From: Synechococcales cyanobacterium CNB
GTDB lineage: Bacteria > Planctomycetota > Phycisphaerae > Phycisphaerales > UBA1924
Assembly (NCBI GenBank): GCA_030263455.1
Contig: SZOZ01000001.1
Coordinates: forward strand, 248,001-312,000
Direction of reading: 5' to 3'
Length of the DNA: 64,000 nt
In this document: piece by piece, positions 1-64,000 of the stretch
How positions within the stretch are numbered: position 1 is the stretch's first letter
Layout: each line of letters starts with the position of its first letter
Translations under genes and position numbers: made by a program
The notes under the pieces: generated by a model
Databases searched by the model: none
What the model was told of the DNA's origin: nothing
The model's input: only the letters and a program-made list of their open reading frames with translations

Positions 1-331
1 CCTTGAACTCGCGGGCGACATCCACCTGCGCCTTGGCGAGCAGGGGGCGGGCGATCGAGGTGCCGAGCAGGTAGCGGCCCTCGTAGACGATCCCGGCGAT
101 GAGCGTGGGGAAGACGTAGTCGCGGATGAACTCCCGGCGGAGGTCCACGACCTTGCAGGCCGATGCGCCGGACTTGAGGGCTTTCGTCTCGATGCCTGCG
201 AGTTCCTCCTCGCCCTGACCGACGTCGCCGACGAAGGCAATGACCTCGCAGTCGATGTTCTCACGGAGCCAGGGGATGACGGCGGAAGTGTCTAGACCGC
301 CGGAATAGGCGAGCACGACTTTCCTGGGCAT
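1..331 (-). CDS. argG: Argininosuccinate synthase, N-terminal part (cut by the window edge)
   Basis: Joins citrulline and aspartate with ATP to make argininosuccinate, the penultimate step of arginine synthesis, in the cytoplasm. Translating the reverse strand from the ATG at 331 gives 110 residues, beginning [16 protein letters not shown]. The SGGLDTS at residues 10-16 is the ATP-pyrophosphatase loop of the family, followed by the family-typical [10 protein letters not shown] stretch. The remaining roughly 300 residues lie outside the window. It is transcribed away from the ThuA-like gene, with a 155-bp gap between them. The identification is firm from sequence; only the extent is unknown. 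Confidence 0.95.
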
Positions 332-486
332 GGGAACTCCCTCATTCCGGACCGTCGTCGGCCGGGCCATGACGATAGCCGGCATCAGAGCGGGTTGACG
401 TGAGCAGAGGCATCCCGGCCTTCGGCTTCGGGGCGTCGAGAGGATCACGGTGGCGGTAGGATGAATGCTGCCACGGAGACCAAGCC

Positions 487-1278
487 ATGGTTCGTCTGAT
501 GCTGGTGTCGTTGCTGTCCTTGCTGGGACTGATGCCGAAGGCGGCCCTCGCTTCGATGGAGAACGGACCGGAGTTTCGCGTGCTGCTCTACAGCCGAACG
601 GCCGGTTTCCGGCACGGGTCGATCGCGGCCGGCATCGCGGCGGTGACGAAACTGGGCGAGAAGCACGGGTTCGTCGTGGATGCAACCGAAGACCCCTCCG
701 AGTTCACCGACGAGAACTTGGAGCGGTACGCCGTGGTGCTGTTCCTGAACACAACGGGCACGGTGCTCGACGCCGAGCAGAAGGCTGCGTTCGAGCGGTT
801 CATCGCCAAGGGTCGGGGCTGGGTCGGCGTGCACTCCGCTTCGGACACGGAGTACGAGTGGCCGTGGTACGCGGGGCTGGTGGGGGCGTATTTCAAAGGG
901 CACCCGGCGATCCAGGAGGCGACGATCCTGGTCCACGATCGGGATCACCCATCGACGAAGATGCTCCCGGAGCGCTGGGTGCGCACGGACGAATGGTACA
1001 CCTTCCGCGACAGCCCGCGCGGCCGCGTCCACGTGCTGATGTCGGTCGATGAGCGGACCTACGAGGGCGGCGGAATGGGTGACGACCACCCGATCGCGTG
1101 GTGCCACGAGTACCGGGGCGGCCGGGCATGGTACACCGCGCTGGGGCACACCAACGAGTCGTACGAGGAGCCGCTCTTTCTGGAGCACCTGCTCGGGGGA
1201 ATCCGGTGGGCTGCGGGGGTGGAGGAGGGCGCTCCTGCTCAGGCGCCGGCTGGCACGCCCGTGTCGTCGTCGCCTTGA
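487..1278 (+). CDS. Secreted ThuA-like domain protein
   Basis: 263 residues. Residues 1-22 form a signal peptide (hydrophobic [11 protein letters not shown], then an ALA cleavage site), so the protein is probably exported. The rest matches the ThuA (trehalose utilisation) family, a class I glutamine-amidotransferase-like fold: [13 protein letters not shown] near the start, [15 protein letters not shown] in the middle and DEWYTF further on. Planctomycetes carry many ThuA-like proteins, usually linked to sugar degradation, but the reaction is not established. The tail is a short low-complexity Ala/Pro/Ser stretch. It ends 12 bp before the convergent E2 gene. Family call good, function unknown. 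Confidence 0.82.
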
Positions 1279-1290
1279 GGCGGACTGCGA

Positions 1291-2661
1291 TCACACGAGC
1301 AGCGAGGCAGGTCGTTCGAGCATCTGCTTGACGGTGTTGAGGTACTGGGCAGCCATCGCGCCGTCGATGATGCGGTGGTCGCTGGACATCGTCATCGCCA
1401 TCTCGCGGAGGGTGGCGATGCGGGTCTTGCCGTCGTCGTCCTGCTCGATGGCGGGGCGTTCGATGGCCCGCCCGACGGCGAGAATTGCGGCGTTCGGGGG
1501 GTTGATGATGGCGGTGAAGTGATCGACGCCGAACATGCCGAGGTTGGAGATGGTGAAGGTTGAGTCGCTCATTTCCTCGACGGAGAGGCCTTTCTCCCGG
1601 GCCTTGGCGGCGAGGCGGCGTGTCTCGTCGGAGATCTGGCGCAGGCCGACCCGGTCGGCATCGCGGATGACGCCGACGACGAGGCCGCCGCCCTTTTCGG
1701 CGGGGAGCGCGATGGCGACGCCGATGTTGACGCGCCCGTGCAGGCGGATGGCGGGTGGGTCGTTGCCCTTGCTCTCAACCCAGGATGAGTTGACGAAGGG
1801 ATGCTGGTGCATGGCGAGGGCGCAGGCGCGGACGAGGAAGTCGTTCACGCTGAGTTTCACGCCCTGCGGCTCCAGCTGCTCGTTCAGTTGCTCGCGGAGC
1901 GAGAGCAGCGCGTCCATGCGCGCGCTGACCGTCACCTGGTAGTGGGGGATGGTGGCCTTGCTCTCGACGAGGCGGCGGGCGATCGTCGCTCGCATGTTCG
2001 AGAGCGTGACCGTGCGGTCCTCGAGCCGGGCCGCGGTCAGTTCGGGGAGAGGCGCCGGCGGCACCTTCGCGGCGACCATGCGCTCGGTCTGTGCATCCGC
2101 GGAGGCTGGGCGACGGGGAGCGGCTGTCGGTGCGGCGGCCTCGACGTCCTTGCGCGTGATGCGGCCGGAGGGGCCGGTGCCCTCAATGGACGCGAGATCG
2201 AGGCCCCTTTCTTCCGCGATTTTGCGGGCAAGCGGAGAGGCAAAGACGCGGGCACCGTTGCGATCGGCGCGTGAGGCATCGGATGCAGAGGTCGCGATCG
2301 CGGTGGATGCCCCCGGACCGTCGCTTCGCTCACGCCCTGCATCGGCGCGCGCGGACGTGGCGGTTCCAGCCTTTGCGCTCGACGTTGTGAGAGCGCTGCT
2401 CCCGGCTGCGGCGGCATCCTCGCCCTCACCCGCCAGCACGGCGATGACGGTCCCGACCGCCACGGCCTTGCCCTCGTCCACGGCGAGCCTGGCGATCGTG
2501 CCCTCGTCGAAGGACTGGAGTTCCATCGTGGCCTTGTCGGTCTCGATGTCCGCGATGACGTCGCCGGAGGAGACCGAGTCGCCCTCCTTGACGTACCACT
2601 TCACGACGGTGCCCTGCTCCATCGTGTCGGAGAGACGGGGCATGGTGATCTCAATCGGCAT
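1291..2661 (-). CDS. pdhC: Pyruvate dehydrogenase E2, dihydrolipoamide acetyltransferase
   Basis: 456 residues. E2 core of the pyruvate dehydrogenase complex: it passes the acetyl group from lipoyl-lysine to CoA. An N-terminal lipoyl domain (about 1-78) has the lipoylated lysine in IETDKATMEL (K43). An Ala/Asp-rich linker follows, then a peripheral subunit-binding domain (about 138-175, ASPLARKIAEERGLD). The C-terminal acyltransferase domain ends with the catalytic DHRIIDGA (H429). Only one lipoyl domain is present. It is the last gene of the operon and starts 37 bp after E1 beta. No E3 (lipoamide dehydrogenase) gene is in the window. A branched-chain 2-oxoacid complex is the main alternative substrate. 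Confidence 0.95.
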   Translation of the reverse strand: MPIEITMPRLSDTMEQGTVVKWYVKEGDSVSSGDVIADIETDKATMELQSFDEGTIARLAVDEGKAVAVGTVIAVLAGEGEDAAAAGSSALTTSSAKAGTATSARADAGRERSDGPGASTAIATSASDASRADRNGARVFASPLARKIAEERGLDLASIEGTGPSGRITRKDVEAAAPTAAPRRPASADAQTERMVAAKVPPAPLPELTAARLEDRTVTLSNMRATIARRLVESKATIPHYQVTVSARMDALLSLREQLNEQLEPQGVKLSVNDFLVRACALAMHQHPFVNSSWVESKGNDPPAIRLHGRVNIGVAIALPAEKGGGLVVGVIRDADRVGLRQISDETRRLAAKAREKGLSVEEMSDSTFTISNLGMFGVDHFTAIINPPNAAILAVGRAIERPAIEQDDDGKTRIATLREMAMTMSSDHRIIDGAMAAQYLNTVKQMLERPASLLV

Positions 2662-2698
2662 CGAATCGTCCTTGGCGCGAGTGCGGTACCGGCATGGA

Positions 2699-3790
2699 TC
2701 AGGCCAGTGTACGCTTCACCGCCGCTGCGATCTTCTCCGGATTCGGCAGGTACGCGGCCTCCATGTTCTTCGCGTAGGGCGTCGGTACGTCGTCGGTGTT
2801 GACGCGAGTGGGGGGGGCGTCGAGCCAGTCGAAGGCTTTTTCGGTGATCTGAGCGATGACCTCGCTCGCCACGCCTCCGAATGGCCAGGACTGGTCCACC
2901 ACGACGACACGGTTGGTCTTCCGCAGGCTGCGGACGACGGAGTCGAGGTCGAGCGGACGGACAGTTCGCATGTCGAGCACGTCGCACTCGATGCCCTCGG
3001 AGGCGAGCGATTCAGCGGCTTCGAGGCAGAAGTTCACGGGTCGGCCGAAGGAGACCAGCGTGCAGGCGTCGCCCTCGCGGGCCAGGCGAGCGCGGCCGAA
3101 GGGGATGTAGTATTCCTGCTCGGGGACGTGAGCCTTGTCGCCAAGCATGCGCTCGGACTCGAGGAAAAAGACGGGGTCGGGGTCGAGAATGGCGGTCTTG
3201 AGGAGCCCCTTGGCGTCGTACGGGTTGCTGGGGATGGCGATCTTCATGCCGGGGACGTTGGCGTAGAGGCCCTCGACGCACCAGGAGTGAGTGGAGCCCA
3301 GTTGTCCGCCCGCGCCGTTGTTGCCGCGGAAGACGACGGGGCAACCCCACTGACCGCCCGACATGTAGAGCATCTTGGGTGCGTTGTTGAGAATCTGGTC
3401 GGCGGCGACGAGGCTGAAGGACCAGGACATGAACTCGATGATGGGGCGCAGGCCGTACATGGCGGCGGCGATGCCGAGACCCGCGAAACCGTTCTCGGAG
3501 ATCGGGGTGTCGATGATGCGCTTGGGGCCGAACTCGTCGAGCATGCCCTGGGAGACCTTGTACGCGCCGTTGTACTCGGCGACTTCCTCGCCCATGAGAA
3601 AGACGCGCGGGTCACGGCGCATCTCCTCGGACATCGCTTCGCGGAGCGCCTCGCGGAACTGGATGACGCGGTCGCCCTCGCGCGACGGGAGTTCGGCGTC
3701 GAAGTCGGGCACGGCGTAGCCGCCGGGGAGGGCGGGGTGCTCGACGAGCCGGGCGCGGGGGGGGAGGGGGGAGGCTCTGGATGCAGTCAA
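2699..3790 (-). CDS. pdhB: Pyruvate dehydrogenase E1 component, beta subunit
   Basis: 363 residues. Pairs with E1 alpha to decarboxylate pyruvate using thiamine diphosphate. Family stretches include REALREAMSEEMRRDPRVF, GEEVAEYNGAYKVSQG and DTPISENGFAGLGIGAAM-like sequence, then the C-terminal transketolase domain (VVVDQSWPFGGVASEV). The best start is TTG at 3790. It overlaps the TGA of the upstream HEPN-like gene (TTGA) and has a GGAGA ribosome-binding site 8 bp upstream, which suggests translational coupling. Residues 8-12 are encoded across C6 and C8 homopolymer runs, so length errors there are possible. Compared with most homologues the first 26 or so residues are an unconserved extension. 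Confidence 0.93.
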   Translation of the reverse strand: MTASRASPLPPRARLVEHPALPGGYAVPDFDAELPSREGDRVIQFREALREAMSEEMRRDPRVFLMGEEVAEYNGAYKVSQGMLDEFGPKRIIDTPISENGFAGLGIAAAMYGLRPIIEFMSWSFSLVAADQILNNAPKMLYMSGGQWGCPVVFRGNNGAGGQLGSTHSWCVEGLYANVPGMKIAIPSNPYDAKGLLKTAILDPDPVFFLESERMLGDKAHVPEQEYYIPFGRARLAREGDACTLVSFGRPVNFCLEAAESLASEGIECDVLDMRTVRPLDLDSVVRSLRKTNRVVVVDQSWPFGGVASEVIAQITEKAFDWLDAPPTRVNTDDVPTPYAKNMEAAYLPNPEKIAAAVKRTLA

Positions 3791-4398
3791 TGTGCGAATC
3801 TCCGAGAGGGGGTGTCGTGTGCCGCAGCGAATGTTTTGAGCAGAAGCAGGAACTCATCCGCACTTCCACAACCCCCGCAAGACCAAGAAGCTCGCTCGTT
3901 GAGCCCGGCTGCGAGAACCAGTTTCTCAACCAGCATGGTGGTCACTGCTGCGAGCCGTTTGGTGCGTGCGGTTCGGATGTCGCCATGCCTCATGGGCACA
4001 AGGATCGTCGGAGGGTCGGTGTGCGCGATTCGTTTGACTCGATGCTCTTTGACCGGTTCGATACGTCGTCTGAGCCGCTGCGCACAGCGTCGCAAGCCAC
4101 CCGCGGGTGGGATGTTACCAGTGGGCTTGTCGAGGCGGTCGATTGCTCGGATAATGCTGGTTGCAGAACGGCTCTGGTCGCTGAGTTTGGTCAGCCTCAG
4201 GAGTACGGCGTTCTGAATCATATCACGGAGATGCCATGCCATGTCGGGCACCTCTTCAAGAATCTCTATGTGTGGCGCAATCTCATTCAGAGGTGCGATG
4301 ACGAACACTCGTTCGAAAAAGCACCAATCGCGGCGAAGTCCGGCGGATTCAGGCGTGAGTGCGAGAAGCATTTCTCGTTGTTCTTTGGTTGGCGTCAT
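3787..4398 (-). CDS. HEPN / AbiU2-like domain protein inserted in the pdh operon
   Basis: 203 residues, no signal peptide or membrane segment. It resembles the AbiU2-type HEPN proteins: an N-terminal helix ending in EIAPHIEILEEVPDMAWHLR, a central AVLLRLTKLSDQS segment where relatives have a 'LRLxRLxD' motif, and HRVKRIAHTD. The last contains R120-x5-H126, matching the R-x4-6-H ribonuclease motif of HEPN domains. ATG 4398 lies 8 bp after the E1 alpha stop, and its TGA overlaps the E1 beta TTG, so it is a bona fide operon member. Codon choice is less GC-biased than in the flanking genes, hinting at acquisition. Whether it is a toxin, an RNase or inactive is unknown; the family call is by eye. 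Confidence 0.62.
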   Translation of the reverse strand: MTPTKEQREMLLALTPESAGLRRDWCFFERVFVIAPLNEIAPHIEILEEVPDMAWHLRDMIQNAVLLRLTKLSDQSRSATSIIRAIDRLDKPTGNIPPAGGLRRCAQRLRRRIEPVKEHRVKRIAHTDPPTILVPMRHGDIRTARTKRLAAVTTMLVEKLVLAAGLNERASWSCGGCGSADEFLLLLKTFAAAHDTPSRRFAH

Positions 4399-4406
4399 CC
4401 CGAGGA

Positions 4407-5528
4407 TCACAGCAGCGGGTTCTTCTCGCCGTGGACGTAGTCCCGGATCGGGCTGGACTGCGGCAGGGGGTTGATGAACACGTCGCTGTAGAGTTCGGCC
4501 TCGATGTTCGGGGCGGGCGCGGACTCGGCGAAGTCCACCGCCTCCTTCACGATCGCACGGATCGAGCGCTGCATCTCCTTCCACTCGTCCTCGGTGAGGC
4601 ACGCGCGGCCGCCGTCGTCCTTGCTCCGCATCAGGTGGGATGCAAGGGCAGCGATCGAGTCACGTTCCTTCCACTCGTCAACTTCCTCCTTCGTGCGATA
4701 CTTCTGCGGATCGGACATGGAGTGGCCCATGTACCGGTAGGTCTTCAGGTCCACGAAGGCGGGGCGCTGAAGGTCGCGGCATTCCTCGGCGAGTGGGCGG
4801 AACTGGTCATAGACGTTCAGCACGTCGAAGCCGTCGATCTCGACGCTCTTGATGCCGTAGGACTCGCCGCGCATGGTAAGCCGGTCGTGGTTCGCGGTGT
4901 GCCGGTGGATGGCGGTGCCCATGGAGTAGCCGTTGTTCTCGATGACGTAGATGACGGGCAGCCCGAAGAGCGAGGCGAGGTTGAGCGCCTCGTGGAACGC
5001 GCCCTGGTCGATCGCGCCGTCGCCGAGGTAGCAGAGGCAAACCTTCTTCTTCCCGGTTTCGAGCACCTCCCACTCGTAGCGTGCGGCAAAGGCGAGACCC
5101 GCGCCGAGGGGGGTCTGTGCGCCGACGATGCCGTGGCCCCCGAAGAGCCAGTTGGGCTTGTCGAACATGTGCATGGATCCGCCCTTGCCCTTGGCGCAGC
5201 CGGCCTGCCTGCCGAACATCTCGGCCATGCAGACCCGGGGGTCCATGCCGCGTGCGAGGGCGTGCCCGTGGTCGCGGTATGCGAGGATGACGGGGTCGTC
5301 ATGCTCGACGGCTGCGATGGTGCCGACGGCCGAGGCTTCCTGCCCCGAGTAAATGTGGCAGAAGCCGCCGATCTTGGCCTGCTGATAGGCCTGCATCGTG
5401 CGGGTCTCGAACTCCCGGATCAGCTGCATGTCGTGCAGCCATTTCAGGAGCGTCTTGTCCGGGAGCGCGTCAGACGGGCGGTCGCCCTTGGTGTGCGCGC
5501 GCGGGTTTTTCGCGGAGGTCTGGGACAT
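4407..5528 (-). CDS. pdhA: Pyruvate dehydrogenase E1 component, alpha subunit
   Basis: 373 residues. First gene of the pdh operon; binds thiamine diphosphate and, with E1 beta, decarboxylates pyruvate and acetylates the E2 lipoyl group. The thiamine diphosphate motif runs from GDG (169-171) to NN (198-199), with ALNLASLFGLPVIYVIENN between. Other family signatures are HIYSGQEASAVG, YRDHGHALARG and the phosphorylation-loop-like YRYMGHSMSDPQKYR. ATG 5528 (MSQTSAKN) was chosen because homology starts soon after it; the open frame extends 36 codons upstream without family similarity. The HEPN-like gene follows 8 bp downstream. Confidence 0.95.
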   Translation of the reverse strand: MSQTSAKNPRAHTKGDRPSDALPDKTLLKWLHDMQLIREFETRTMQAYQQAKIGGFCHIYSGQEASAVGTIAAVEHDDPVILAYRDHGHALARGMDPRVCMAEMFGRQAGCAKGKGGSMHMFDKPNWLFGGHGIVGAQTPLGAGLAFAARYEWEVLETGKKKVCLCYLGDGAIDQGAFHEALNLASLFGLPVIYVIENNGYSMGTAIHRHTANHDRLTMRGESYGIKSVEIDGFDVLNVYDQFRPLAEECRDLQRPAFVDLKTYRYMGHSMSDPQKYRTKEEVDEWKERDSIAALASHLMRSKDDGGRACLTEDEWKEMQRSIRAIVKEAVDFAESAPAPNIEAELYSDVFINPLPQSSPIRDYVHGEKNPLL

Positions 5529-5648
5529 CGTGGCCCGTCCTGATTCGGGGGTGCGCTGAGATCGCCGCGGCAAGTGTAGGAAAGCGCACCCAACCCGACA
5601 ACGAACAGGCACCGGGGCGTGCTGGGTGCTCCGCAACGCTTTGACGGC

Positions 5649-7943
5649 TCAGCGCACGGCCGAGGCCGGCTCGCCGACGGGCTTCATCGTCGTTCGTGAG
5701 GCGATCGGCGCGAGGGTGCGGCTCTGGAGCAGGACGAGGGCGGTGTTGAGCTGCAGGTCGATGCCCTTGGCGAGGAGGTCATCCGGGTCGGGGGCCGGCT
5801 CGGCGTCGTCGCGCTTCGCGGCGCCGTTCTCGTCGAGAACGAGCAGGTCGGCCTTCTGGCGGAGCAGGAGCGAGGCCTCGATCTGCGAGGGGAGCATGGA
5901 CACGGTGACGTCCGGCTCGATGCCCCAGCGCGTTTCGCCGGGGTGGCGCTGGCGGTGGATGAGGCGGCCGGCGGGGAGTTTGTAGTACTGCGTGGTGAGT
6001 TTGAGCATGGCGTCGGTCTGCACGGGGAGTGGCCAGACGTTCTGAACGCTTCCCTTACCGAAGGAGCGTTCGCCGACGACGATGGCGTCGATGGTGCCGG
6101 TTCGCGCGTAGTCCTGGATCGCGCCAGCGACGATTTCGCTCGCGGAGGCCGAGCCTTCGTTGATGAGCACGACGATCGGAATGTCGGCGAGCGTCGCGCC
6201 GCCGAGCGCGGTTTCGACGCCGGCGACGGAGCCGTCTGCCGCCTCAGTGGTGACGATGCGACCGCTCTCGATGAACTGGCTGGCAACGCCCACGGCTTCG
6301 TTCAACAGGCCGCCGGGGTTGAAGCGGAGGTCGAGGATGAGGCCGCGCAATCCAACCGCGCGCATCCGAACGATGGCGCGCTCGAGTTCCGCGGTCGTGT
6401 TCTCCTGGAACTGCGTGAGGCGGACATAGCCGATGCCTGCCTCGCGGTCGATGAACCACTCCCAGTCGTCCTCGCGCTCCCCGCGTTTCCAACCCTTTAC
6501 GCTCTTGACGTCGATGACGTCACGGGTGATGACGAACTCGATCTCCTGTGTCTGCCCGTCGATCTCGCGCTCGATCGTGAGCGTGACCTTCGTGCCGCGC
6601 GGGCCGGTGATGACGTCGACGGCCTGGTCGAGGGAGAAGCCGACCGTGGAGATGCCGTCCACCTTGCTGATGACGTCGCCGGCGCGGATGCCGGCCCGCT
6701 GGGCGGGAGTGCCTTCCAGCGGGGTCACGACGGCGAGGCGCTGGGCCTCGTCGAGGTGAATCTGCACGCCGATACCGACGAATGAGCCTCGCGTGTTGCG
6801 CTGGAAGCGTCGGACTTCGTCAGGCCAGATGATGGAGGAGTACTCGTCCAGCCTGCCCATCGCGCCGTTCCCGAACTCGTGGAGCAGGGCCTCTTCGGGG
6901 ATGCGCAGTGTCAACTGGTTGGTGGAGAGAAGGGATTCGATGAGGGCGGTGATGTCGCGGACGCCGAGGACGCGGTTGCCATGGCGCAGTTCCCCTCTGG
7001 CCTGGTCCACAAACTTCACCATCGCATCGCGGGCCTTGGGATCGGCTATGCCGGGGAAGGCTTCGCTCAGGCACTCCGTCGAGGCGAGGGTACGGATGGC
7101 TTCCAGGCCGCCGTCGAGCAGCGATGCCGTTGTGACGCCCTCGACGTTCGATTGGGCCGCCTTGAGCAGGGCGCGGATGACGAGGTAGCGGCTGATGCCG
7201 TTGAGTTTCTGCGACCACCCGTCGGCGGTGGCGTTGTAGGGCGGGAGGGGCGTGTCCATCTCCATGAGGCGCCGCGAGTTCCGGAGTTGCCAGAGTTTCT
7301 CGGGAACGTAGAGGCGGATCATCGCCAGGCGATCGTTCTGGCGGTCGAGGTCGGCGAGGTACCTGCCGTCCACTTCCTCCGTCAGCACGTTGAGGCGGTG
7401 GAACAGTTCGCTGGCCATGAGCCAGTCCGCGCGAGACTCGGCACCCTTGGCCGCGGATTCGGCCCGCGCAATCAGTTCCGCCACGACCGGTTCACGCACG
7501 ACAGCGCCGGCGTCGCCCACGAGCATCTGCCACTCGGCCGCGAGCCGCATCGCCTTGCTCAGGTCGAGGTCGGTCGGCGCGCCCTCGGTGGGCCGCAGCG
7601 CAGTCTCGATCTCAGCGCGGACAGTCTCGATGCGAGAAACACGCTCCGCGTTCCGTTTCTCGAGATTTGTCTCGAAGAGTTCGAATGAGTCACGCAAGCG
7701 GGCGATCGGCTCCTCGACGGCGTCCGTTGGGAAGTCCGAGGCAAGCCCCCGCAGCGCGCCCTCGCCCTTCTCGCGGGCCGTCGCCCAGACGCGCGCCGAC
7801 CAAGCGTCGTCAATGACGGCTGCCCGGCTCTCCGCTAGCGCGTGCTGCTGCTGGGCATGCGCACTCGGCGTCGGGATCGGACCGGCGGAAAGGAGAACGA
7901 CCAGCCCCGTCGCCAACAATCCCGACGTGCCTCTGATGCTCAT
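5649..7943 (-). CDS. S41 family C-terminal processing peptidase with PDZ domain
   Basis: 764 residues, a secreted or periplasmic serine protease of the CtpA/Prc type. An N-terminal signal peptide ends at SAHAQ. About 380 residues of helical sequence follow, without a domain I recognise. Then comes a PDZ domain (SFVGIGVQIHLDEAQ... GTPAQRAGIRAGDVI) and the S41 protease domain. Visible catalytic elements are the serine in NEGSASASEIVAGA and the lysine in GERSFGKGSVQ. ATG 7943 was preferred over an in-frame GTG at 7958 because it gives a clean signal peptide. It is longer than typical CtpA (about 430), mainly at the N-terminus. Likely role: trimming or turnover of exported proteins. Confidence 0.88.
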   Translation of the reverse strand: MSIRGTSGLLATGLVVLLSAGPIPTPSAHAQQQHALAESRAAVIDDAWSARVWATAREKGEGALRGLASDFPTDAVEEPIARLRDSFELFETNLEKRNAERVSRIETVRAEIETALRPTEGAPTDLDLSKAMRLAAEWQMLVGDAGAVVREPVVAELIARAESAAKGAESRADWLMASELFHRLNVLTEEVDGRYLADLDRQNDRLAMIRLYVPEKLWQLRNSRRLMEMDTPLPPYNATADGWSQKLNGISRYLVIRALLKAAQSNVEGVTTASLLDGGLEAIRTLASTECLSEAFPGIADPKARDAMVKFVDQARGELRHGNRVLGVRDITALIESLLSTNQLTLRIPEEALLHEFGNGAMGRLDEYSSIIWPDEVRRFQRNTRGSFVGIGVQIHLDEAQRLAVVTPLEGTPAQRAGIRAGDVISKVDGISTVGFSLDQAVDVITGPRGTKVTLTIEREIDGQTQEIEFVITRDVIDVKSVKGWKRGEREDDWEWFIDREAGIGYVRLTQFQENTTAELERAIVRMRAVGLRGLILDLRFNPGGLLNEAVGVASQFIESGRIVTTEAADGSVAGVETALGGATLADIPIVVLINEGSASASEIVAGAIQDYARTGTIDAIVVGERSFGKGSVQNVWPLPVQTDAMLKLTTQYYKLPAGRLIHRQRHPGETRWGIEPDVTVSMLPSQIEASLLLRQKADLLVLDENGAAKRDDAEPAPDPDDLLAKGIDLQLNTALVLLQSRTLAPIASRTTMKPVGEPASAVR

Positions 7944-8059
7944 GGTTGCTCCACACACTCGGCGTTATCGGCCGGGGCACGCCGCACCGGCCGCGTCCAG
8001 ATCGACCCGTCGCTCGGGACGGTTCAGCAGGGGCGGGTCTCTCCGAACGCCGCTCCATG

Positions 8060-9364
8060 CTATCGGTCATCCCCTTGTACGGTTGCCCCGTTTGGGAGGT
8101 TTGCGGCATTTGCCTTCGCACCGTGAAGGACGAGGCGGGCGACGACCAGCCCAACGCCTGCGAGAACAACACCGACGGCAGAGAGCACAGCGACCTCGAC
8201 GGCGACGCCGGACAGAAGCCCGGATTCGACGCCCAGCGTGCCGGCAAGACCGCAGGCCGGCCCCAGGGTGAAACCAAGCCCGATGAGGGCCTCGTGCTTC
8301 CCCCCGGCGGAGACCTCGGCTTCGCCGACCTCCATCGCGTAGTAGAGGGCAGCCGAGTAAACGATGCCCATGCCAAGGCCGAGGATCGAGAGGCCGACGA
8401 TCATCGCAACGGTGCCCGCAACACCCGCGCCGACGAGCGGCGAGAGGACGCTGACAGCGAAGCCCATGCCCAGCAGGATGGCCCCGGCAAGAGGGGTAGG
8501 CCATCGGCCGTGCCAGCCGTGCCATCGCTCCATCACGAAGAAGATGATCACGCGGCTCGCCATCCAGGTCGCGACCAGCGGTGTCTGCCATGCGACGGCG
8601 ACGCCGATGCGTTCGACCGCCGTTGGGGCGAAGGGCTGCCACGCTGCGGCAATGAAGTAACTCGTCGGAAGCAGGATTCGCAGGACGCCGAGGAGTGAAC
8701 GGTACACGGGAGGGTGTGGTTCATGGCGGCTCTCGAGGTGCCGGCCAGGCTCCGCGCCGAGTGGCCAGGTGATCGCGGCGGTGAAGACGTGCAGCACACC
8801 GAGGATGGCGATGATGCCGAGCGGCCAGGGCTTGACCAGCGGAGCCATCATCCAGAAGGCTGCGACGACGGCGACGCCCCAGACGACGTTGAATCGGCCG
8901 ATGGCCGAGCGGAGTGCCTTGTCGCGTCGGCCCCCGCTCAGGTAACTCTCGATCATGGGCCAGAGCGAGCCGGAGAGTGCGCTGTAGCAGGCCGTAAAGA
9001 CCCAGATGGCCCACGTGCCGGCGTTCAGACGATCAGCGAGCACGGGCAGGAAGCACAGCACGCCGAGCGATGTGGTCACGAAGATGAGCACGGCGCGAGT
9101 GCTGATCGCCTTGTGCCGGGCCGCAAGCCTGAGCAGAAGCGGGCTGACGCCGAGCGCGCCGGCGACGTAGAAGATGCCGAGGAGGAGCCCCAGGCCGTAG
9201 TTGGCCGTCGCGCCGAATCCGTAACTCTCCCTTGCGACGAAGAAGACGCCGTTGGTGACGATTCCCGTGCCCAGGCTGTTGACAAATGTGACGGCTAAAA
9301 CGGCCCAGAGGGGCGCGCAGACGGGCTTTCGGCCGGAGTGTGTCGGCGTGACGGCGGGGTGCAT
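8060..9364 (-). CDS. MFS-type transporter, substrate unknown
   Basis: 434 residues with about 12 hydrophobic segments, typical of a major facilitator superfamily permease. N-terminal helices begin at WAVLAVTFVNSLGTGIVTNG. The cytoplasmic loop after the fifth segment carries the basic stretch SGGRRDKALRSAIGR, and a second six-helix half begins near YRSLLGVLRILLPTSYF. ATG 9364 (MHPAVTP) was chosen; the longer frame runs back across the tRNA-Arg gene and is not credible. It is transcribed divergently from tRNA-Arg. No substrate can be proposed from neighbours. Confidence 0.8.
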   Translation of the reverse strand: MHPAVTPTHSGRKPVCAPLWAVLAVTFVNSLGTGIVTNGVFFVARESYGFGATANYGLGLLLGIFYVAGALGVSPLLLRLAARHKAISTRAVLIFVTTSLGVLCFLPVLADRLNAGTWAIWVFTACYSALSGSLWPMIESYLSGGRRDKALRSAIGRFNVVWGVAVVAAFWMMAPLVKPWPLGIIAILGVLHVFTAAITWPLGAEPGRHLESRHEPHPPVYRSLLGVLRILLPTSYFIAAAWQPFAPTAVERIGVAVAWQTPLVATWMASRVIIFFVMERWHGWHGRWPTPLAGAILLGMGFAVSVLSPLVGAGVAGTVAMIVGLSILGLGMGIVYSAALYYAMEVGEAEVSAGGKHEALIGLGFTLGPACGLAGTLGVESGLLSGVAVEVAVLSAVGVVLAGVGLVVARLVLHGAKANAANLPNGATVQGDDR

Positions 9365-9454
9365 GTGTGGGCTGGGAATGGGGTGCGATGTTGCCGGGTC
9401 GGGCGGCTGATCGTACCATCCTCGGTGCGGGGCGTTCGTTCGTGCCCCGGGGAT

Positions 9455-9528
9455 GCGCCCGTAGCTCAATTGGATAGAGCGCTGCCCTCCGAAGGCAGAG
9501 GTTCCGCGTTCGAGTCGCGGCGGGCGTA
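9455..9528 (+). tRNA. tRNA-Arg (anticodon CCG)
   Basis: 74-nt cloverleaf. Acceptor stem GCGCCCG pairs with CGGGCGT (one G-U pair), followed by discriminator A. The D arm is AGCTCAATTGGATAGAGC. The anticodon stem CTGCC/GGCAG encloses loop CTCCGAA, giving anticodon CCG (reads CGG). The T arm is CCGCG-TTCGAGT-CGCGG. CCA is not encoded. No clear terminator follows. Confidence 0.95.
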
Positions 9529-9617
9529 TTGAGGGGTCAGGCCGACGGGCGGGGGTCGCAACCTCGGGCCGCGCCGGTGGTTGACTCTCGTGGCGCACCC
9601 GCGCCGAGGAGATCCGC

Positions 9618-10442
9618 ATGAACGCTTGGTGCCGCCGGTTGGTGCCGTTCGGCCTCGTGTGCCTTGTGTCGGTCGCGTCGGGCGTCTGCCTGTTCGGTGC
9701 CCAACAGGCTTTCGCTCAGGGCGAGGGACAGCCCGCGGGCGAAGCGCTGCCTTCGGCCAAGTCCTTGTTCGAGCGTCACGTGGAGGCTGCGGGAGGCTGG
9801 GAGACCTTCAAGAAGCAGAAGAACCGCGTGATGCACGGTTCGTTCACGAGCAACCTTCCAGGGTCTCCTCGGCTCCTGCTCACGATCTGGGCGGCTTCGC
9901 CAGACCGCCTCCGTGTTGAGATCGACGAGCCGGGCGTGGGCAAGACGATCCGGGCGTTCGACGGCAAGGTCGGCTGGGAGACCACCCGCGCCGGCGTGAC
10001 GGTGCTGTACGAGGGGGATGAACTCACCGACTTCCGCGAGACGGCATACTTCAACGGCGAGGCTGACTACGACAAGTTGTACGCGTCGTACGAGACCGTC
10101 GGCCGCGTCAACATCGGGGACCGCCCGGCCTACCACGTCAAGGCGACTTCGCCGACGGGCAAGGAATCCGCCGTGTATTTCGATGTGGAGACGGGGCTGC
10201 TGACGGCGAAGGCGACGACGCTCAGGAGCGAGCGCGGCAACGAACTGATCCGTGCTCTCTTCCAGGACTACAAGGAGTGGGAAGGATTGAAGTTCCCGAT
10301 GCGGGTGGTGCAGGCGATGGGGCAGACGGAGTGGCGTGTGCAGTACACCCGCATCGACGTCAACGCTGACGAGTCGAAGTTCCCGAGTTTTTCGCCGCCG
10401 CCCGGGGCGATCGCGCCGAGCGCGCAGCCGCCCGGGAACTGA
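9618..10442 (+). CDS. Exported protein resembling outer-membrane lipoprotein-sorting (LolA-like) proteins
   Basis: 274 residues. Residues 1-34 form a signal peptide (LVPFGLVCLVSVASGVCLFG, cleavage after AFA). The mature part starts with a helix SAKSLFERHVEAAGGWE, then beta-rich sequence with features seen in LolA/LolB-fold proteins: PDRLRVEIDEPG, FDGKVGWET, YFDVETGLLTAKATT and YKEWEGLKFPMRV. There is no lipobox. A periplasmic lipid- or lipoprotein-handling role is plausible by fold only. The last 83 bp overlap the 3' end of the convergent endonuclease III gene. Confidence 0.62.
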   Translation: MNAWCRRLVPFGLVCLVSVASGVCLFGAQQAFAQGEGQPAGEALPSAKSLFERHVEAAGGWETFKKQKNRVMHGSFTSNLPGSPRLLLTIWAASPDRLRVEIDEPGVGKTIRAFDGKVGWETTRAGVTVLYEGDELTDFRETAYFNGEADYDKLYASYETVGRVNIGDRPAYHVKATSPTGKESAVYFDVETGLLTAKATTLRSERGNELIRALFQDYKEWEGLKFPMRVVQAMGQTEWRVQYTRIDVNADESKFPSFSPPPGAIAPSAQPPGN

Positions 10443-11220
10443 CCTTCTCGGAGTCTCTGGCGGTCGTCTTCGTCTTGGCCGACTTCGACGAGACGCGCAG
10501 CTCGCACGAGGTTCCGAAGCGCCTGCAGACCGGGTGGTCCGAGCATGAGGGCATTCGTGCCTTGCAGGCGCGCCGCCCGTGCCAGATGAGCATGTGGCTG
10601 AGGTCGCACCAGCGGCTTTGAGGGAAGAGGGCCATCAGGCGGCGTTCGATCTGCGAGACGTTCGAGCCGGGCGGGGCAAGTCCGAGCCGCACGGCGAGGC
10701 GCTCGACGTGGGTGTCCACGACGAAACCCTCGTTGATCCCGTAGGCGTTGCCGAGGACGACGTTGGCGGTCTTGCGGGCGACTCCGCGCAGCGTGAGCAG
10801 TTCTTCCATGGTGCGAGGCACTTCGCCGCCGAAGCGGTCCGCGACCTCCTTCATCGCTTCGTGGACCGCCCTGGCCTTGTTGCGGAAGAAACCGAGTGTC
10901 TTGACGTATGGCTCGATCTCCTCCGGCGAGGCGTCGGCGAAGGCGCGGGGGGTCGGGAAGCGCTTGAAGAGCGCGGGGGTCGCCTTGTTCACCGCCACGT
11001 CCGTCGTCTGAGCGGAGAGGATGGTTGCTACGAGCAACTCGTGGGGCGTGCGATAGTCGAGTTCGCAGTGCGCGTCGGGGTAGGCCGCTTCGAGCCCGCG
11101 CATCAGGTCGAGAGCGCGGCGCTTCTCGGCTGCGGTGGGCGGTGCATCGTCAGCCCGCGCGGGCTTGCGGAGCTTCGCGGGCGCCTTGGCGGGCCTCTTC
11201 GGCAGCGTCTTGCGGGGCAT
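10360..11220 (-). CDS. nth: Endonuclease III-type DNA glycosylase with an altered Fe-S cysteine pattern
   Basis: 286 residues; removes oxidised pyrimidines and nicks the abasic site in base excision repair. The helix-hairpin-helix LLTLRGVARKTANVVLG supplies the catalytic lysine (K150), and FVVDTHVERLAVRLG supplies the aspartate (D169). The cluster region has cysteines at 219, 226, 232 and 239 (spacing x6, x5, x6). The usual spacing is x6, x2, x5, and the expected third cysteine position (229) is histidine. The last 40 or so residues are basic, lack homology and are encoded antisense to the upstream gene. ATG 11220 lies inside the 3' end of the neighbouring membrane-protein gene. Confidence 0.88.
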   Translation of the reverse strand: MPRKTLPKRPAKAPAKLRKPARADDAPPTAAEKRRALDLMRGLEAAYPDAHCELDYRTPHELLVATILSAQTTDVAVNKATPALFKRFPTPRAFADASPEEIEPYVKTLGFFRNKARAVHEAMKEVADRFGGEVPRTMEELLTLRGVARKTANVVLGNAYGINEGFVVDTHVERLAVRLGLAPPGSNVSQIERRLMALFPQSRWCDLSHMLIWHGRRACKARMPSCSDHPVCRRFGTSCELRVSSKSAKTKTTARDSEKVSSRAAARSARSPRAAAKNSGTSTRQR

Positions 11221-11779
11221 CGTCGTCTCTCCTCGGGCGTGTCGCGTCAAACGCGCCCGCCGCCAACGCGAGCAGCACGAGCGCGGCATTGATGGTCATC
11301 CCCCTCGTCGCCGTGGGGTGCAGCGCCCCGAAGGCGGCACGTTCCTCTTCCGCGAGTTCACTGTCACCGGCCATCGCAGCGGCGCGATAGGCGGACAGAT
11401 GCAGGTCCATGCGGGGGCGCAGCGAGAGCAGTTGCCACGCCAGCGACACGCTCAGCGCGGCAACAAGCCCGATGCGAACGATCGGCACGAGCCGGTGCCC
11501 GCCGAAGAAAGCGCCGGCGATCGGCAGCGTGAGCCAAGCGACGCCGGCAAGGGCGACCTGAGCGCCGTCGCTGGCCCGGAAGAACCGCTCGGCGACATGC
11601 CCGGCGGCGAGCGTCCAATGGGGACGGTCGAACGCGGCGTAGGTGGGGAGCGTGGGGTCGAGAGCCTTCATGGCCGGGAAGATCATGGCGGCGGCCGTGC
11701 CGGTAGCGACCAGAATGCCCAGCCACAGCCCGAGTGTGGCGAGGTGGACCGACTCGACGGCTCGACGGAGCGGAGACAT
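11150..11779 (-). CDS. Small integral membrane protein, DUF4149-like
   Basis: 209 residues with about four membrane segments (HLATLGLWLGILVATGTAAAM, VALAGVAWLTLPIAGAFFGG, IVRIGLVAALSVSLAWQLL, INAALVLLALAAGAF). The N-terminal segment, with its conserved-looking GLWLG and a following FPAM, is reminiscent of DUF4149 proteins; function unknown. The charged C-terminal tail is encoded over the first 71 bp of nth, so the two genes are probably co-transcribed. ATG 11779 sits 6 bp from the start of the divergent TIM-barrel gene, leaving almost no room for separate promoters outside coding sequence. Confidence 0.68.
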   Translation of the reverse strand: MSPLRRAVESVHLATLGLWLGILVATGTAAAMIFPAMKALDPTLPTYAAFDRPHWTLAAGHVAERFFRASDGAQVALAGVAWLTLPIAGAFFGGHRLVPIVRIGLVAALSVSLAWQLLSLRPRMDLHLSAYRAAAMAGDSELAEEERAAFGALHPTATRGMTINAALVLLALAAGAFDATRPRRDDDAPQDAAEEARQGAREAPQARAG

Positions 11780-11785
11780 GCCCGC

Positions 11786-12580
11786 ATGGTATCGGGGAGC
11801 AACGGCCTACAACTTGGCGTGATCGGCAGGCCCCCACTGAGCATGGCCTTGTGTGCGCTGCGCACACGCGACGGTGGGGAGGCGCGTGCGCAGATTGAGT
11901 CGGTCGCGGCGGCCGGGTACCGGTGGGTGCAACTCGACGCCGCCGCGCCCGGGGTTCGCGCCCGTGAACTGTCGCGCTCGGCGCGGCGGGATCTGGCCGC
12001 GCTCCTGCGGCGGTGCGAACTGGGCCTCTCGGGGCTGGACCTCTGGATCCCGGAGGAGCACTTCGCGCTGCCGGAGCACGCCGATCGGGCCGTGGCGGCC
12101 ACTATGCAGGCCATCGCGCTCGCGGCGGACCTCGCCACGCTTACCGCCTCGCGGGGGCGCGTCGTCTCGATCCGGCTGCCGCAGGCGATCGCCGACGGCG
12201 TGGAGCGCTCGCTGCTCGACGCCGCCCAGCGATTCGACGTGCGAATCGCCGATCATGCGTTCCCGGTTCGCGAGCCGGCTTCGTCGGATAGTCCGCTCGG
12301 CGTCGGCGTGGACCCCGCCGCCGTGATGATGGCGGGAGAAGACCCGGCCGCGATCACCGCCCGGATCGGTGGCCGGCTCGCAGGCCCCCGTTTGAACGAT
12401 CTGGATTCCGCAGGGGGCCGCGTCACGCCCGGCCACGGTCGCCTGGACGTCGAAGCCTACCTCGCCGCGACGTCCGTGGCGGCGTGGAACGGGCCGCTTG
12501 TGGTGGACCTCCGAGGGCTGACTTCATCAGCGGAGCGAGCGATGATCGAAGTCCTCGGTGAATGGGGAATGTCAACGTAG
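11786..12580 (+). CDS. Sugar phosphate isomerase/epimerase-like TIM-barrel protein
   Basis: 264 residues. A first beta strand LGVIGRPPLSMALCALRT and strand-helix repeats such as GYRWVQLDAAAPG, GLSGLDLWIPEEHF and LNDLDSAGGRVTPGHGRLD place it in the xylose-isomerase-like / AP-endonuclease 2 TIM-barrel superfamily. GHGRLDVEAYL near the end is the usual 'G-x-G-x-(I/L)-D' region. Several metal ligands typical of active family members are not obvious, so activity is uncertain. ATG 11786 was chosen because the frame upstream is antisense to the DUF4149-like and nth genes. Confidence 0.62.
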   Translation: MVSGSNGLQLGVIGRPPLSMALCALRTRDGGEARAQIESVAAAGYRWVQLDAAAPGVRARELSRSARRDLAALLRRCELGLSGLDLWIPEEHFALPEHADRAVAATMQAIALAADLATLTASRGRVVSIRLPQAIADGVERSLLDAAQRFDVRIADHAFPVREPASSDSPLGVGVDPAAVMMAGEDPAAITARIGGRLAGPRLNDLDSAGGRVTPGHGRLDVEAYLAATSVAAWNGPLVVDLRGLTSSAERAMIEVLGEWGMST

Positions 12581-12648
12581 GGCTTTGACAAGAAGCGTGG
12601 TTGGCCCGTTCTCTTGCCGATTCTGGGTACGCCTCATGCGAGCCTTCG

Positions 12649-13767
12649 TCAGCGTCGGTACCGCGCTGTTGCCGCAGCGAGCGCAAAGATCGCAAGCGAA
12701 GCTGGAGCAGGGATGGGGATATGGGCCATCCAGGCTTCCTGCTGGAGGGTGCCGCTCAGGCCGGTGCCGACGATGAAGAGCGTATTGTCCACGACCGTGA
12801 TGCTTGTCGCCTCCATCAAGCGCCAGCCCATGGCCTGGGCGTCCACGCCGTGCTCGAGGAGGACTTCGCGCAACGAACGCATCCCCCATTCCTCGGACCA
12901 GATGAACGCCTCCTCCTTGACGCCGTTGTGGGAGCGGCCGACGACATACCTGCCATCAGAGGTCACGCCGTAAGCATAGCTGAGTTTGGTCGTCTCGCTC
13001 AGGAACCCAAGCCCTCTCATGCCCCCATCGGCGGTCCAGAGGAAGGCTTCGATGGCGTACTGGCCGTTGCTTCCACCACCTCCGATCGCCTTGCCTGTCG
13101 TGGAGAGAGAGACCGCCGACGCGTCCTTCCAACCCGGCGGCAGGCCCAGATCGACCATGCCGGTCTCTTCGCGCCAGAGGAAGATGCGCCCCCCGCTGGA
13201 ACCCGCAATGACCGTGCCGTCATCGGTCACCCCCGCAGCGCTGCTGCTCGATGCGCCGGGAAGGAAGCCAAGACCCACCATGCCGGTCTCCGGCGTCCAG
13301 CGGAAGGCCTCGCTGCCTCCAGCTGGCCTCCCGAAACCGACAACAACGCGACCGTCACTTGAAACGCCGTTGGCGAAACTCCAACCATCGAGCCTTCCGA
13401 GTGCTTCGAGGCCGACACCATCTGCCCAGCGGAAGGCTTCACCTCCGCTGCTGCCAACCACATAGCGGCCATCTGCAGAGACCGCGTTGCCATAGGACTC
13501 GATGGCGCCGTCGAGTTTTCCGAGCGGGATCATGCCCTCGTCGTGCGTCCATCGGAAGGCCTCGAATGAACCCGGGAAACCGCCGCCGGAAAGGCTGTAG
13601 CCCGTGACGGCGCGGCCGTCAGAAGACACCCGCGAAGCGATGCTGTTGAAGTCGCCGCCGGGCAGGTCGCCGAGTCCGAAGAGCGTCGCCGAGCGTTGGG
13701 CGTGCGCGGCCGATGCGAGGGCGGTCGTCGCCAGGATGAGGAAGCGGACGAACAGAGGGCGTTGCAT
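12649..13767 (-). CDS. Secreted HAF-repeat protein with PEP-CTERM-like sorting tail
   Basis: 372 residues. Signal peptide at residues 1-24 (FVRFLILATTALASAAHA). The body is seven or so HAF-family extracellular repeats of about 45 residues, each reading like VSSDGRVVVG...EAFRWT...GMVGLG; these are predicted beta-propeller blades. The C-terminus PAPASLAIFALAAATARYRR has the proline motif, membrane helix and arginine cluster of a PEP-CTERM/exosortase sorting signal. ATG 13767 was preferred over GTG 13809 and ATG 13800 because it gives a clean signal peptide. It lies 38 bp downstream of the FG-GAP gene on the same strand. Confidence 0.83.
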   Translation of the reverse strand: MQRPLFVRFLILATTALASAAHAQRSATLFGLGDLPGGDFNSIASRVSSDGRAVTGYSLSGGGFPGSFEAFRWTHDEGMIPLGKLDGAIESYGNAVSADGRYVVGSSGGEAFRWADGVGLEALGRLDGWSFANGVSSDGRVVVGFGRPAGGSEAFRWTPETGMVGLGFLPGASSSSAAGVTDDGTVIAGSSGGRIFLWREETGMVDLGLPPGWKDASAVSLSTTGKAIGGGGSNGQYAIEAFLWTADGGMRGLGFLSETTKLSYAYGVTSDGRYVVGRSHNGVKEEAFIWSEEWGMRSLREVLLEHGVDAQAMGWRLMEATSITVVDNTLFIVGTGLSGTLQQEAWMAHIPIPAPASLAIFALAAATARYRR

Positions 13768-13805
13768 CTGCGGACCTGATTGGGTTTCTTGACAGCGCAT
13801 TGCCT

Positions 13806-15182
13806 TCACGGGATTACGACCATGGCGTTGATCAGGACGGTGATGTTGTGGCTCTCATGGTTGGCTGTGATGACGTCGTCGAGGCCGTCCTGGTTGAGGT
13901 CGGCGCAGATCACCTGGATCGCCATCTTGGAGTAATCCGGGCCGTTGCCGGTGTCGAGCGCCTTGTGGTAGCTGGGGTTGCCGGCGACGTACTGGAAGGC
14001 GCCGTCGCCCCTGCCCAGCAGGAACGTGATGGCGCTGGTGTTCTTGTTCGGGCGCGTCACGACAAGGTCGGGCTTGGTGCCCAGATTGAGTTGCCCCACC
14101 GCAATCCCGTCCCACGCTGGGACGAACGGCAGAGGCGGAGGGGACAGGTAGTACGTGTCGAGTTCGTCCTGGGAGCAGTCGAAGGAGAAGTTGCCCCGGC
14201 CGTCGCCGTGCAGGATCTGGATGACGCCTTCGGAGTAGATGAGGCCCGCGACGTCGTGCCTGAGGGTGTTCGCCGAGAAGCGTCCCGTCGCCATGGCATG
14301 GAAGCGCCAGCTCCCGCACGGCGCGTTGCGATGGGCCGTCGTGAACCCGAATCCTCCCGTGTTCGTGAGGAGCGAGATGTTGTTGTCGAGCAGGTTGCCC
14401 GTGACGATGTCCGGACGGACAGGGCCGGACGTGCGGTTGAAGTCCGCGACCACCATCCCGGCGGGCGAGTCGTGGCTGTCGATGTCGAGTACGACCGCCG
14501 CCGCAAGATCGAGGCGGCCCGGATCGGATGGATCGTTGCGGAGGACGTACACCTGGTCGATCGGGACGTACCAGAGGTTCAGGTCCGGCGCGACGGCGAC
14601 GTCGTTGAGGCCGTCCAGGTCGAAGTCCGCCACGGCCAGCCCTCGAACGGGAAGCGGTGTCGGCATGAAAGTCTTGAGTTGGAACCGTTGAAGCGGTTGA
14701 TTCCAGAGGTAAACAAAGACACCCCAGATGCCAGGGGAGTTCTCGTCGTTGGGATCGAGCGAGGAGGTGCTGATGACGAGGTCGAGGTATTCGTCTTCGC
14801 CAGGATTCATGTGAGCGAAGCGCACGTCCGCCGGGACGGTGATCGGGTTGTCGAACTCGTCGTGGAAGTGCTCGGTGATGTCATGGAGTAGTTGGAGTCC
14901 GTCGGCGGGGTCTGCCCAGTTGCCGGTGTTGCGGTAGATTCGCACACCCATCCCGCTCCAGAGGATGCGCCGATTGACGTCGAAGCCGCCGTTGACGACC
15001 GCGAGTTCGGGGAAGCCGTCGGGCTGGTTGCTCGGCCCGGTGACGTCGCCCGCGGCCAGCCCGAACGGGTATCCGCCGCCGCTGCCGAAAAGGACGGGCG
15101 GTCTGAAGATCGGCAAGAGTTCGCCCTGCCCCCACGCCCTCTCCCCGGCCCCGACGCCCCCCGCCATGGCCAGCGCGGCCAC
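13806..15182 (-). CDS. FG-GAP/VCBS-repeat secreted protein; natural start lies upstream beyond a G9-tract frameshift
   Basis: 458 codons in the open frame. Repeats such as VRGLAVADFDLDGLNDVAV, GMVVADFNRTSGP and ICADLNQDGLDDVITANHE are calcium-binding FG-GAP/VCBS blades of an extracellular beta-propeller. The in-frame GTG 15182 and ATG 15167 give a poor N-terminus. A good ATG (15255, with AGGAGA 7 bp upstream) lies in another frame that meets TAG just after nine Gs (15191-15199). With eight Gs the two frames join and give a basic n-region followed by a hydrophobic VVAALAMAGGVGAG signal core. Phase variation, a real mutation or a sequencing error could each explain this. Function beyond surface exposure is unknown. 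Confidence 0.8.
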   Translation of the reverse strand: MAALAMAGGVGAGERAWGQGELLPIFRPPVLFGSGGGYPFGLAAGDVTGPSNQPDGFPELAVVNGGFDVNRRILWSGMGVRIYRNTGNWADPADGLQLLHDITEHFHDEFDNPITVPADVRFAHMNPGEDEYLDLVISTSSLDPNDENSPGIWGVFVYLWNQPLQRFQLKTFMPTPLPVRGLAVADFDLDGLNDVAVAPDLNLWYVPIDQVYVLRNDPSDPGRLDLAAAVVLDIDSHDSPAGMVVADFNRTSGPVRPDIVTGNLLDNNISLLTNTGGFGFTTAHRNAPCGSWRFHAMATGRFSANTLRHDVAGLIYSEGVIQILHGDGRGNFSFDCSQDELDTYYLSPPPLPFVPAWDGIAVGQLNLGTKPDLVVTRPNKNTSAITFLLGRGDGAFQYVAGNPSYHKALDTGNGPDYSKMAIQVICADLNQDGLDDVITANHESHNITVLINAMVVIP

Positions 15183-15190
15183 GACCCTAA

Positions 15191-15199
15191 CCCCCCCCC
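15191..15199 (-). other. G9 homopolymer at a frameshift point
   Basis: On the reverse strand nine Gs interrupt the start of the FG-GAP protein gene. The frame from ATG 15255 (ribosome-binding site AGGAGA at about 15263-15268) reads through MKGFAERSLSAIRSGGG and stops at TAG directly after the tract. Loss of one G would connect it to the long downstream frame. Confidence 0.75.
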
Positions 15200-15389
15200 G
15201 AACGGATCGCCGAAAGAGATCGCTCCGCGAAGCCCTTCATGCTCGTTGCCGCCATCGCCGTTCTCCTGTTGTGTGTGTGGCGCTCCCACCACCCGGCCCG
15301 CGCGGGGCAAGCCGGGAACCCGTGGCCCACGATCCGAATATGCACCGGAGATGCGGCAGCGTCAAGGTCGCTCACGGACATTCCTGCCT

Positions 15390-17540
15390 CTACCGCCCAA
15401 ACAGGCGTGCGACGTCGTGGAAGGTCACGACGAGGAACACCGTGCCGATGAGGAGCAGGCCTGCCATGGTGACGGCGTTCTGCACGGGGATCGGGACGGG
15501 GCGGCCGCGTATCTGCTCATAGACGAGCATGAGGAACTGCCCGCCGTCCACGATCGGGAGCGGCAGGAAGTTGATGACGGCGAGGTTCACGCTGATCAGG
15601 CCGAGAAAGAAGATGAGCCAGATGATGCCGCGCCCGGCGATTCGCGTGCCGAGGTCGGCGATACCGACCGGGCCGCGCAGGTGCTCGACCTTCACCGTGC
15701 CCTGGAACAGGCGTGCAATGGTGAGGTAGGTCATCATCATCATGCGGTGCGTCTCGCGGACGCCCTCGGTGACGGCGTTGACCGGCCCGGTCGTGCGGCG
15801 ACGGAAGGATTCGAGTTCAAAGACCGCAACGTCGAACGGCGGCCGCCAGGACAGCGCGTGCAATGCGGCGAGGTCCGCCGGAGCGATCGTCCACTCAACG
15901 GTGCGCACGACGGGCACGCCATCGCGTTCGACGGGGAGCTCGAGTTCGAGCGCAACTGTCGCGGGTTCACCGCGTTCGAAGGCTTGATGCGTCGCGGCAC
16001 GGAGCGCCTCGCGCAGTTGCGTGAAATCGGCGACCGGGACGCCGGACACGGAGAGCACGTGCGTCCCGGGTCGCGTGATCAGGCTCGCGGCGGCGGGCGC
16101 GGCGGGCACTGCATCGCGGCGCAGGTCGGCGATGGACTCGGGCGGGAGGGCGAGGAGCGTGCTCTCGCGGGCCGTGTCGTCCGCGCCGAAGCCGATCGTG
16201 CCGGCGCGGGAGACCGATGGTTCGAGCGAGACGCGATCGATCGCGCCGGTATCCGGATTCCCGCGGAGAACAACCACCGGCACGGTGCGTCCTGCATGGC
16301 GTTGGATCTCGGCGCGTCCGGCGGCGATGCTCGGGTACTCCAGCGTGCCGACGCGAGCGAAGACGTCGCCCTCGCGCAGGCCCTGGGCGTAGCCGCGATC
16401 ACCCTCCGACGCCGAGCCGACCTTCATCACGGGGGTAAGGCCGAGCAGGTGCGTGAGCGGGGTGACCACCTTCGGGTCGGGGTTCGCGTCGCTGGTCATG
16501 AGTTCCGCGCGCGGGGCAGCGGACACCTCAATGCGCCTCCCGTCGTCGGACTCGAAGACGAGCGGCACGGGTTCTCCGCGCGATGCGCGGAAGGCCAGTT
16601 CCGCATCTGCAGCGCCGGCGAGGTCCGTGCGCCCGCCCGCCGAGACGAGGCGCATGCCGGGTTCGATGCCGGGGAGGCCGAGCCGCGGAGCGACTTCGGC
16701 CCAGGCGTCGGCATGGCGGGCGAGTTGCGGGTCGATGCGGAGGGCGCGCGCCGGCTCGATGCCGAGGTCAAGAAGGCCGGTGAGCGTGCCTCGCTCGGGT
16801 GTGATCGCGAAGCGGAGGGGCGCGATCACACCGGCCCGCTCGACCTCGACAACGACAGGCCGATCCGGCGACGACGTGGCAACGGCAAGCACAACGTCGT
16901 CGAACGTTCGCGGCTCGCGGTTGTTGATCCGCACGATGCGGTCGCCGGGGCGCAGGCCCTCGTCGGTTACGCCGAGGCCGGCGGCGTTCGATGCGACGAC
17001 GGTGGCGGCGGGGCCTTCGGGCCAGACCCGGCCGACCTTGGGCGGCTCCGTTTCGAGGCCGACCATGAAGACGAACATGAAGGCGAGCATGGCCGCGATG
17101 AGGTTCATCACGACGCCCGCGCTGATGACGACCATGCGCTTGACCGGCGGACAGCGCTGGTAGCTGTCGGGGGCGTCGCTGACCGCCCCGGGTGCCAGGT
17201 CTTCCTGGCCGAGCATTCGGACGTAGCCGCCGAAGGGCAGGGCGTTGATACGGTACTCGGTCGGGCTGAGGCTCGACGGGTCGCGGCGTTCGAGGCCCTC
17301 GCAGGCGCCGCGAAGCGCTGCCGCGTACTCGCGTTCCGTTGAGCCTCGCCTCCAGCCGAGGCCCTTGCGGTAGCTGACGATGGCGGGTCCGAAACCGATG
17401 GCGAACGCGAGCACGCGGATGCCGGCCCATCGCGCGGCGAGGAAGTGGCCCAGTTCGTGCACGAAGACGATCAGCCCGAATCCCACGATGACGAGGGCGA
17501 GGTCGAGGGCGGTGCCGAGCAGGCCGAGGAGCGAGTTCAT
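15390..17540 (-). CDS. rseP: RseP-family site-2 intramembrane zinc protease, enlarged
   Basis: 716 residues, against about 450 for E. coli RseP. The first membrane helix carries VFVHELGHFLAARWAG (zinc ligands H28 and H32, catalytic E29). The C-terminal helices carry VINFLPLPIVDGGQ, supplying the zinc-binding aspartate. Between them lie a PDZ domain (GPAATVVASNAAGLGVTDEG... GDRIVRINN) and at least one further PDZ-like unit (GYAQGLREGDVFARVG), with long inserts. The enzyme cleaves membrane proteins such as anti-sigma factors. It is separated here from uppS-cdsA, which often precede it in bacteria. The neighbouring divergent metallo-hydrolase gene starts 58 bp away. Confidence 0.92.
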   Translation of the reverse strand: MNSLLGLLGTALDLALVIVGFGLIVFVHELGHFLAARWAGIRVLAFAIGFGPAIVSYRKGLGWRRGSTEREYAAALRGACEGLERRDPSSLSPTEYRINALPFGGYVRMLGQEDLAPGAVSDAPDSYQRCPPVKRMVVISAGVVMNLIAAMLAFMFVFMVGLETEPPKVGRVWPEGPAATVVASNAAGLGVTDEGLRPGDRIVRINNREPRTFDDVVLAVATSSPDRPVVVEVERAGVIAPLRFAITPERGTLTGLLDLGIEPARALRIDPQLARHADAWAEVAPRLGLPGIEPGMRLVSAGGRTDLAGAADAELAFRASRGEPVPLVFESDDGRRIEVSAAPRAELMTSDANPDPKVVTPLTHLLGLTPVMKVGSASEGDRGYAQGLREGDVFARVGTLEYPSIAAGRAEIQRHAGRTVPVVVLRGNPDTGAIDRVSLEPSVSRAGTIGFGADDTARESTLLALPPESIADLRRDAVPAAPAAASLITRPGTHVLSVSGVPVADFTQLREALRAATHQAFERGEPATVALELELPVERDGVPVVRTVEWTIAPADLAALHALSWRPPFDVAVFELESFRRRTTGPVNAVTEGVRETHRMMMMTYLTIARLFQGTVKVEHLRGPVGIADLGTRIAGRGIIWLIFFLGLISVNLAVINFLPLPIVDGGQFLMLVYEQIRGRPVPIPVQNAVTMAGLLLIGTVFLVVTFHDVARLFGR

Positions 17541-17598
17541 CGCGTGATCCTACGGTGGCGGGGCGTCGCCGTTGCATCGGGTCCAGTACGATCGCGGC

Positions 17599-18597
17599 AT
17601 GAGCGAGAAACGGGAGATGCGGTGGCGGTGGCGGCTCCTGGACGCCGGGCCGCTGCTGCTGGACGGGGGTTCGATGTTCGGCGTGGTGCCGCGGGTGGTC
17701 TGGTCTCGGAGCGTCGTCGCCGACGAGCGGAACCGGATTGCCCTGCATCACAACTGCCTGCTGCTGGAGTCGGAGTCGGTCGATCCGTCGCTCGGGCGGG
17801 TTCGGCGGGTCGTGATCGAGACCGGGACGGGCGGCAAGCTCGACGCCAAGATGGCCGAGATCTTCGGGGTCGGCGGTCGCACGGTGGAGACGGCCGTGAA
17901 CGAAGCGGGCCTTGCGTGCGACGAGATCGACACGGTGATCGTTTCCCACCTGCACTTCGATCACGCCGGCGGCCTGACGCGCCGGGTACGAGCCGGCGAG
18001 TCGCCGGACTGGCGCGCCGGGCCCGGCGAGGCGAGCGGCGAATGCGCCGAGGTCAAGCGGACGTTCCCGAACGCGGAGATCGTAGCGCAACGGCGCGAGT
18101 GGGAGGTCGCGCTCGCCAACGATGCGGTGATGACCCGGACGTACTACCGCGACCACCTGCTGCCGATCGCGGACCGGCTTCGGCTGGTGGATTCGGCGCG
18201 GCCGTTCCCCGCGGGCGTGCTCCCGCACCGTGACGAGATGCCGCGCGTGCCCTTGTCGTACAGGGAGACGACCGTGTTGCCGGGGGTGCGGGTGTTCCTC
18301 GCGCCGGGGCACACCTGGGGCCAGCAGGCGATCCGGTTCGTGGACGTTGACGGGCGGAGCGTCGTATTCACGCCGGACGTCATGCCGTCGGTGTGGCACG
18401 TCGGGGCGGCGTACAGCCTGGCATACGACGTGGAGCCGTATACGTCGATGGTGACAAAGCGATGGTTCCTCGACGAAGCCGCTCGAGGCGAGTGGACGCT
18501 CGTGCTGGACCACGAGCCACGGACGCCGGTCGTGCGGGTTTCCCCGAACGGGAAGGGATGGTACGAGTTGACGCCCGTGCAGGGGATCGGGAGGTGA
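17599..18597 (+). CDS. Metallo-beta-lactamase-fold hydrolase
   Basis: 332 residues, cytoplasmic. The HxHxDH zinc motif is in VIVSHLHFDHAGG. A second histidine is in LAPGHTWGQQAI, the aspartate probably in VVFTPDVMPS, and a late histidine in LVLDHEPRTPV. The arrangement is that of the quorum-quenching lactonase / glyoxalase-II-like branch, but the substrate cannot be told. ATG 17599 (MSEKREM) was chosen over an in-frame upstream codon because it follows the rseP divergent gap and precedes the first conserved segment. The next gene follows 40 bp on. Confidence 0.8.
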   Translation: MSEKREMRWRWRLLDAGPLLLDGGSMFGVVPRVVWSRSVVADERNRIALHHNCLLLESESVDPSLGRVRRVVIETGTGGKLDAKMAEIFGVGGRTVETAVNEAGLACDEIDTVIVSHLHFDHAGGLTRRVRAGESPDWRAGPGEASGECAEVKRTFPNAEIVAQRREWEVALANDAVMTRTYYRDHLLPIADRLRLVDSARPFPAGVLPHRDEMPRVPLSYRETTVLPGVRVFLAPGHTWGQQAIRFVDVDGRSVVFTPDVMPSVWHVGAAYSLAYDVEPYTSMVTKRWFLDEAARGEWTLVLDHEPRTPVVRVSPNGKGWYELTPVQGIGR

Positions 18598-18637
18598 CTC
18601 TGCCTGAGTGGGGCATCGCTATGATGGTGTCGCCTTC

Positions 18638-19297
18638 ATGCTCCCAGCCGCGTCAGAGGTTGAAACCGTGGCCGTGTCGGTCGAACCGGCCGATGCGACT
18701 CCACCGTCGGATGGTGGGGGGGCTGCAACACCGCCACCCGAGCAGCCTCGGCGTCCCACGGGGCACCACAAGCGGTCGTTCATGGACCGCGTGGACGCCT
18801 ACGTCAGCCGGCTGAGCACGCGGAACAACTTCTTCCACCGGCTCGCGTCGCTGATCTGGCTGCCCTACGCGTTCCACAGCGGCATCCGGATGAAGCGGCT
18901 GGACCGCAAGACGTTCACGGCGGTGCTCCCGTTCCGGCGTTTCAACCGGAACTGGTACAACGCGATGGCGGGGGCTGCGCTGCTGGGGAACGCCGAGGTC
19001 GCGGGTGGAATGTACGTCTTCGGCGTGGTCGGCGGGGACTTCACCGTGGTCTGCAAGAACCTGGAGTACCGGTTTCTGCGCCCGTGCTTCGGTCCGGCGG
19101 TCTACCGGATCAACCCTCGCGAAGACATCGAAGCCCTGGCGGCGAAGCGCGAGGAGTTCGACGTGACGGTGGACATGGACGTTGTGCAGTCGATCACGAA
19201 GCCTGGCGGGAAGGAGCGGCGCGTCGGGCGTGCGACGGCCACGTTCCACGTCACGCCGAAACTGCACCAGAAGAGCAAGGGGCGGCGGATCCGCTGA
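18638..19297 (+). CDS. Hotdog-fold protein, DUF4442/YiiD-C-like
   Basis: 219 residues. After a disordered Pro/Gly-rich N-terminus of about 50 residues comes a hotdog-fold domain. RFNRNWYNAMAGAALLGNAE matches the DUF4442 helix region, which sits next to PaaI-type thioesterases. It is followed by beta strands (FTVVCKNLEYRFLRP, EFDVTVDMDVVQS, RVGRATATFHVTPK). Relatives are presumed acyl-CoA thioesterases, but no catalytic aspartate or glutamate is certain here. ATG 18638 was chosen; an internal ATG at 18782 (MDRVDAY) is possible. Probably co-transcribed with the metallo-hydrolase. Confidence 0.66.
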   Translation: MLPAASEVETVAVSVEPADATPPSDGGGAATPPPEQPRRPTGHHKRSFMDRVDAYVSRLSTRNNFFHRLASLIWLPYAFHSGIRMKRLDRKTFTAVLPFRRFNRNWYNAMAGAALLGNAEVAGGMYVFGVVGGDFTVVCKNLEYRFLRPCFGPAVYRINPREDIEALAAKREEFDVTVDMDVVQSITKPGGKERRVGRATATFHVTPKLHQKSKGRRIR

Positions 19298-19306
19298 TCG
19301 GGCGCG

Positions 19307-20149
19307 TCAGGTCTCGCGCTGCCTGCGATGAACGGCGAAGGCGACGAAAACAGCAAGCGCGGACGGCGCGGGCACCACCGTGTCGAGGTAGTCGGTGAGC
19401 GTGCGCAGGGTGATGAGCGTGGCCTGCTCCGCGGCCCACAGCGGCGTATCGATGCCGACGTGGACGTGGCCGGCGGCGAAGTTGCGGTACTCCGCGTCCG
19501 GCGCGTTGTTCAGTGAGTGGTACCAGACCCCGTGCAACCCGATGAACTCGGAGAGGAAGTTGCCCCCGAAGCCGTTGCCGGTGTCGATGTAGACGTCGTC
19601 GATGATGCCCGCGACGGCGACGGCGTCGCGGATCGCGTCCATCGGGAGCGAACTGTGCAGGATGTCACCAGGCGTGAGCGACTGGAAGATGGGCATGTCG
19701 GTGGTGGGGCGGAATGGAGCCTCGTAATCGTTTGCCCAGCCGTTGACCGATCGCATCATGTGGCGCGACTCGATCTCCCATGAACTGCCCGGAAAGCCGC
19801 GCGAGAAGGTGATGATGGCCAGCGGCTTGAGGTCGTCGGTGATCCGGTGCCAGTCTGCCACCGTGTCCTGGTAGTCCACCTCGAAGTCGCCGACGCCCTT
19901 GCCCCAGTTCGGGCCGTCCTGGCCGGGGAAGGTGGGGAAGAACGAGTGGACGTTGTAGCCCCGCCCTTCCCAGTTGCCGCCGATCCAGCCCGAGGGATTG
20001 AGGTCGGGGTTGGTGCTGAACCGCTCGACCATCCAGTTCGTCGGGGGCCAGTACCCCGTGATCATGATGTTGCGGGTGAAGTTGTCCGCAGCGACAGCCT
20101 GACCGGCCGCGCCGAGCGCGATCAACACGACGAGCGTGCGAGTGTGCAT
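19307..20149 (-). CDS. Secreted protein with PEP-CTERM-like tail, possibly peptidase C15-related
   Basis: 280 residues. Signal peptide 1-21 (LVVLIALGAAGQAVA). The C-terminus VVPAPSALAVFVAFAVHRRQR is a PEP-CTERM-like signal. The central part has stretches loosely reminiscent of pyroglutamyl-peptidase folds: NIMITGYWPP at the start, a strand ending FSRG, and GNFLSEFIGLHGVWYHS where C15 enzymes have their catalytic cysteine; here that position would be serine. That relation is tentative. Upstream is a plausible sigma-70 promoter (TTGGCG, 17-bp spacer, TATGCT), giving a leader of about 70 nt. Confidence 0.6.
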   Translation of the reverse strand: MHTRTLVVLIALGAAGQAVAADNFTRNIMITGYWPPTNWMVERFSTNPDLNPSGWIGGNWEGRGYNVHSFFPTFPGQDGPNWGKGVGDFEVDYQDTVADWHRITDDLKPLAIITFSRGFPGSSWEIESRHMMRSVNGWANDYEAPFRPTTDMPIFQSLTPGDILHSSLPMDAIRDAVAVAGIIDDVYIDTGNGFGGNFLSEFIGLHGVWYHSLNNAPDAEYRNFAAGHVHVGIDTPLWAAEQATLITLRTLTDYLDTVVPAPSALAVFVAFAVHRRQRET

Positions 20150-20226
20150 GAGAAAAGCGGGTCCGGCGTCGGCCGTGCGGGCAAGGGTCTCTCTCTCCTC
20201 CCGCCGGCGTCCGATCCCGCGTGGGC

Positions 20227-20255
20227 AGCATACCGGACGGCGAGGGGCGCGCCAA
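20227..20255 (-). promoter_or_regulatory. Putative sigma-70 promoter of the PEP-CTERM-like gene
   Basis: On the reverse strand TTGGCG (20255-20250), a 17-bp spacer and TATGCT (20232-20227). Transcription would start near 20220, about 70 nt before the ATG at 20149. Confidence 0.5.
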
Positions 20256-20389
20256 GCACAAATCGCGGGATTCGTGGGATGAAAGCCCAGTCTTTGCAGG
20301 AGTTTGCGCATTGATCGGGGTACGAGCGGCACTCTCATCCACGCCTGTAGGCACCGAGCGGACAGCGGCACCGTACACTCCCCGCCTTG

Positions 20390-21583
20390 ATGGCGACAGC
20401 GGTCGAGAACAGCTCGGATGTCGACAGTATTGGGGGGTATCCCTCGATGCTCGGGTGGGCAGCATTCCTCGCTTGCTCGTGGACGTGGTGCATCGGGATG
20501 TTCCTCCCGGTGCTTCTGGTCCGTGACTACGGCCTGTGGGGCTTTGCCGCATTTGCCGTCCCGAACGTGGTCGGCGCGGGGGCGGTGGGGTGGGTGCTGG
20601 CGAGGCCCGGGCAGGCCGAGCGGATGCGGGAGCGGCACGCAGCCGCCGTGCGGAGCTTCGCGCTGGTGACGATCGTCTTCCAGTGCTTCTTCATCGGATG
20701 GCTGATGCAGTGGGCCGCGCCGGGGCCGGTGGTGGGGGCGGTGGCGCTTGCGGCGGCCGTGGGCGCGTTCCCGCTCCGATCCGTGCGCGGCACGCTGCTG
20801 CTGGGGGCCGTGGTGTGGCTGGTCTCGGCGGTGTGTCTCGTTGGATATGTCGCGGGTGCGGGTGTGGCATTGCCTGAGCCGCGCCCCATGCCGACGGGGT
20901 TGTTCTGGCTCGCGCCGGTGTGTGTGTTCGGGTTCGTGCTCTGCCCGTACCTCGACCCGACCTTCCTGCGAGCGGCCGCCTCGCTTGAAGCGCGCGGACG
21001 GCGCGCTGCGTTCACGGTCGGCTTCGGCCTGCTCTTCGCATCGATGATCGCGTTTACGTTGCTGTACGGGGCGACGATCGAGCGGCTCGGCGCCGCCGCC
21101 TCAGGCACAATGCTCGCCGGCACGCTCGTCCTCGTTCACATTGGCTTGCAGATCGTGTTCACGGTCGGTGTTCACGTCCGGGAGTTGGCGAGTGTGCCGT
21201 CGCTTGGGCGAGGGCGGGCGGCGCAGGCGCTTGTCGCGGGCATCGCGGGGGCCATGGCGGCATTCTCGTTCCACCTCGGCTCGCCTGTCGTCGCCGACCC
21301 CGGCATGACCGTCGGCGAGGTCGTCTACCGCGTCTTCATGGCGTTCTACGGCCTGGTCTTCCCCGCCTACGTCTGGATCTGCATGATTCCTACTCGCGAC
21401 GGGCACTCCGGACTCGCCGGACCGGCCGGGCGTCGCAAGGCGTTGGTGTGGGCAGGAGCGGTCGGGGTGGCTGCGCCGCTGTTCTGGATGGGGTTCATCG
21501 AACGGCACGAGGTCTATCTCGTACCGGGGCTGCTCGTGGTCCTGCTGGCACGACTCGTCGTCAGGTCGCGGCCGGGGTCGTGA
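20390..21583 (+). CDS. Polytopic membrane protein of unknown function
   Basis: 397 residues with about ten or eleven hydrophobic segments and very short loops. The N-terminal segment MLGWAAFLACSWTWCIG followed by VLLVRDYGLWGFAAFAVPN is distinctive and recalls sodium/solute symporter-like membrane proteins, but no diagnostic motif was found. ATG 20390 follows a TTG in the same frame. There is no Shine-Dalgarno sequence, and a TACACT box lies only 10 bp upstream, so a leaderless start is possible. The 3' end overlaps the convergent queG gene by 23 bp. Confidence 0.66.
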   Translation: MATAVENSSDVDSIGGYPSMLGWAAFLACSWTWCIGMFLPVLLVRDYGLWGFAAFAVPNVVGAGAVGWVLARPGQAERMRERHAAAVRSFALVTIVFQCFFIGWLMQWAAPGPVVGAVALAAAVGAFPLRSVRGTLLLGAVVWLVSAVCLVGYVAGAGVALPEPRPMPTGLFWLAPVCVFGFVLCPYLDPTFLRAAASLEARGRRAAFTVGFGLLFASMIAFTLLYGATIERLGAAASGTMLAGTLVLVHIGLQIVFTVGVHVRELASVPSLGRGRAAQALVAGIAGAMAAFSFHLGSPVVADPGMTVGEVVYRVFMAFYGLVFPAYVWICMIPTRDGHSGLAGPAGRRKALVWAGAVGVAAPLFWMGFIERHEVYLVPGLLVVLLARLVVRSRPGS

Positions 21584-22658
21584 GCCGCGCGAGCGCTTCG
21601 CGTGCGGCAGCGCGGACAGTCGGCTCTTCCGCCGCGTTCCAGGCGGTGTCGCGGAGCCGGTCGATCGATGCTGCCATCTCCGCTGACGATCCGTCAGCCG
21701 TCAGCCGGTCCGCGAGCAGAATCGCGGCGGTTCGCTTCATGTGTGCCAGCGTGATCCGCTTCATCGCGCTGTTGGCGAAGCGGCCGCGGCGCGTCGCCTC
21801 ATCCCAGCCGAGCACGTCGAGCAGGTCGAACGAGTCGCGGCGCGGGGTGTAGTCGTGGTGTCGATCGCCCGTTGCCGCATCGCCCGGTCGGGGTGAGTTG
21901 TGCGGGCAGACTTCCTGGCAGATGTCGCACCCGACAAGCCAGCCTTCGAGCGAGCCGTGGAACTCGGGTCCGATCGGGTCGCGGCGCTCGATGGTGAGGT
22001 AACTGATGCAGCGCGAGGCGTCCACGTTGTAGGGCGAAATCGCGCCTGTCGGGCAGGCGTCGATGCAGCGGGTGCAGGTGCCGCAGTGGTCGGCCACCGC
22101 CGCGGTGTCCGGGTCGCGCAGGTCGAGCGTCGTCAGGAAGCCCCCGAGCAGGAGCCACGAGCCTCGCTGCGGGTTGATGAGGAGCGTGTGCTTGCCGATC
22201 CAGCCGAGGCCCGCGCGGGCGGCGAGCTCGCGTTCAGGAACCGGCGCCGTGTCCACGAACGCGCGGAACCGCTCGCCGGGGTGGCGCTCGCGGAGGGTGT
22301 CGCAGACGGCGTGAAGACGGCGCTTCATCACGCGGTGGTAGTCGCGCCCGCGTGCGTAGCGGGCGATGCGGCCGTGCGTCGCGGGCACGGGCGAATCCGC
22401 CGTGCGACCGCGCGGCGCGTACTGGTCTGCGACCATGACCGCGGAGCGTGCTCCGCGCAACAACCGCGCTGGGTCGGTCCGGTCGTCGGCGGTCTCCGCG
22501 AGCCAGTCCATCGTGCCGTGCATGCCCGCCGCCAGCCACGCGCGGAACTCTTCCGCGCGCCGCGACGGTGAGCAGTCCGCGATCCCGGCGAGCGCAAAGC
22601 CCTGCACGCGGCAGAGTGCGAGCGTCTCGCGGCCGAGTTGCTCGGGGGAATCGGGCAC
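21561..22658 (-). CDS. queG: Epoxyqueuosine reductase
   Basis: 365 residues. Cobalamin- and Fe-S-dependent enzyme that reduces epoxyqueuosine to queuosine at the tRNA wobble position. Two ferredoxin-like clusters are visible: CGTCTRCIDACPTGAI and CDICQEVCPHN. The N-terminal DUF1730 region includes AGMHGTMDWLAE and YARGRDYHRVMKRRL, both strongly family-typical, and AFVDTAPVPERELA supplies the catalytic aspartate. The C-terminal HEAT-like helices (TLAHMKRTAAILLADRL) bind tRNA. The start is GTG 22658; no strong ribosome-binding site is visible. Confidence 0.94.
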   Translation of the reverse strand: MPDSPEQLGRETLALCRVQGFALAGIADCSPSRRAEEFRAWLAAGMHGTMDWLAETADDRTDPARLLRGARSAVMVADQYAPRGRTADSPVPATHGRIARYARGRDYHRVMKRRLHAVCDTLRERHPGERFRAFVDTAPVPERELAARAGLGWIGKHTLLINPQRGSWLLLGGFLTTLDLRDPDTAAVADHCGTCTRCIDACPTGAISPYNVDASRCISYLTIERRDPIGPEFHGSLEGWLVGCDICQEVCPHNSPRPGDAATGDRHHDYTPRRDSFDLLDVLGWDEATRRGRFANSAMKRITLAHMKRTAAILLADRLTADGSSAEMAASIDRLRDTAWNAAEEPTVRAAAREALARLTTPAAT

Positions 22659-22712
22659 GAGGGATGGTACTTGAAAGGAGGCCGAAAGCGGAGGTATGAA
22701 GGCACAAGGGCG

Positions 22713-24020
22713 TCAGGCGTGGGCCATCTGCGGCAGTTCGTGCATCACCCGGCCGGCGACCAGGGTGCAGACCGCCCGTCCGCGCACGCGCCGCCCGAGG
22801 AACGGCGTGTTCCGCGACCGCCCCGCCAGGTCGCGCTCGGCGACCGTCCACTCGAGGTCCGGGTCGATGAGAGTCACATCGGCAGGGCCGCCGACTTCGA
22901 GCCTGCCCAGGGCGTGCTCGTCGAGGCGGGTCAGCCGCGCCGGTTCGACGGTCATGAGCGCGATCAGCCGCGGCCAGTCGATCAGCCCCGTCGCCACCAG
23001 CGCCTCGGCGTACAGCGCGAGCGCGGTCTCCAGCCCGATGATGCCGAACGGCGCCTCCTCGAACGGCCGGTCCTTCTCGTCCGGCGTGTGTGGCGCGTGG
23101 TCGGTCGCCAGCACGCTGATCGTGCCGTCGGCAACGCCCTCGCGCAGAGCCCGCACGTCGCGCTCCTCGCGCAGCGGCGGGTTCATCTTCGTCGCCGTGT
23201 CGTAGGTCTCGCACGCCCCGTGCGTCAGCAGCAGGTGGTGCGGCGAGGCCTCGGCCGTCACCGGCAGGCCCTCCGCCCGCGCCCGTCGAACCAGCTCGAC
23301 CGTTCCCGCGCACGAGGCGTGCTGCACGTGGTAGCGGCAGCCGATCGCCCGGTTCAGGCGCAGGTCGCGTTCGACGATCGTCTCCTCGGCCTCGCGCGGC
23401 CAGCCGATCAACCCCAGCCGTACCGCCACGTCGCCCGCATGCATGGAGGCGCCGCGTGTCAGTGTCGGTTCCTGGCAGTGCTGCATGAACGCGAGGCCGG
23501 TCGCCCCGACCGCCCGCAGCACGCTCCGCATCATGCCCGCCGAGGCCACGCAGTCGCCGTCGTCGGAGAAGCCGACCGCTCCCGCGTCCGCGCACAGGCC
23601 GATCTCCGCCAGTTCTTCGCCCAGCCTGCCCTTGGTCGCGGCGGCGACGGCGTAGACGCGGCAGCGGGCCGTGCGGGCGGCCCGGTCGCGCACGAACGCG
23701 ACCAGCTCCGGGGAGTCGATCGCCGGCGTCGTGTTCGGCATGCAGCAGACGGTCGTGAAGCCGCCGGCGACCGCCGCGGCCGAGCCGGTGGCCAGGGTCT
23801 CCTTGTGCTCGCCGCCCGGCTCGCGGAGGTGGACGTGCGGGTCGATGAGGCCGGGGGCGACGAGGAGGCCGGAGGCGTCGATGACGCGGTCCGCGCCGGA
23901 GCGGTCCAGGCCGCGGCCGATGGCGGCGACACGCCCTTCGGCGAGAGCGAGGTCGAGCGAGGCGTCCGTCCCCGAGGCGGGGTCAACGAGCCGTCCGCCG
24001 ACGATGAGGAGCGTGGGCAT
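22713..24020 (-). CDS. pyrC: Dihydroorotase
   Basis: 435 residues. Zinc enzyme closing carbamoyl-aspartate to dihydroorotate in pyrimidine synthesis. PGLIDPHVHLREPG gives metal ligands H62 and H64 and the substrate-binding arginine. CCMPNTTPAID, the histidine in CRYHVQHAS and the late DHAPHTPDEK (catalytic aspartate region) are the class I dihydroorotase signature. It could be a PyrC or a PyrX-type partner, but all ligands appear present. ATG 24020 (MPTLLIVGG) is the sensible start. No other pyr gene is adjacent. Confidence 0.92.
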   Translation of the reverse strand: MPTLLIVGGRLVDPASGTDASLDLALAEGRVAAIGRGLDRSGADRVIDASGLLVAPGLIDPHVHLREPGGEHKETLATGSAAAVAGGFTTVCCMPNTTPAIDSPELVAFVRDRAARTARCRVYAVAAATKGRLGEELAEIGLCADAGAVGFSDDGDCVASAGMMRSVLRAVGATGLAFMQHCQEPTLTRGASMHAGDVAVRLGLIGWPREAEETIVERDLRLNRAIGCRYHVQHASCAGTVELVRRARAEGLPVTAEASPHHLLLTHGACETYDTATKMNPPLREERDVRALREGVADGTISVLATDHAPHTPDEKDRPFEEAPFGIIGLETALALYAEALVATGLIDWPRLIALMTVEPARLTRLDEHALGRLEVGGPADVTLIDPDLEWTVAERDLAGRSRNTPFLGRRVRGRAVCTLVAGRVMHELPQMAHA

Positions 24021-24111
24021 CGGGGCAATATACGCCGCAGGGCCTTCTCGCCGCACATCCTCGGTCACGCCTTCGGCCTCTGGCCTCGCCGACGCCTATC
24101 CTCCCCCGCCA

Positions 24112-24186
24112 CGGGGTGTAGCGCAGCTTGGTTAGCGCGTCTGACTGGGGGTCAGAAGGTCGCTGGTTCGAATCCAGTCACCCCGA
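24112..24186 (+). tRNA. tRNA-Pro (anticodon GGG)
   Basis: 75-nt cloverleaf. Acceptor CGGGGTG/CACCCCG with discriminator A; D arm AGCGCAGCTTGGTTAGCGC; anticodon stem TCTGA/TCAGA with loop CTGGGGG, giving anticodon GGG; T arm GCTGG-TTCGAAT-CCAGT. CCA is not encoded. An intrinsic terminator follows 11 bp downstream. Confidence 0.96.
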
Positions 24187-24196
24187 TTCGCGCGAG

Positions 24197-24224
24197 AAGC
24201 CCCGCACCTGGTGGGGCTTTTCTC
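24197..24224 (+). terminator. Intrinsic terminator after tRNA-Pro
   Basis: Stem AAGCCCC / GGGGCTT with loop GCACCTGGT, followed directly by a TTTTCTC tract; a standard Rho-independent terminator. Confidence 0.85.
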
Positions 24225-24412
24225 ATTCAGGACGCGGCGGACAAGACCTCATGCACGCCTTCCACGGGGAAGGCGGCTGATTGGCGGCCCCCTCCGTCTG
24301 GCCGTGGTTCGCTCTCGCAACCGCCACGGCCGTCGGCTCCTGCGGCTTGACCGGAGCCGGCAGGTCCGGGCGTGGTCCGAGATCGCCCTCATGGGGGGAA
24401 GGGACGCGGGGC

Positions 24413-24441
24413 TTGACATGAGACGAAAGTCTCATTAGTGT
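24413..24441 (+). promoter_or_regulatory. Sigma-70-type promoter of the SnoaL-GNAT-TetR-MBL operon
   Basis: Consensus -35 TTGACA (24413-24418), an exact 17-bp spacer and a weaker -10 TAGTGT (24436-24441). The spacer is almost wholly occupied by a perfect palindrome, so a repressor there would block RNA polymerase directly. ATG of the first gene is at 24466. Confidence 0.72.
24418..24435. promoter_or_regulatory. Palindromic operator, likely bound by the operon's own TetR regulator
   Basis: Perfect inverted repeat ATGAGAC-GAAA-GTCTCAT, 18 bp, lying exactly between the -35 and -10 boxes. Size and position suit a TetR dimer, and a TetR gene lies in the operon (25782-26429). Assignment to that regulator is inference. 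Confidence 0.7.
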
Positions 24442-24465
24442 ACACAAGTCACAGGAGCGCCCGCC

Positions 24466-24900
24466 ATGCCGCTGTCCCCGCAGGAGATGGACCGCAAGAT
24501 CGACGAGCACTTCGGCTTCGAGGCGACCGACGACATCGAGGGCGTCGTCGCCACGCTCGCGCCGGACGCCACGCACGACATCGTGGGGTTCCCGACCGGC
24601 CCGACCCGCGGCAGGGAGCGCGCCCGCGAGTTCTACCGACGGATGTTCGCCGACCTGGCCGAGAGTCGCGTGACCCCGCTCAAGCGTCTCTACGGCGACA
24701 ACTTCATGATCGACGAGTCGGTGTGGGAGGGTCGCGCCCCGGGGAGGCCGTTCGGCCTCGACGGCCGCAACCGGCCGCTGCGGTTCCGCATCCTCCACGT
24801 GCTCGAGTTCACCTCCGACGGCCGGCACATCGAGCGCGAGCAGGTCTGGGTCGACATGGCCGCGATCCTTCGGCAGCTCCCGCAGGACGAGCACGCATGA
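24466..24900 (+). CDS. SnoaL-like / NTF2-fold protein
   Basis: 144 residues. A small cone-shaped alpha+beta protein of the SnoaL/ketosteroid-isomerase-like NTF2 superfamily: a helical start (MDRKIDEHFGFEATDD), LAPDATHDIVGFPTGPTRGRERAREFYRRMF, and strands ending in HVLEFTSDGRHIEREQVWVD. Members act as isomerases, cyclases or ligand binders, so the reaction is open. First gene of a four-gene operon behind an operator-containing promoter, with an AGGAGC ribosome-binding site. Its TGA overlaps the next ATG (ATGA). Confidence 0.78.
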   Translation: MPLSPQEMDRKIDEHFGFEATDDIEGVVATLAPDATHDIVGFPTGPTRGRERAREFYRRMFADLAESRVTPLKRLYGDNFMIDESVWEGRAPGRPFGLDGRNRPLRFRILHVLEFTSDGRHIEREQVWVDMAAILRQLPQDEHA

Positions 24901-25763
24901 ACATCGACCTGGTTCCGGCCGAGGCGGGTCACTTCGCCGAGCTTGCCCGCATCTGCCACCTGGCGTTCGACACGCTCCAGGCGCGTCACGGCGTTCATCG
25001 GGACGTGCCGACCGAGGAGATCGGCGGGCTGATCATCGGCGGCGTGCTCCACCGTCCGGACTACATCGGCGTGGTCGCCGTCGCGGACGGACGCGTCGTC
25101 GGCTCCAACTTTCTCCTGCTGGCGGATGAGGTCTGCGGCGTCGGACCGATCACGGTCGATCCGACGGTACAGTCCCGCGGTGTGGGCCGGCTGCTCATGC
25201 AGTGGGCGATCGACGAAGCCCGCCGCCGCCGAGGTCCGCGGCCTCGCGTGCGGTTGTTCCAGGAGGCGGTCAACACGACCTCGCTGTCGCTCTACACGCG
25301 CCTGGGTTTCCGCTGGCGGGACTCGGCCGCGTTGATGCAGGCGAAGCCGGCGGACACCGACGATGCCTCGGTGCGCCCGATGACCGGGGACGACCTCCCC
25401 CACGTGCAGCGGCTCTCGGCGCGGCATGACGGCGCCTCGCGCGTGAACGACGCCTCCATGCTGCTCGGCATGGAGCTGCCGGCGTTCGTCCGCGAGCGTG
25501 ATGGGCGAGTGGTCGGCTACCAGATCGCTTCGCTCTTCGGGCACGCCGCGGCCGAGACCGTTGACGACCTGCTCGTCCTCGCGGGCCAGACGGCGCGGCG
25601 CGTGCCGCCGCCCATGGGCGTGGTCATCGTGCCGATGAGCCAGCCGTCGCTGTTCGAGGCCGCGCTGTCGGCGGGCTTCCGCGTCCTGAAGATCCTGAAC
25701 TCCATGTCGCTGGAGGAGTTCGATCTTCCTCGCGGGCCTTCGTTCCCGTCCATCCAGCGCTAG
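24897..25763 (+). CDS. Two-domain GNAT family acetyltransferase
   Basis: 288 residues. The N-terminal GNAT domain (about 1-150) has the acetyl-CoA-binding motif A around VDPTVQSRGVGRLLMQWAI and a motif B-like NTTSLSLYTRLGFRWRD. A second, more degenerate GNAT domain (about 155-288, starting SVRPMTGDDLPHVQRL) lacks an obvious Q/R-x-x-G-x-G/A motif. It starts at ATG 24897, overlapping the SnoaL-like gene's stop, so translation is coupled. The acceptor is unknown; the setting with a TetR repressor suggests modification of a small toxic or signalling compound. Confidence 0.85.
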   Translation: MNIDLVPAEAGHFAELARICHLAFDTLQARHGVHRDVPTEEIGGLIIGGVLHRPDYIGVVAVADGRVVGSNFLLLADEVCGVGPITVDPTVQSRGVGRLLMQWAIDEARRRRGPRPRVRLFQEAVNTTSLSLYTRLGFRWRDSAALMQAKPADTDDASVRPMTGDDLPHVQRLSARHDGASRVNDASMLLGMELPAFVRERDGRVVGYQIASLFGHAAAETVDDLLVLAGQTARRVPPPMGVVIVPMSQPSLFEAALSAGFRVLKILNSMSLEEFDLPRGPSFPSIQR

Positions 25764-25781
25764 TGCGAGCGGAGGCGAGCG

Positions 25782-26429
25782 ATGCCGGCCAATCGCGTGG
25801 TCACACGACGGGACAATCAGCGCCACCGAACCCGCAAGGACCTGCTCGAGGCGGCGGCCCGGCTGCTCCGGCGTGGGGGCGTGCCCGACATGGACGAGGT
25901 GGCCGCGGAGGCGATGGTCTCGCGGGCGACGGCGTACCGCTACTTCCCCAGCGTCGAGGCGCTGCTGGTCGAAGCGCCGCTGGACGGGCTGATCCCCGGG
26001 CCCGAGCGGGTCTTTCCCGCCGATGACGGATCGACCGATCCCGCCGAGCGCGTCGACCGGGCCGAGGCCGCCCTGCACGAGGCGTGCTGCCGCTACGAGG
26101 CGCAGCTCCGCCTGATGCTCGCCGCGAGCCTTGCACGAACCGCGAAGGGGTCGCGGCGTGGCGGCGTCCCCGTGCGTCAGAACCGCCGCACCCTGCTCAT
26201 CGAGGCGGCGCTCGCGCCGGCGCGGCGTCGCTTCTCGAAGCCCGCGTACGCGCGGCTGTGCGCGGCGCTGGCTATGGTCCTGGGCACCGAGTCGATGATC
26301 GTCTTCCGGGACGTCCTGGGCCTGGACGAGCGGACGGCGCGCAAGGTCAAGCGTTGGACGGTCCGATCGCTCGTCGCCGCCGCGCTCAAGGACTCGGACA
26401 GGCGGCGCCGGGGCCGGGCGGGGCTTTGA
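25782..26429 (+). CDS. TetR/AcrR family transcriptional regulator
   Basis: 215 residues. N-terminal DNA-binding domain (about 15-65): HRTRKDLLEAAARLLRRGG followed by the recognition-helix segment SRATAYRYFPSVEALL, the TetR signature. The C-terminal part is a helical ligand-binding and dimer domain. Good GGAGG ribosome-binding site. It is third in the operon and probably represses it through the 24418-24435 palindrome; the ligand may be a substrate of the neighbouring enzymes. It is highly GC-biased like its neighbours. Confidence 0.9.
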   Translation: MPANRVVTRRDNQRHRTRKDLLEAAARLLRRGGVPDMDEVAAEAMVSRATAYRYFPSVEALLVEAPLDGLIPGPERVFPADDGSTDPAERVDRAEAALHEACCRYEAQLRLMLAASLARTAKGSRRGGVPVRQNRRTLLIEAALAPARRRFSKPAYARLCAALAMVLGTESMIVFRDVLGLDERTARKVKRWTVRSLVAAALKDSDRRRRGRAGL

Positions 26430-26444
26430 CGCGGGAGGATCGGC

Positions 26445-27179
26445 ATGGCGACCGTCACCGAGATCTCACCGGGCGTTCACCGGATCAGCATCCTCTACCG
26501 CGAGATCAACCTGCAGTTCAACCACTTCCTCGTGGTCGACGAGGAGCCCCTGCTGTACCACACCGGCATGCGGCGCATGTTCCCCGAGGTACTCAGCGCG
26601 GTCCGCCGCGTGATCGACCCGGCGGAGCTCCGCTGGATCGGGTTCGGCCACTTCGAGGTGGACGAGTGCGGCTCGCTCAACGAGTGGCTCCGCATCGCGC
26701 CGCGGGCCGAGGCGGTGTCGGGCGTCGTCGGCTCGCTGGTGAACCTCAACGACTTCGCCGACCGTCCCCCGCGCGTGCTGACGCCGGACGAGACGCTGGT
26801 CACGGGCGCGTTCCGCTTCAGGCACAGGCCCACGCCGCACCTCCCGCACGGCTGGGACGCGGGCGTGCTCTTCGAGGAGACGCGGCGGGTCTTGTTCTGC
26901 GGGGACCTGTTCACGCACAACGGCGACGCCGAGCCGCTGACCGAATCCGACGTCCTCGGGCGTGCGCGCGACTCGCTCGCGGCGTTCCAGGCGGGACCGC
27001 TCATGGACTACATGCCGTACACCCCGAACACGCGTCCGCTGCTGGAGGGGCTGGCCGCGCTGCACCCGCGGACACTCGCGATCATGCACGGCAGCTCCTT
27101 CACCGGCGATTGCGCGTCCGCCCTTCTCGGGCTGGACGGCGTGATGAAGGAGATGCTCGGCTCGCCCACGCGCCGATGA
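26445..27179 (+). CDS. MBL-fold hydrolase of the flavodiiron (ODP-like) branch, flavodoxin domain absent
   Basis: 244 residues. [16 protein letters not shown] holds the H-x-E-x-D metal motif typical of flavodiiron/ODP proteins rather than the usual HxHxDH. Further ligands are likely the histidine in [11 protein letters not shown], the aspartate in [12 protein letters not shown] and the histidine in LAIMHGSSF. No flavodoxin domain follows, so electron delivery would need a partner. It is the last gene of the operon, with a GGAGG ribosome-binding site 15 bp after the TetR gene. Possible roles are oxygen or NO reduction, or a hydrolase; undecided. Confidence 0.82.
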
Positions 27180-27666
27180 CCGGCGATGCAGGCGCGTGCC
27201 CGGCGGCGTTCCGGATGCGCACGTGAACCGATGAAGCGCCCGCCCGGGCGGGTTGGCGGCTCGATCCCGCCCCGGAGGGGCGGAGGGGGATGCGGGAGGG
27301 AACCGAGCTCCATGACGGTCGCGGCTCCTGGAGAGTGCTGTCGCGGCTGATCGAGAGCGTGGTTGCGGTCCGTTTGGTTTCTGTCAAGGGGTCTGGGGCG
27401 GGGTCCGGGGGGTCCTGCCCGGCGTTCGAGGGCACGGGGCGCGGTTCCGGGGCATCGTCCGGCCCGCCCGAAGGCTCGAAAACGGCGTTCGGGCCACCGA
27501 ATGTCGCATTCGGTGGCTCGGATTGGACATCCGGCGGCTCGGATGCGGCGGCCGGAGGCTCGAAAGCGGCGGCCGGGGGCTTGGCCGAGGTCCGGGAAGC
27601 ATCGGACGCGGCGGCCGCGACCGCAACCCCGTCGGTCGAGAGGACGGTCGCCGGCGGACACCCCCC
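27180..27666. other. 487-bp intergenic region without a credible gene
   Basis: Lies between the convergent MBL and GH78 genes. The left part has GC-rich inverted repeats (CCCGCCCGGGCGGG near 27239) but no T-run. The right part is the 21-bp-periodic repeat block at 27431-27619. On the reverse strand the GH78 reading frame stays open for about 189 codons after its TGA. Confidence 0.6.
27431..27619. repeat. Degenerate 21-bp tandem repeat, about nine units
   Basis: Units start at 27431, 27452, 27473, 27494, 27515, 27536, 27557, 27578 and 27599, an exact 21-bp register. The core is GGCTCGGAT or GGCTCGAAA followed by a CGG-rich part. The 27494 unit is partly inverted, which with its neighbour gives a perfect 11-bp stem (27493-27503 with 27507-27517, 3-nt loop). 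On the reverse strand the repeats read as a heptapeptide series like FEPPAAA and SEPPDVQ. Confidence 0.8.
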
Positions 27667-30615
27667 TCACCGCCGCCGCGACGTGAACTCGTACCGCCCC
27701 GACCCCACGCGCAGCACGACCTCGCCGCCGTCGCGCCGCAGCACCCGCACGCCCTCCGCGCTCTCGAGGGCGCGCCCCGACTCGAGCACCTCCGCCCCCC
27801 CCTCTGCGGGCACGTGCACCGTCGCCGCCGTGTTCGCGGGGATCGTGACCGCGAGCGTCAGCGTGCCGCCGTCGCGGCGCCACGCGACCGAGATCTCGCC
27901 GCGGATCGAGCGGTAGGTCGCGCTCGCACGGGTGAGCGGCCCGTCCGTGCGCGGCCGCACCGTGAAGCGCGCAAAGCCGGGATGCTCCGGGTCCGGCTCG
28001 ATCCCGGCGACGCCCTCGAAGAGCCAGCGCCCGCACGAGCCGAGCGCGTAGTGGTTGAACGAGTTCATCCCGGGGTCCTGCATCCCGCGCTCGGGGGTCC
28101 AGCCGTCCCACCGCTCCCAGATCGTCGTCGCCCCGTGCTTCACCGAGAAGAGCCACGACGGGAACTCGTCCTGCACCAGCAGCCGGTAGGCGACGTCGTC
28201 GCGCCCGCCGTCGCTCAGCGCGTGCAGCAGGTGCCCGACCCCCACGAACCCCGTCGAGAGCCGCCACCCCTTCGCCTCGATGTCGGCCACCAGGCGTTCG
28301 AGCGCGGCCGTCCGCAGCTCATCGGGGAGCAGCCCGAAGCGCAACGCGAGGACGTAGCCGGTCTGCGTGTCGCCCGCCACGCGCCCGTGCGGATCGACGT
28401 AGCGCCCGACGAACGCGGCGCGGATGTCCTCGAAGAGCCGCTCGTAGCGCGCCGCGTCCGCGTCGCGCCCGAGGGCGCGCAGGCTGCGCGCCAGCAGGTC
28501 CGTGGAGTGGGCGAAGTACGCGGTGCCGAGCAGGTCCTTCGGCGTGTCCGCGCCGATCGAGAGCCAGTCGCCGTAGTCGTTGCCCCGGGCGTGGTCGCGG
28601 ATGAGGCCGCTGCTGTGGGCCCGGCACCACTCGACCCACCGGATCATCGACTCCGCGTGCCGCTCGAGGATGCGCACGTCGCCGTAGGCCCGGTAGACCG
28701 CCCACGGCACGATGACGCCGGCGTCCGCCCACGCGGGCGTGCCGTAGCTCAGCCCGCGCATCGCCGGGGCAACGTCGGCGTGCGCGCCGTCCTCACGCTG
28801 GGCGTCGCCCAGGTCGGCCAGCCACTTCGTCATGAACGGGGCGATGTCCGCGTTCCAGGCCGCCGTCGGCGCGAACGCCTGGGCGTCGCCGGTCCAGCCC
28901 ATGCGCTCGTCGCGCTGCGGGCAGTCCGTCGGGATGCTGAGGAAGTTGCCGCGCAGCCCCCACGCGATGTTCGCCTGCAAACGGTCGATCCGCCCGTCCG
29001 AGCACGAGAACTCGCCCGCCGGCGCTAGGTCCGACCCGAGCACGATGCCGGTCACGGTCTCCGGGCCGGGCCGCTCGCGCAGCCCCGTGACCTCCACGTA
29101 CCGGAACCCGTGGAAGGTGAAGCGCGGCTGCCACACCTCGACGCCGCCCTTGCAGATGAAGGTGTCGGTCGCCGCCGCGGCCCGCAGGTTCGCGGTGTAG
29201 ATCGTGCCGTCGGGGTTCAGCATCTCCGCGTGCCGCACGGTCAGGACCGTCCCCGGCTCGCAGCGCACGCGCAGCCGCACCACGCCGACCATGTTCTGCC
29301 CGAGATCGAACGTCCACCGCCCCCCGGCCGGCTCGGCCACCGAAACAGCCGGCAACTCGAGCAGCTCGCGCACCGGATGATCGACCTCGCCCACCAGCCG
29401 GCGCGACTCGGCGCGCACCGTCACGGGCGTCCACGCGGCGTCGTCCAGGCCCGCGGCGCACCACCCCTCGACCTCCCCCCGCGCGTCGTGGACCTCGCCG
29501 TCCATGAGGTCCGCCGCCATGATCGGCCCGTCGTGCCGCCGCCACGTCGCATCGGTGACGATCCGCTCGACCGACCCGTCCGCGTACGTGATCTCCAGTT
29601 GCGCCAGGAACGCCTGGGTCTGCCCGTAGAACGCCCGGACCTGGAACAGCCCCGCCCGGCCGCAGAACCACCCCGGGCCGACCATCGCGCCGATCACGTT
29701 CTCGCCGGGCGAGATCCGGTCGGTCACGTCGTGCACCTGGTAGCGCACACGCTCGCGGTAGTCCGTCCACCCCGGCGAGAGCCGGGCGTCGCCGACGCGA
29801 TCCCCGTTCAGGTACGCCTCGTACACGCCGAGCGCGGTCGCGTACAGCCGCGCCCGAGCGACAGGCTTGCCGACCGCGAACGATCGCCGCAGATAGGGCA
29901 GCCGCTCCCGGGCGAGCAGCGCCTGCGCGTTCTCCGCCGCGTCCGCGCGCAGGGTCGCCCCGTTGATGCGGTACGTCACCGCGAGCCGCTTCGGCACGCC
30001 GAACGCGGGATCGCCGCCCAGCGCGCTGTTGCTCGCCACGATCGCCTCGCCGCGCGCGACCATCGCGTCCACTCGCTCCGTCACGTCCGCGCGGACCGCG
30101 CCGTCCACCGTGGAGTACACCGCGCTCTCGACCTCGACGCCAACGCGGCTCGGACCCGCTTCGATCCACTCCGCGCTCCAGTCCTCGGGCGCGAGCAGAC
30201 CCATCTCCCAGCGTGCCGGTGCGCTCCAGTCCCCCGCGGCGCCGTCGCGGTCCCACGCCCTGACCTTCCAGTAGCACGCCCGGCGCGACGCGAGCGGCGT
30301 GCCCGCGTACACGACGTGCGCCGTGGCGCTGGAGAGCACCTTCCCGCTGTCCCAGAGGTCGCCCTGATCGCGCGCCAACCGATCGGCCGACGACGCCACG
30401 AGGACCTGGTACGCGGTCTGCGTTTCATCCCGGCGGTCCGACTCCACCACCCACGTCAGGCGCGGGGACGGCTCCTCGACGCCGAGCGGCTCGCGCAGGT
30501 ACTCGCAGCGCAGGTCCGTCGCGCGCAGATGTCCCGTGCCATCAGCGGCCGCGCGCGCCCCGCCGAACACCCACGCCGCCGCCGCACACGCCAGGACAAG
30601 CCCCGCTCTGGCCAT
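27667..30615 (-). CDS. Glycoside hydrolase family 78 alpha-L-rhamnosidase, secreted
   Basis: 982 residues. Signal peptide 1-24 (GLVLACAAAAWVFGGARA). N-terminal beta domains (YLREPLGVEEPSPRLTWVVES, YRERVRYQVHDVTD) are followed by the alpha/alpha-barrel catalytic domain. Its signature is DCPQRDERMGWTGDAQAF, with further acidic motifs at YGDWLSIGADTPKDLLG and ATTIWERWDGWTPE, then FNHYALGSCGRWLFEGVAG and a C-terminal beta sandwich. It removes terminal alpha-L-rhamnose from polysaccharides or glycosides outside the cell or in the periplasm. ATG 30615 has a GGAGG ribosome-binding site. The gene lies 41 bp after the VOC gene on the same strand. Confidence 0.93.
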   Translation of the reverse strand: MARAGLVLACAAAAWVFGGARAAADGTGHLRATDLRCEYLREPLGVEEPSPRLTWVVESDRRDETQTAYQVLVASSADRLARDQGDLWDSGKVLSSATAHVVYAGTPLASRRACYWKVRAWDRDGAAGDWSAPARWEMGLLAPEDWSAEWIEAGPSRVGVEVESAVYSTVDGAVRADVTERVDAMVARGEAIVASNSALGGDPAFGVPKRLAVTYRINGATLRADAAENAQALLARERLPYLRRSFAVGKPVARARLYATALGVYEAYLNGDRVGDARLSPGWTDYRERVRYQVHDVTDRISPGENVIGAMVGPGWFCGRAGLFQVRAFYGQTQAFLAQLEITYADGSVERIVTDATWRRHDGPIMAADLMDGEVHDARGEVEGWCAAGLDDAAWTPVTVRAESRRLVGEVDHPVRELLELPAVSVAEPAGGRWTFDLGQNMVGVVRLRVRCEPGTVLTVRHAEMLNPDGTIYTANLRAAAATDTFICKGGVEVWQPRFTFHGFRYVEVTGLRERPGPETVTGIVLGSDLAPAGEFSCSDGRIDRLQANIAWGLRGNFLSIPTDCPQRDERMGWTGDAQAFAPTAAWNADIAPFMTKWLADLGDAQREDGAHADVAPAMRGLSYGTPAWADAGVIVPWAVYRAYGDVRILERHAESMIRWVEWCRAHSSGLIRDHARGNDYGDWLSIGADTPKDLLGTAYFAHSTDLLARSLRALGRDADAARYERLFEDIRAAFVGRYVDPHGRVAGDTQTGYVLALRFGLLPDELRTAALERLVADIEAKGWRLSTGFVGVGHLLHALSDGGRDDVAYRLLVQDEFPSWLFSVKHGATTIWERWDGWTPERGMQDPGMNSFNHYALGSCGRWLFEGVAGIEPDPEHPGFARFTVRPRTDGPLTRASATYRSIRGEISVAWRRDGGTLTLAVTIPANTAATVHVPAEGGAEVLESGRALESAEGVRVLRRDGGEVVLRVGSGRYEFTSRRR

Positions 30616-30656
30616 CGCGTGCCCTCCTTGCAGATGGAGAGCCGAGTGTACCGGCG

Positions 30657-31154
30657 TCAGCGGTTGCCGAGTTGCCAGAGGCCATGATCGATCCCGCCGA
30701 GGACATAAATGGCGAACGTGCCGTGGCCGGGAATCTCCAACGGGCGCATCGCCACCTGCGCCCCCGCGGCCTCGGCGGCCTTGACCGCGGCATCGATGTC
30801 GTCCACCAGGACATAGGGCCGCACGACGGGCGCTTCCGTCGCGCGCATCGGGGCGCGCACGCCGATCCGTCCGCCGCCCCTCAACTCGGCGGTGCGGGCG
30901 TTGCCGAGTTCGGCGATCGGCTTGCCGAACGCCACGCCGTGCGCCTGCTCCAGCGCCTCGCACGTCGCATCGACGGAAGGCGTCACGATCTCGAGGTAGT
31001 GGACCTTCAATGTCGCTTCCTCCCGACGATTCTTGTCCGACCCGTTCGACTCGGGCTGGACGTGCATTGTTGTGGGTCGCTCGGGCCGTTGCGTCAGCGC
31101 AGCGCCGACGAGCGGTACGACGACGATGAGCGCGATCAGGCCGATCTTCTTCAT
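30657..31154 (-). CDS. VOC-superfamily (glyoxalase-like) protein with N-terminal export signal
   Basis: 165 residues. Residues 1-20 (MKKIGLIALIVVVPLVGAA) form a signal peptide or anchor. The following 110-residue domain fits the vicinal-oxygen-chelate fold: VHYLEIVTPSVDATCEALE, PYVLVDDIDAAVKAAEAAGAQVA, and a terminal GGIDHGLWQLG. Members include glyoxalases, dioxygenases and binding proteins; metal ligands are not certain. An exported VOC protein is unusual. It lies downstream of the SRPBCC and ArsR-type genes and may belong to that operon. Confidence 0.76.
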   Translation of the reverse strand: MKKIGLIALIVVVPLVGAALTQRPERPTTMHVQPESNGSDKNRREEATLKVHYLEIVTPSVDATCEALEQAHGVAFGKPIAELGNARTAELRGGGRIGVRAPMRATEAPVVRPYVLVDDIDAAVKAAEAAGAQVAMRPLEIPGHGTFAIYVLGGIDHGLWQLGNR

Positions 31155-31194
31155 GGCGTTTCTCCGGAATAGCGGTGATCTCGTATCTCGTCGG

Positions 31195-32073
31195 TCAGGC
31201 GCCCTGGCTCGCGGCGTCAGCGGGGAACTGCCGGTCGATCCATGCCTGCCAGGCGGACTGGAACTCCGGTGCGAAGCCCGCGGCGTGTCGGCCGAAGAGA
31301 TGGAACGTCATCGATACCATCGTTGGACCACCCATCGGCATGATGAAGACGTGCGCGAACCCCGGGACCGGGCGCTCCAGGCTCACGAGCAGTTCCGGAT
31401 GCTCGCCCTCCATTCCTTCCAACGCTGCGACGATCTGCGGGGCAGTCTCCCGGGCGCGCAGCAGGTCCGGGTCGCTGACCTCCAGGTTCTCAGCCACGCC
31501 CGCGAGTTCAGGGACATCTGGAGCGGAGCTCACCCGACCGTTGCCGTGGTCCGCGCGCAGCGCGCCCTTGATCACCCGCCACGTCTCCGGTCCCGATGCC
31601 TGGCTGAAGGCTGTGAGCTGGAACGCGGCGCACTCCTCGTCCGCGAAACGTTCGAGGTAGATGCGCAGCATGCGGAAGTACGACGTCACCCACCCGTAGG
31701 CGTGCCCCTCGAACTGGGCGTCCCAGTCGTCGGTGCTGGCGAACCAGCGATGCACGACACGGACCACGCATCTCCCGCCGTTGCGGGCCTCCACGATCCA
31801 CTCCGTCGCGACCTTGCCCAGCCCTTCCTGCTCCGTTTCGGCCGCGTAGTTCTTCGGCGGATTCCACGCAGTAATCTTCGCCGCCGCGTCCATACCCGGC
31901 CCGTAGTTGCTGACGACCGCGCCGCCTTCGCGCCCTTCGACCGTCGTGGGGACGAACCACGACGAGATGCCCTTGCCCGTCGCGATCGCACGCCACACCT
32001 CTTCGGGTGATCCCGGCACCTCGACGGCGGCCTCGATCGATCGTTCACCGTTCTTATCTTTCTTGACCGGCAT
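31195..32073 (-). CDS. SRPBCC (AHSA1/START-like) domain protein
   Basis: 292 residues. The N-terminal half is an AHSA1-type lipid/ligand-binding domain: SIEAAVEVPGSPEEVWRAIATGKGISSWFVP, strands through KITAWNPPKNYAAE, and the C-terminal helix GWVTSYFRMLRIYLERF. The second half, about 140 residues, is not recognised and may be a divergent second copy. ATG 32073 has an AGGAGA site 5 bp upstream. It begins 20 bp before the stop of the ArsR-type gene, so translation is coupled. ArsR plus SRPBCC pairs are common stress or ligand-sensing modules; the ligand is unknown. Confidence 0.8.
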   Translation of the reverse strand: MPVKKDKNGERSIEAAVEVPGSPEEVWRAIATGKGISSWFVPTTVEGREGGAVVSNYGPGMDAAAKITAWNPPKNYAAETEQEGLGKVATEWIVEARNGGRCVVRVVHRWFASTDDWDAQFEGHAYGWVTSYFRMLRIYLERFADEECAAFQLTAFSQASGPETWRVIKGALRADHGNGRVSSAPDVPELAGVAENLEVSDPDLLRARETAPQIVAALEGMEGEHPELLVSLERPVPGFAHVFIMPMGGPTMVSMTFHLFGRHAAGFAPEFQSAWQAWIDRQFPADAASQGA

Positions 32074-32677
32074 GAGTCTCTCCTTCATTGTCATCGGATT
32101 GCTTGGGCAGCGGGTGCGCCAGGAGCACGAGACGGTGTGGGCGACCGCCCGGAGCGGACTCGTCGTGGTACTTCGCAACGAGGCGGTTCATTGTCTCGGA
32201 TAGCTCATGGCTGAACGCGGCGCGCTCCTCGGGGGATCGAAACCTGATCACGGTGTCCACGGACAGCGTCGCCAGGCGCTTGCCGGCTTCGTGTGCGCGT
32301 CGGACGAGGTCACCGACTTCACGGACGACGCGGGCCGCCAGCGCGATCAGGTAGCCCGCCGCGAGGCGGTCCGTGCTCCGCTCGGGATCGACGGCGACCG
32401 GGCCGAGGGCACTCGGCGAGACGACGTAGCCGGACGCTGTCGCCACCAGCCTCCGTTCCGTCAGCCCGCCCCAGCGCTTCTCGCCCGCCAGGCGGACAAG
32501 CCCGTGCGCTTCCAGTGTCCGGAGGTGATAGTTCACCTGCTGACGGGTCAGCCCGACCCGCTCGGCCAGCCCCGCGGCGGATGCCGGCTCGCGGAGTTCC
32601 GCCAGCAGACGGCACCGCACGGGGTCCAGGGCGGTGGCCGCGGCCTGGGGTTCGTCGATGACGCCAACGTCGATCAT
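32054..32677 (-). CDS. ArsR-type winged-helix transcriptional regulator
   Basis: 207 residues. The N-terminal winged helix-turn-helix (about 10-80) reads RCRLLAELREPASAAGLAERV then GLTRQQVNYHLRTLEAHGLV and a wing GEKRWGGLTERRLVAT. The C-terminal half is helical, probably for dimerisation and sensing; there is no obvious metal-binding cysteine pair, so it is not a classical metal sensor. ATG 32677 lies just inside a promoter that contains a perfect inverted repeat, and no Shine-Dalgarno sequence precedes it, so the mRNA may be leaderless. First gene of the ArsR-SRPBCC-VOC group. Confidence 0.85.
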   Translation of the reverse strand: MIDVGVIDEPQAAATALDPVRCRLLAELREPASAAGLAERVGLTRQQVNYHLRTLEAHGLVRLAGEKRWGGLTERRLVATASGYVVSPSALGPVAVDPERSTDRLAAGYLIALAARVVREVGDLVRRAHEAGKRLATLSVDTVIRFRSPEERAAFSHELSETMNRLVAKYHDESAPGGRPHRLVLLAHPLPKQSDDNEGETHAGQER

Positions 32678-32683
32678 GGCCGC

Positions 32684-32712
32684 AGCGTACCATTGACAAA
32701 AGAGATTGTCAA
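32684..32712 (-). promoter_or_regulatory. Promoter with embedded inverted-repeat operator before the ArsR-type gene
   Basis: Reverse-strand TTGACA (32712-32707), a 17-bp spacer and TACGCT (32689-32684). A perfect repeat TTGACAA-N6-TTGTCAA covers 32693-32712. Predicted transcription starts at about the A of the ATG (32677). Autoregulation is inferred. Confidence 0.62.
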
Positions 32713-32929
32713 GCAGGGACCCATCGTACACGCCCTCTCCCCTGTCCACCCCGGTGCCTGGCTAACCTTTCGCCTTGCTCGGCCCACCCGGTGGCAGAGG
32801 CTCTTGCTCCCGCGGTGGCGGGGTGCGCCGTGGGGGATGGCGGGGTCCGGGCGATCCGTGACTTCCCCGGCTTGCCCAGCACCCGGTCGCGGGTACCGTC
32901 CCCCGAGCCGTTACAAAGGAGAAGGACCG

Positions 32930-33391
32930 ATGCCGCCGACTGCCGGCCACACGATCCGTCTGCACCGCGTATTCCGTGCTCCGCCGGAGCGTGTCTACCG
33001 GGCGTTCCTCGACCCGGACGCGATGTCCAAGTGGCTGCCGCCGCACGGGTTTACGGGGAAGGTCCACGAGTCGGACCCGCGTGTCGGCGGCGGGTACCGG
33101 ATGTCGTTCACGAACTTTTCCACCGGCAGCAGCCACACCTTCGGTGGGACGTACACGGCACTGGTACCGCACGAGCGGATCGACTACACCGACCGGTTCG
33201 ACGACCCGAACCTGCCCGGAGAGATGGCGGTCACGATCACGCTGCGGCCGGTGCTGTGCGGCACGGAGGTGACGGTCGAGCAGGCGGGCGTACCCGCGGT
33301 GATCCCGCCGGAGATGTGTTACCTCGGCTGGCAGGAATCACTCTCGCAGCTGGCCCACCTGGTCGAGCCGGAGATTCCGGACGGGGCATGA
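32930..33391 (+). CDS. SRPBCC (AHSA1-like) domain protein
   Basis: 153 residues, essentially one AHSA1/START-like domain: IRLHRVFRAPPERVYRAFLDP, MSKWLPPHGFTGKV, then VGGGYRMSFTNFSTGSSHTF and a long C-terminal helix GWQESLSQLAHLVEPE. AAGGAGAAG ribosome-binding site 5 bp before ATG 32930. It points away from the ArsR-type gene across a 252-bp gap, so one regulator could serve both sides. Ligand unknown; some relatives are annotated as polyketide cyclases without evidence. Confidence 0.83.
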   Translation: MPPTAGHTIRLHRVFRAPPERVYRAFLDPDAMSKWLPPHGFTGKVHESDPRVGGGYRMSFTNFSTGSSHTFGGTYTALVPHERIDYTDRFDDPNLPGEMAVTITLRPVLCGTEVTVEQAGVPAVIPPEMCYLGWQESLSQLAHLVEPEIPDGA

Positions 33392-33412
33392 GCGGAGGGC
33401 GAAGAGAGTCTG

Positions 33413-34297
33413 CTACATCGCCCCGCCCTCGAAGACGACGCGTTTCTTCTCGGTCCGCGGGTCCGGTACGGGGACAGCAGAGAGAAGCGACTGCGTGTAC
33501 TTGTGCTGCGGTCGTTCGAGGATCTGCTCGCGTTCGCCGTGCTCGACGATCTTACCCTGGTACATGACGGCGATGTTGCGGCAGACGTGCTGGATGACGG
33601 CCATGTCGTGCGAGATGAAGAGATAGGAGAGTCCGAACTCGCTCTGGAGGTCGGTGAGCAGGTTGATGATCTGGGCCTGGATGGAAACGTCGAGCGCGCT
33701 GGTGGGCTCGTCGCAGACGATGAACTTGGGTTCCAGGGCCAGGGCACGGGCAATGCCGATGCGCTGGCGCTGCCCGCCCGAGAACTCGTGCGGGTAGCGG
33801 TCGGCGGCGGCCTTGGGCATGCCGCAGCGGACGAGCAGTTCGCCCGTCTTCTCGCGGAGTTCGTCGCGGGACTTGACCAGCCCGTGGACGACGAGCGGCT
33901 CGCCGACGATCGCGCCGACGCGCATGCGCGGGTTGAGCGAACCGGCGGGATCCTGGAAGATGATCTGCATGTCACGGCGCAAGGCCTTGAGGGCCGCACC
34001 GTGAGCGGCGAAGACGTTCCTGCCCTCGAACTCGACGGTGCCCGAGGTGTGGGGGATGAGCTTGAGAATGGTCCTGCCGACGGTGGTCTTGCCGCACCCG
34101 GACTCGCCGACAAGCCCGAGCGTTTCCCCGCGGGCGAGGTCGAAGGAGACGCCGTCCACGGCCTTCACCCAGCCGGTGATGCGCTGGAGGATGCCGGAGC
34201 GCACGGGGAAGTAGGTCTTGAGATCGCGCACCCGGAGGAGCGGTTGCTCGGCGGAAGGGGCCTTGACGTCGGCGGCGGGCTTGATCGTGGTGGTCAT
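33413..34297 (-). CDS. ABC transporter ATP-binding protein, OppF/DppF type
   Basis: 294 residues. Walker [11 protein letters not shown]-loop [14 protein letters not shown], signature [14 protein letters not shown], Walker [12 protein letters not shown] and switch histidine in FISHDMAV. The peptide-transporter type C-terminal extension ([16 protein letters not shown]) is present, so it is of the oligopeptide/dipeptide importer class. No partner ATPase, permease or binding protein is adjacent, so it is an orphan here. It sits 21 bp from the convergent SRPBCC stop and 37 bp downstream of the M16 peptidase gene; peptide uptake beside a peptidase would fit, but this is only suggestive. Confidence 0.9.
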
Positions 34298-34334
34298 GTC
34301 CGGGGCATCGTAGCGACGGGTCTGCGGTGCGGGA

Positions 34335-35558
34335 TCAACCGGTGGGCAGGAGGCGACCGGCCATCACGGCCCGAACGGGGAACGCATCGAGAAGCATGCG
34401 CAGGTCTTCGAGGGTGACGTGCTCGATGCTGTCGAGTTCATCTTCAAGCGAGCGGTGCCTGCCCGTCAGCGTCCAGAGTCGGCCGATGCGCTGCATTCGG
34501 TCGGGCGGCCGCTCGCCCGAGAGCGTGACCCCGGTGGCGAGGCGATTGCGGAGGCGTTCGAGGTCGTCCTCGGTGAGCGAGTCGGCGAGTTCGGCACACT
34601 CGCGTTCGACCGTCTCCCAGACCTCGTCGGCACGCTCGGGGTCGCACGAGGCGTAGACGAAGAACTCGCCGACGCCGTCGTGGGCGTCGTAGGCCGCCTG
34701 AGCCTCCTCGGCCAACCCGGTCTCGATGAGCGACCAGTGCAGGCGCGAGTTGTCCGGGCCGCCGAGGACGAGGGCTGCCATCATCGCGGCGTACTTGCGA
34801 TCGTCCTGTGCGCCCGGCCCGGGCGAGAGGCCGAGCAGATAGGCCCGATTGACCTTCTCGTCTCGCATCTCGAATCGTCCCTCGTTGACGCGAGGCGGCG
34901 ACGGCTCCCGCATGACGCCAGTCCGCTGCCACGTGCCGCAGAGACGCTCGGCGAGATCGACGCAGCGGTCGAAGTCGAGGCATCCGGCAAGGGCAAGGGT
35001 GGTGTTGTCGGCCGAGTAGCGGCGGTCGAAGTAGTCGCGCATCTGAGCGACCGTCATGGCCGTGATGGTCTCCGGTGTGCCGAGGACGCGGTGCCTGAGC
35101 GGGTGGGGGGCGTAGTAGCGATCGACGCACTCTTCGTAGAGCACCCAGAAGGGATTGTCCTTATACATGGCGATCTCTTCGAGGATCACACCCTTCTCGG
35201 TGGTGAAGTCGTCGTCGCGGAGGGCAGGGCGCATCATGCGGCCGAGGAGGGACTCGGCGTCGTCGAGCCGCTCGGGAACGACCTGGGCGTAGAAGCAGGT
35301 CATCTCGTTGCTGGTGTAGGCGTTGTGCCGGGCGCCGAGGTCGTCGAAGGCCCGGTTGAGGGCGTCTGCCGAGAGGTCGCCGGTGCCCTTGAACATCATG
35401 TGCTCGAGGAAGTGGCTGACGCCCATGAGGGTGGCAGGCTCGTCGCGCGCGCCGGTGCGAACAAAAAAGCCCGCCGCGGCGGAATGTGCGGCGGCGTCGA
35501 TCTCGGCGATGACGGTGAGGCCGTTCGGGAGTGAGCGGTGGCGGAACTCGATCGGCAT
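34335..35558 (-). CDS. M16 family (insulinase/pitrilysin-like) zinc peptidase
   Basis: 407 residues. The inverted zinc motif HxxEH is in VSHFLEHMMFKGTG, with the downstream glutamate expected in the VILEEIAMYKD region. The N-terminal strand NGLTVIAEIDAAAHSAAAGFFVRTGAR is family-typical. The length fits a single M16 half-protein like bacterial processing-peptidase homologues. No signal peptide is seen, so it is probably cytoplasmic unless exported otherwise. ATG 35558 (MPIEFRH) was chosen; the upstream frame is low-complexity. Likely degrades or trims peptides. Confidence 0.9.
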   Translation of the reverse strand: MPIEFRHRSLPNGLTVIAEIDAAAHSAAAGFFVRTGARDEPATLMGVSHFLEHMMFKGTGDLSADALNRAFDDLGARHNAYTSNEMTCFYAQVVPERLDDAESLLGRMMRPALRDDDFTTEKGVILEEIAMYKDNPFWVLYEECVDRYYAPHPLRHRVLGTPETITAMTVAQMRDYFDRRYSADNTTLALAGCLDFDRCVDLAERLCGTWQRTGVMREPSPPRVNEGRFEMRDEKVNRAYLLGLSPGPGAQDDRKYAAMMAALVLGGPDNSRLHWSLIETGLAEEAQAAYDAHDGVGEFFVYASCDPERADEVWETVERECAELADSLTEDDLERLRNRLATGVTLSGERPPDRMQRIGRLWTLTGRHRSLEDELDSIEHVTLEDLRMLLDAFPVRAVMAGRLLPTG

Positions 35559-35726
35559 GAGAGGAGTGTACCGCCCGGGGTGGGCGGATCGGGGCGGTGG
35601 CGTCGCGGGTGGCCCGGTCCGGCCGGGGGTGGCCGACGGCACGAACCGCAGGGCTTGACGCGGGGTGATTCAGGGGTGGCATGAGCGTTGCAAACTCCTG
35701 GAGGGCTGCCCCCATGGAGCGATCCG

Positions 35727-37349
35727 ATGCACACCGACAGGTCCGTGCCCCTCTCCTTCGACTCGCTCGAAACTCGACGGCTGATGAGCGGGTCCGATGA
35801 TGGGCTTGGCTTCGAGGCGTATTTTCCAGAGGGCTACTCGCACGCGGGCATCAGCGAGTTCGTGCCGCTCACGAACCCGCACGACCGGGACGTGCGCTAC
35901 GAGTTGCACGCGCGGTACGAGGTGGGAGAGCGGGACCAGTTGATCTCGAAGGGGGTGCTGCCCGCGAGGTCGCGCGGGGGCGTGACGATCAGTCTTGCCG
36001 GGCGGCCGGACCTGATGCTCGTGCGCCCGGACACGCCGTATGCCCTTGTGCTGAAGGCAGAGGATGCTCTCGGAGCGACGATCAGCCACTACGACTTCGG
36101 CACGGCGATCGGCGAGTCCTTCTCGACGACTCCCTCGACGCGATGGACGTTCGGCGAAGGGTACCGGGATCACAACTGGACGCGGGACTTCGTGCTGTTC
36201 TACAACCCGAACGGTACCTCGACGCAGGTTACGACGCGGGTGTTCGGCGCCGGGGGAGAGACGGTGACACTCGAACTGACGCTGGATGGACAGCGTCGCG
36301 GCGGGTGGAACTTCGACACCCAGCCGGGGTTGCCGGACGGTGTCTTCGCGGTGGAGGTGGTGGCGACTGCCCCGATCGTGGCGTCGCAATCGCACTACGA
36401 GATCGTGACCGAGCGAGGCTTCGGCGCGCTCGGAACCGCGGACGGCGGAGCATTGGCGGGCTTCATCCCGGCCATCGAGTTCGAAGACCATGGGCCGCGG
36501 GTCAGCCCTGATGGACCGGAAGACGACAACGGCGGCCACGGCAACGACGACAGCGACGACACGAACGACGACAACGGCGGCCACGGCAACGACGACGGCG
36601 ACGACACGAACGACGACAACGGCGGCCACGGCAACGACGACGGCGACGACACGAACGACGACAACGGCGGCCACGGCAACGACGACGGCGACGATTGGCC
36701 CGCCAACGCCTTCCTCACCGTGCTGAACACCAGTGATGAAAACGCTACGGTCACATTCACCTTCCTGTGGCGAGACGATGTCGCCGCGCCAACGCCGCGC
36801 GAGGAACGCATCGTCATTCCCGCCAACTCGCGCGGCGGCCTGTCGATCCGCGAGCTTGGCGTGCCGTTCGATGAGGAGTTTGGCGTGCTGTACCTCTCCG
36901 ACGTGCCGGTGACGGTGACGGCGGTGGTGTACCAGGCTGGCGACGCGATGGGCATTCCCGCTGCGACGGTCGCGGCGACGACATGGGACTTCGGCGAGGG
37001 CTACATGAGCCGCTCCCGCGCAGGCAAGGCCGTCACCGACGATGTCTACGTTTTCAACCCGACCGGGGCCTCGGTCACCGTGACCATCGAGTTCTTCTTC
37101 TCGGATGGCCGCTCTGTTGTCGTCCCCAAGCGGCTCGACCCGTTGGAACTGGAGGATGTGAAGGTCCACGCTGAGAAGTCGGTGCTGGACCTCGGCGAGG
37201 ACCTCTTCTACGGCGTGCGCGTGTCGGCGCCTCGGGTCGTGGTCGCCGGATTCGAGCACTGGGACCGCGACCTGGGCGGTGGGTTTGCAACGATCGGCAT
37301 CCCCGGCGGGGAGATCATGCCCCTGTTGGATGCCCTCAACACGGCGTAA
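35727..37349 (+). CDS. Large surface/exported protein with planctomycete LExR-type N-terminus and Asp/Gly/His tandem repeats
   Basis: 540 residues. The N-terminus SFDSLETRRLMSG resembles the planctomycete LEPR-x-LL motif found on exported proteins. Two similar beta-rich halves follow, with matching phrases such as SRGGVTISLAGRP / SRGGLSIRELGVP and TTWDFGEGY / RWTFGEGYRDH, suggesting an internal duplication. They are joined by a linker of nearly four identical 15-residue repeats (DDNGGHGNDDGDDTN), encoded by 45-bp DNA repeats. Enzymatic motifs were not found; adhesion or cell-surface structure is likely. A GGAGC site precedes ATG 35727, and a strong terminator follows. Confidence 0.72.
   Translation: MHTDRSVPLSFDSLETRRLMSGSDDGLGFEAYFPEGYSHAGISEFVPLTNPHDRDVRYELHARYEVGERDQLISKGVLPARSRGGVTISLAGRPDLMLVRPDTPYALVLKAEDALGATISHYDFGTAIGESFSTTPSTRWTFGEGYRDHNWTRDFVLFYNPNGTSTQVTTRVFGAGGETVTLELTLDGQRRGGWNFDTQPGLPDGVFAVEVVATAPIVASQSHYEIVTERGFGALGTADGGALAGFIPAIEFEDHGPRVSPDGPEDDNGGHGNDDSDDTNDDNGGHGNDDGDDTNDDNGGHGNDDGDDTNDDNGGHGNDDGDDWPANAFLTVLNTSDENATVTFTFLWRDDVAAPTPREERIVIPANSRGGLSIRELGVPFDEEFGVLYLSDVPVTVTAVVYQAGDAMGIPAATVAATTWDFGEGYMSRSRAGKAVTDDVYVFNPTGASVTVTIEFFFSDGRSVVVPKRLDPLELEDVKVHAEKSVLDLGEDLFYGVRVSAPRVVVAGFEHWDRDLGGGFATIGIPGGEIMPLLDALNTA
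36522..36695 (+). repeat. 45-bp tandem repeat, about 3.9 copies, within the surface protein gene
   Basis: Units start at 36522, 36567, 36612 and 36657 (last incomplete). They are almost identical, differing mainly at one AGC/GGC codon. They encode an acidic, His/Gly-rich linker that could bind divalent metal. Confidence 0.92.
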
Positions 37350-37360
37350 GCCGCAATGAC

Positions 37361-37393
37361 AACGCCCCCAGGGTCGATCCCCGGGGGCGTTTC
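37361..37393. terminator. Bidirectional intrinsic terminator between convergent genes
   Basis: Stem AACGCCCCC / GGGGGCGTT with an 11-nt or longer loop, followed by TTCGTT on the plus strand; it would also serve the dockerin gene on the minus strand, whose stop is at 37432. Confidence 0.78.
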
Positions 37394-37431
37394 GTTGGTG
37401 AGCGACCGTAGTACAGGTCAGGGGCGACGGC

Positions 37432-39069
37432 TCACGGGCAACCGGCGACGTAGGCGTTGAGGAAGGCGATGAAGTCGAGAGAGTTGACGACGGTGTCGCC
37501 GTTGAAGTCCGCCCTGGGGTCCTGGACGACGTAGAGGTTGAGGAAGCAGATGAAGTCGAGGGAGTTGACGACGGTGTCGCCGTTGCAATCAACGGGGCAC
37601 GTCTTGCCGACCGTGACGCAGTAGTTCAGGTCTGTGTTGTGGCAGACCTCCTGCATGGCCGTGGTCATGTTGTAGGAGTACGACGGGAAGCCGATGACGC
37701 CGCTGCTTCCGCCCCAGCAGAAGATGCACGGGTCGTTGGGGTTGTTGGCGAGTGCGTAGATGCCGAGGACGTACGTTGTCCCGGCGGTCACGTTGAAGCC
37801 CGCCGGCACGCTGACGGTAAACCTGTAGTGCTGGATGCCGAAGATGTCCACGCAGGTGGGGGTGGGGTTGGTCGCGCTGAAGGGGACGGTGAAGCTGCCG
37901 ATGAAGGACTGGACGTTCCAGCCGCACACGCTGCCGGACGGCCCGCCGGTGTAAAGCTCGATGAGGAAGCTGTTGATGCCGGAGATGCCGCAGGGCGTGT
38001 TGGTGGAGACGTTCCAGCCCCCACCTTCGAAGGTAACCAGGGTCCACGGGCCGCTTGCCGTGGGTTTCCAGTCGTCGGCTGCGATGTAGGGGTTCATGTT
38101 GTGCCAGGCGTTGCTGAACCAGCAGGTGGTGTTGCAATCGTTCTTCTGGCAGTACGTGCCGCCCGTGCTCGGGTTGAGGGTGAAGGCGTTGTCCGGTCCG
38201 CAGCGGTCGTAGCTGCCGTCGGTCCGGTCCCAGGAGACGGCGCGGTTGAAGTTGTTGACGGTGCTCGTGCTCCAGCCGAAGACGCAGGGGTGGTTGGCAT
38301 TGGAGACCGTGCCGTAGATGGTGATCATGTAGTTCTGGCCGTTGTTGAGGGAGATGCCTGACGAGAAGTTCGCGACGAACTTGTAGACGTCCTCGCCGAA
38401 CGCGCCCTTGCAGTGGAAGGCGGGGTTGAGCGAGGCGAGAGGGAAGGACTGCGCCGCGACGAAGCTGGCGTACTGCCAGCCGCACGCGCCGCCGCCCTGG
38501 ATGGTCCAGATCTCGATTCCGACGGAGGAGAGGTTGGTCAAGCCGCAGCCGGTCCAGGCGTTGAGGTCCCACATGCCGCCGTAGAACTCCACGGAGGTCA
38601 GCTGGCTGCCGTCGGCGACGAAGTCGTCGAAAACGATGTAGGGGTTGTTGTTCGAGTTGTTGTTGGAGAACCAGACGCCACCGCCGCAGTCCGGGGGCTG
38701 GTTGATCATGCGGGAGCCGTCACCGCCCTCGTTCCCGCCGTTCCAGCCGACGGGTGCGGAACTCATCTGCGTGTTGGGGAATCCGCCCTCCGGAATCTCG
38801 CGCGCCACGCGGAGTGCGGACTCCTCCTCGGTCAGCACGCGTGGCGGGTCGGCGAACCCCCAGCCGCCGCCCCGCATGTCGTGAGGACCGCGCGGGCCGA
38901 GGATTGCCGGATCGTCGAGCACACGAAAGAGCATCGGCTCTCCGTCCCAGCGCTCGATCGGTGTGGCGTCAGGCTGGGGACTGACCGGGTTGATGGGCAC
39001 GGCGATCGGCATCGCCGCGGCCGCACACGCGACCGACACCCCACACACCAAGGTCAAGACGCATTTCAT
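37432..39069 (-). CDS. Large exported protein ending in a dockerin-like repeat pair
   Basis: 545 residues. Signal peptide 1-19 (CVLTLVCGVSVACAAAA). Two homologous beta-rich modules of about 160 residues follow; both have a W-FSN-N-N-PYI-DD phrase near the start and several Cys (CGW, CGLTNL), pointing to disulfide-bonded extracellular domains. The C-terminus has two copies of a dockerin-like calcium motif, DCNGDTVVNSLDFICFLNLY and DFNGDTVVNSLDFIAFLNAY, separated by about 20 residues. Function unknown. A plausible promoter is at 39234-39261, giving a leader of about 158 nt. Confidence 0.78.
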   Translation of the reverse strand: MKCVLTLVCGVSVACAAAAMPIAVPINPVSPQPDATPIERWDGEPMLFRVLDDPAILGPRGPHDMRGGGWGFADPPRVLTEEESALRVAREIPEGGFPNTQMSSAPVGWNGGNEGGDGSRMINQPPDCGGGVWFSNNNSNNNPYIVFDDFVADGSQLTSVEFYGGMWDLNAWTGCGLTNLSSVGIEIWTIQGGGACGWQYASFVAAQSFPLASLNPAFHCKGAFGEDVYKFVANFSSGISLNNGQNYMITIYGTVSNANHPCVFGWSTSTVNNFNRAVSWDRTDGSYDRCGPDNAFTLNPSTGGTYCQKNDCNTTCWFSNAWHNMNPYIAADDWKPTASGPWTLVTFEGGGWNVSTNTPCGISGINSFLIELYTGGPSGSVCGWNVQSFIGSFTVPFSATNPTPTCVDIFGIQHYRFTVSVPAGFNVTAGTTYVLGIYALANNPNDPCIFCWGGSSGVIGFPSYSYNMTTAMQEVCHNTDLNYCVTVGKTCPVDCNGDTVVNSLDFICFLNLYVVQDPRADFNGDTVVNSLDFIAFLNAYVAGCP

Positions 39070-39233
39070 GGCACCTCTCCCATGCGGCCGACGCACGGCG
39101 TGCGCCGCGCACGAACGACGTGACACTGCGACACGATGCAGTCAACCGCTGAATGAACGCCTGCTCTTCCGTCGCCGGCCGAGACCCACTCCACAACGCG
39201 CGGCAACGATCCCCCTACATGGTGACAGGAGCG

Positions 39234-39261
39234 AGCATACAGGGATTTTTCTCGGACGCAA
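39234..39261 (-). promoter_or_regulatory. Putative sigma-70 promoter of the dockerin-like gene
   Basis: Reverse-strand TTGCGT (39261-39256), 16-bp spacer, TATGCT (39239-39234). A 9-bp stem (39274-39297, ATCGCCCGA/TCGGGTGAT) just upstream could separate it from thiE. Confidence 0.5.
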
Positions 39262-39305
39262 GCGGAATAATGGGGGCGAGATCACCCGAGAAACATCGGG
39301 CGATT

Positions 39306-40370
39306 TCACTCTGAATTACGGGCACAAGCTATCCAAACATACTCCGTACATACGGAAGCTGGTTCACGCGACCCGCAGACGCTCGAACAGACAGCGATCC
39401 CCTCCGCGCCGGCGTCGAAGACGGATGCCGCAGTGCCTGGGGTGATGCCACCGATGGCCAGGTGAGGCGTGCGGCGGCATCGTTCATCGGAAAGGTACTC
39501 CCGCAAGTAGTCGAGACCTGAAATCGCTTGAACTGCCTTGGTCCTCGTCGGGAAGATCGGGCCGACGCCGCAGTAGTCCGCGCCGGCGTCTGCCGCGCGG
39601 CGTGCCTGCACGATGTTTGCGGTTGAAGCGCCGACGAGCAGTCGGAACCCCGCGACTCGACGCGCGTCTTCGACCGTGATGTCGCTCTGCCCGAGGTGGA
39701 CTCCGTGCGCGCCTGCCGCCAGGGCGATGTCAACCCGGTCGTTGATAATGACGTGAGCGCCTCGCGGCCCGGCGAGGTCCACGAGTCGGCGGGCGCGACG
39801 GACGAGCTCGTCCCCGTCGAGAGACTTCTCTCGCAACTGAAGGCAATCTGCGCCGCCTTCAAGGGCGAGTTCGGCCACCCGGTCCCAGGGATGATGGAGA
39901 CAGAGCGATTCCGTGATGAGCACGCAAAGCCGCCACTGGATGGCGCGTCCCGTGCCGAGTGCGAGCGTGAGCGAGCGTTCGGCGTCGTAGAGCCGGTAGC
40001 GGAGGTCTTCGAATGCGTGAGCCGTGGCAGCCGCGCCGGGCAGGGTCTTGGTCGTTTCCTCAAGAACTCGAAGTGCCTCGCTCGTCCGACCCGCGGCCGC
40101 CGCGACGACCTGGGTCATGGTCTCGCGTCGCATCTCGCCGGGTGTGGAGATCGCGGCACCGCGGTCCTCCTGCACGGCCCGGTGGGCCAGCAATGCCCCG
40201 CGGTCGATGGGGAGCGACTCGACCGCCTCTCGCAGATCGTGGCGCATCGACTTGAAGGAGGAGCACAACCCCGCGTCGTCGAGCAGGAAGCGGGCCGCGT
40301 CTTCGAGGACGCGCAGACCCTCGCGTGCCCGGTTTGCGTTTGCGTCGATGAGGCGTGCTTCGTGCCGCAC
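39306..40370 (-). CDS. thiE: Thiamine-phosphate synthase with N-terminal ThiD2 domain
   Basis: 354 residues. Joins hydroxymethylpyrimidine diphosphate and thiazole phosphate to thiamine phosphate. The N-terminal part (about 1-130) starts LIDANANRAREGLRVLEDAARF, the ThiD2-type domain. The C-terminal TIM barrel has the ThiE signatures ADCLQLREKSLDGDEL, HGVHLGQSD, DYCGVGPIFPTRTK and LAIGGI. The start is GTG 40370, two codons before strong homology. The extreme C-terminus after GIAVCSSVCG is unusual and may be a chance extension. Divergent from zwf, with a 50-bp gap. Confidence 0.92.
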   Translation of the reverse strand: MRHEARLIDANANRAREGLRVLEDAARFLLDDAGLCSSFKSMRHDLREAVESLPIDRGALLAHRAVQEDRGAAISTPGEMRRETMTQVVAAAAGRTSEALRVLEETTKTLPGAAATAHAFEDLRYRLYDAERSLTLALGTGRAIQWRLCVLITESLCLHHPWDRVAELALEGGADCLQLREKSLDGDELVRRARRLVDLAGPRGAHVIINDRVDIALAAGAHGVHLGQSDITVEDARRVAGFRLLVGASTANIVQARRAADAGADYCGVGPIFPTRTKAVQAISGLDYLREYLSDERCRRTPHLAIGGITPGTAASVFDAGAEGIAVCSSVCGSREPASVCTEYVWIACARNSE

Positions 40371-40420
40371 GGCGCGAGGATAGGCCCCGGCCCCGGCAAC
40401 TCCGCGATAGGATGCGAGCC

Positions 40421-41959
40421 ATGCCTCCCAGCACCGTCCCCGAGCCGTGCGTGCTTGTCATCTTCGGTGCGTCGGGCGACCTGACCGCCCGCAAACTCGT
40501 CCCCGCACTGTACGAACTCGACCAGCGGCGGCAGTTGCCGGACGGGCTGTGCGTGCTCGGCGTGTCGCGAACGGAGATGACGGACGACGCCTTCCGCGAC
40601 CGGATGCGCGAGGCGGTCTCGAGGCACGCCCACGCCTTCGATGGGGATCGCTACGCGGCGTTCGCGCGCCGGCTGCACTACTTCGCCGGCGATGCGGTGC
40701 GGCCTGAGGTGTATCCCTCGCTCGTGCGGCGGATCGAGTCGCTGGGCGCGGAGCGGGGCATCGGGCGGCCGCAGGGGGGGCCGAACGTGCTCTTCTACCT
40801 GTCCGTCGCGCCTGAGTTGTACGAGCCGATCGTGGCGAACGTCGGTGTGTCGGGCATCATCACCGAGGGCAAGCGGTGGTGTGTCATCGATCCCGCGGCG
40901 ACGGCATGGCAGCGGATCGTGGTCGAAAAACCGTTCGGCACTGACCTCGCCAGCGCGCGGTCCCTGAACCGGGCCATCGGCCGCGTCTTCGAGGAGGACG
41001 CGGTCTATCGCATCGACCACTACCTCGGAAAGGAACTGGTCCAGAACCTGCTGGTGATGCGGTTCGCCAACTCGATCTTCGAGCCGATCTGGAGCCGTGA
41101 CGCGGTGCATTCGGTGCAGTTGACGGCCGCGGAAACGATCGGCGTGGGGGCACGCGCCGGATCGTTCTACGACGGCGCCGGTGCGATCCGCGACATGATC
41201 CAGAGCCACCTGCTGCAGGTGCTCGCGCTCGTGGCGATGGAGCCGCCCCCTCGCTACGAGGCGGACGCGATCGTCCGCGAAAAGATCAAGTTGTTCTCAG
41301 CCGCACGGATCGCCTGCTCGCCGGAAGAGGCGGCGGCGTGGGGCGTCCTGGGACGCTACGGGGCAGGGCCGGATGGTCCGGCGTACGCCGACGAACCGGG
41401 CGTCGATCCGGCCCGGCGAACGGAGACCTACGCCGCTATGCGCATCGAGTTCGACAACTGGCGGTGGGGCGGCGTGCCGTTCTTCGTCCGCACGGGCAAG
41501 CGGCTTGCCGCCAAACTCACCGAGGTCGTCGTGCAGTTCCGCGAGCCTCCGACCGCGATCTTCAGGGGTGTGCGCGGCCTCGGCGATGGGTGCGCCCCGA
41601 ACCGCCTCGTCATCAACGTCGCCCCGCGCGAGGGCATCTCGCTCGAACTGCGAGGTAAAGTGCCCGGGGCGGGACTCCGGATCGCTTCGGCCGCGCTCGA
41701 CCTGGACTACGTCGAGCGGTTCGGCGGCGAGCCGATCGAGGCCTACGGCCCGCTGCTGCTGGACGCGATGCGCGGCGACCGGACGCTCTTCAAGCACCGC
41801 GACGAGGTGGAGGGCGGCTGGTCGATCGTGCAGCCATTCCTCGACCCCGGTCCGCTGCGGGATCGGATCGCGACCTACGCGCCCGGTTCGTGGGGGCCGC
41901 CCGAGGCGGACTCGCTGATCGAGGCTTCCGGGTGCCGCTGGCACAACCCGGCGGGGTGA
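40421..41959 (+). CDS. zwf: Glucose-6-phosphate 1-dehydrogenase
   Basis: 512 residues. Oxidises glucose 6-phosphate to 6-phosphogluconolactone with NADP, entering the oxidative pentose phosphate pathway. The Rossmann motif FGASGDLTARKL is near residue 15. The active site is in YRIDHYLGKELVQNLLVMRF (catalytic histidine environment), and the coenzyme/substrate-binding EKPFGTDL precedes it. C-terminal stretches VPFFVRTGKRLAAKLTEV and SAALDLDYVERFG are standard. ATG 40421 lacks a strong ribosome-binding site; ATG 40412 is an alternative. The lactonase gene follows 41 bp on. Confidence 0.96.
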   Translation: MPPSTVPEPCVLVIFGASGDLTARKLVPALYELDQRRQLPDGLCVLGVSRTEMTDDAFRDRMREAVSRHAHAFDGDRYAAFARRLHYFAGDAVRPEVYPSLVRRIESLGAERGIGRPQGGPNVLFYLSVAPELYEPIVANVGVSGIITEGKRWCVIDPAATAWQRIVVEKPFGTDLASARSLNRAIGRVFEEDAVYRIDHYLGKELVQNLLVMRFANSIFEPIWSRDAVHSVQLTAAETIGVGARAGSFYDGAGAIRDMIQSHLLQVLALVAMEPPPRYEADAIVREKIKLFSAARIACSPEEAAAWGVLGRYGAGPDGPAYADEPGVDPARRTETYAAMRIEFDNWRWGGVPFFVRTGKRLAAKLTEVVVQFREPPTAIFRGVRGLGDGCAPNRLVINVAPREGISLELRGKVPGAGLRIASAALDLDYVERFGGEPIEAYGPLLLDAMRGDRTLFKHRDEVEGGWSIVQPFLDPGPLRDRIATYAPGSWGPPEADSLIEASGCRWHNPAG

Positions 41960-42000
41960 GGCTGGTCCCGGACGATCGGGGGGCGGACAATGCACCGGTG

Positions 42001-42777
42001 ATGCCCGATCGGATCGAGGTCGAGCCGGAGCCGACGCCCCCCGCGTTGCCGGGGGAGGTCATCGTGCGGGCGTCGGTGGATGCCGTTGTTGACGCCGTCG
42101 CGGCGGACCTGCTCGGGCAGGCGGTCTCGTGCGCCAGGGCGTTCGGGGACTTTCACCTCGCGTTGTCGGGCGGTTCGACACCGGAACCGCTCTATAGGCG
42201 GCTGATGTACGACCCGCGGCTGCGCTCGATGCCCTGGAGCCGCACGCACCTGTGGATCGTGGACGAGCGGCGGGTGCCGTTCGACGACGAGCGGAGCAAC
42301 TTCAAGCACATCCGCGAGTTGATCGTCGAGCACTCGGACATTCCCCGCTCGCAGGTGCATCCGATCCACGCGACGGACGAGAACGCGGCCGACGCCTACG
42401 AGCGTGAACTCCAGAGCGAACTGGAATGGCGTGAACGGGGGCACGACCGGCTGGATTTTGTCCTGCTCGGCGTCGGGGCGGATGGGCACACCGCGAGCCT
42501 GTTTCCACACTCGCCCGCGCTGCACGCGAACGGCCGGCTTGTCGCGCTCAACTCGGGGCCGACGGTCACTCCACCGGATCGTGTGACGATGACGTGGCGG
42601 CTCCTTAACGCCTCGCGGCTGGTGGCGGTGATGGTCACCGGGGCCGGCAAGCGCGGCATCCTGACGCGGCTTGTTCACGAGCGGCTTTCACCGGAGGACG
42701 CGCCGATCCTCGGCGTGCGCCCATTGGCAGGCTCGCTCCGGTGGTACATCGACCACGAGGCCTGCCCGACGGCGTGA
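42001..42777 (+). CDS. pgl: 6-phosphogluconolactonase
   Basis: 258 residues, SOL/DevB type. Hydrolyses the product of the preceding enzyme. LALSGGSTPEPLYRRL (phosphate-binding loop), IVDERRVPFDDERSN and LLGVGADGHTASLFP are the family signatures. ATG 42001 (MPDRIEVE) follows the zwf stop by 41 bp; the open frame continues upstream into zwf out of phase with homology. It forms a functional pair with zwf; rluA follows after 5 bp, so the three are probably one transcript. Confidence 0.94.
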   Translation: MPDRIEVEPEPTPPALPGEVIVRASVDAVVDAVAADLLGQAVSCARAFGDFHLALSGGSTPEPLYRRLMYDPRLRSMPWSRTHLWIVDERRVPFDDERSNFKHIRELIVEHSDIPRSQVHPIHATDENAADAYERELQSELEWRERGHDRLDFVLLGVGADGHTASLFPHSPALHANGRLVALNSGPTVTPPDRVTMTWRLLNASRLVAVMVTGAGKRGILTRLVHERLSPEDAPILGVRPLAGSLRWYIDHEACPTA

Positions 42778-42782
42778 CGCGT

Positions 42783-43550
42783 ATGCCGGCCCTCACCGTC
42801 CAGCCCAACGACCGCGTGACCTTTGGCATCGCCCATCAGGACGAGGAGTTGCTGATCGTCGAGAAGCCGGCACGGCTGGTAACGATACCGGGCAAGGCAC
42901 ACGAGGCCGATTCGCTCCTGAACGGCCTGTTCGCGCGGTTCGGGGCGCGGCTTCAAGCTCTCGGCGCGAAGCGAGACTTCGGGCTGCTGCACAGGCTGGA
43001 CAAGGACACGAGCGGGCTTGTCGTCGTCGCCCTGACCGCGCCCGCCTACGACCGACTGCGTGAGGCGTTCGAGGGGCGCGAAGTGGGGAAGTACTACTGG
43101 GCGGTCACCCGGGCCGCGCCGGCGAAGCCGACGGGGATCATCAAGCGCACGATCGCGGAGCAGACGGTCCGGATCGACCGCTACCGCACCGTGAAGGTGG
43201 CGAGAATCTCGGGCACGGGCAAGGCCGCGGCGACGGCGTACCGAGTGCTCGAGGCTTCGCCGATGGGCGCGCTCATCGAGGCGAGAGCGATCACAGGCAG
43301 GCTGCACCAGGTGCGTGTGCATCTTGACTCGGTCGGCGCGACCGTGCTGGGCGACGACACCTACGGCCCGGAGGCTGCGCGGCAGGCAGCCCCGCGTCTC
43401 GCGCTGCACGCGCACCGTGTGACACTCGACCATCCGGTGACGGGTCGTCGGCTCGACGTGCGGACTCGATGGCCGCGTGACCTTCGGAATCTTCTTTCTC
43501 GCCTCGGCCTGAGCAGGCCGGACACAAGGTGCGCTGAAAGCGACCCGTGA
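42783..43550 (+). CDS. RluA-family pseudouridine synthase
   Basis: 255 residues. Converts uridines to pseudouridine in rRNA or tRNA. The catalytic motif is LLHRLDKDTSGLVVVA (aspartate of HRLDxDTSG). Other family stretches are EELLIVEKPARLVTIPGKA, KYYWAVTRAAP, and the C-terminal GRLHQVRVHLDSVGATVLGD. There is no S4 domain, so it is the RluA/TruC-like short type; the target site cannot be assigned. It starts 5 bp after pgl. Confidence 0.92.
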   Translation: MPALTVQPNDRVTFGIAHQDEELLIVEKPARLVTIPGKAHEADSLLNGLFARFGARLQALGAKRDFGLLHRLDKDTSGLVVVALTAPAYDRLREAFEGREVGKYYWAVTRAAPAKPTGIIKRTIAEQTVRIDRYRTVKVARISGTGKAAATAYRVLEASPMGALIEARAITGRLHQVRVHLDSVGATVLGDDTYGPEAARQAAPRLALHAHRVTLDHPVTGRRLDVRTRWPRDLRNLLSRLGLSRPDTRCAESDP

Positions 43551-43586
43551 GCGGGCGCACAAGATCGCTCCGCGGGGCTTTGCCCG

Positions 43587-45077
43587 TCAACCCGGGTCTT
43601 CGACCTCGGTCGGCTTCCAGCCTCCCCGACCGAGGCGGGTGAGCGTCAGGTCGTCGATGGTGAAGACGACGTGCTCGTTCGTGCCGGGGACGAGGCCATC
43701 GCGGCGGTGATAGATCAGCAGTGCTCCCTCGGGCGGATCGGTGAGGGTCTTGCCCCAGCGGTCTCGGGTGGGGATCGGCCATGCTCCTCGCTCGAGGTAC
43801 AGCCGCGCGCCGCGAGCAGGGTTGAAGCCGCCCTGCCAGACCGGCTCGTCGGGCAGCGAGTCAAGGAAGGCGAAGAGCGCGGGCCATTGCGGCTCGACCG
43901 GTCTTTGGACGCGGATCGGCAGGAGTGAGAACACGAACGCACCGGCAATCACGAATCCGCCGACGATCTTCCAGTGAGCGGCGAATCCTCGCACGCCGAA
44001 GCGAAGCCATCGCCAAGGCGCGTGCGCGAGGCCGAGTCCCGCGAGGACGCTCAACGCGGGCCACACGACAACGGCGTAGCGGTCCCGACGGTCTGGGAAC
44101 GCCGAGAGAAGAAGCAGCCAGCCGATGACCCAGACGATCGCCCAACGCTCGACGGACCCTCGCCCGGAAAGGCGGCGGCATCGCACCCAGGCCGTGAACG
44201 CGATGCCGACACACGCCAACCACGGCCAGTACGCGACACCGACCTGGTGCAGATAAAACCACCACGGCTTTGCCCAGATTGGCGAGGCCGTCAGTTTGCC
44301 GGCAGCACGATCGACGACTTCCGCCCCAAGGTACTGCGACACGAACTCCTTGCCGTGGATAGCGACCATTGAGAGGTGCCAGGGAAGGGCCACGACGAGC
44401 GCGAGGGCGGCCGCAAGCGCGAGAAGCAGGAGTGCGCGGCGTGTGTCGATGCGGTGATTCGGGCCTGCCGGCCGGAGGGCATCCCAGGCCAGCCACGCCG
44501 CGAGCAGCGGGATGACGGCGAGCGCGACGAGGGGCTTGGTGAGCAGGGCGGCGCCGAGCGATGCGCCCGAGGCGCACGCCCAGAGGGTGCCGGCGGCGCG
44601 TCCCGACCGTCTGGTGCGAGTCGCGCGCACGAGCAGGGCGACGGCGAACAAGATGAACGCCGCCTGCCAGAGGTCGAGCGAGATTTCGCGGGTGCGACGG
44701 AGGTACTCGGCGGTGAGGGAGAGCGTGGCGCCGCTGAGCAGAGCGGCCCGTCTGCCGGCCAGCATCCGCACGGTCCAGACCGTTGCGAGGAGACCTGCGC
44801 AGGCGGCGAGGACACTCGGGAGCCTTGCGGCGTGCGCGCCCGGCCCCGCTGCGTGCAACGAAAGCCCATGAAGCCAGAACGCCAGCGGCGGCTTGTTGAA
44901 GTAGGGCTGTCCTGGCGGGCCGTGGAGCGTCCAGAGTTCGCCCGTCCGCCACGCTTGAACCGCGATCGCGCCGTACCACGCGCCGTCCGTCCGCTGCCAG
45001 TCGCCCTGGCCGAGGTGCGGGAGCGTCATGCACAGCAGGAAGACCAGCGGGAGCAGCCAATGCCGGATCGATCGCAC
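43587..45077 (-). CDS. GT39-like membrane glycosyltransferase (ArnT/PMT family)
   Basis: 496 residues. An N-terminal membrane segment leads into GDWQRTDGAWYGAIAVQAW, with the acidic residue in the first outer loop that is catalytic in PMT/ArnT enzymes, then PYFNKPPLAFWLHGLSL, another family phrase. Ten or so more membrane segments follow, and a soluble C-terminal domain of about 100 residues begins after VQRPVEPQW. It would transfer a sugar from a polyprenyl-phosphate donor to lipid or protein in the envelope. GTG 45077 is the start. It is the last gene of the purA-uppS-cdsA operon, starting 9 bp after its neighbour; uppS makes the kind of lipid its donor needs. Confidence 0.85.
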   Translation of the reverse strand: MRSIRHWLLPLVFLLCMTLPHLGQGDWQRTDGAWYGAIAVQAWRTGELWTLHGPPGQPYFNKPPLAFWLHGLSLHAAGPGAHAARLPSVLAACAGLLATVWTVRMLAGRRAALLSGATLSLTAEYLRRTREISLDLWQAAFILFAVALLVRATRTRRSGRAAGTLWACASGASLGAALLTKPLVALAVIPLLAAWLAWDALRPAGPNHRIDTRRALLLLALAAALALVVALPWHLSMVAIHGKEFVSQYLGAEVVDRAAGKLTASPIWAKPWWFYLHQVGVAYWPWLACVGIAFTAWVRCRRLSGRGSVERWAIVWVIGWLLLLSAFPDRRDRYAVVVWPALSVLAGLGLAHAPWRWLRFGVRGFAAHWKIVGGFVIAGAFVFSLLPIRVQRPVEPQWPALFAFLDSLPDEPVWQGGFNPARGARLYLERGAWPIPTRDRWGKTLTDPPEGALLIYHRRDGLVPGTNEHVVFTIDDLTLTRLGRGGWKPTEVEDPG

Positions 45078-45086
45078 CGCGGCAGA

Positions 45087-45848
45087 TTACCGCTTCGACG
45101 AGGTCGGCGTGATCGCCCCCGCGGTCTCGGGCGTGATGAAGAGGATGCACTGGCAGTTGGGGCAGAGGGTGAGTTTGCCGCCCAGCAGCGAGATGGCGAT
45201 CTCCATCGGCAGGCTCATCATGCACGCCCCGCAGGTGTACTCGTGACGCTTGCGGTCGGCAATCTCGAGTGCGGCCATCGCCTCATCGTCACGGAGTTTG
45301 AGGAGACGGGTATACATGGCCATCACGTCGCCGGGGACTGCACGGGCGAGGGTGTCGCGCTCGGTCTTGAGTTGCTCGACCCGGTCTTTGATCTCGGCGG
45401 CCCGCGCGTCGCGTTCAGCCTCCGCGACCTTGCGGACCTTGTCCCGCTCGGCTTCCTGGGCGGCGAGTTCGGCCAGCTGGGCCTTGAGTTCGTCAACCCG
45501 GGTCATGTGCCCGAGGGCCTCCTCCTCGATCCGCTCGCGCTCGGCCTTGTGCGTGTTGACCTCGGTCAGGAGCGCCTTGTATTCCTTGTTCGTCCGGGCC
45601 TCGTTCATCTGGGTGCGCAGATGCTCGATCCGTTCGTCGAGCGATCGGATCTCGTTCTCGAGGTTCCCCGCGGTGGCGGCGAGTTGTCGGGTCTGTGCCC
45701 CGATCGACTCGGCCTTTGCACGAATCTGGGTGAGTTGGCGGACCTGCTCGGTGTGGAAGGCTTCGGCGGCGCGGAGACGGCTCTGGAGTCCTGCGAGTTG
45801 TCTGTCTGCCTGGAAGACGCGGAGAAGGCGGGCCGTCACGTCGTCCAT
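45087..45848 (-). CDS. Coiled-coil protein with C4 zinc ribbon
   Basis: 253 residues. About 195 residues of heptad-rich helix (LFQADRQLAGLQSRLRAAEAF-like through TERDTLARAV) precede a C-terminal zinc ribbon: YTCGACMMSLP and LTLCPNCQCILF, CxxC plus CxxC. This matches the zf-RING_7 / CdsZ-like family, some members of which are nucleic-acid or regulatory proteins. ATG 45848 has a GGGAGGGAT ribosome-binding site. It sits 33 bp after cdsA in the purA-uppS-cdsA operon. Function not established. Confidence 0.83.
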   Translation of the reverse strand: MDDVTARLLRVFQADRQLAGLQSRLRAAEAFHTEQVRQLTQIRAKAESIGAQTRQLAATAGNLENEIRSLDERIEHLRTQMNEARTNKEYKALLTEVNTHKAERERIEEEALGHMTRVDELKAQLAELAAQEAERDKVRKVAEAERDARAAEIKDRVEQLKTERDTLARAVPGDVMAMYTRLLKLRDDEAMAALEIADRKRHEYTCGACMMSLPMEIAISLLGGKLTLCPNCQCILFITPETAGAITPTSSKR

Positions 45849-45881
45849 CGATCCCTCCCGGGGCGCGGTCACGCCATGAGT

Positions 45882-46814
45882 CTAGCCGGGCGGCATGGGC
45901 AGTTCCGCAGCCGGGGCGAACCGGAGTATCCAGTAGGCTGCGGGCATGACGAGCAAGGGCGAGTCGAGGACGTCGAGCACTCCGCCGAAGCCGGGAAGCG
46001 AGTGGCCCGAGTCCTTCATGCCGGCATCGCGCTTGAGCAGGCTCGCAAGGAGGTCGCCGACGTGCCCGAGGAGGCCGAAGGCGACCCCGGCGATCGCGCC
46101 CACGACAAGCCCCGGTCCGCCGGCGATTCCCGCCGACGCGAGCGCCCATGCGCCGAGCGTGCCGACGGCCGCGCTCATCGCGACGCCCCCCGCCAGGCCT
46201 TCCCAGGTCTTGCCAGGGCTGAGCCAGCGGATGAGTTTGTGGCGTCCGAAGGCCCTGCCGACGAAGTACGCACCGATGTCGCAGGACTTGGTGGTCATCA
46301 GCACCCAGAGGATCGTCCAGACGGAATGCTCGCGCCGAAGGGCGAGGACAAACCCGAACATCAGACCGAGATAGACGAAGGCGAGGAGTGTCCCACCCGC
46401 CGCGGCGACGACTCCCTCGAAACTCTGGTGGCGCGAGAAGAACAGCAGCGAGCCAACAAGCACGACGACGGCTGCGGAAGAAACCGTAGCGACGCTCGCC
46501 ACCGCGTCCGCCTCGCTGGGGACAAGGCAGGAGACGGCAAGCCCGACCAGGGCCGCGGCCGCGCTCACGCGAGCGGATGCCTGGATGCCGTTCGCGCGGA
46601 GGATGGTGGCGAGTTCGATGGCGGCGAGCCAACTCAGGGGAACGACAGCGCAAAAGATCACGACTCCGGGCGGCGCGGTCTGATGGCCGAGAAAGTCCGC
46701 AAGCCCCTCCGGGAGCGGGAGGTCGTTGACCCATTCGTCGAGGGCGAGTCCCGCGACGAGGAGGGCGATCATCAGGGGGCCGAAGAGGAGCCGCTGCTGG
46801 AGCACGGCGGGCAC
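45882..46814 (-). CDS. cdsA: Phosphatidate cytidylyltransferase
   Basis: 310 residues, about eight membrane segments. Makes CDP-diacylglycerol from phosphatidate and CTP for phospholipid synthesis. The signature region SLLKRDAGMKDSGHSLPGFG retains the K-R-x4-K-D core, while the usual HGG reads FGG and the downstream D-R-x-D reads D-V-L-D. The preceding TTKSCDIGAYFVGRAFGRHK and LSPGKTWEGLAGG are also conserved family stretches. The start is GTG 46814, 15 bp after uppS. Confidence 0.9.
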   Translation of the reverse strand: MPAVLQQRLLFGPLMIALLVAGLALDEWVNDLPLPEGLADFLGHQTAPPGVVIFCAVVPLSWLAAIELATILRANGIQASARVSAAAALVGLAVSCLVPSEADAVASVATVSSAAVVVLVGSLLFFSRHQSFEGVVAAAGGTLLAFVYLGLMFGFVLALRREHSVWTILWVLMTTKSCDIGAYFVGRAFGRHKLIRWLSPGKTWEGLAGGVAMSAAVGTLGAWALASAGIAGGPGLVVGAIAGVAFGLLGHVGDLLASLLKRDAGMKDSGHSLPGFGGVLDVLDSPLLVMPAAYWILRFAPAAELPMPPG

Positions 46815-46829
46815 TGTAGCGTCTGCGGC

Positions 46830-47756
<927 letters not shown>

Positions 47757-47763
47757 CGCGCCA

Positions 47764-49179
<1,416 letters not shown>

Positions 49180-49289
49180 TTACAGACCGCACAGGACGAG
49201 CCACGTGCATGCCCCGCACGCACGGTCAGTGAAGGGGCGTGGCGGTGAGGTCGATCGGTAGGCGGGGCGATCCACCGAACGGTGAGAGC

Positions 49290-49493
49290 ATGAGCGAAGA
49301 GACCATCCGAATCATGTGCCCGAGCCTGGTCTGCCGCAAGGTGCTCGCGGTGCCCGTTGAGGCTCGCGGCAAGACAGTCAAGTGCAGGGCGTGCGGGACG
49401 CGCATCCGGATTCCTGAGGCGAGCGCAGGCGCAAAGCCCGCGGAGCAGAAGGCGCCCGCGGAAAAGCACGTTCCACCCGCGAACGCAGCGTGA
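49290..49493 (+). CDS. Small zinc-ribbon protein
   Basis: 67 residues. One zinc ribbon: MCPSLVCRKVLAVP (C-x4-C, an odd spacing) and TVKCRACGTRIRIP (C-x2-C), followed by a disordered Ala/Lys/Pro tail (KPAEQKAPAEKHVPP). It resembles MJ0042-like zinc-ribbon proteins found in planctomycetes; function unknown. ATG 49290 is the best start (the frame extends 17 codons further without homology). It faces away from purA across a 188-bp gap. Confidence 0.68.
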   Translation: MSEETIRIMCPSLVCRKVLAVPVEARGKTVKCRACGTRIRIPEASAGAKPAEQKAPAEKHVPPANAA

Positions 49494-49571
49494 ACGTGGG
49501 CATGTGACAGTCGATCCCGGGATTCGCTCCGCTCATCCCGGGCGTGGTCGCGTGCCCGAGATTGACCCGGT

Positions 49572-50045
49572 TCAGAGGGAGGGCTGTTCGTCCTCGTCGT
49601 CGTCGAGGTCGAGGTCGAAGTCGAAATCAATGCTGCTGTCGCCGGCGGAGGGCGAGGCGAACCCGGACTGGATCGCGGATGGGGCGGCGCCGGGAGCCTG
49701 TGCTGGCTTGCCTCGCCGGGCAGCTTCCGATGCGTCGATCGCGCGCGGGTGGCCGTCGAGACGGACGACGAACACGAGCGAGCCGATGGAGACGAGGTCG
49801 CCAGGGGTGAGTTCGGCCTCGCCTTGGAGCCGGTGGCCGTTGACGAACGTGCCGTTGCTCGAACCGAGATCGCGGAGGTACAGGCCTCCGTCGGCCATGC
49901 GGAGTTCGCAGTGCCGGCGCGAAACGCTGGAGATCGGGATACGGAGTTGACAGTCCGTACGGCGGCCCACGAGCGTGACGGGGTGGTTGAGGGGGATCTC
50001 CCGCTGGCGGCCGTCGGATCGGACATGGACGAGGGAGGCGTTCAC
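49572..50045 (-). CDS. FHA domain protein
   Basis: 157 residues. A single forkhead-associated domain (about 1-98) for phosphothreonine binding: TLVGRRTDCQLRIPISSVSR (G-R, S-R core), HCELRMADGGLYLRDLGSSN and GTFVNGHRL. An acidic disordered tail follows (DFDFDLDLDDDEDEQ). It is probably an adaptor in serine/threonine kinase signalling, which planctomycetes use widely; no kinase is adjacent. GTG 50045 start; 20 bp from the divergent hemW gene. Confidence 0.9.
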   Translation of the reverse strand: MNASLVHVRSDGRQREIPLNHPVTLVGRRTDCQLRIPISSVSRRHCELRMADGGLYLRDLGSSNGTFVNGHRLQGEAELTPGDLVSIGSLVFVVRLDGHPRAIDASEAARRGKPAQAPGAAPSAIQSGFASPSAGDSSIDFDFDLDLDDDEDEQPSL

Positions 50046-50065
50046 GCGGGGCGTATCCTTGTTCC

Positions 50066-51370
50066 GTGAATGGGTCCCCGGCCACGGGCAGCCTGCCCCC
50101 GGGAGTCGCCGACCACAATACCGTGCTGACCGTCCTCCCGCAACGCGAGCGCCCCTCGGCCCACCCCCTCGGGTCGGTGTTGGCGGGGTGGCGCGGGGTC
50201 CGGTCCCTTTACATCCATGTCCCGTTCTGCTCGCACAAGTGCCACTACTGCGATTTTTACAGCCTTGTGGACGCTCGCGATCGGCAGGCCGCGTTCGTGG
50301 ATCGGCTGATCCGGGAGTTGGAGGGCGTCGCCCCGTGGTTCGCGGGTGTGCCGCTTCGGACCGTCTTTATCGGAGGCGGCACGCCGAGCCTGCTCCGAAT
50401 CGACCTGTGGGAGCGTGTTCTTGCCTCGCTCCACCGGCTCCTCGACACTCGCGTGATCGCGGCGGGTGAAGGTGAGTTCACCGTCGAGTGCAACCCCGAG
50501 ACGGCGAGCGACGAGCTGATGGGGGCACTGGCGGCAGGGGGGGTGAACCGCATCAGTCTCGGGGGGCAGTCGTTCGAGGCACGCCACCTGCGGACCCTCG
50601 AACGCCGACACAATCCTGAGAATGTGCCGCGAGCGGTCGAGGCGGCGCGCAAGGCGGGGATTGCGAGACAATCGGTAGACCTGATTTTCGGCGTGCCCGG
50701 GCAGACGCACGCCGAGTGGGCGCGGGACGTCGAGCGGGCGATCGGGCTGGGGACGACGCACCTTTCGTGCTACGCGCTGACCTATGAACCGAACACGGCG
50801 ATGACGGCACGGATGCGCCGGGGGGAGTTCGAGCCGATCGAGGAGGAAACCGAGGCGGAGATGATGCGGTGGACCGCCGCACGGCTGCGGGATGCGGGTC
50901 TGGCACGGTACGAGGTCAGCAACTTCGCCGCGCCGGGCGCGGAGTGCCGGCACAACCTCGCCTACTGGCGGCAGGAGCAGTGGATCGGGGTGGGGCCGTC
51001 GGCAGCCTCGCACGTGCTCGATCCAGGCGGGGGAAGCCGGCGCTGGCGGAACGTGCCGCGTCTGGACGACTATCTCGCATGGGGAGAGTCGCTCGGGCCG
51101 GCGATCGACGCCGAGGAGCCCGACCCGCGCCGCCTCCTCGCGGAACGGCTGATGACCGGCGTGCGAATCACGGAGGGGATCGATGCGGCGGGCGTGCTCG
51201 CGGAGGCTGGCGAGATCGGCGGCGATTCGGCCGAGAGGCTTCAGCGGTGCGCCGGACGGCTGATCGCACAGGGATGGCTTGAGGCAGAGGACGGACGATG
51301 GCGACCCACGGACGACGGGTTCCTCTTCGCGGATCGGATGGCCCGAGACCTCATGGCGGCGGTCGGTTGA
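50066..51370 (+). CDS. hemW: HemW-like radical SAM protein (coproporphyrinogen III oxidase family)
   Basis: 434 residues. The radical-SAM motif C55-x3-C59-x2-C62 lies in YIHVPFCSHKCHYCDF. Family stretches include VFIGGGTPSLL, FTVECNPETASDELM, RISLGGQSFEARHLRTL, VDLIFGVPGQT and YEVSNFAAPGAECRHNLAYW, with a C-terminal HemN_C-like winged domain. HemW proteins bind heme and act in heme delivery; true oxygen-independent coproporphyrinogen oxidases (HemN) are longer, so HemW is the better call. GTG 50066 start with 40 unconserved leading residues. Convergent with ruvB, 6 bp between stops. Confidence 0.87.
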   Translation: MNGSPATGSLPPGVADHNTVLTVLPQRERPSAHPLGSVLAGWRGVRSLYIHVPFCSHKCHYCDFYSLVDARDRQAAFVDRLIRELEGVAPWFAGVPLRTVFIGGGTPSLLRIDLWERVLASLHRLLDTRVIAAGEGEFTVECNPETASDELMGALAAGGVNRISLGGQSFEARHLRTLERRHNPENVPRAVEAARKAGIARQSVDLIFGVPGQTHAEWARDVERAIGLGTTHLSCYALTYEPNTAMTARMRRGEFEPIEEETEAEMMRWTAARLRDAGLARYEVSNFAAPGAECRHNLAYWRQEQWIGVGPSAASHVLDPGGGSRRWRNVPRLDDYLAWGESLGPAIDAEEPDPRRLLAERLMTGVRITEGIDAAGVLAEAGEIGGDSAERLQRCAGRLIAQGWLEAEDGRWRPTDDGFLFADRMARDLMAAVG

Positions 51371-51376
51371 GCCGCG

Positions 51377-52441
51377 TTACTCAGCGCTGAACAGTTCAGC
51401 GTCGAGACTCGATGCCGTCGGCTTGAGTTCGATGCCGAGGTGTGACGCGCCGGCGCGGGTCAGTGCCCGCCCGCGCCGGGTGCGGGCGAGGAAGCCGATC
51501 TGGAGCAGGTACGGCTCGACGACGTCTTCGAGCGTGCCGGCGTCCTCGTTCATGGTGGCGGCGACGGTTTCCAAGCCGACGGGGCCGCCCTCGTACACAG
51601 AGCCGATGACACGCAGGTACGCGCGGTCGAGTTCGTCGAGGCCGAGCGCGTCGACCCCTTCGAGCGCGAGCGCTTCGTCCACGAGGTCCGGGGTGATCGT
51701 GCCGTTGGCGCGCACCTGCGCGTAGTCGCGGACACGACGGAGGAGGCGGTTGGCGATACGAGGCGTGCCGCGCGAGCGTGAGGCGATGGTCGCGAGCGCG
51801 GCTGCCGAAGGCGCGCCGATGGCGAGCACGCGGCAGGTGCGTTCGAGGATGGTCAGCAGTTCGTCGGGCGAGTAGTAGCGGAGGTGGTGCACCAGCCCGA
51901 AGCGGGAACGCAGCGGGGCGGAGAGAAGGCCGGCCCGTGTCGTCGCGCCGATGAGCGTGAAGGGCTTGCAGCGGATCTGGACCGTACGGGCGTGCAGCCC
52001 GCTATCGACCGTCACGTCAATGCGGAAGTCCTCCATCGCGGGATAGATGAACTCCTCGACGGCGACCGGCAGGCGGTGGATTTCATCGATGAACAGCACG
52101 TCGCCCTGGTGCAGGCGGGTGAGGGCGGCGACGAGGTCGGTGCCGCGGGCGAGCGCGGGGCCGCTGGTGACGTAGACGCGCGAGCCCATCTCGTTGCCGA
52201 TGACGTGGGCGAGGGTCGTCTTTCCGAGGCCGGGCGGGCCGTGCAGCAGCACGTGCTCCATCGCCTCTGGCGAGGCCGGACCGACGGAGACACGGGCCTT
52301 TACGGCCTCGATGGTGATGCGGAGGCGTTCGAGCAGGTCGGCCTGCCCGACATACTCGTCGATTCGCGATGGGCGCAGCGCGTTTGATGCAACATCATCC
52401 TCGGGCTGCTGCTGCGCGGTGACGAGCCGTTCCGTGGCCAT
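51377..52441 (-). CDS. ruvB: Holliday junction branch-migration helicase subunit RuvB
   Basis: 354 residues. Hexameric AAA+ motor that drives branch migration with RuvA. Walker A GPPGLGKTT (68-76), Walker B VLFIDEIHRLP, sensor IGATTRAGLLSAPLRSRFG including the arginine finger, and the C-terminal winged helix (VEPYLLQIGFLARTRRGRAL). ATG 52441 (MATERLV) is clear. ruvA and ruvC are not adjacent; the M28 peptidase gene lies 56 bp upstream. Confidence 0.97.
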   Translation of the reverse strand: MATERLVTAQQQPEDDVASNALRPSRIDEYVGQADLLERLRITIEAVKARVSVGPASPEAMEHVLLHGPPGLGKTTLAHVIGNEMGSRVYVTSGPALARGTDLVAALTRLHQGDVLFIDEIHRLPVAVEEFIYPAMEDFRIDVTVDSGLHARTVQIRCKPFTLIGATTRAGLLSAPLRSRFGLVHHLRYYSPDELLTILERTCRVLAIGAPSAAALATIASRSRGTPRIANRLLRRVRDYAQVRANGTITPDLVDEALALEGVDALGLDELDRAYLRVIGSVYEGGPVGLETVAATMNEDAGTLEDVVEPYLLQIGFLARTRRGRALTRAGASHLGIELKPTASSLDAELFSAE

Positions 52442-52497
52442 GCGGGAGAGTGTACGGGAAACGGGCGGGTCGTGGAAGTCAATCTCCCAACGGCAGG

Positions 52498-54534
52498 TCA
52501 GTTGCCGGCCGCGGCCTGCTGACCTTCCTGCGTGGGCGGCGCAGCCCGAGGGAGCAGTGAGGGCGCGCAGGCAAGGTTGTACGCGGTGATCGCGGAGTTG
52601 GTGGAGGACTGCACAAGGTACTCGGGGATGGCGAGGTCGAGGCGGTCGTACTGGGTGTGCCAGCCGTGCCCGTAGTTGGCTCGGCCGATCTCGTCCCAGA
52701 AGAAGCCCGGGACGCCGACGCGGTTGAAGGCGGCGTGGTCGGACCCTCCGCCGCGGGGCATCTCGTTCTCGATACGCACGTTCACGTCCATCCAGGCGTC
52801 GCGCGAGGAGTCGAAGAAGCGGCCGTTGGTCGGGGCGGTGGCGGCAGCGAGATAGTCGCGCATCGGGGCGATGGCGTGGAGGCCCCCCTGGTAGTTCGTG
52901 CCTCCGTCATCGACGAAGACAGCGGAAATCTTCGAGAGTTGCTCGGGCGTGAGCGATTCGACGTAGGCGCGCGAGCCCAAGAGCCCCTGTTCCTCGCCGG
53001 TCCAGAGGATGAAGCGGATGGTGCGCTTAGGCTTCGCGCCGACGGCGGCGAGGATGCGTGCGGTTTCAAGCGTGACGGACGATCCCGTGCCGTTGTCGGT
53101 CGTGCCCAGCGAGCCGGGGCCGTTCCACGAGTCGAGGTGGGCCGAAACGATGATGACCTCGTCGGGGAACTCGGTGCCCGGAATCTCGGCGATGACGTTG
53201 TAGACCGGGATGGGGCCGGGCGTGAAGGTGTGCGGGAGGTTGAACTCGAGATCCAGTGGCACGCCGTCGTACAGACGGGAGTTGATGTAGTCGTAGTCCG
53301 GCTCGGAGACGTTGACTTCGATGTCCTGCGCGATCTTGTCCGGGGTCATCTCACGCCATCCCGGGGCCGCGCTGGTCCATACGCGCTCGTCACCGGACGA
53401 TGACACAAAGCCGAGCGGACCGGCGAGGAGGACGCGTTCGAGGAGCGAGGGGCGATCGGGGGTGTCGCGCGTCATCGTGGCGTGGTAGCGGGCGTCGGGA
53501 TCATCCGCCAACATCGAGGAGGCATCGGCCGTGTTCCCGGCGATCGTCCACGTCGAGGTGAAGGCTCCCGCCGGGCTGACGCTGCGGTAGGACAGGGAGC
53601 CGGTTGCCGGATCGAACGTGACGCCTTCCAGTTCGGCGGTGAAATCCTGCACGGTGAAGGTGCCGGCAAGCGAGCCGTCGTCCTGCCGAGTGATCTCGAC
53701 GCGCATGTCAAGCCCGTCGCCGAGGTCTTCGCCGGTCACGACGCCGGTCCAGATGCCCACGACGGCGTCGGGCGGGGGAGCATCCGCTCGTTTGGCGATG
53801 TTCTGGCGTGCCTCGACGCGGGCAGAATAGCGGGCGGAGACCCGACCGGGCGCGCCGCGAATGCCTCGACGTCCGGCCTGTTCGGGCGGGACGACGACCC
53901 ATGCCCCGGCGAGCGACTCCTTGGCTGCCTCGAACTCTTCCTCAGTTGCGGGCATTCGCACCGCATGACCGCGCGCGGGGCCGTCGGTGCCCGGGGTCCA
54001 CGCGAGCGTGGTGAACCCGGCGAGGTCGCGGATCTTCTCGTGCGTCACCGTGCCGTCGTCTCGCTCAACTCGGCGGTACACGGCAGCGGTCGAAGGTCCG
54101 CGGTCAAACCGCATCGAGACTGTGCCCCACTCGTGCAGGTGAGCGTTGGACAGCCCCCAGGAGGCGAACTGATCGCGCGCCCAGCGTGCGGCACGTTCGA
54201 GGTCCGTCGAGCCGGTGAGACGCGGGCCGAAGGTCTCGCAGAGCGTCGTCAACTGTGCCATGACTTGGTTACGGTTCATGCCCTCGTCGAGGATGGCGCG
54301 GATGGTCGCCTCGTCGCCCATCGCGATCTCGGGAACGGGCACCTTCTCGCCGTTGACCACCGCATACCCGGCGACCGGCGCAGCGAGCGTTGCGGCCGCG
54401 CCGGACTTGCCGGTCTCGGCATCTCGGCAGGCGCGACAGGTCGTCTGGCAACCGACTCCGGCGAGTGTCGTGAGGCACAGGATGACCAGGAGGGAACGGG
54501 TGACGGCACGCGGAGAGTCGGCTCGCATGAACAT
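52498..54534 (-). CDS. M28 family zinc aminopeptidase, lipoprotein
   Basis: 678 residues. The N-terminal signal ends in a lipobox, LAGVGC, so it is probably anchored outside the cytoplasmic membrane. A long insert domain (about 210-420, including ARQNIAKRADAPPPDAVVG and AGTFTVQDFTAELEGV) precedes the M28 catalytic domain. Zinc ligands are in VSAHLDSWNGPGSLGTTDNG (His and bridging Asp), LWTGEEQGLLGS (catalytic Glu, Glu ligand) and GGGSDHAAFN (late His). It hydrolyses peptides or amino acids from N-termini. Two nearby ATGs, 54534 and 54528, are possible starts. Confidence 0.9.
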   Translation of the reverse strand: MFMRADSPRAVTRSLLVILCLTTLAGVGCQTTCRACRDAETGKSGAAATLAAPVAGYAVVNGEKVPVPEIAMGDEATIRAILDEGMNRNQVMAQLTTLCETFGPRLTGSTDLERAARWARDQFASWGLSNAHLHEWGTVSMRFDRGPSTAAVYRRVERDDGTVTHEKIRDLAGFTTLAWTPGTDGPARGHAVRMPATEEEFEAAKESLAGAWVVVPPEQAGRRGIRGAPGRVSARYSARVEARQNIAKRADAPPPDAVVGIWTGVVTGEDLGDGLDMRVEITRQDDGSLAGTFTVQDFTAELEGVTFDPATGSLSYRSVSPAGAFTSTWTIAGNTADASSMLADDPDARYHATMTRDTPDRPSLLERVLLAGPLGFVSSSGDERVWTSAAPGWREMTPDKIAQDIEVNVSEPDYDYINSRLYDGVPLDLEFNLPHTFTPGPIPVYNVIAEIPGTEFPDEVIIVSAHLDSWNGPGSLGTTDNGTGSSVTLETARILAAVGAKPKRTIRFILWTGEEQGLLGSRAYVESLTPEQLSKISAVFVDDGGTNYQGGLHAIAPMRDYLAAATAPTNGRFFDSSRDAWMDVNVRIENEMPRGGGSDHAAFNRVGVPGFFWDEIGRANYGHGWHTQYDRLDLAIPEYLVQSSTNSAITAYNLACAPSLLPRAAPPTQEGQQAAAGN

Positions 54535-54680
54535 GGGGAGGCTCCGGGGGGACTCACGTGCGAGGATATCGCATGCGGCTGAAGTGTGTGCCTCGCCTCA
54601 ATCGCGTATTGGTCCGACGCCTCGACGGACGGAGGATTCCAACTGCCGCAAGCGAGAAGACGAGAGTGAACCGGCGGCAG

Positions 54681-54783
54681 GGGGGCATGAAAGGCCCCGC
54701 CTCAGACGGTGTTATGGGGGTCTGGAAGGCACCAGCCGGAGGAGGTAGGCGGTAGGGGGGGTGGAAAGCACCAGCCCGGGAGG
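54681..54783. repeat. Imperfect intergenic direct repeat, three copies
   Basis: Copies around 54681-54701, 54716-54740 and 54755-54780, spaced 35-39 bp. The shared core on the plus strand is GGGGG followed by TGGAAGGCACCAGCC or a variant. On the reverse strand it reads as AGAFHPP, AGAFQTP and AGPFMPP. It lies in the 255-bp gap between two genes on the same strand. Confidence 0.65.
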
Positions 54784-54789
54784 AATGGG

Positions 54790-56256
54790 TCAGTCCATCG
54801 GCAGGTTCTTCGATTTCCACAGGCGGACGAGGCGGTCGAGCTCGATCGGTTCCCACACGCCTGCGTCGTTGGGGAGGTCGGTGTGGATGAGGTCGCCGTT
54901 CTGGGCGAAAAGCGAAACCTGCGGGGCCTCGTCCTCGCTGAGCCGGGTGGTCAGTCGCCAGACACTCGGGCGGTCGGACGGCTGCTCGAGTGTGTCAGCG
55001 CGGAGCGTGATCTTGCCCGCGCGTGAGTTGTAGGCGTAGAAGCGGTAATCGCCGGGGATGCCCTTGCGGACCAGCAGTTCGGGGAGGAGGAAGGCGAGCG
55101 CACGGCTGACGTACCCATCGCCCTCGATGACAGGCCGGGTCTCGGTCGGAGCGGTGCCCGCTCCCGAGGTGATGATGGTCATGCTCCGGCCGCTGCGGGC
55201 ACCGGTCTCCGTCCAGACCGCGGGCTTGGCGCCGCTGCGTCGGACGGCCATGCGGATGGTCCACGCTTCTTCCTGGCCGTCGGGCGTCATGAAGAACGCG
55301 CCCGCGCTGTCGATGGTGCCTTCCGGCGTGAGGGTGCGACTCTCGACGCGAACGAGGTAGCCCTCCTGGCGACTGACGGGGTCGGTTGCGCGCGCGCCGC
55401 CGGTTGTGGCGAGTTCGCTGCGAGAGCCTTTGTACGCCGCGACGCGGCGGTAGCCGAGTTCAGTGGAATCGGCGTCAGCACCCGTGGCGGCGGGAATATG
55501 CAGGCGGTGCCACTCCCAGTTGGGGCCGGTGGGTGTGACGACGGCGTCGAACTCGGCCGACGTGAGTTGCGAGACGACGGCCGCTCCGAGGTTCAGCCCC
55601 GTGCCTCGGCGAAGGGCGATGTCGGCAGGATCAGCAAAGACGACACGGGCCATAGTGGCCTCGTACAGGGCACGGGCGATCGGGAGGTTCGGCTCGGTCG
55701 TGATGAGTTCGAAGGTGACGATTCGCTCGGCGGTGGGGCGGAAGACGGTGTAGCCGTAGACGATCGCGGGGCCGGAGTACGCGGGTGTCGAGATGTAGAA
55801 GCGGTCGACGGGTTTGCCGTCGAGGACCATGTTCGAGACACGGTCAAAGGTGACGGCCTGCGTCCGGGTCGACCGGCTGTCGCCGGGAGCGCGGACGATG
55901 CTGGAGACCGACTCCTCCCGCTTGCGGATGATCTCATCGCCGACCGAAGTGACGGTCTGATCCGGCTCAGCGCGGGCGGTCTGCACGTTGATGAGGCCGA
56001 TCATGTCCGGCAAGTTGATGCGGACGTTGGTCACCCCTCCGATCTCGTTCGAGGCCGCCTCGGAGCCGATCGGCAGGTACATCTCGAGGCCGATCGAATC
56101 ACGCCTGAAGGGGGTATCGTCGAACTCGACGGAGATCGGGCGCGCCGATTGATCGGGTTGTGTTTGGGCTGCTGAAAGGTGTGGGATCACCAATAGGGCA
56201 GCGGCGAGAGTGATGGCTGAGGCGGAGCGAAGGCGGCTTCGGGATGAACAGGACAT
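54790..56256 (-). CDS. Secreted protein of unknown function
   Basis: 488 residues. Signal peptide 1-30 (ASAITLAAALLVIPHLSAA). The mature part is beta-rich, with phrases such as IGLEMYLPIGSEAASNEIGG, VSNMVLDGKPVDRFYIST and EGYLVRVESRTLTPEG; no domain or catalytic motif was recognised. It resembles no family I can name; it may be a periplasmic or surface beta-sandwich protein. GGAGGGAC ribosome-binding site before ATG 56256. Just upstream, in the opposite direction, lies the S10 operon promoter. Confidence 0.75.
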   Translation of the reverse strand: MSCSSRSRLRSASAITLAAALLVIPHLSAAQTQPDQSARPISVEFDDTPFRRDSIGLEMYLPIGSEAASNEIGGVTNVRINLPDMIGLINVQTARAEPDQTVTSVGDEIIRKREESVSSIVRAPGDSRSTRTQAVTFDRVSNMVLDGKPVDRFYISTPAYSGPAIVYGYTVFRPTAERIVTFELITTEPNLPIARALYEATMARVVFADPADIALRRGTGLNLGAAVVSQLTSAEFDAVVTPTGPNWEWHRLHIPAATGADADSTELGYRRVAAYKGSRSELATTGGARATDPVSRQEGYLVRVESRTLTPEGTIDSAGAFFMTPDGQEEAWTIRMAVRRSGAKPAVWTETGARSGRSMTIITSGAGTAPTETRPVIEGDGYVSRALAFLLPELLVRKGIPGDYRFYAYNSRAGKITLRADTLEQPSDRPSVWRLTTRLSEDEAPQVSLFAQNGDLIHTDLPNDAGVWEPIELDRLVRLWKSKNLPMD

Positions 56257-56402
56257 GACGGTCCCTCCGTGTTTCGATCGTGTCCGTGGGGATCATCGAC
56301 CTGCTGCGGGCACCGGCTTTGGCGGGGGTCTTCGGTGAGGTCGTGGAGCCTATCCCTTCGGCGTGGGCGTGGAAAAATGGGGGGGCAGCGGGCGGGGCGG
56401 CG

Positions 56403-56430
56403 TTGACAACTGCCGTCAGGGCCGTACCCT
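56403..56430 (+). promoter_or_regulatory. Sigma-70 promoter of the S10 operon
   Basis: TTGACA (56403-56408), 16-bp spacer, TACCCT (56425-56430). Predicted start is near 56437. Confidence 0.7.
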
Positions 56431-56647
56431 ACGGGGCTTGTCTCCGAGGGAGGCAGAGCGCGCGCACAGGCAGAGCTTGGCGCGGGTCACGAGCTGGCCG
56501 GTCCGGCGGGAACGGCCGCCAGAGTTCGGGGAGTGAACCGAATCGCGTCCGGAGATCCGGGCGTGTCGGTGTGGATCGCCGGTCGGGCGTTCCGATCGGC
56601 GTGCGGTGTGTGTCCCACGAACGCGCGTGCGGGCACGGAGTGGTAGG

Positions 56648-56666
56648 GCCGACGGCGAGCGTCGGC
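56648..56666 (+). promoter_or_regulatory. Leader hairpin upstream of rpsJ
   Basis: Perfect stem GCCGACG / CGTCGGC with a 5-nt loop, ending 15 bp before the rpsJ ATG. It could affect ribosome access; a link to L4 autoregulation as in E. coli is only a possibility. Confidence 0.5.
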
Positions 56667-56681
56667 GATGCGGGGCGCACG

Positions 56682-56990
56682 ATGACGGGCGGGAAGATCC
56701 GAATCCGGATGGAGGCGTACGACCACATCGCGCTGGACGCTTCGGCGCGCGAGATCGTGGAGCACGCGAAGCGCACGAACGCGAAGGTCGCGGGTCCGAT
56801 CCCGCTGCCGACGCGGATCGAGCGGTACACCGTGCTGCGCTCGCCGTTCATCGACAAGAAGAGCCGCGAGCAGTACGAGATTCGTACCCACAAGAGGATT
56901 ATCGACATCATCGAGCCGAACGCGCGGACGGTCGAGGCGCTCAATCGACTTGTTGTCCCCGCGGGCGTGTTCGTGAAGATCAAGGCGTGA
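56682..56990 (+). CDS. rpsJ: 30S ribosomal protein S10
   Basis: 102 residues, the usual length. [41 protein letters not shown] and [20 protein letters not shown]-like sequence are the S10 signature, ending in [13 protein letters not shown]. First gene of the S10 operon behind a promoter at 56403-56430. ATG 56682 has only a weak ribosome-binding site (GGGGCG), and a hairpin precedes it. S10 also acts in transcription antitermination. Confidence 0.97.
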
Positions 56991-57091
56991 CGTGTTCCGG
57001 GCCGGTCCTCAGTCGAGAGGGTCGGCCCGGTGAGTTTGAGAGAAGGCTTCCTCTGCCCGGAGAGGCACGAAGCAGCGAAGGACGACGGACG

Positions 57092-57778
57092 ATGGGCCTG
57101 ACACTGCTGGGCAAGAAGATCGGCATGACGCGCGTCTTCAACGACGCGAACGTCAGCGTGCCCGTGACCGTCATCGAGGTCGGGCCGTGCGTGGTGACGC
57201 AGGTGCGCACGGACGACCGCGACGGGTACTCCGCCGTGCAGGTCGGATACGGCGAGATCAAGCCCCGCCGCTCGACGATGGCGATGATCGCGCACGACGC
57301 GAAGGCCGGAACCACGCCCAAGCGTGTGCATGTCGAGTCTCGGCTCGGCGCGGACGAGGCGTCGGCGTTCGAGGCGGGCCAGGCGCTCGGTGTCGACCGG
57401 TTCGAGGGCGTGCCCTACGTGGACGTGATCGGTGTAAGCAAGGGCAAGGGCTTCGCCGGCACCATGAAGCGGCACAACTTCAAGGGCATGACCGCCACGC
57501 ACGGAACGGAGCGCAAACACCGATCTCCCGGCTCGATCGGCGGCCTGGCGACGAATCGCGGCTTCAGCGGCAAGCTGAAGAAGGGCAAGCGCATGTCCGG
57601 GCACCTCGGCGCGGACCGTGTCACGGCGCGAAGCCTCGACGTGGTGCGGATCGACGCGGAAAAAGGTCTGCTGCTCGTGAAGGGACCGGTCCCTGGCCCC
57701 TATGGTTCGGTGGTGGAGGTTCGGCCGGCGATCCGGCTGAACAAGAGCAAGGCGAAGAAGGCTGCCGCAAAGAAGTAG
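57092..57778 (+). CDS. rplC: 50S ribosomal protein L3
   Basis: 228 residues. LTLLGKKIGMTRVFNDAN at the start, GVSKGKGFAGTMKRHNFKG in the core loop and RMSGHLGADRVTARSLDVV near the C-terminus are L3 signatures; L3 nucleates 50S assembly near the peptidyl transferase centre. The position equivalent to the methylated Gln150 of E. coli is His, as in some other bacteria. ATG 57092 follows rpsJ by 101 bp, and the long gap to rplD follows. Confidence 0.96.
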   Translation: MGLTLLGKKIGMTRVFNDANVSVPVTVIEVGPCVVTQVRTDDRDGYSAVQVGYGEIKPRRSTMAMIAHDAKAGTTPKRVHVESRLGADEASAFEAGQALGVDRFEGVPYVDVIGVSKGKGFAGTMKRHNFKGMTATHGTERKHRSPGSIGGLATNRGFSGKLKKGKRMSGHLGADRVTARSLDVVRIDAEKGLLLVKGPVPGPYGSVVEVRPAIRLNKSKAKKAAAKK

Positions 57779-58038
57779 CGGCTTGAAACAGGCGACCTCC
57801 GCGGGTGAGAGCGACTCGCCCGGGAGGCCCGGAGGGTCGGAGGCGAATGCCGACGAAACCGCCGGGCGGCAACAGGAGACGCATGCGACCCGTCGCGTGG
57901 CGGGTCGCGGGAAGGCAGCCGAGTCGAAGCCGACCCGGCCCCCATCGGGGAAGCCCGATGGCCCGCGAGGGCAACAGGGGAGGGCGGATAGGCGAGCCGG
58001 GCGAAGCCCGGGGCAAGGCGCAGGGCGAGGTAAGACGC
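57779..58038 (+). other. Hairpin-rich 260-bp gap between rplC and rplD
   Basis: Contains three perfect stems: 57885-57908 (GCGACCCG/CGGGTCGC), 57942-57961 (CCATCGGG-GAAG-CCCGATGG) and 57997-58011 (CCGGGC-GAA-GCCCGG). The frame of rplD is open through most of it (from GTG 57805), giving a very Arg/Gly-rich 78-residue extension if translated. Elsewhere in this operon gaps are mostly under 35 bp. Confidence 0.7.
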
Positions 58039-58740
58039 ATGGATGTCCCCGTCTACAACACGAAGGGCGACGAGGTCGCGACGCTCAACATCGACGAGCA
58101 GTCCCTGGGCGGGACGGTGAATGCCGCGCTGATCAAGCAGGCGTACGTGATGTACCATGCCAATCTTCGGCAGGGTTCGTCGCGGACGAAGAACCGCCAC
58201 GAGGTCGAAGGCTCGACGAAGAAGATCTACAAGCAGAAGGGCACGGGCCGGGCGCGCCACGGCGACCGGAAGGTGCCGCAGTTCCGCGGCGGCGGGCACG
58301 CCTTCGCCAAGCGTCGGACTCGTGAGGACTACCACCTCTCGATGCCGACGAAGATGCGGCGCAAGGCGAACCGCAACGCGCTGCTGGCGAAACTGGTGGA
58401 CAACGAGGTGCGCGTGGTGGACGACCTGGCCTTCGCCGAGCCGAAGACCAGGTCGTTTGTCGATCTGCTCGGCGCATTGAAGGTTGATCGCAGCGCGCTG
58501 GTCGCGCTCTCGGGCGACCGCGAGCGGCAGCGGAACGCCGCGCTCTCGGCGCGGAACATCGACGGCGTGACGCTCTGCCGTTCCGACCAGCTGACGTGCT
58601 TCAACATGCTGAACCACCGCTACCTGGTGATCGGTCGGCGGGAGTTGGAGTCGTGGCTGAACGGGCCGAGCAGCCAGACGGGCAAGTCGGCGAAGGTCGA
58701 GCCAATGGGCCGCGCAAAGGCGGGCGGGGAGGCGAAGTGA
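58039..58740 (+). CDS. rplD: 50S ribosomal protein L4
   Basis: 233 residues. [19 protein letters not shown] begins the protein; the basic extended loop [20 protein letters not shown] leads into [20 protein letters not shown], a near-invariant L4 segment lining the exit tunnel. In E. coli L4 also represses this operon. ATG 58039 has GAGG about 9 bp upstream and matches the usual L4 start, so the in-frame upstream extension is treated as non-coding. Its stop TGA overlaps the rplW ATG. Confidence 0.96.
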
Positions 58741-59018
58741 TGAACCCTGCGGACGTGATCAAGCGGCCGCTGCTGACCGAGAAGTCCACGCTCGGGATGA
58801 ACGAGCGCGGGCACTACGCGTTCGTGATCGACCGCCGCGCGTCGAAGACGGACGTGAAGCGGGCGGTCGAGACGCTGTACGGCGTGAAGGTCGAGCGGGT
58901 GTGGACGCAGAACCAGAAGGGCCGGCGGCGCCGCCTGCGGTACGGGTGGGTCAAGGAGCCGGTGGTGAAGAAGGCGAGCGTTCGTCTGGCGGAGGGCCAG
59001 TCGATCGAGTTGTTCTGA
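58740..59018 (+). CDS. rplW: 50S ribosomal protein L23
   Basis: 92 residues. DVIKRPLLTEKSTLGMNER, then YAFVIDRRASKTDVKRAVE and LYGVKVERVWTQNQKGRRR define L23, the exit-tunnel protein that docks trigger factor and SRP. ATG 58740 shares one base with the rplD stop (TGATG), so translation is coupled. The length is normal. Confidence 0.97.
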   Translation: MNPADVIKRPLLTEKSTLGMNERGHYAFVIDRRASKTDVKRAVETLYGVKVERVWTQNQKGRRRRLRYGWVKEPVVKKASVRLAEGQSIELF

Positions 59019-59029
59019 GGTGATTGACG

Positions 59030-59887
59030 ATGCCGATCCGCACATACAAACCGACGAGCGCCGGACGCCGCAACGCCTCCGTGAACACGCACGCGGAAGT
59101 GACAAAGAAGCGGCCCGAGAAGTCGCTTGTGCGTCCGCTCCGCAAGAAGGGCGGGCGGAATCACCACGGGATCATCACCTCACGCGGACGGGGCGGCGGC
59201 GTGAAGCGGATGTATCGCCTCATCGACTTCCGGCGCAAGGACCGCGACGGCATCGAGGGTAAGGTCATCGGTGTCGAGTACGATCCCAACCGCTCCTGCC
59301 ACATCGCGTTGATCGAGTACGCGGACGGCGTGAAGCGGTACATTCCCGCGCCTGCCGGGCTGAAGGTGGGGCGCACGGTCGTGTGTTCCAGCAGCGGTCC
59401 GGTCGAGCCCGAGCCGGGCAACGCGATGCCGTTGCGGTACATTCCGACCGGCCTGGAAGTGCACTGCGTGGAGATCACGCCGGGCAAGGGTGGGCAGATG
59501 TGCCGATCGGCCGGGACGAGCGCGCGGCTGAGCAACCGCGAGGGCGGCTTCGCCACGCTCGTGCTGCCGAGCGGTGAAATCCGGCGCGTGCCTGCGGACT
59601 GCCGGGCCACGATCGGCGCGGTCGGCAACGCGGACCACCAGAACCGTCGCCTTGGCAAGGCGGGGCTGACGCGCAAGCTGGGCCGCCGCCCGATCACACG
59701 CGGCGTCGCGAAGAGCCACCACGCCCACCCGCTGGGCGGCGGCGAGGGCCGCTCGAAGAGCAACCGTGCGCCGTGCGGTCCGACTGGCGTGCCGGCCAAG
59801 GGTGGGAGCACTCGCAATCGGAAGCAGCACAGCGAGAAGATGATCATCCGTCGTCGGTACAGCCGCCGTTACGGGCAGTTGAAGTGA
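59030..59887 (+). CDS. rplB: 50S ribosomal protein L2, with a divergent C-terminal loop
   Basis: 285 residues. Early RRNASVNTHAEVTKK is unusual, but GIITSRGRGGGVKRMYRLIDF, GVEYDPNRSCHIALIEYADG and AGTSARLSNREGGFATLVLP are clear L2. The C-terminal loop reads GVAKSHHAHPLGGGEGRSKS where most bacteria have a MNPVDHPHGGGEGR form; the key histidine is kept (H233, codon 59726-59728). ATG 59030 was chosen over TTG 59024. The gene follows rplW by 11 bp. Confidence 0.96.
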   Translation: MPIRTYKPTSAGRRNASVNTHAEVTKKRPEKSLVRPLRKKGGRNHHGIITSRGRGGGVKRMYRLIDFRRKDRDGIEGKVIGVEYDPNRSCHIALIEYADGVKRYIPAPAGLKVGRTVVCSSSGPVEPEPGNAMPLRYIPTGLEVHCVEITPGKGGQMCRSAGTSARLSNREGGFATLVLPSGEIRRVPADCRATIGAVGNADHQNRRLGKAGLTRKLGRRPITRGVAKSHHAHPLGGGEGRSKSNRAPCGPTGVPAKGGSTRNRKQHSEKMIIRRRYSRRYGQLK

Positions 59888-59904
59888 TCTGAAGGACGAG
59901 GCAC

Positions 59905-60195
59905 ATGGGACGCAGTCTGAAGAAAGGCCCGTACGTCGTGGAGAAGCTCTACCGGAAGGTGGAGCGTCTGAACCAGCAGAACAAGCGCGAGCCGGTGAAG
60001 ACGTGGTCGCGTCGCTGCACGATCGTGCCGGAGTTCGTGGGGCACACGTTCAAGGTGCACAACGGTCGGGTGTTCATCGACGTGTTCGTCACCGAGGACA
60101 TGGTGGGGCACAAGCTGGGCGAGTTCAGCGCGACCCGCACGTTCCGCGGGCACACGAACAAGAAGGAAGGCATCAAGGCGGGCGAGTCCGCCTGA
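59905..60195 (+). CDS. rpsS: 30S ribosomal protein S19
   Basis: 96 residues. [41 protein letters not shown] and [18 protein letters not shown] are the S19 signature; it binds 16S rRNA in the head of the small subunit with S13. ATG 59905 has GAAGGACGAG upstream. The next start codon is 29 bp downstream of its stop. Confidence 0.97.
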
Positions 60196-60224
60196 GGCGG
60201 ACGAAGCAGCAGAGGGACCGTGCC

Positions 60225-60770
60225 GTGAGGATTCGAGGCGACAAACTGAGACTGCTGGCTGAGCAGAGCGGCGTGACGGCCGACGAGTTGGCGCGCGCGG
60301 TCGAGCGGACGGGCCTCAAGGGCGACCGGGCCGCGACCGCCGTGCGGAACTGGATGTCCGGGCGCGATCACCCCCGCTGCAAGGCCGCCGACGTGGCGAG
60401 ACTGGCCGAGTCGCTCGGGTGCGAGGTTCGCGACCTGGCCCGGTTCACGAGCAGCGTGCGGTACAGCCGCGGCAGCACCCGCAAGGCCCGGCTGGTGGCG
60501 GACATGGTCCGCGGGCGCACGGTCGAGGACGCGCTGAACGTGCTCGCGTTCAGCCCGAAGCGTGCGGCGACGAACGTTCGCAAGGCGCTCTCTGCGGCCG
60601 TGGCGGACGCGGAAGCGGCGGAAGCGGACGTCGGCAACCTGATCGTCGCCGAGAGCCGCGTGGACGAAGGGGCGCAGATCAAGCGGTTCCGTCCGAAGGA
60701 CCGCGGTCGTGCCCACCAGATCATCAAGCAGACGAGCCACATCACGATCGGCGTGGAGGAGCGCGGCTGA
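60225..60770 (+). CDS. rplV: 50S ribosomal protein L22 with N-terminal helix-turn-helix-like extension
   Basis: 181 residues, against about 110 for ordinary L22. The uL22 core occupies about residues 74-181: FTSSVRYSRGSTRKARLVAD, VLAFSPKRAATNVRKAL and FRPKDRGRAHQIIKQTSHI. The first 73 residues form a separate helical unit: KLRLLAEQSGVTADELARAV, then AATAVRNWMSGRDHPRCKA and DVARLAESLGCEVRDLARF, reading like an XRE-type helix-turn-helix. The start is GTG 60225 with GAGGGA 7 bp upstream; no start nearer the core has a better site. Its stop overlaps the rpsC ATG. The extension could be a DNA/RNA-binding or regulatory module; this is inference. Confidence 0.93.
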   Translation: MRIRGDKLRLLAEQSGVTADELARAVERTGLKGDRAATAVRNWMSGRDHPRCKAADVARLAESLGCEVRDLARFTSSVRYSRGSTRKARLVADMVRGRTVEDALNVLAFSPKRAATNVRKALSAAVADAEAAEADVGNLIVAESRVDEGAQIKRFRPKDRGRAHQIIKQTSHITIGVEERG

Positions 60771-61477
60771 TGGGACAGAAGACGCACCCGTTCGGACTGA
60801 GGCTCGGCATCACGGAGGCGCACCGTTCGCGGTGGTATGCGCCGAAGGCGCTCTACGGGGAACTGCTGGTCGAGGACGAGAAGATTCGCCAGCATCTTGA
60901 CAAGCGTCTGAACCGGACCCCGCCGAACGCCGCGGTGTCGGACATCCACATCGAGCGCACCCGCGAGGAACTGAAGGTCATCATCCGGACGGCGCGCCCG
61001 GGTCTGGTGATCGGCCCGAAGGGTGCCGAGGTCGAGCGCATCACGCAGGAACTGGCGTACATGACGGGCCGGAAGGTGGCGATCTCGATTATCGAGATCA
61101 AGCAGCCGGACCTGGACGCGCAGCTGGTGGCCGAGGGCGTGGCGGAGCAGCTGGCCAAGCGGGCGGCGTTCCGTCGCGTGGTCAAGACTCGGGCCGAGGG
61201 CGTGATGCAGGCCGGCGCGAAGGGCGTGAAGATCCTGATCTCGGGCCGATTGGGCGGCGCTGAGATGAGTCGCCAGCTGGACGTGCGTCTCGGTTCGCTG
61301 CCGCTGAGCACGCTGCAGGCGCATGTGGACTATGGGTTCGCCGAGGCTCGGACGGGCTACGGCGTGATCGGTGTGAAGGTGTGGATCTACCGCGGGATGT
61401 ACGACGAGCAGCAGACCGAAGAAGAGAGCGCGTCGCGTGCGGCGGGCGCGAGGCCGCGGGCGCGCGGTCGTCACTGA
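60770..61477 (+). CDS. rpsC: 30S ribosomal protein S3
   Basis: 235 residues. MGQKTHPFGLRLGITEAHRS, KH domain with VIIRTARPGLVIGPKGAEVE (GxxG loop), AAFRRVVKTRAEGVMQAGAKG and GRLGGAEMSR identify S3, the mRNA-entry protein. ATG 60770 overlaps the rplV stop (TGATG), so translation is coupled. The C-terminus is a short Arg/Ala tail. Confidence 0.97.
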   Translation: MGQKTHPFGLRLGITEAHRSRWYAPKALYGELLVEDEKIRQHLDKRLNRTPPNAAVSDIHIERTREELKVIIRTARPGLVIGPKGAEVERITQELAYMTGRKVAISIIEIKQPDLDAQLVAEGVAEQLAKRAAFRRVVKTRAEGVMQAGAKGVKILISGRLGGAEMSRQLDVRLGSLPLSTLQAHVDYGFAEARTGYGVIGVKVWIYRGMYDEQQTEEESASRAAGARPRARGRH

Positions 61478-61509
61478 GACACGGAACGAGCAGCAGCGGA
61501 GATTGACGG

Positions 61510-61935
61510 ATGCCTCCCTACAAGATTCCCAAGCGAGTGAAGTACCGCAAGGAGTTCCGGCGCGTGCGCGATCGCCGCGCGACGAAGGGGAACTACGTCG
61601 CGTTCGGGGACTATGGCCTGCAGGCGCTCGAAGGGTGCTGGCTGCCGTCGAACGTGATCGAGGCTGGGCGTATCGCCGCCCAACACCTGCTGAAGCGCGA
61701 GGGCAAGCTGTTCATCCGCGTGTTCCCGGACAAGCCCATCAGCAAGAAGCCGCTGGAGACCCGCATGGGCACCGGCAAGGCGGACGTGGAGTACTGGGCG
61801 GCGCGGGTGCGTGCGGGGACGATGCTCTTCGAGATCGCGGGCGTGCCGGAGGACGTGGCGAAGCAGGCCTTGTCGCGAGTGGCGATGAAGATGCCGGTGC
61901 GGTGCCGGTTCGTGGGCCGGCGGATCACGGCGTGA
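61510..61935 (+). CDS. rplP: 50S ribosomal protein L16
   Basis: 141 residues. VKYRKEFRRVRDRRATKGNY, FGDYGLQALEGCWLPSNVIE and the RMGTGKADVEYWAARVRAGT loop are L16 signatures; L16 sits by the A-site tRNA elbow and is needed late in 50S assembly. The gene follows rpsC after 32 bp. Confidence 0.97.
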   Translation: MPPYKIPKRVKYRKEFRRVRDRRATKGNYVAFGDYGLQALEGCWLPSNVIEAGRIAAQHLLKREGKLFIRVFPDKPISKKPLETRMGTGKADVEYWAARVRAGTMLFEIAGVPEDVAKQALSRVAMKMPVRCRFVGRRITA

Positions 61936-61948
61936 GGAGGTCGGCGCG

Positions 61949-62155
61949 ATGACAGGCCCTGAGATCAGGCGGATGAAGGACGAGGAACTGACGATCGAAC
62001 TGCGCACGCTGCGCGAGAAGCTGTTCAGGATGCGGACGCAGGCCGCGAGCGAGAAGATCGAGGACACGTCGCTCTTCCGGAAGGTGCGGCGTGACATCGC
62101 GAGGCTGGAGACGGAGCGGAGCCGGCGCAGGGCGTCGGTCGGGGCGAGAGCGTGA
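61949..62155 (+). CDS. rpmC: 50S ribosomal protein L29
   Basis: 68 residues, a helical hairpin. MTGPEIRRMKDEELTIELRT, LREKLFRMRTQAASEKIEDT and VRRDIARLETERSRRRA are L29 signatures, with the family's central glycine/serine-poor helix pair. Starts 13 bp after rplP. Confidence 0.95.
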   Translation: MTGPEIRRMKDEELTIELRTLREKLFRMRTQAASEKIEDTSLFRKVRRDIARLETERSRRRASVGARA

Positions 62156-62183
62156 CCGGCGGATCGGCTGAGGACCATCGACG

Positions 62184-62468
62184 ATGAGCGAAGCGAAGAC
62201 GGAATCCAGGACGACGAAGATCGGCGTGGTCGAGACCGACGGGCGCGACAAGACGCGCAAGGTGGTCGTGCGGTTCACCGCGCGGCACCCGAAGTACGGA
62301 AAGTACGTGCAGCGGCGGACGGTGCTGCACGTGCACGATCCCGAGAACGAGAGCCGCCGGGGAGACGTGGTGGAGGTGACGCAGTGCCGCCCTGTGAGCA
62401 AGACGAAGCGGTGGCGTCTGGTCCGGGTCGTGGAGCGCAAGAGCGAGCGCCTGATCGAGGGCGCGTGA
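62184..62468 (+). CDS. rpsQ: 30S ribosomal protein S17
   Basis: 94 residues, OB-fold. GVVETDGRDKTRKVVVRF, HPKYGKYVQRRTVLHVHDPE and GDVVEVTQCRPVSKTKRWRL define S17. It begins 28 bp after rpmC. Confidence 0.97.
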   Translation: MSEAKTESRTTKIGVVETDGRDKTRKVVVRFTARHPKYGKYVQRRTVLHVHDPENESRRGDVVEVTQCRPVSKTKRWRLVRVVERKSERLIEGA

Positions 62469-62488
62469 GAACGGGTTGAGGTGCCGTC

Positions 62489-62875
62489 ATGCTGCAGCAG
62501 GAATCCAGGTGCGAGGTCGCGGACAACTCGGGCGCGAAGATCGCGTACGTCATCAAGGTGTACGGCGGCTCGACGCGACGCGGCGGTTTCCGCCGGCGGA
62601 CGGCGGGCGTGGGCGACCGGGTGCTCGTAAGCGTGAAGAAGGCGCTGCCCGGGGCCGAGGTGAAGCCGGGCGACATGTCGAAGGCCGTCGTCGTGCGGAC
62701 GGCAAAGCCCAAGCGTCGTGCGGACGGCTCGTACGTGCGGTTCGATCGCAGTGCCGTTGTGCTGATCAACGACGATGGGAACCCGAAGGGAACGCGCATC
62801 TTCGGCCCTGTGGCGAGAGAGCTGCGCGAGCGGAACTACATGAAGATCGTTTCTCTGGCCTCCGAGGTGGTGTGA
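62489..62875 (+). CDS. rplN: 50S ribosomal protein L14
   Basis: 128 residues. [39 protein letters not shown] and the late [20 protein letters not shown] are L14 signatures; it contributes to an intersubunit bridge. The insertion [20 protein letters not shown] replaces a shorter loop in some relatives. Starts 20 bp after rpsQ. Confidence 0.97.
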
Positions 62876-62889
62876 GGGAAGGTGATCCG

Positions 62890-63234
62890 ATGCCCAGGCA
62901 CGTGAAGAAAGGCGACGTGGTGATCGTGACCTCCGGCTCGCACAAGGGCCGGCAGGGTGAGGTCATGCGCGTGATCCCCGACAAGGAGCGGGTAGTTGTG
63001 AAAGGCGTGAACCTCCGCGTGAAGCACCTCAAGCCCACGCGGACCAGCCCACAGGGGGGGATCATCACCAAGGAGGCGCCGATCCACATCAGCAACGTCA
63101 GCCCGGTCGTGGAGGGGCGGCCGACGCGCGTGCGGTTCGAGGTGAAGCCGGACGGGAGCAAGGTTCGCGTCGCGGTGCGCGGTGGCAAGACGCTGGGCAA
63201 GGTGCGCGGGCCGCGCACGAAGGCGGGGGCGTGA
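62890..63234 (+). CDS. rplX: 50S ribosomal protein L24
   Basis: 114 residues with a KOW motif: HVKKGDVVIVTSGSHKGRQG, followed by VVVKGVNLRVKHLKPTRTSP and GGIITKEAPIHISNV. L24 is an early 50S assembly protein. ATG 62890 is the start. The C-terminal strand KVRVAVRGGKTLGKVRGPR is extended and basic. Confidence 0.96.
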   Translation: MPRHVKKGDVVIVTSGSHKGRQGEVMRVIPDKERVVVKGVNLRVKHLKPTRTSPQGGIITKEAPIHISNVSPVVEGRPTRVRFEVKPDGSKVRVAVRGGKTLGKVRGPRTKAGA

Positions 63235-63266
63235 GGCCCGGAGCGGGCAGAACGGCGGGTTGAATC

Positions 63267-63902
63267 ATGGCAAAAGACGCGACAAAGCAGAAGAAGGGCA
63301 AGAGCGGCGTGGTCGAGGGCGCGGAGGCGGCGCGGCCGTCGCGCCTGCGTGCGCGCTACGACGCCGAGGTCCGGCCGAAGGTGACCGAGCGTTTCGGGAT
63401 CGAGAATCGCATGGCGATGCCGAAGCTCGAGAAGATCGTGGTCAACGTGAACATGGGGCGTCACCTGGACGGAACAAAGCTCCCGCCGACCGTGAAGCAA
63501 CAGGTGCTCGACACGCTCCGAGCGATCAGCGGGCAGAAGCCGGTCGTGCTGAAGGCGAAGAAATCGGTCTCGAACTTCAAGGTTCGCGCGGGGTACGAGA
63601 CGGCTGCGATGGTGACGCTCCGTCGCGACCGGATGTGGCACTTCCTTGACCGGCTCATCAACCTTGCTACGCCCCGCATCAAGGACTTCCGCGGCCTGTC
63701 GCGGACGGCCTTCGACCGCCAGGGCAACTACTCGATGGGCTTGAACGAGCAGGGCGTGTTCCCCGAGATCAACATGGCCGAGGCCCAGTTCACGCACGGG
63801 ATGAACATCAACTTTTCCTTCTCGAACTCGGACCCGGAGAAGAGCCTCTTCGTGCTCGAGCAGTTGGGGATGCCGTTCCAGAAGGTGGGCGAGAAGAACT
63901 GA
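63267..63902 (+). CDS. rplE: 50S ribosomal protein L5
   Basis: 211 residues. After a basic N-terminal extension of about 25 residues comes RLRARYDAEVRPKVTERFGI, then LEKIVVNVNMGRHLDG, TGKKPVV-like GQKPVVLKAKKSVSNFKVR and the late AEAQFTHGMNINFSF. L5 binds 5S rRNA and the P-site tRNA. The start is ATG 63267 (MAKDATKQ). Confidence 0.96.
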   Translation: MAKDATKQKKGKSGVVEGAEAARPSRLRARYDAEVRPKVTERFGIENRMAMPKLEKIVVNVNMGRHLDGTKLPPTVKQQVLDTLRAISGQKPVVLKAKKSVSNFKVRAGYETAAMVTLRRDRMWHFLDRLINLATPRIKDFRGLSRTAFDRQGNYSMGLNEQGVFPEINMAEAQFTHGMNINFSFSNSDPEKSLFVLEQLGMPFQKVGEKN

Positions 63903-63920
63903 GTTGGTTCTGGAGGACGC

Positions 63921-64000
63921 ATGACGACGAAGGCGCAGATGGCGAAGACGAGGCGGACCCCGAAGTTCTCGACGCGGACGGTGCGCAGGTGTGAGTTGAC
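63921..64000 (+). CDS. rpsN: 30S ribosomal protein S14, start only (cut by the window edge)
   Basis: 26 codons. MAKTRRTPKFSTRTVRRC matches the start of the short zinc-binding S14, with the first cysteine of the zinc knuckle in view. ATG 63921 has GGAGG 5 bp upstream and gives six extra residues; ATG 63939 fits usual S14 starts. The rest of the gene is beyond the window. Confidence 0.88.
   Translation, partial: MTTKAQMAKTRRTPKFSTRTVRRCEL

Follow-up and report, generated by a model that had tools for sequence, protein, structure and literature searches.

The window, i.e., the whole stretch of 64,000 nucleotides that was analysed, contains an S10-type ribosomal protein operon in which rplV, the gene of the ribosomal protein uL22, is flanked by rpsS (uS19) and rpsC (uS3). 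uL22 occurs universally in ribosomes and helps to line the nascent-chain tunnel. Its gene occupies positions 60225-60770 on the forward strand, starts with GTG, ends with a stop codon at 60770 and encodes 181 residues; the host genome holds only this one rplV copy. A sequence-only reading had described here a uL22 reading frame with an N-terminal extension behind a good ribosome-binding site. Both are present as described, the former recognized by PF00237 over residues 78-177 (108.6 bits, cut-off 28) and the latter as GAGGG at 60212-60216. The extension stands, but its length, which had been put at 73 residues, is corrected to about 70-71, because most of the examined uL22 proteins lacking the helix-turn-helix (HTH) start approximately 8-9 residues before the RYxR-type motif. 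The locus comprises the following features.

56682..63902, forward strand: S10-type ribosomal protein operon from uS10 to uL5, containing the fusion (open reading frames, homology)
60211..60217, forward strand: Shine-Dalgarno-like AGAGGGA of rplV, with the GAGGG core (sequence)
60225..60227, forward strand: GTG start codon of rplV (sequence; at the same place, 80 relatives have GTG (64) or ATG (16))
60225..60437, forward strand: predicted N-terminal Cro/C1 (XRE) HTH, residues 1-71 (HTH_31, AlphaFold2, VIA-align)
60279..60302, forward strand: HTH helix 2, residues 19-26 (DSSP on the predicted model)
60321..60356, forward strand: helix 3 at the recognition-helix position, residues 33-44, with conserved N42 and W43 (DSSP on the model, alignments)
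60357..60383, forward strand: loop between helices 3 and 4, residues 45-53, with GRDHPRCK (alignments, model)
60438..60470, forward strand: continuous beta strand, residues 72-82, leading from the HTH into the first uL22 strand (DSSP on the full-length model)
60456..60767, forward strand: uL22 body, residues 78-181 (PF00237, Foldseek to ribosomal uL22 chains)

A GTG start seems unusual for a ribosomal protein gene, and it takes the place of ATG in most of the relatives (L059-L138). Further upstream, rpsJ (ATG at 56682) is preceded by an S10-operon leader of ~245 nt, strongly conserved in the genus (56403-56681), at the head of which a promoter-like TTGACA (56403) and TACCCT (56425) lie 16 bases apart. 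Control through this leader RNA region is possible.

The N-terminal domain and the uL22 body

The gene product belongs to uL22 by profile score, by the fold of its body and by being encoded once in the genome, between the uS19 and uS3 genes of the S10 operon. TIGR01044 matches with 106.7 bits (cut-off 73.65), and in a Foldseek search with the whole model all 50 matches listed were bacterial or chloroplast uL22 chains (TMt 0.83-0.93 for uL22 chains of <120 residues; E down to 1e-10). It thus resembles bacterial uL22 (PF00237, TIGR01044) in body, operon position and predicted fold, but differs in the ~70 HTH residues preceding the body: no alignment reached residues 1-51 with any of the 54 distinct uL22 sequences of solved structures (PDB, E up to 1e-8). 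Another named L22 fusion family, PRK12279/NF008917 (L22 with an unknown fused domain), does not cover the protein, as it scores 53.8 bits against a cut-off of 526 and matches only the L22 part (residues 84-176).

The N-terminus was matched by Pfam HTH_31, which scored 29.5 bits on residues 1-77 alone (cut-off 27) and, with 25.7 bits, just below the cut-off in the whole protein, the match spanning residues 5-73. At E up to 0.01, HTH_31 was found in 44 of 64 homologous N-termini and in 6 of 16 from the distant groups. The match is considered to go beyond chance, as the 44 matching N-termini are joined by the XRE fold of the AlphaFold2 model and by purifying selection on this region (see below). 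The domain also shows W-x-x-G-x-x-x-P, which we take to be a signature of Cro/C1 (XRE) HTHs. Searches of the N-terminus against profiles of solved structures remained weak (best E 0.056, and 0.004 for an HTH protein), and the non-HTH names among these matches were taken as chance.

Structure prediction was based on an alignment of natural sequences, 64 in number (the window protein plus 63 taken from the 80 related loci) and all from family f1, the window's own. The whole protein was modelled with a pLDDT of 94.8 and a pTM of 0.85, and the N-terminus alone with a pLDDT of 93.1. Helices were assigned to residues 5-15, 19-26, 33-44, 54-64 and 68-71, followed by the strand 72-82 running into uL22, so that the model joins HTH and uL22 by a continuous strand, without a flexible linker. 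Structural neighbours of the N-terminus were consistent with this assignment: the 50 Foldseek matches listed (best E 0.025, none <0.001, probability 1.00) were by title mostly Cro/C1 proteins and enzymes with such a domain, the enzymes presumably being carriers of the Cro/C1-type domain. VIA-align returned C.Csp231I (Z 9.8), CylR2 (9.7) and P22 c2, SinR and 434 Cro (8.1-9.2), and since Z values around 8 are common among small helical domains, it is the consistency of this list rather than Z itself that counts as evidence. The enzymes HppE and HEPD also appeared among the structural matches; both possess an XRE-type domain, yet are not regulators. Altogether, the N-terminal ~71 residues are predicted with high confidence to form a five-helix Cro/C1 (XRE) HTH, the assignment resting on structure prediction in f1 and on profiles in the more distant groups. 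The prediction recommended in the sequence-only reading hence yielded an HTH fold, and a model without one, which it had named as counterevidence, did not appear. The five-helix fold is shared with the Cro/C1 regulators C.Csp231I, CylR2, P22 c2, SinR and 434 Cro (Z 8.1-9.8), whereas the rplV HTH, known from sequence and model, is attached to a ribosomal protein.

Translation, selection and distribution

In 11 close pairs of genes, codons 2-74 showed a dN/dS of 0.05-0.27 with most differences at third codon positions, compared with 0.01-0.09 for the uL22 body in the same pairs, revealing the N-terminus to be the faster-evolving part. In two pairs of greater divergence, the N-terminus reached 0.33 and 0.24, with body values of 0.36 and 0.06, respectively. 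The GC content by codon position in the window is 0.70/0.56/0.90 in the extension versus 0.71/0.49/0.91 in the body. Within the set of 81 genes (window and 80 loci), a Shine-Dalgarno-like 4-mer precedes the HTH start in 73. That uL22 itself starts near residue 74-78, the upstream stretch being noncoding or a leader wrongly annotated as protein, might be suspected from an in-frame GTG at window codon 78 and from an in-frame ATG, GTG or TTG at codons 64-84 in 58 of the 81 genes, but it is practically inconceivable in view of the purifying selection on this stretch, the reading frame conserved across the host class, the coding-type GC pattern of the window extension and the low number of internal starts (12/81) with a Shine-Dalgarno-like site. 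An internal start near residue 74 was ruled out by selection together with the Shine-Dalgarno and start-codon counts. Judged by selection, the N-terminal extension is most probably translated, and the start would accordingly lie before the HTH, as had been proposed.

In a sample of 61 genomes including the own one, f1 was represented by 37 genomes, two of them without match, and all 35 others align from residue 1-8. Alignments start at residues 6-11 in five of six f4 genomes, the sixth (G051) being frameshifted, whereas the start lies at residues 65-78 in 16 of the 18 genomes of f2, f3, f5 and f6 and at 41 and 52 in the other two. In G051 (L166), the frameshift sets the first half of the HTH part apart from the remainder of rplV, reflecting either a sequencing error or a recent loss. 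The f1 genome G027 contains a second, weaker uL22 match without HTH, perhaps a contamination.

Extension to 397 genomes of the class with a 30-row profile (alignment A1 of 30 sequences, in which the window protein replaced L001 and near-duplicates and surplus relatives were dropped) gave 379 genomes with a match, whose scores fell into two groups. By hand count, 137 of these 379 carry the HTH (match from profile position 1-3). An rplV alignment across the class had been proposed as a check in the sequence-only reading, and the extension is conserved in frame there. Bearers comprise f1 (44/44), f4 (3/3), f7 (7/7), f8 (5/5), f9 (24/27; one weak match at E 9e-10 uncounted, two without match), f115 (41/42; one without match), f116 (11/11), f118 (1/1) and f119 (1/1). 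All but one of the 137 reached E <=6e-62. The exception, G625 (L170, family f7), scored 9e-51, which is the level of HTH-less genomes, and since most low-scoring genomes were judged by E-value alone, further divergent HTHs of this kind could hide among the low scorers. Its HTH carries an insertion between helices 2 and 3 and a changed helix 3-4 loop.

On the phylum level, a profile of the N-terminus found 22 of 392 genomes at E <=6e-18, in every case at rplV and in a member of the class. Weak matches, from E 6.7e-6 (in a 912-residue frame) to 0.0097, came from eleven genomes not belonging to the class, and beyond the class this sample yielded no HTH at rplV. In a separate uL22 search of 392 phylum genomes, the listed matches from outside the class start at residue 33 or later; ten of them start at 33-49, and five of these ten read through stops. 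Of 510 named relatives, the best 80 were kept, a selection by score that is biased towards HTH bearers; the alignment begins at residue 1 in 79 of them and at residue 5 in the remaining one. Their titles read Phycisphaera, Phycisphaerae, Phycisphaerales, Phycisphaeraceae or Planctomycetota except for two, L083 and L126, titled Cyanobacteria bacterium and Leptolyngbya sp., which encode an HTH-uL22 of Phycisphaerae type and look like misnamed MAGs. The HTH-bearing groups probably include cultured species of Sedimentisphaerales type.

Residue conservation was followed in this 30-sequence alignment and in others: A2 and A3 hold the window and 63 of the 80 loci, G625 is absent from A4 and A5, and G051 is absent from A5 while counted as HTH-bearing in the parsimony analysis. 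N42, W43 and P50 are invariant in the 30 diverse sequences. Of 64 f1 sequences, all retain W43 and P50, and 62 retain N42. A39 is likewise near-invariant. G625 keeps N and W and has lost P50. Strong conservation of the GRDHPRCK loop is confined to f1, the other groups sharing P50 alone. In contrast, the recognition-helix positions 37, 38, 41 and 45, presumably exposed according to XRE anatomy, vary with an entropy of 1.85-2.80 bits in f1. Position 41 is basic in 37 of 64 f1 sequences and in 14 of 16 of the distant set, and the mean net charge is +4.4 for the N-terminal domain versus +8.5 for the uL22 body.

Origin of the fusion

Comparison of the HTH profile of f1 with that of the distant groups (16 of 17 loci, G625 excluded) by hhalign gave a probability of 99.7 and an E of 5e-26. 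Applied to ten HTH-bearing genomes, the f1 profile matched solely the rplV N-terminus (E 2.9e-9 to 3.7e-19), and in the own genome no HTH paralogue better than E 0.38 was found. This specificity does not stem from a scarcity of HTHs, as the Pfam HTH_3 control detected 4-20 XRE domains in the window genome and in five of the ten bearers (one match, in G116, is the rplV domain itself; ten of 20 in G184 are near-identical partials). A separate HTH gene in HTH-less relatives was also considered, and none was found with the f1 profile in nine such genomes (seven of the class, two from outside): seven gave nothing at E up to 1, and the weak matches of the other two were at E 0.12 (G042) and 9.9e-4 (G049), the latter in a 497-residue frame that is probably another HTH protein. 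The computations show that the HTH is conserved at the protein level, that it evolves under purifying selection and is specific to rplV, and that its versions in nine family-level groups are homologous.

The HTH is missing from several sister families. In a tree of 14 S10-operon proteins including the uL22 body (48 taxa), the bearers fall into three clades, namely f1 as sister to the HTH-less f3 (SH-aLRT 98), f4 as sister to the HTH-less f2 (SH-aLRT 91), and f7, f8, f9, f115, f116, f118 and f119 together (SH-aLRT 100). The parsimony minimum on this tree is 3 changes, making three gains formally cheapest compared with one gain and five or six losses among the sampled families. We nevertheless prefer a single origin with subsequent losses, or else a few transfers, over independent recruitment, since the f1 profile picks the rplV domain and not the other XRE domains of the same genomes; the N-terminal domain may also have passed from one lineage to another. 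The gap from uS19 to the uL22 body measures 39-112 bases in 17 HTH-less loci versus 237-339 bases in 20 HTH-bearing ones, and this short distance indicates that the HTH is gone from the former rather than split off in place.

The fusion of an XRE-type HTH to uL22, as the sequence-only reading had claimed it, is therefore backed by sequence, selection, phylogeny and predicted structure: it is real, old and kept by selection. In line with its remark that no such case was known, we found no description of an HTH-uL22 fusion among the papers listed from the open-licence full-text literature, and the accessible portions of PMC7203096 and PMC10039652 do not mention L22. A repressor-type domain kept in many families and absent in their sisters represents a natural experiment in the gain and loss of ribosomal domains.

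Possible roles of the HTH on the ribosome

In our preferred reading, the HTH may well be a constitutive 50S domain at the N-terminus of uL22, a site which we take to lie near the tunnel exit, where it contacts rRNA or a neighbouring protein. HTH-uL22 would be produced in parallel with the rest of the S10-operon proteins, and the strand-joined HTH would become a stoichiometric domain of the 50S subunit, held at a fixed site on the solvent boundary of the uL22 body, close to the tunnel exit. Its surface, i.e., N42, basic neighbours and the helix 3-4 loop, would then hold rRNA or a ribosomal protein, or offer a docking site. Such a role would be accessory and not essential, because whole families do without the domain; their existence means that the contact is not indispensable, and it would also fit a domain of weak usefulness.

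Precedents come from outside bacteria. In EDF1/Mbf1, the Cro/C1-type HTH is located between helices 16 and 33 of the 18S rRNA, and it is also the HTH that mediates the ribosome association of archaeal MBF1 (PMC7486125), so that a domain of this type working on the ribosome through rRNA contact is known. These are separate small-subunit factors with a further N-terminal domain, described in that source as not occurring in bacteria (PMC7486125), while the present HTH belongs to a 50S protein. No MBF1/zinc-ribbon domain was found N-terminal to the rplV HTH, which starts as early as residue 5 and leads into uL22. Should the domain bind nucleic acid, it would be a bacterial XRE domain working on the ribosome, for which, as far as we found, the archaeal and eukaryotic MBF1/EDF1 were the examples so far. 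Concerning the rRNA of these genomes, two 23S patterns gave hits in 8 genomes out of 30 and in none out of 24. Of seven candidate stretches, the two searched with Rfam, L218 and L219, were rejected as rRNA, Rfam seeing none in either. Used as a DNA query, L218 found matches of no more than ~330 bases, in 11 of 26 genomes. At a guess, rRNA genes may be masked in the searched genomes.

Possible, if unlikely, is autoregulation, in which surplus free HTH-uL22 would bind DNA or leader mRNA of the S10 operon via the HTH and repress the operon. The sequence-only reading had suggested such roles, namely that the protein could sense its own excess or control the S10 operon, besides a ribosome-linked regulatory contact. 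The fold is that of classical XRE repressors, and at the recognition helix N42, which we take to be a base-contacting position in the 434 repressor, is almost invariant and could equally mark a true DNA contact. XRE repressors are normally dimers, and the domain attached to uL22 offers no obvious one. The conserved ~245 nt leader behind a promoter-like site would provide a target, but no convincing operator palindrome was seen upstream of rpsJ in one alignment inspected by eye. Moreover, the variation at positions 37, 38, 41 and 45 does not resemble the pattern of a domain reading a single conserved operator and would rather fit a variation-tolerant contact, though this is not proof. Because these exposed positions vary and the HTH is continuous with uL22 in the model, we favour a ribosomal contact over a DNA-binding autoregulator. 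As to functional precedent for DNA binding, eL22 is a protein unrelated to uL22. Drosophila RpL22 (eL22) binds DNA via a histone-like N-terminal domain, and both it and L23a carry histone H1-like N-termini, resembling the present case as extensions of nucleic-acid-binding type, whereas the Drosophila extension is, in the accessible text, a basic histone-like tail and not an HTH (PMC8872304).

We also regard it as unlikely that the HTH is an evolutionary passenger, a harmless folded domain under weak selection for folding or stability of uL22 that might, for example, shield its first strand without contacting nucleic acid. The faster evolution of the N-terminus in close pairs, the sister families without HTH and the direct strand continuity of the model would suit this, as would HppE and HEPD as non-regulatory carriers of an XRE-type domain. 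Against it stands the long retention in nine family-level groups with N42, W43, P50 and A39 near-invariant (P50 being lost in G625), and in f1 the exposed-looking GRDHPRCK loop is conserved beyond what core packing would lead one to expect.

The conserved f1 loop could also point to a protein-protein module, the HTH serving as a platform near which the tunnel opens and on which a class-specific chaperone, targeting or processing factor would dock. The exit is ringed by uL22, uL23, uL24 and uL29, and chloroplast uL22c, likewise an enlarged uL22, is almost doubled by its N- and C-terminal extensions, which are mostly extended in conformation and, in the accessible text, not associated with an HTH (PMC5071890). 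The loop motif of f1 is not common to the other groups beyond P50, and we consider such a platform improbable.

A similarly slim chance is given to the HTH as a sensor present on every large subunit, binding RNA or DNA outside the ribosome core and coupling the state of the ribosome to gene expression. Its targets would be leader mRNA, a nascent transcript, nucleoid DNA or a neighbouring ribosome, and HTH-uL22 would represent a stoichiometric bacterial counterpart of the separate factor EDF1/Mbf1.
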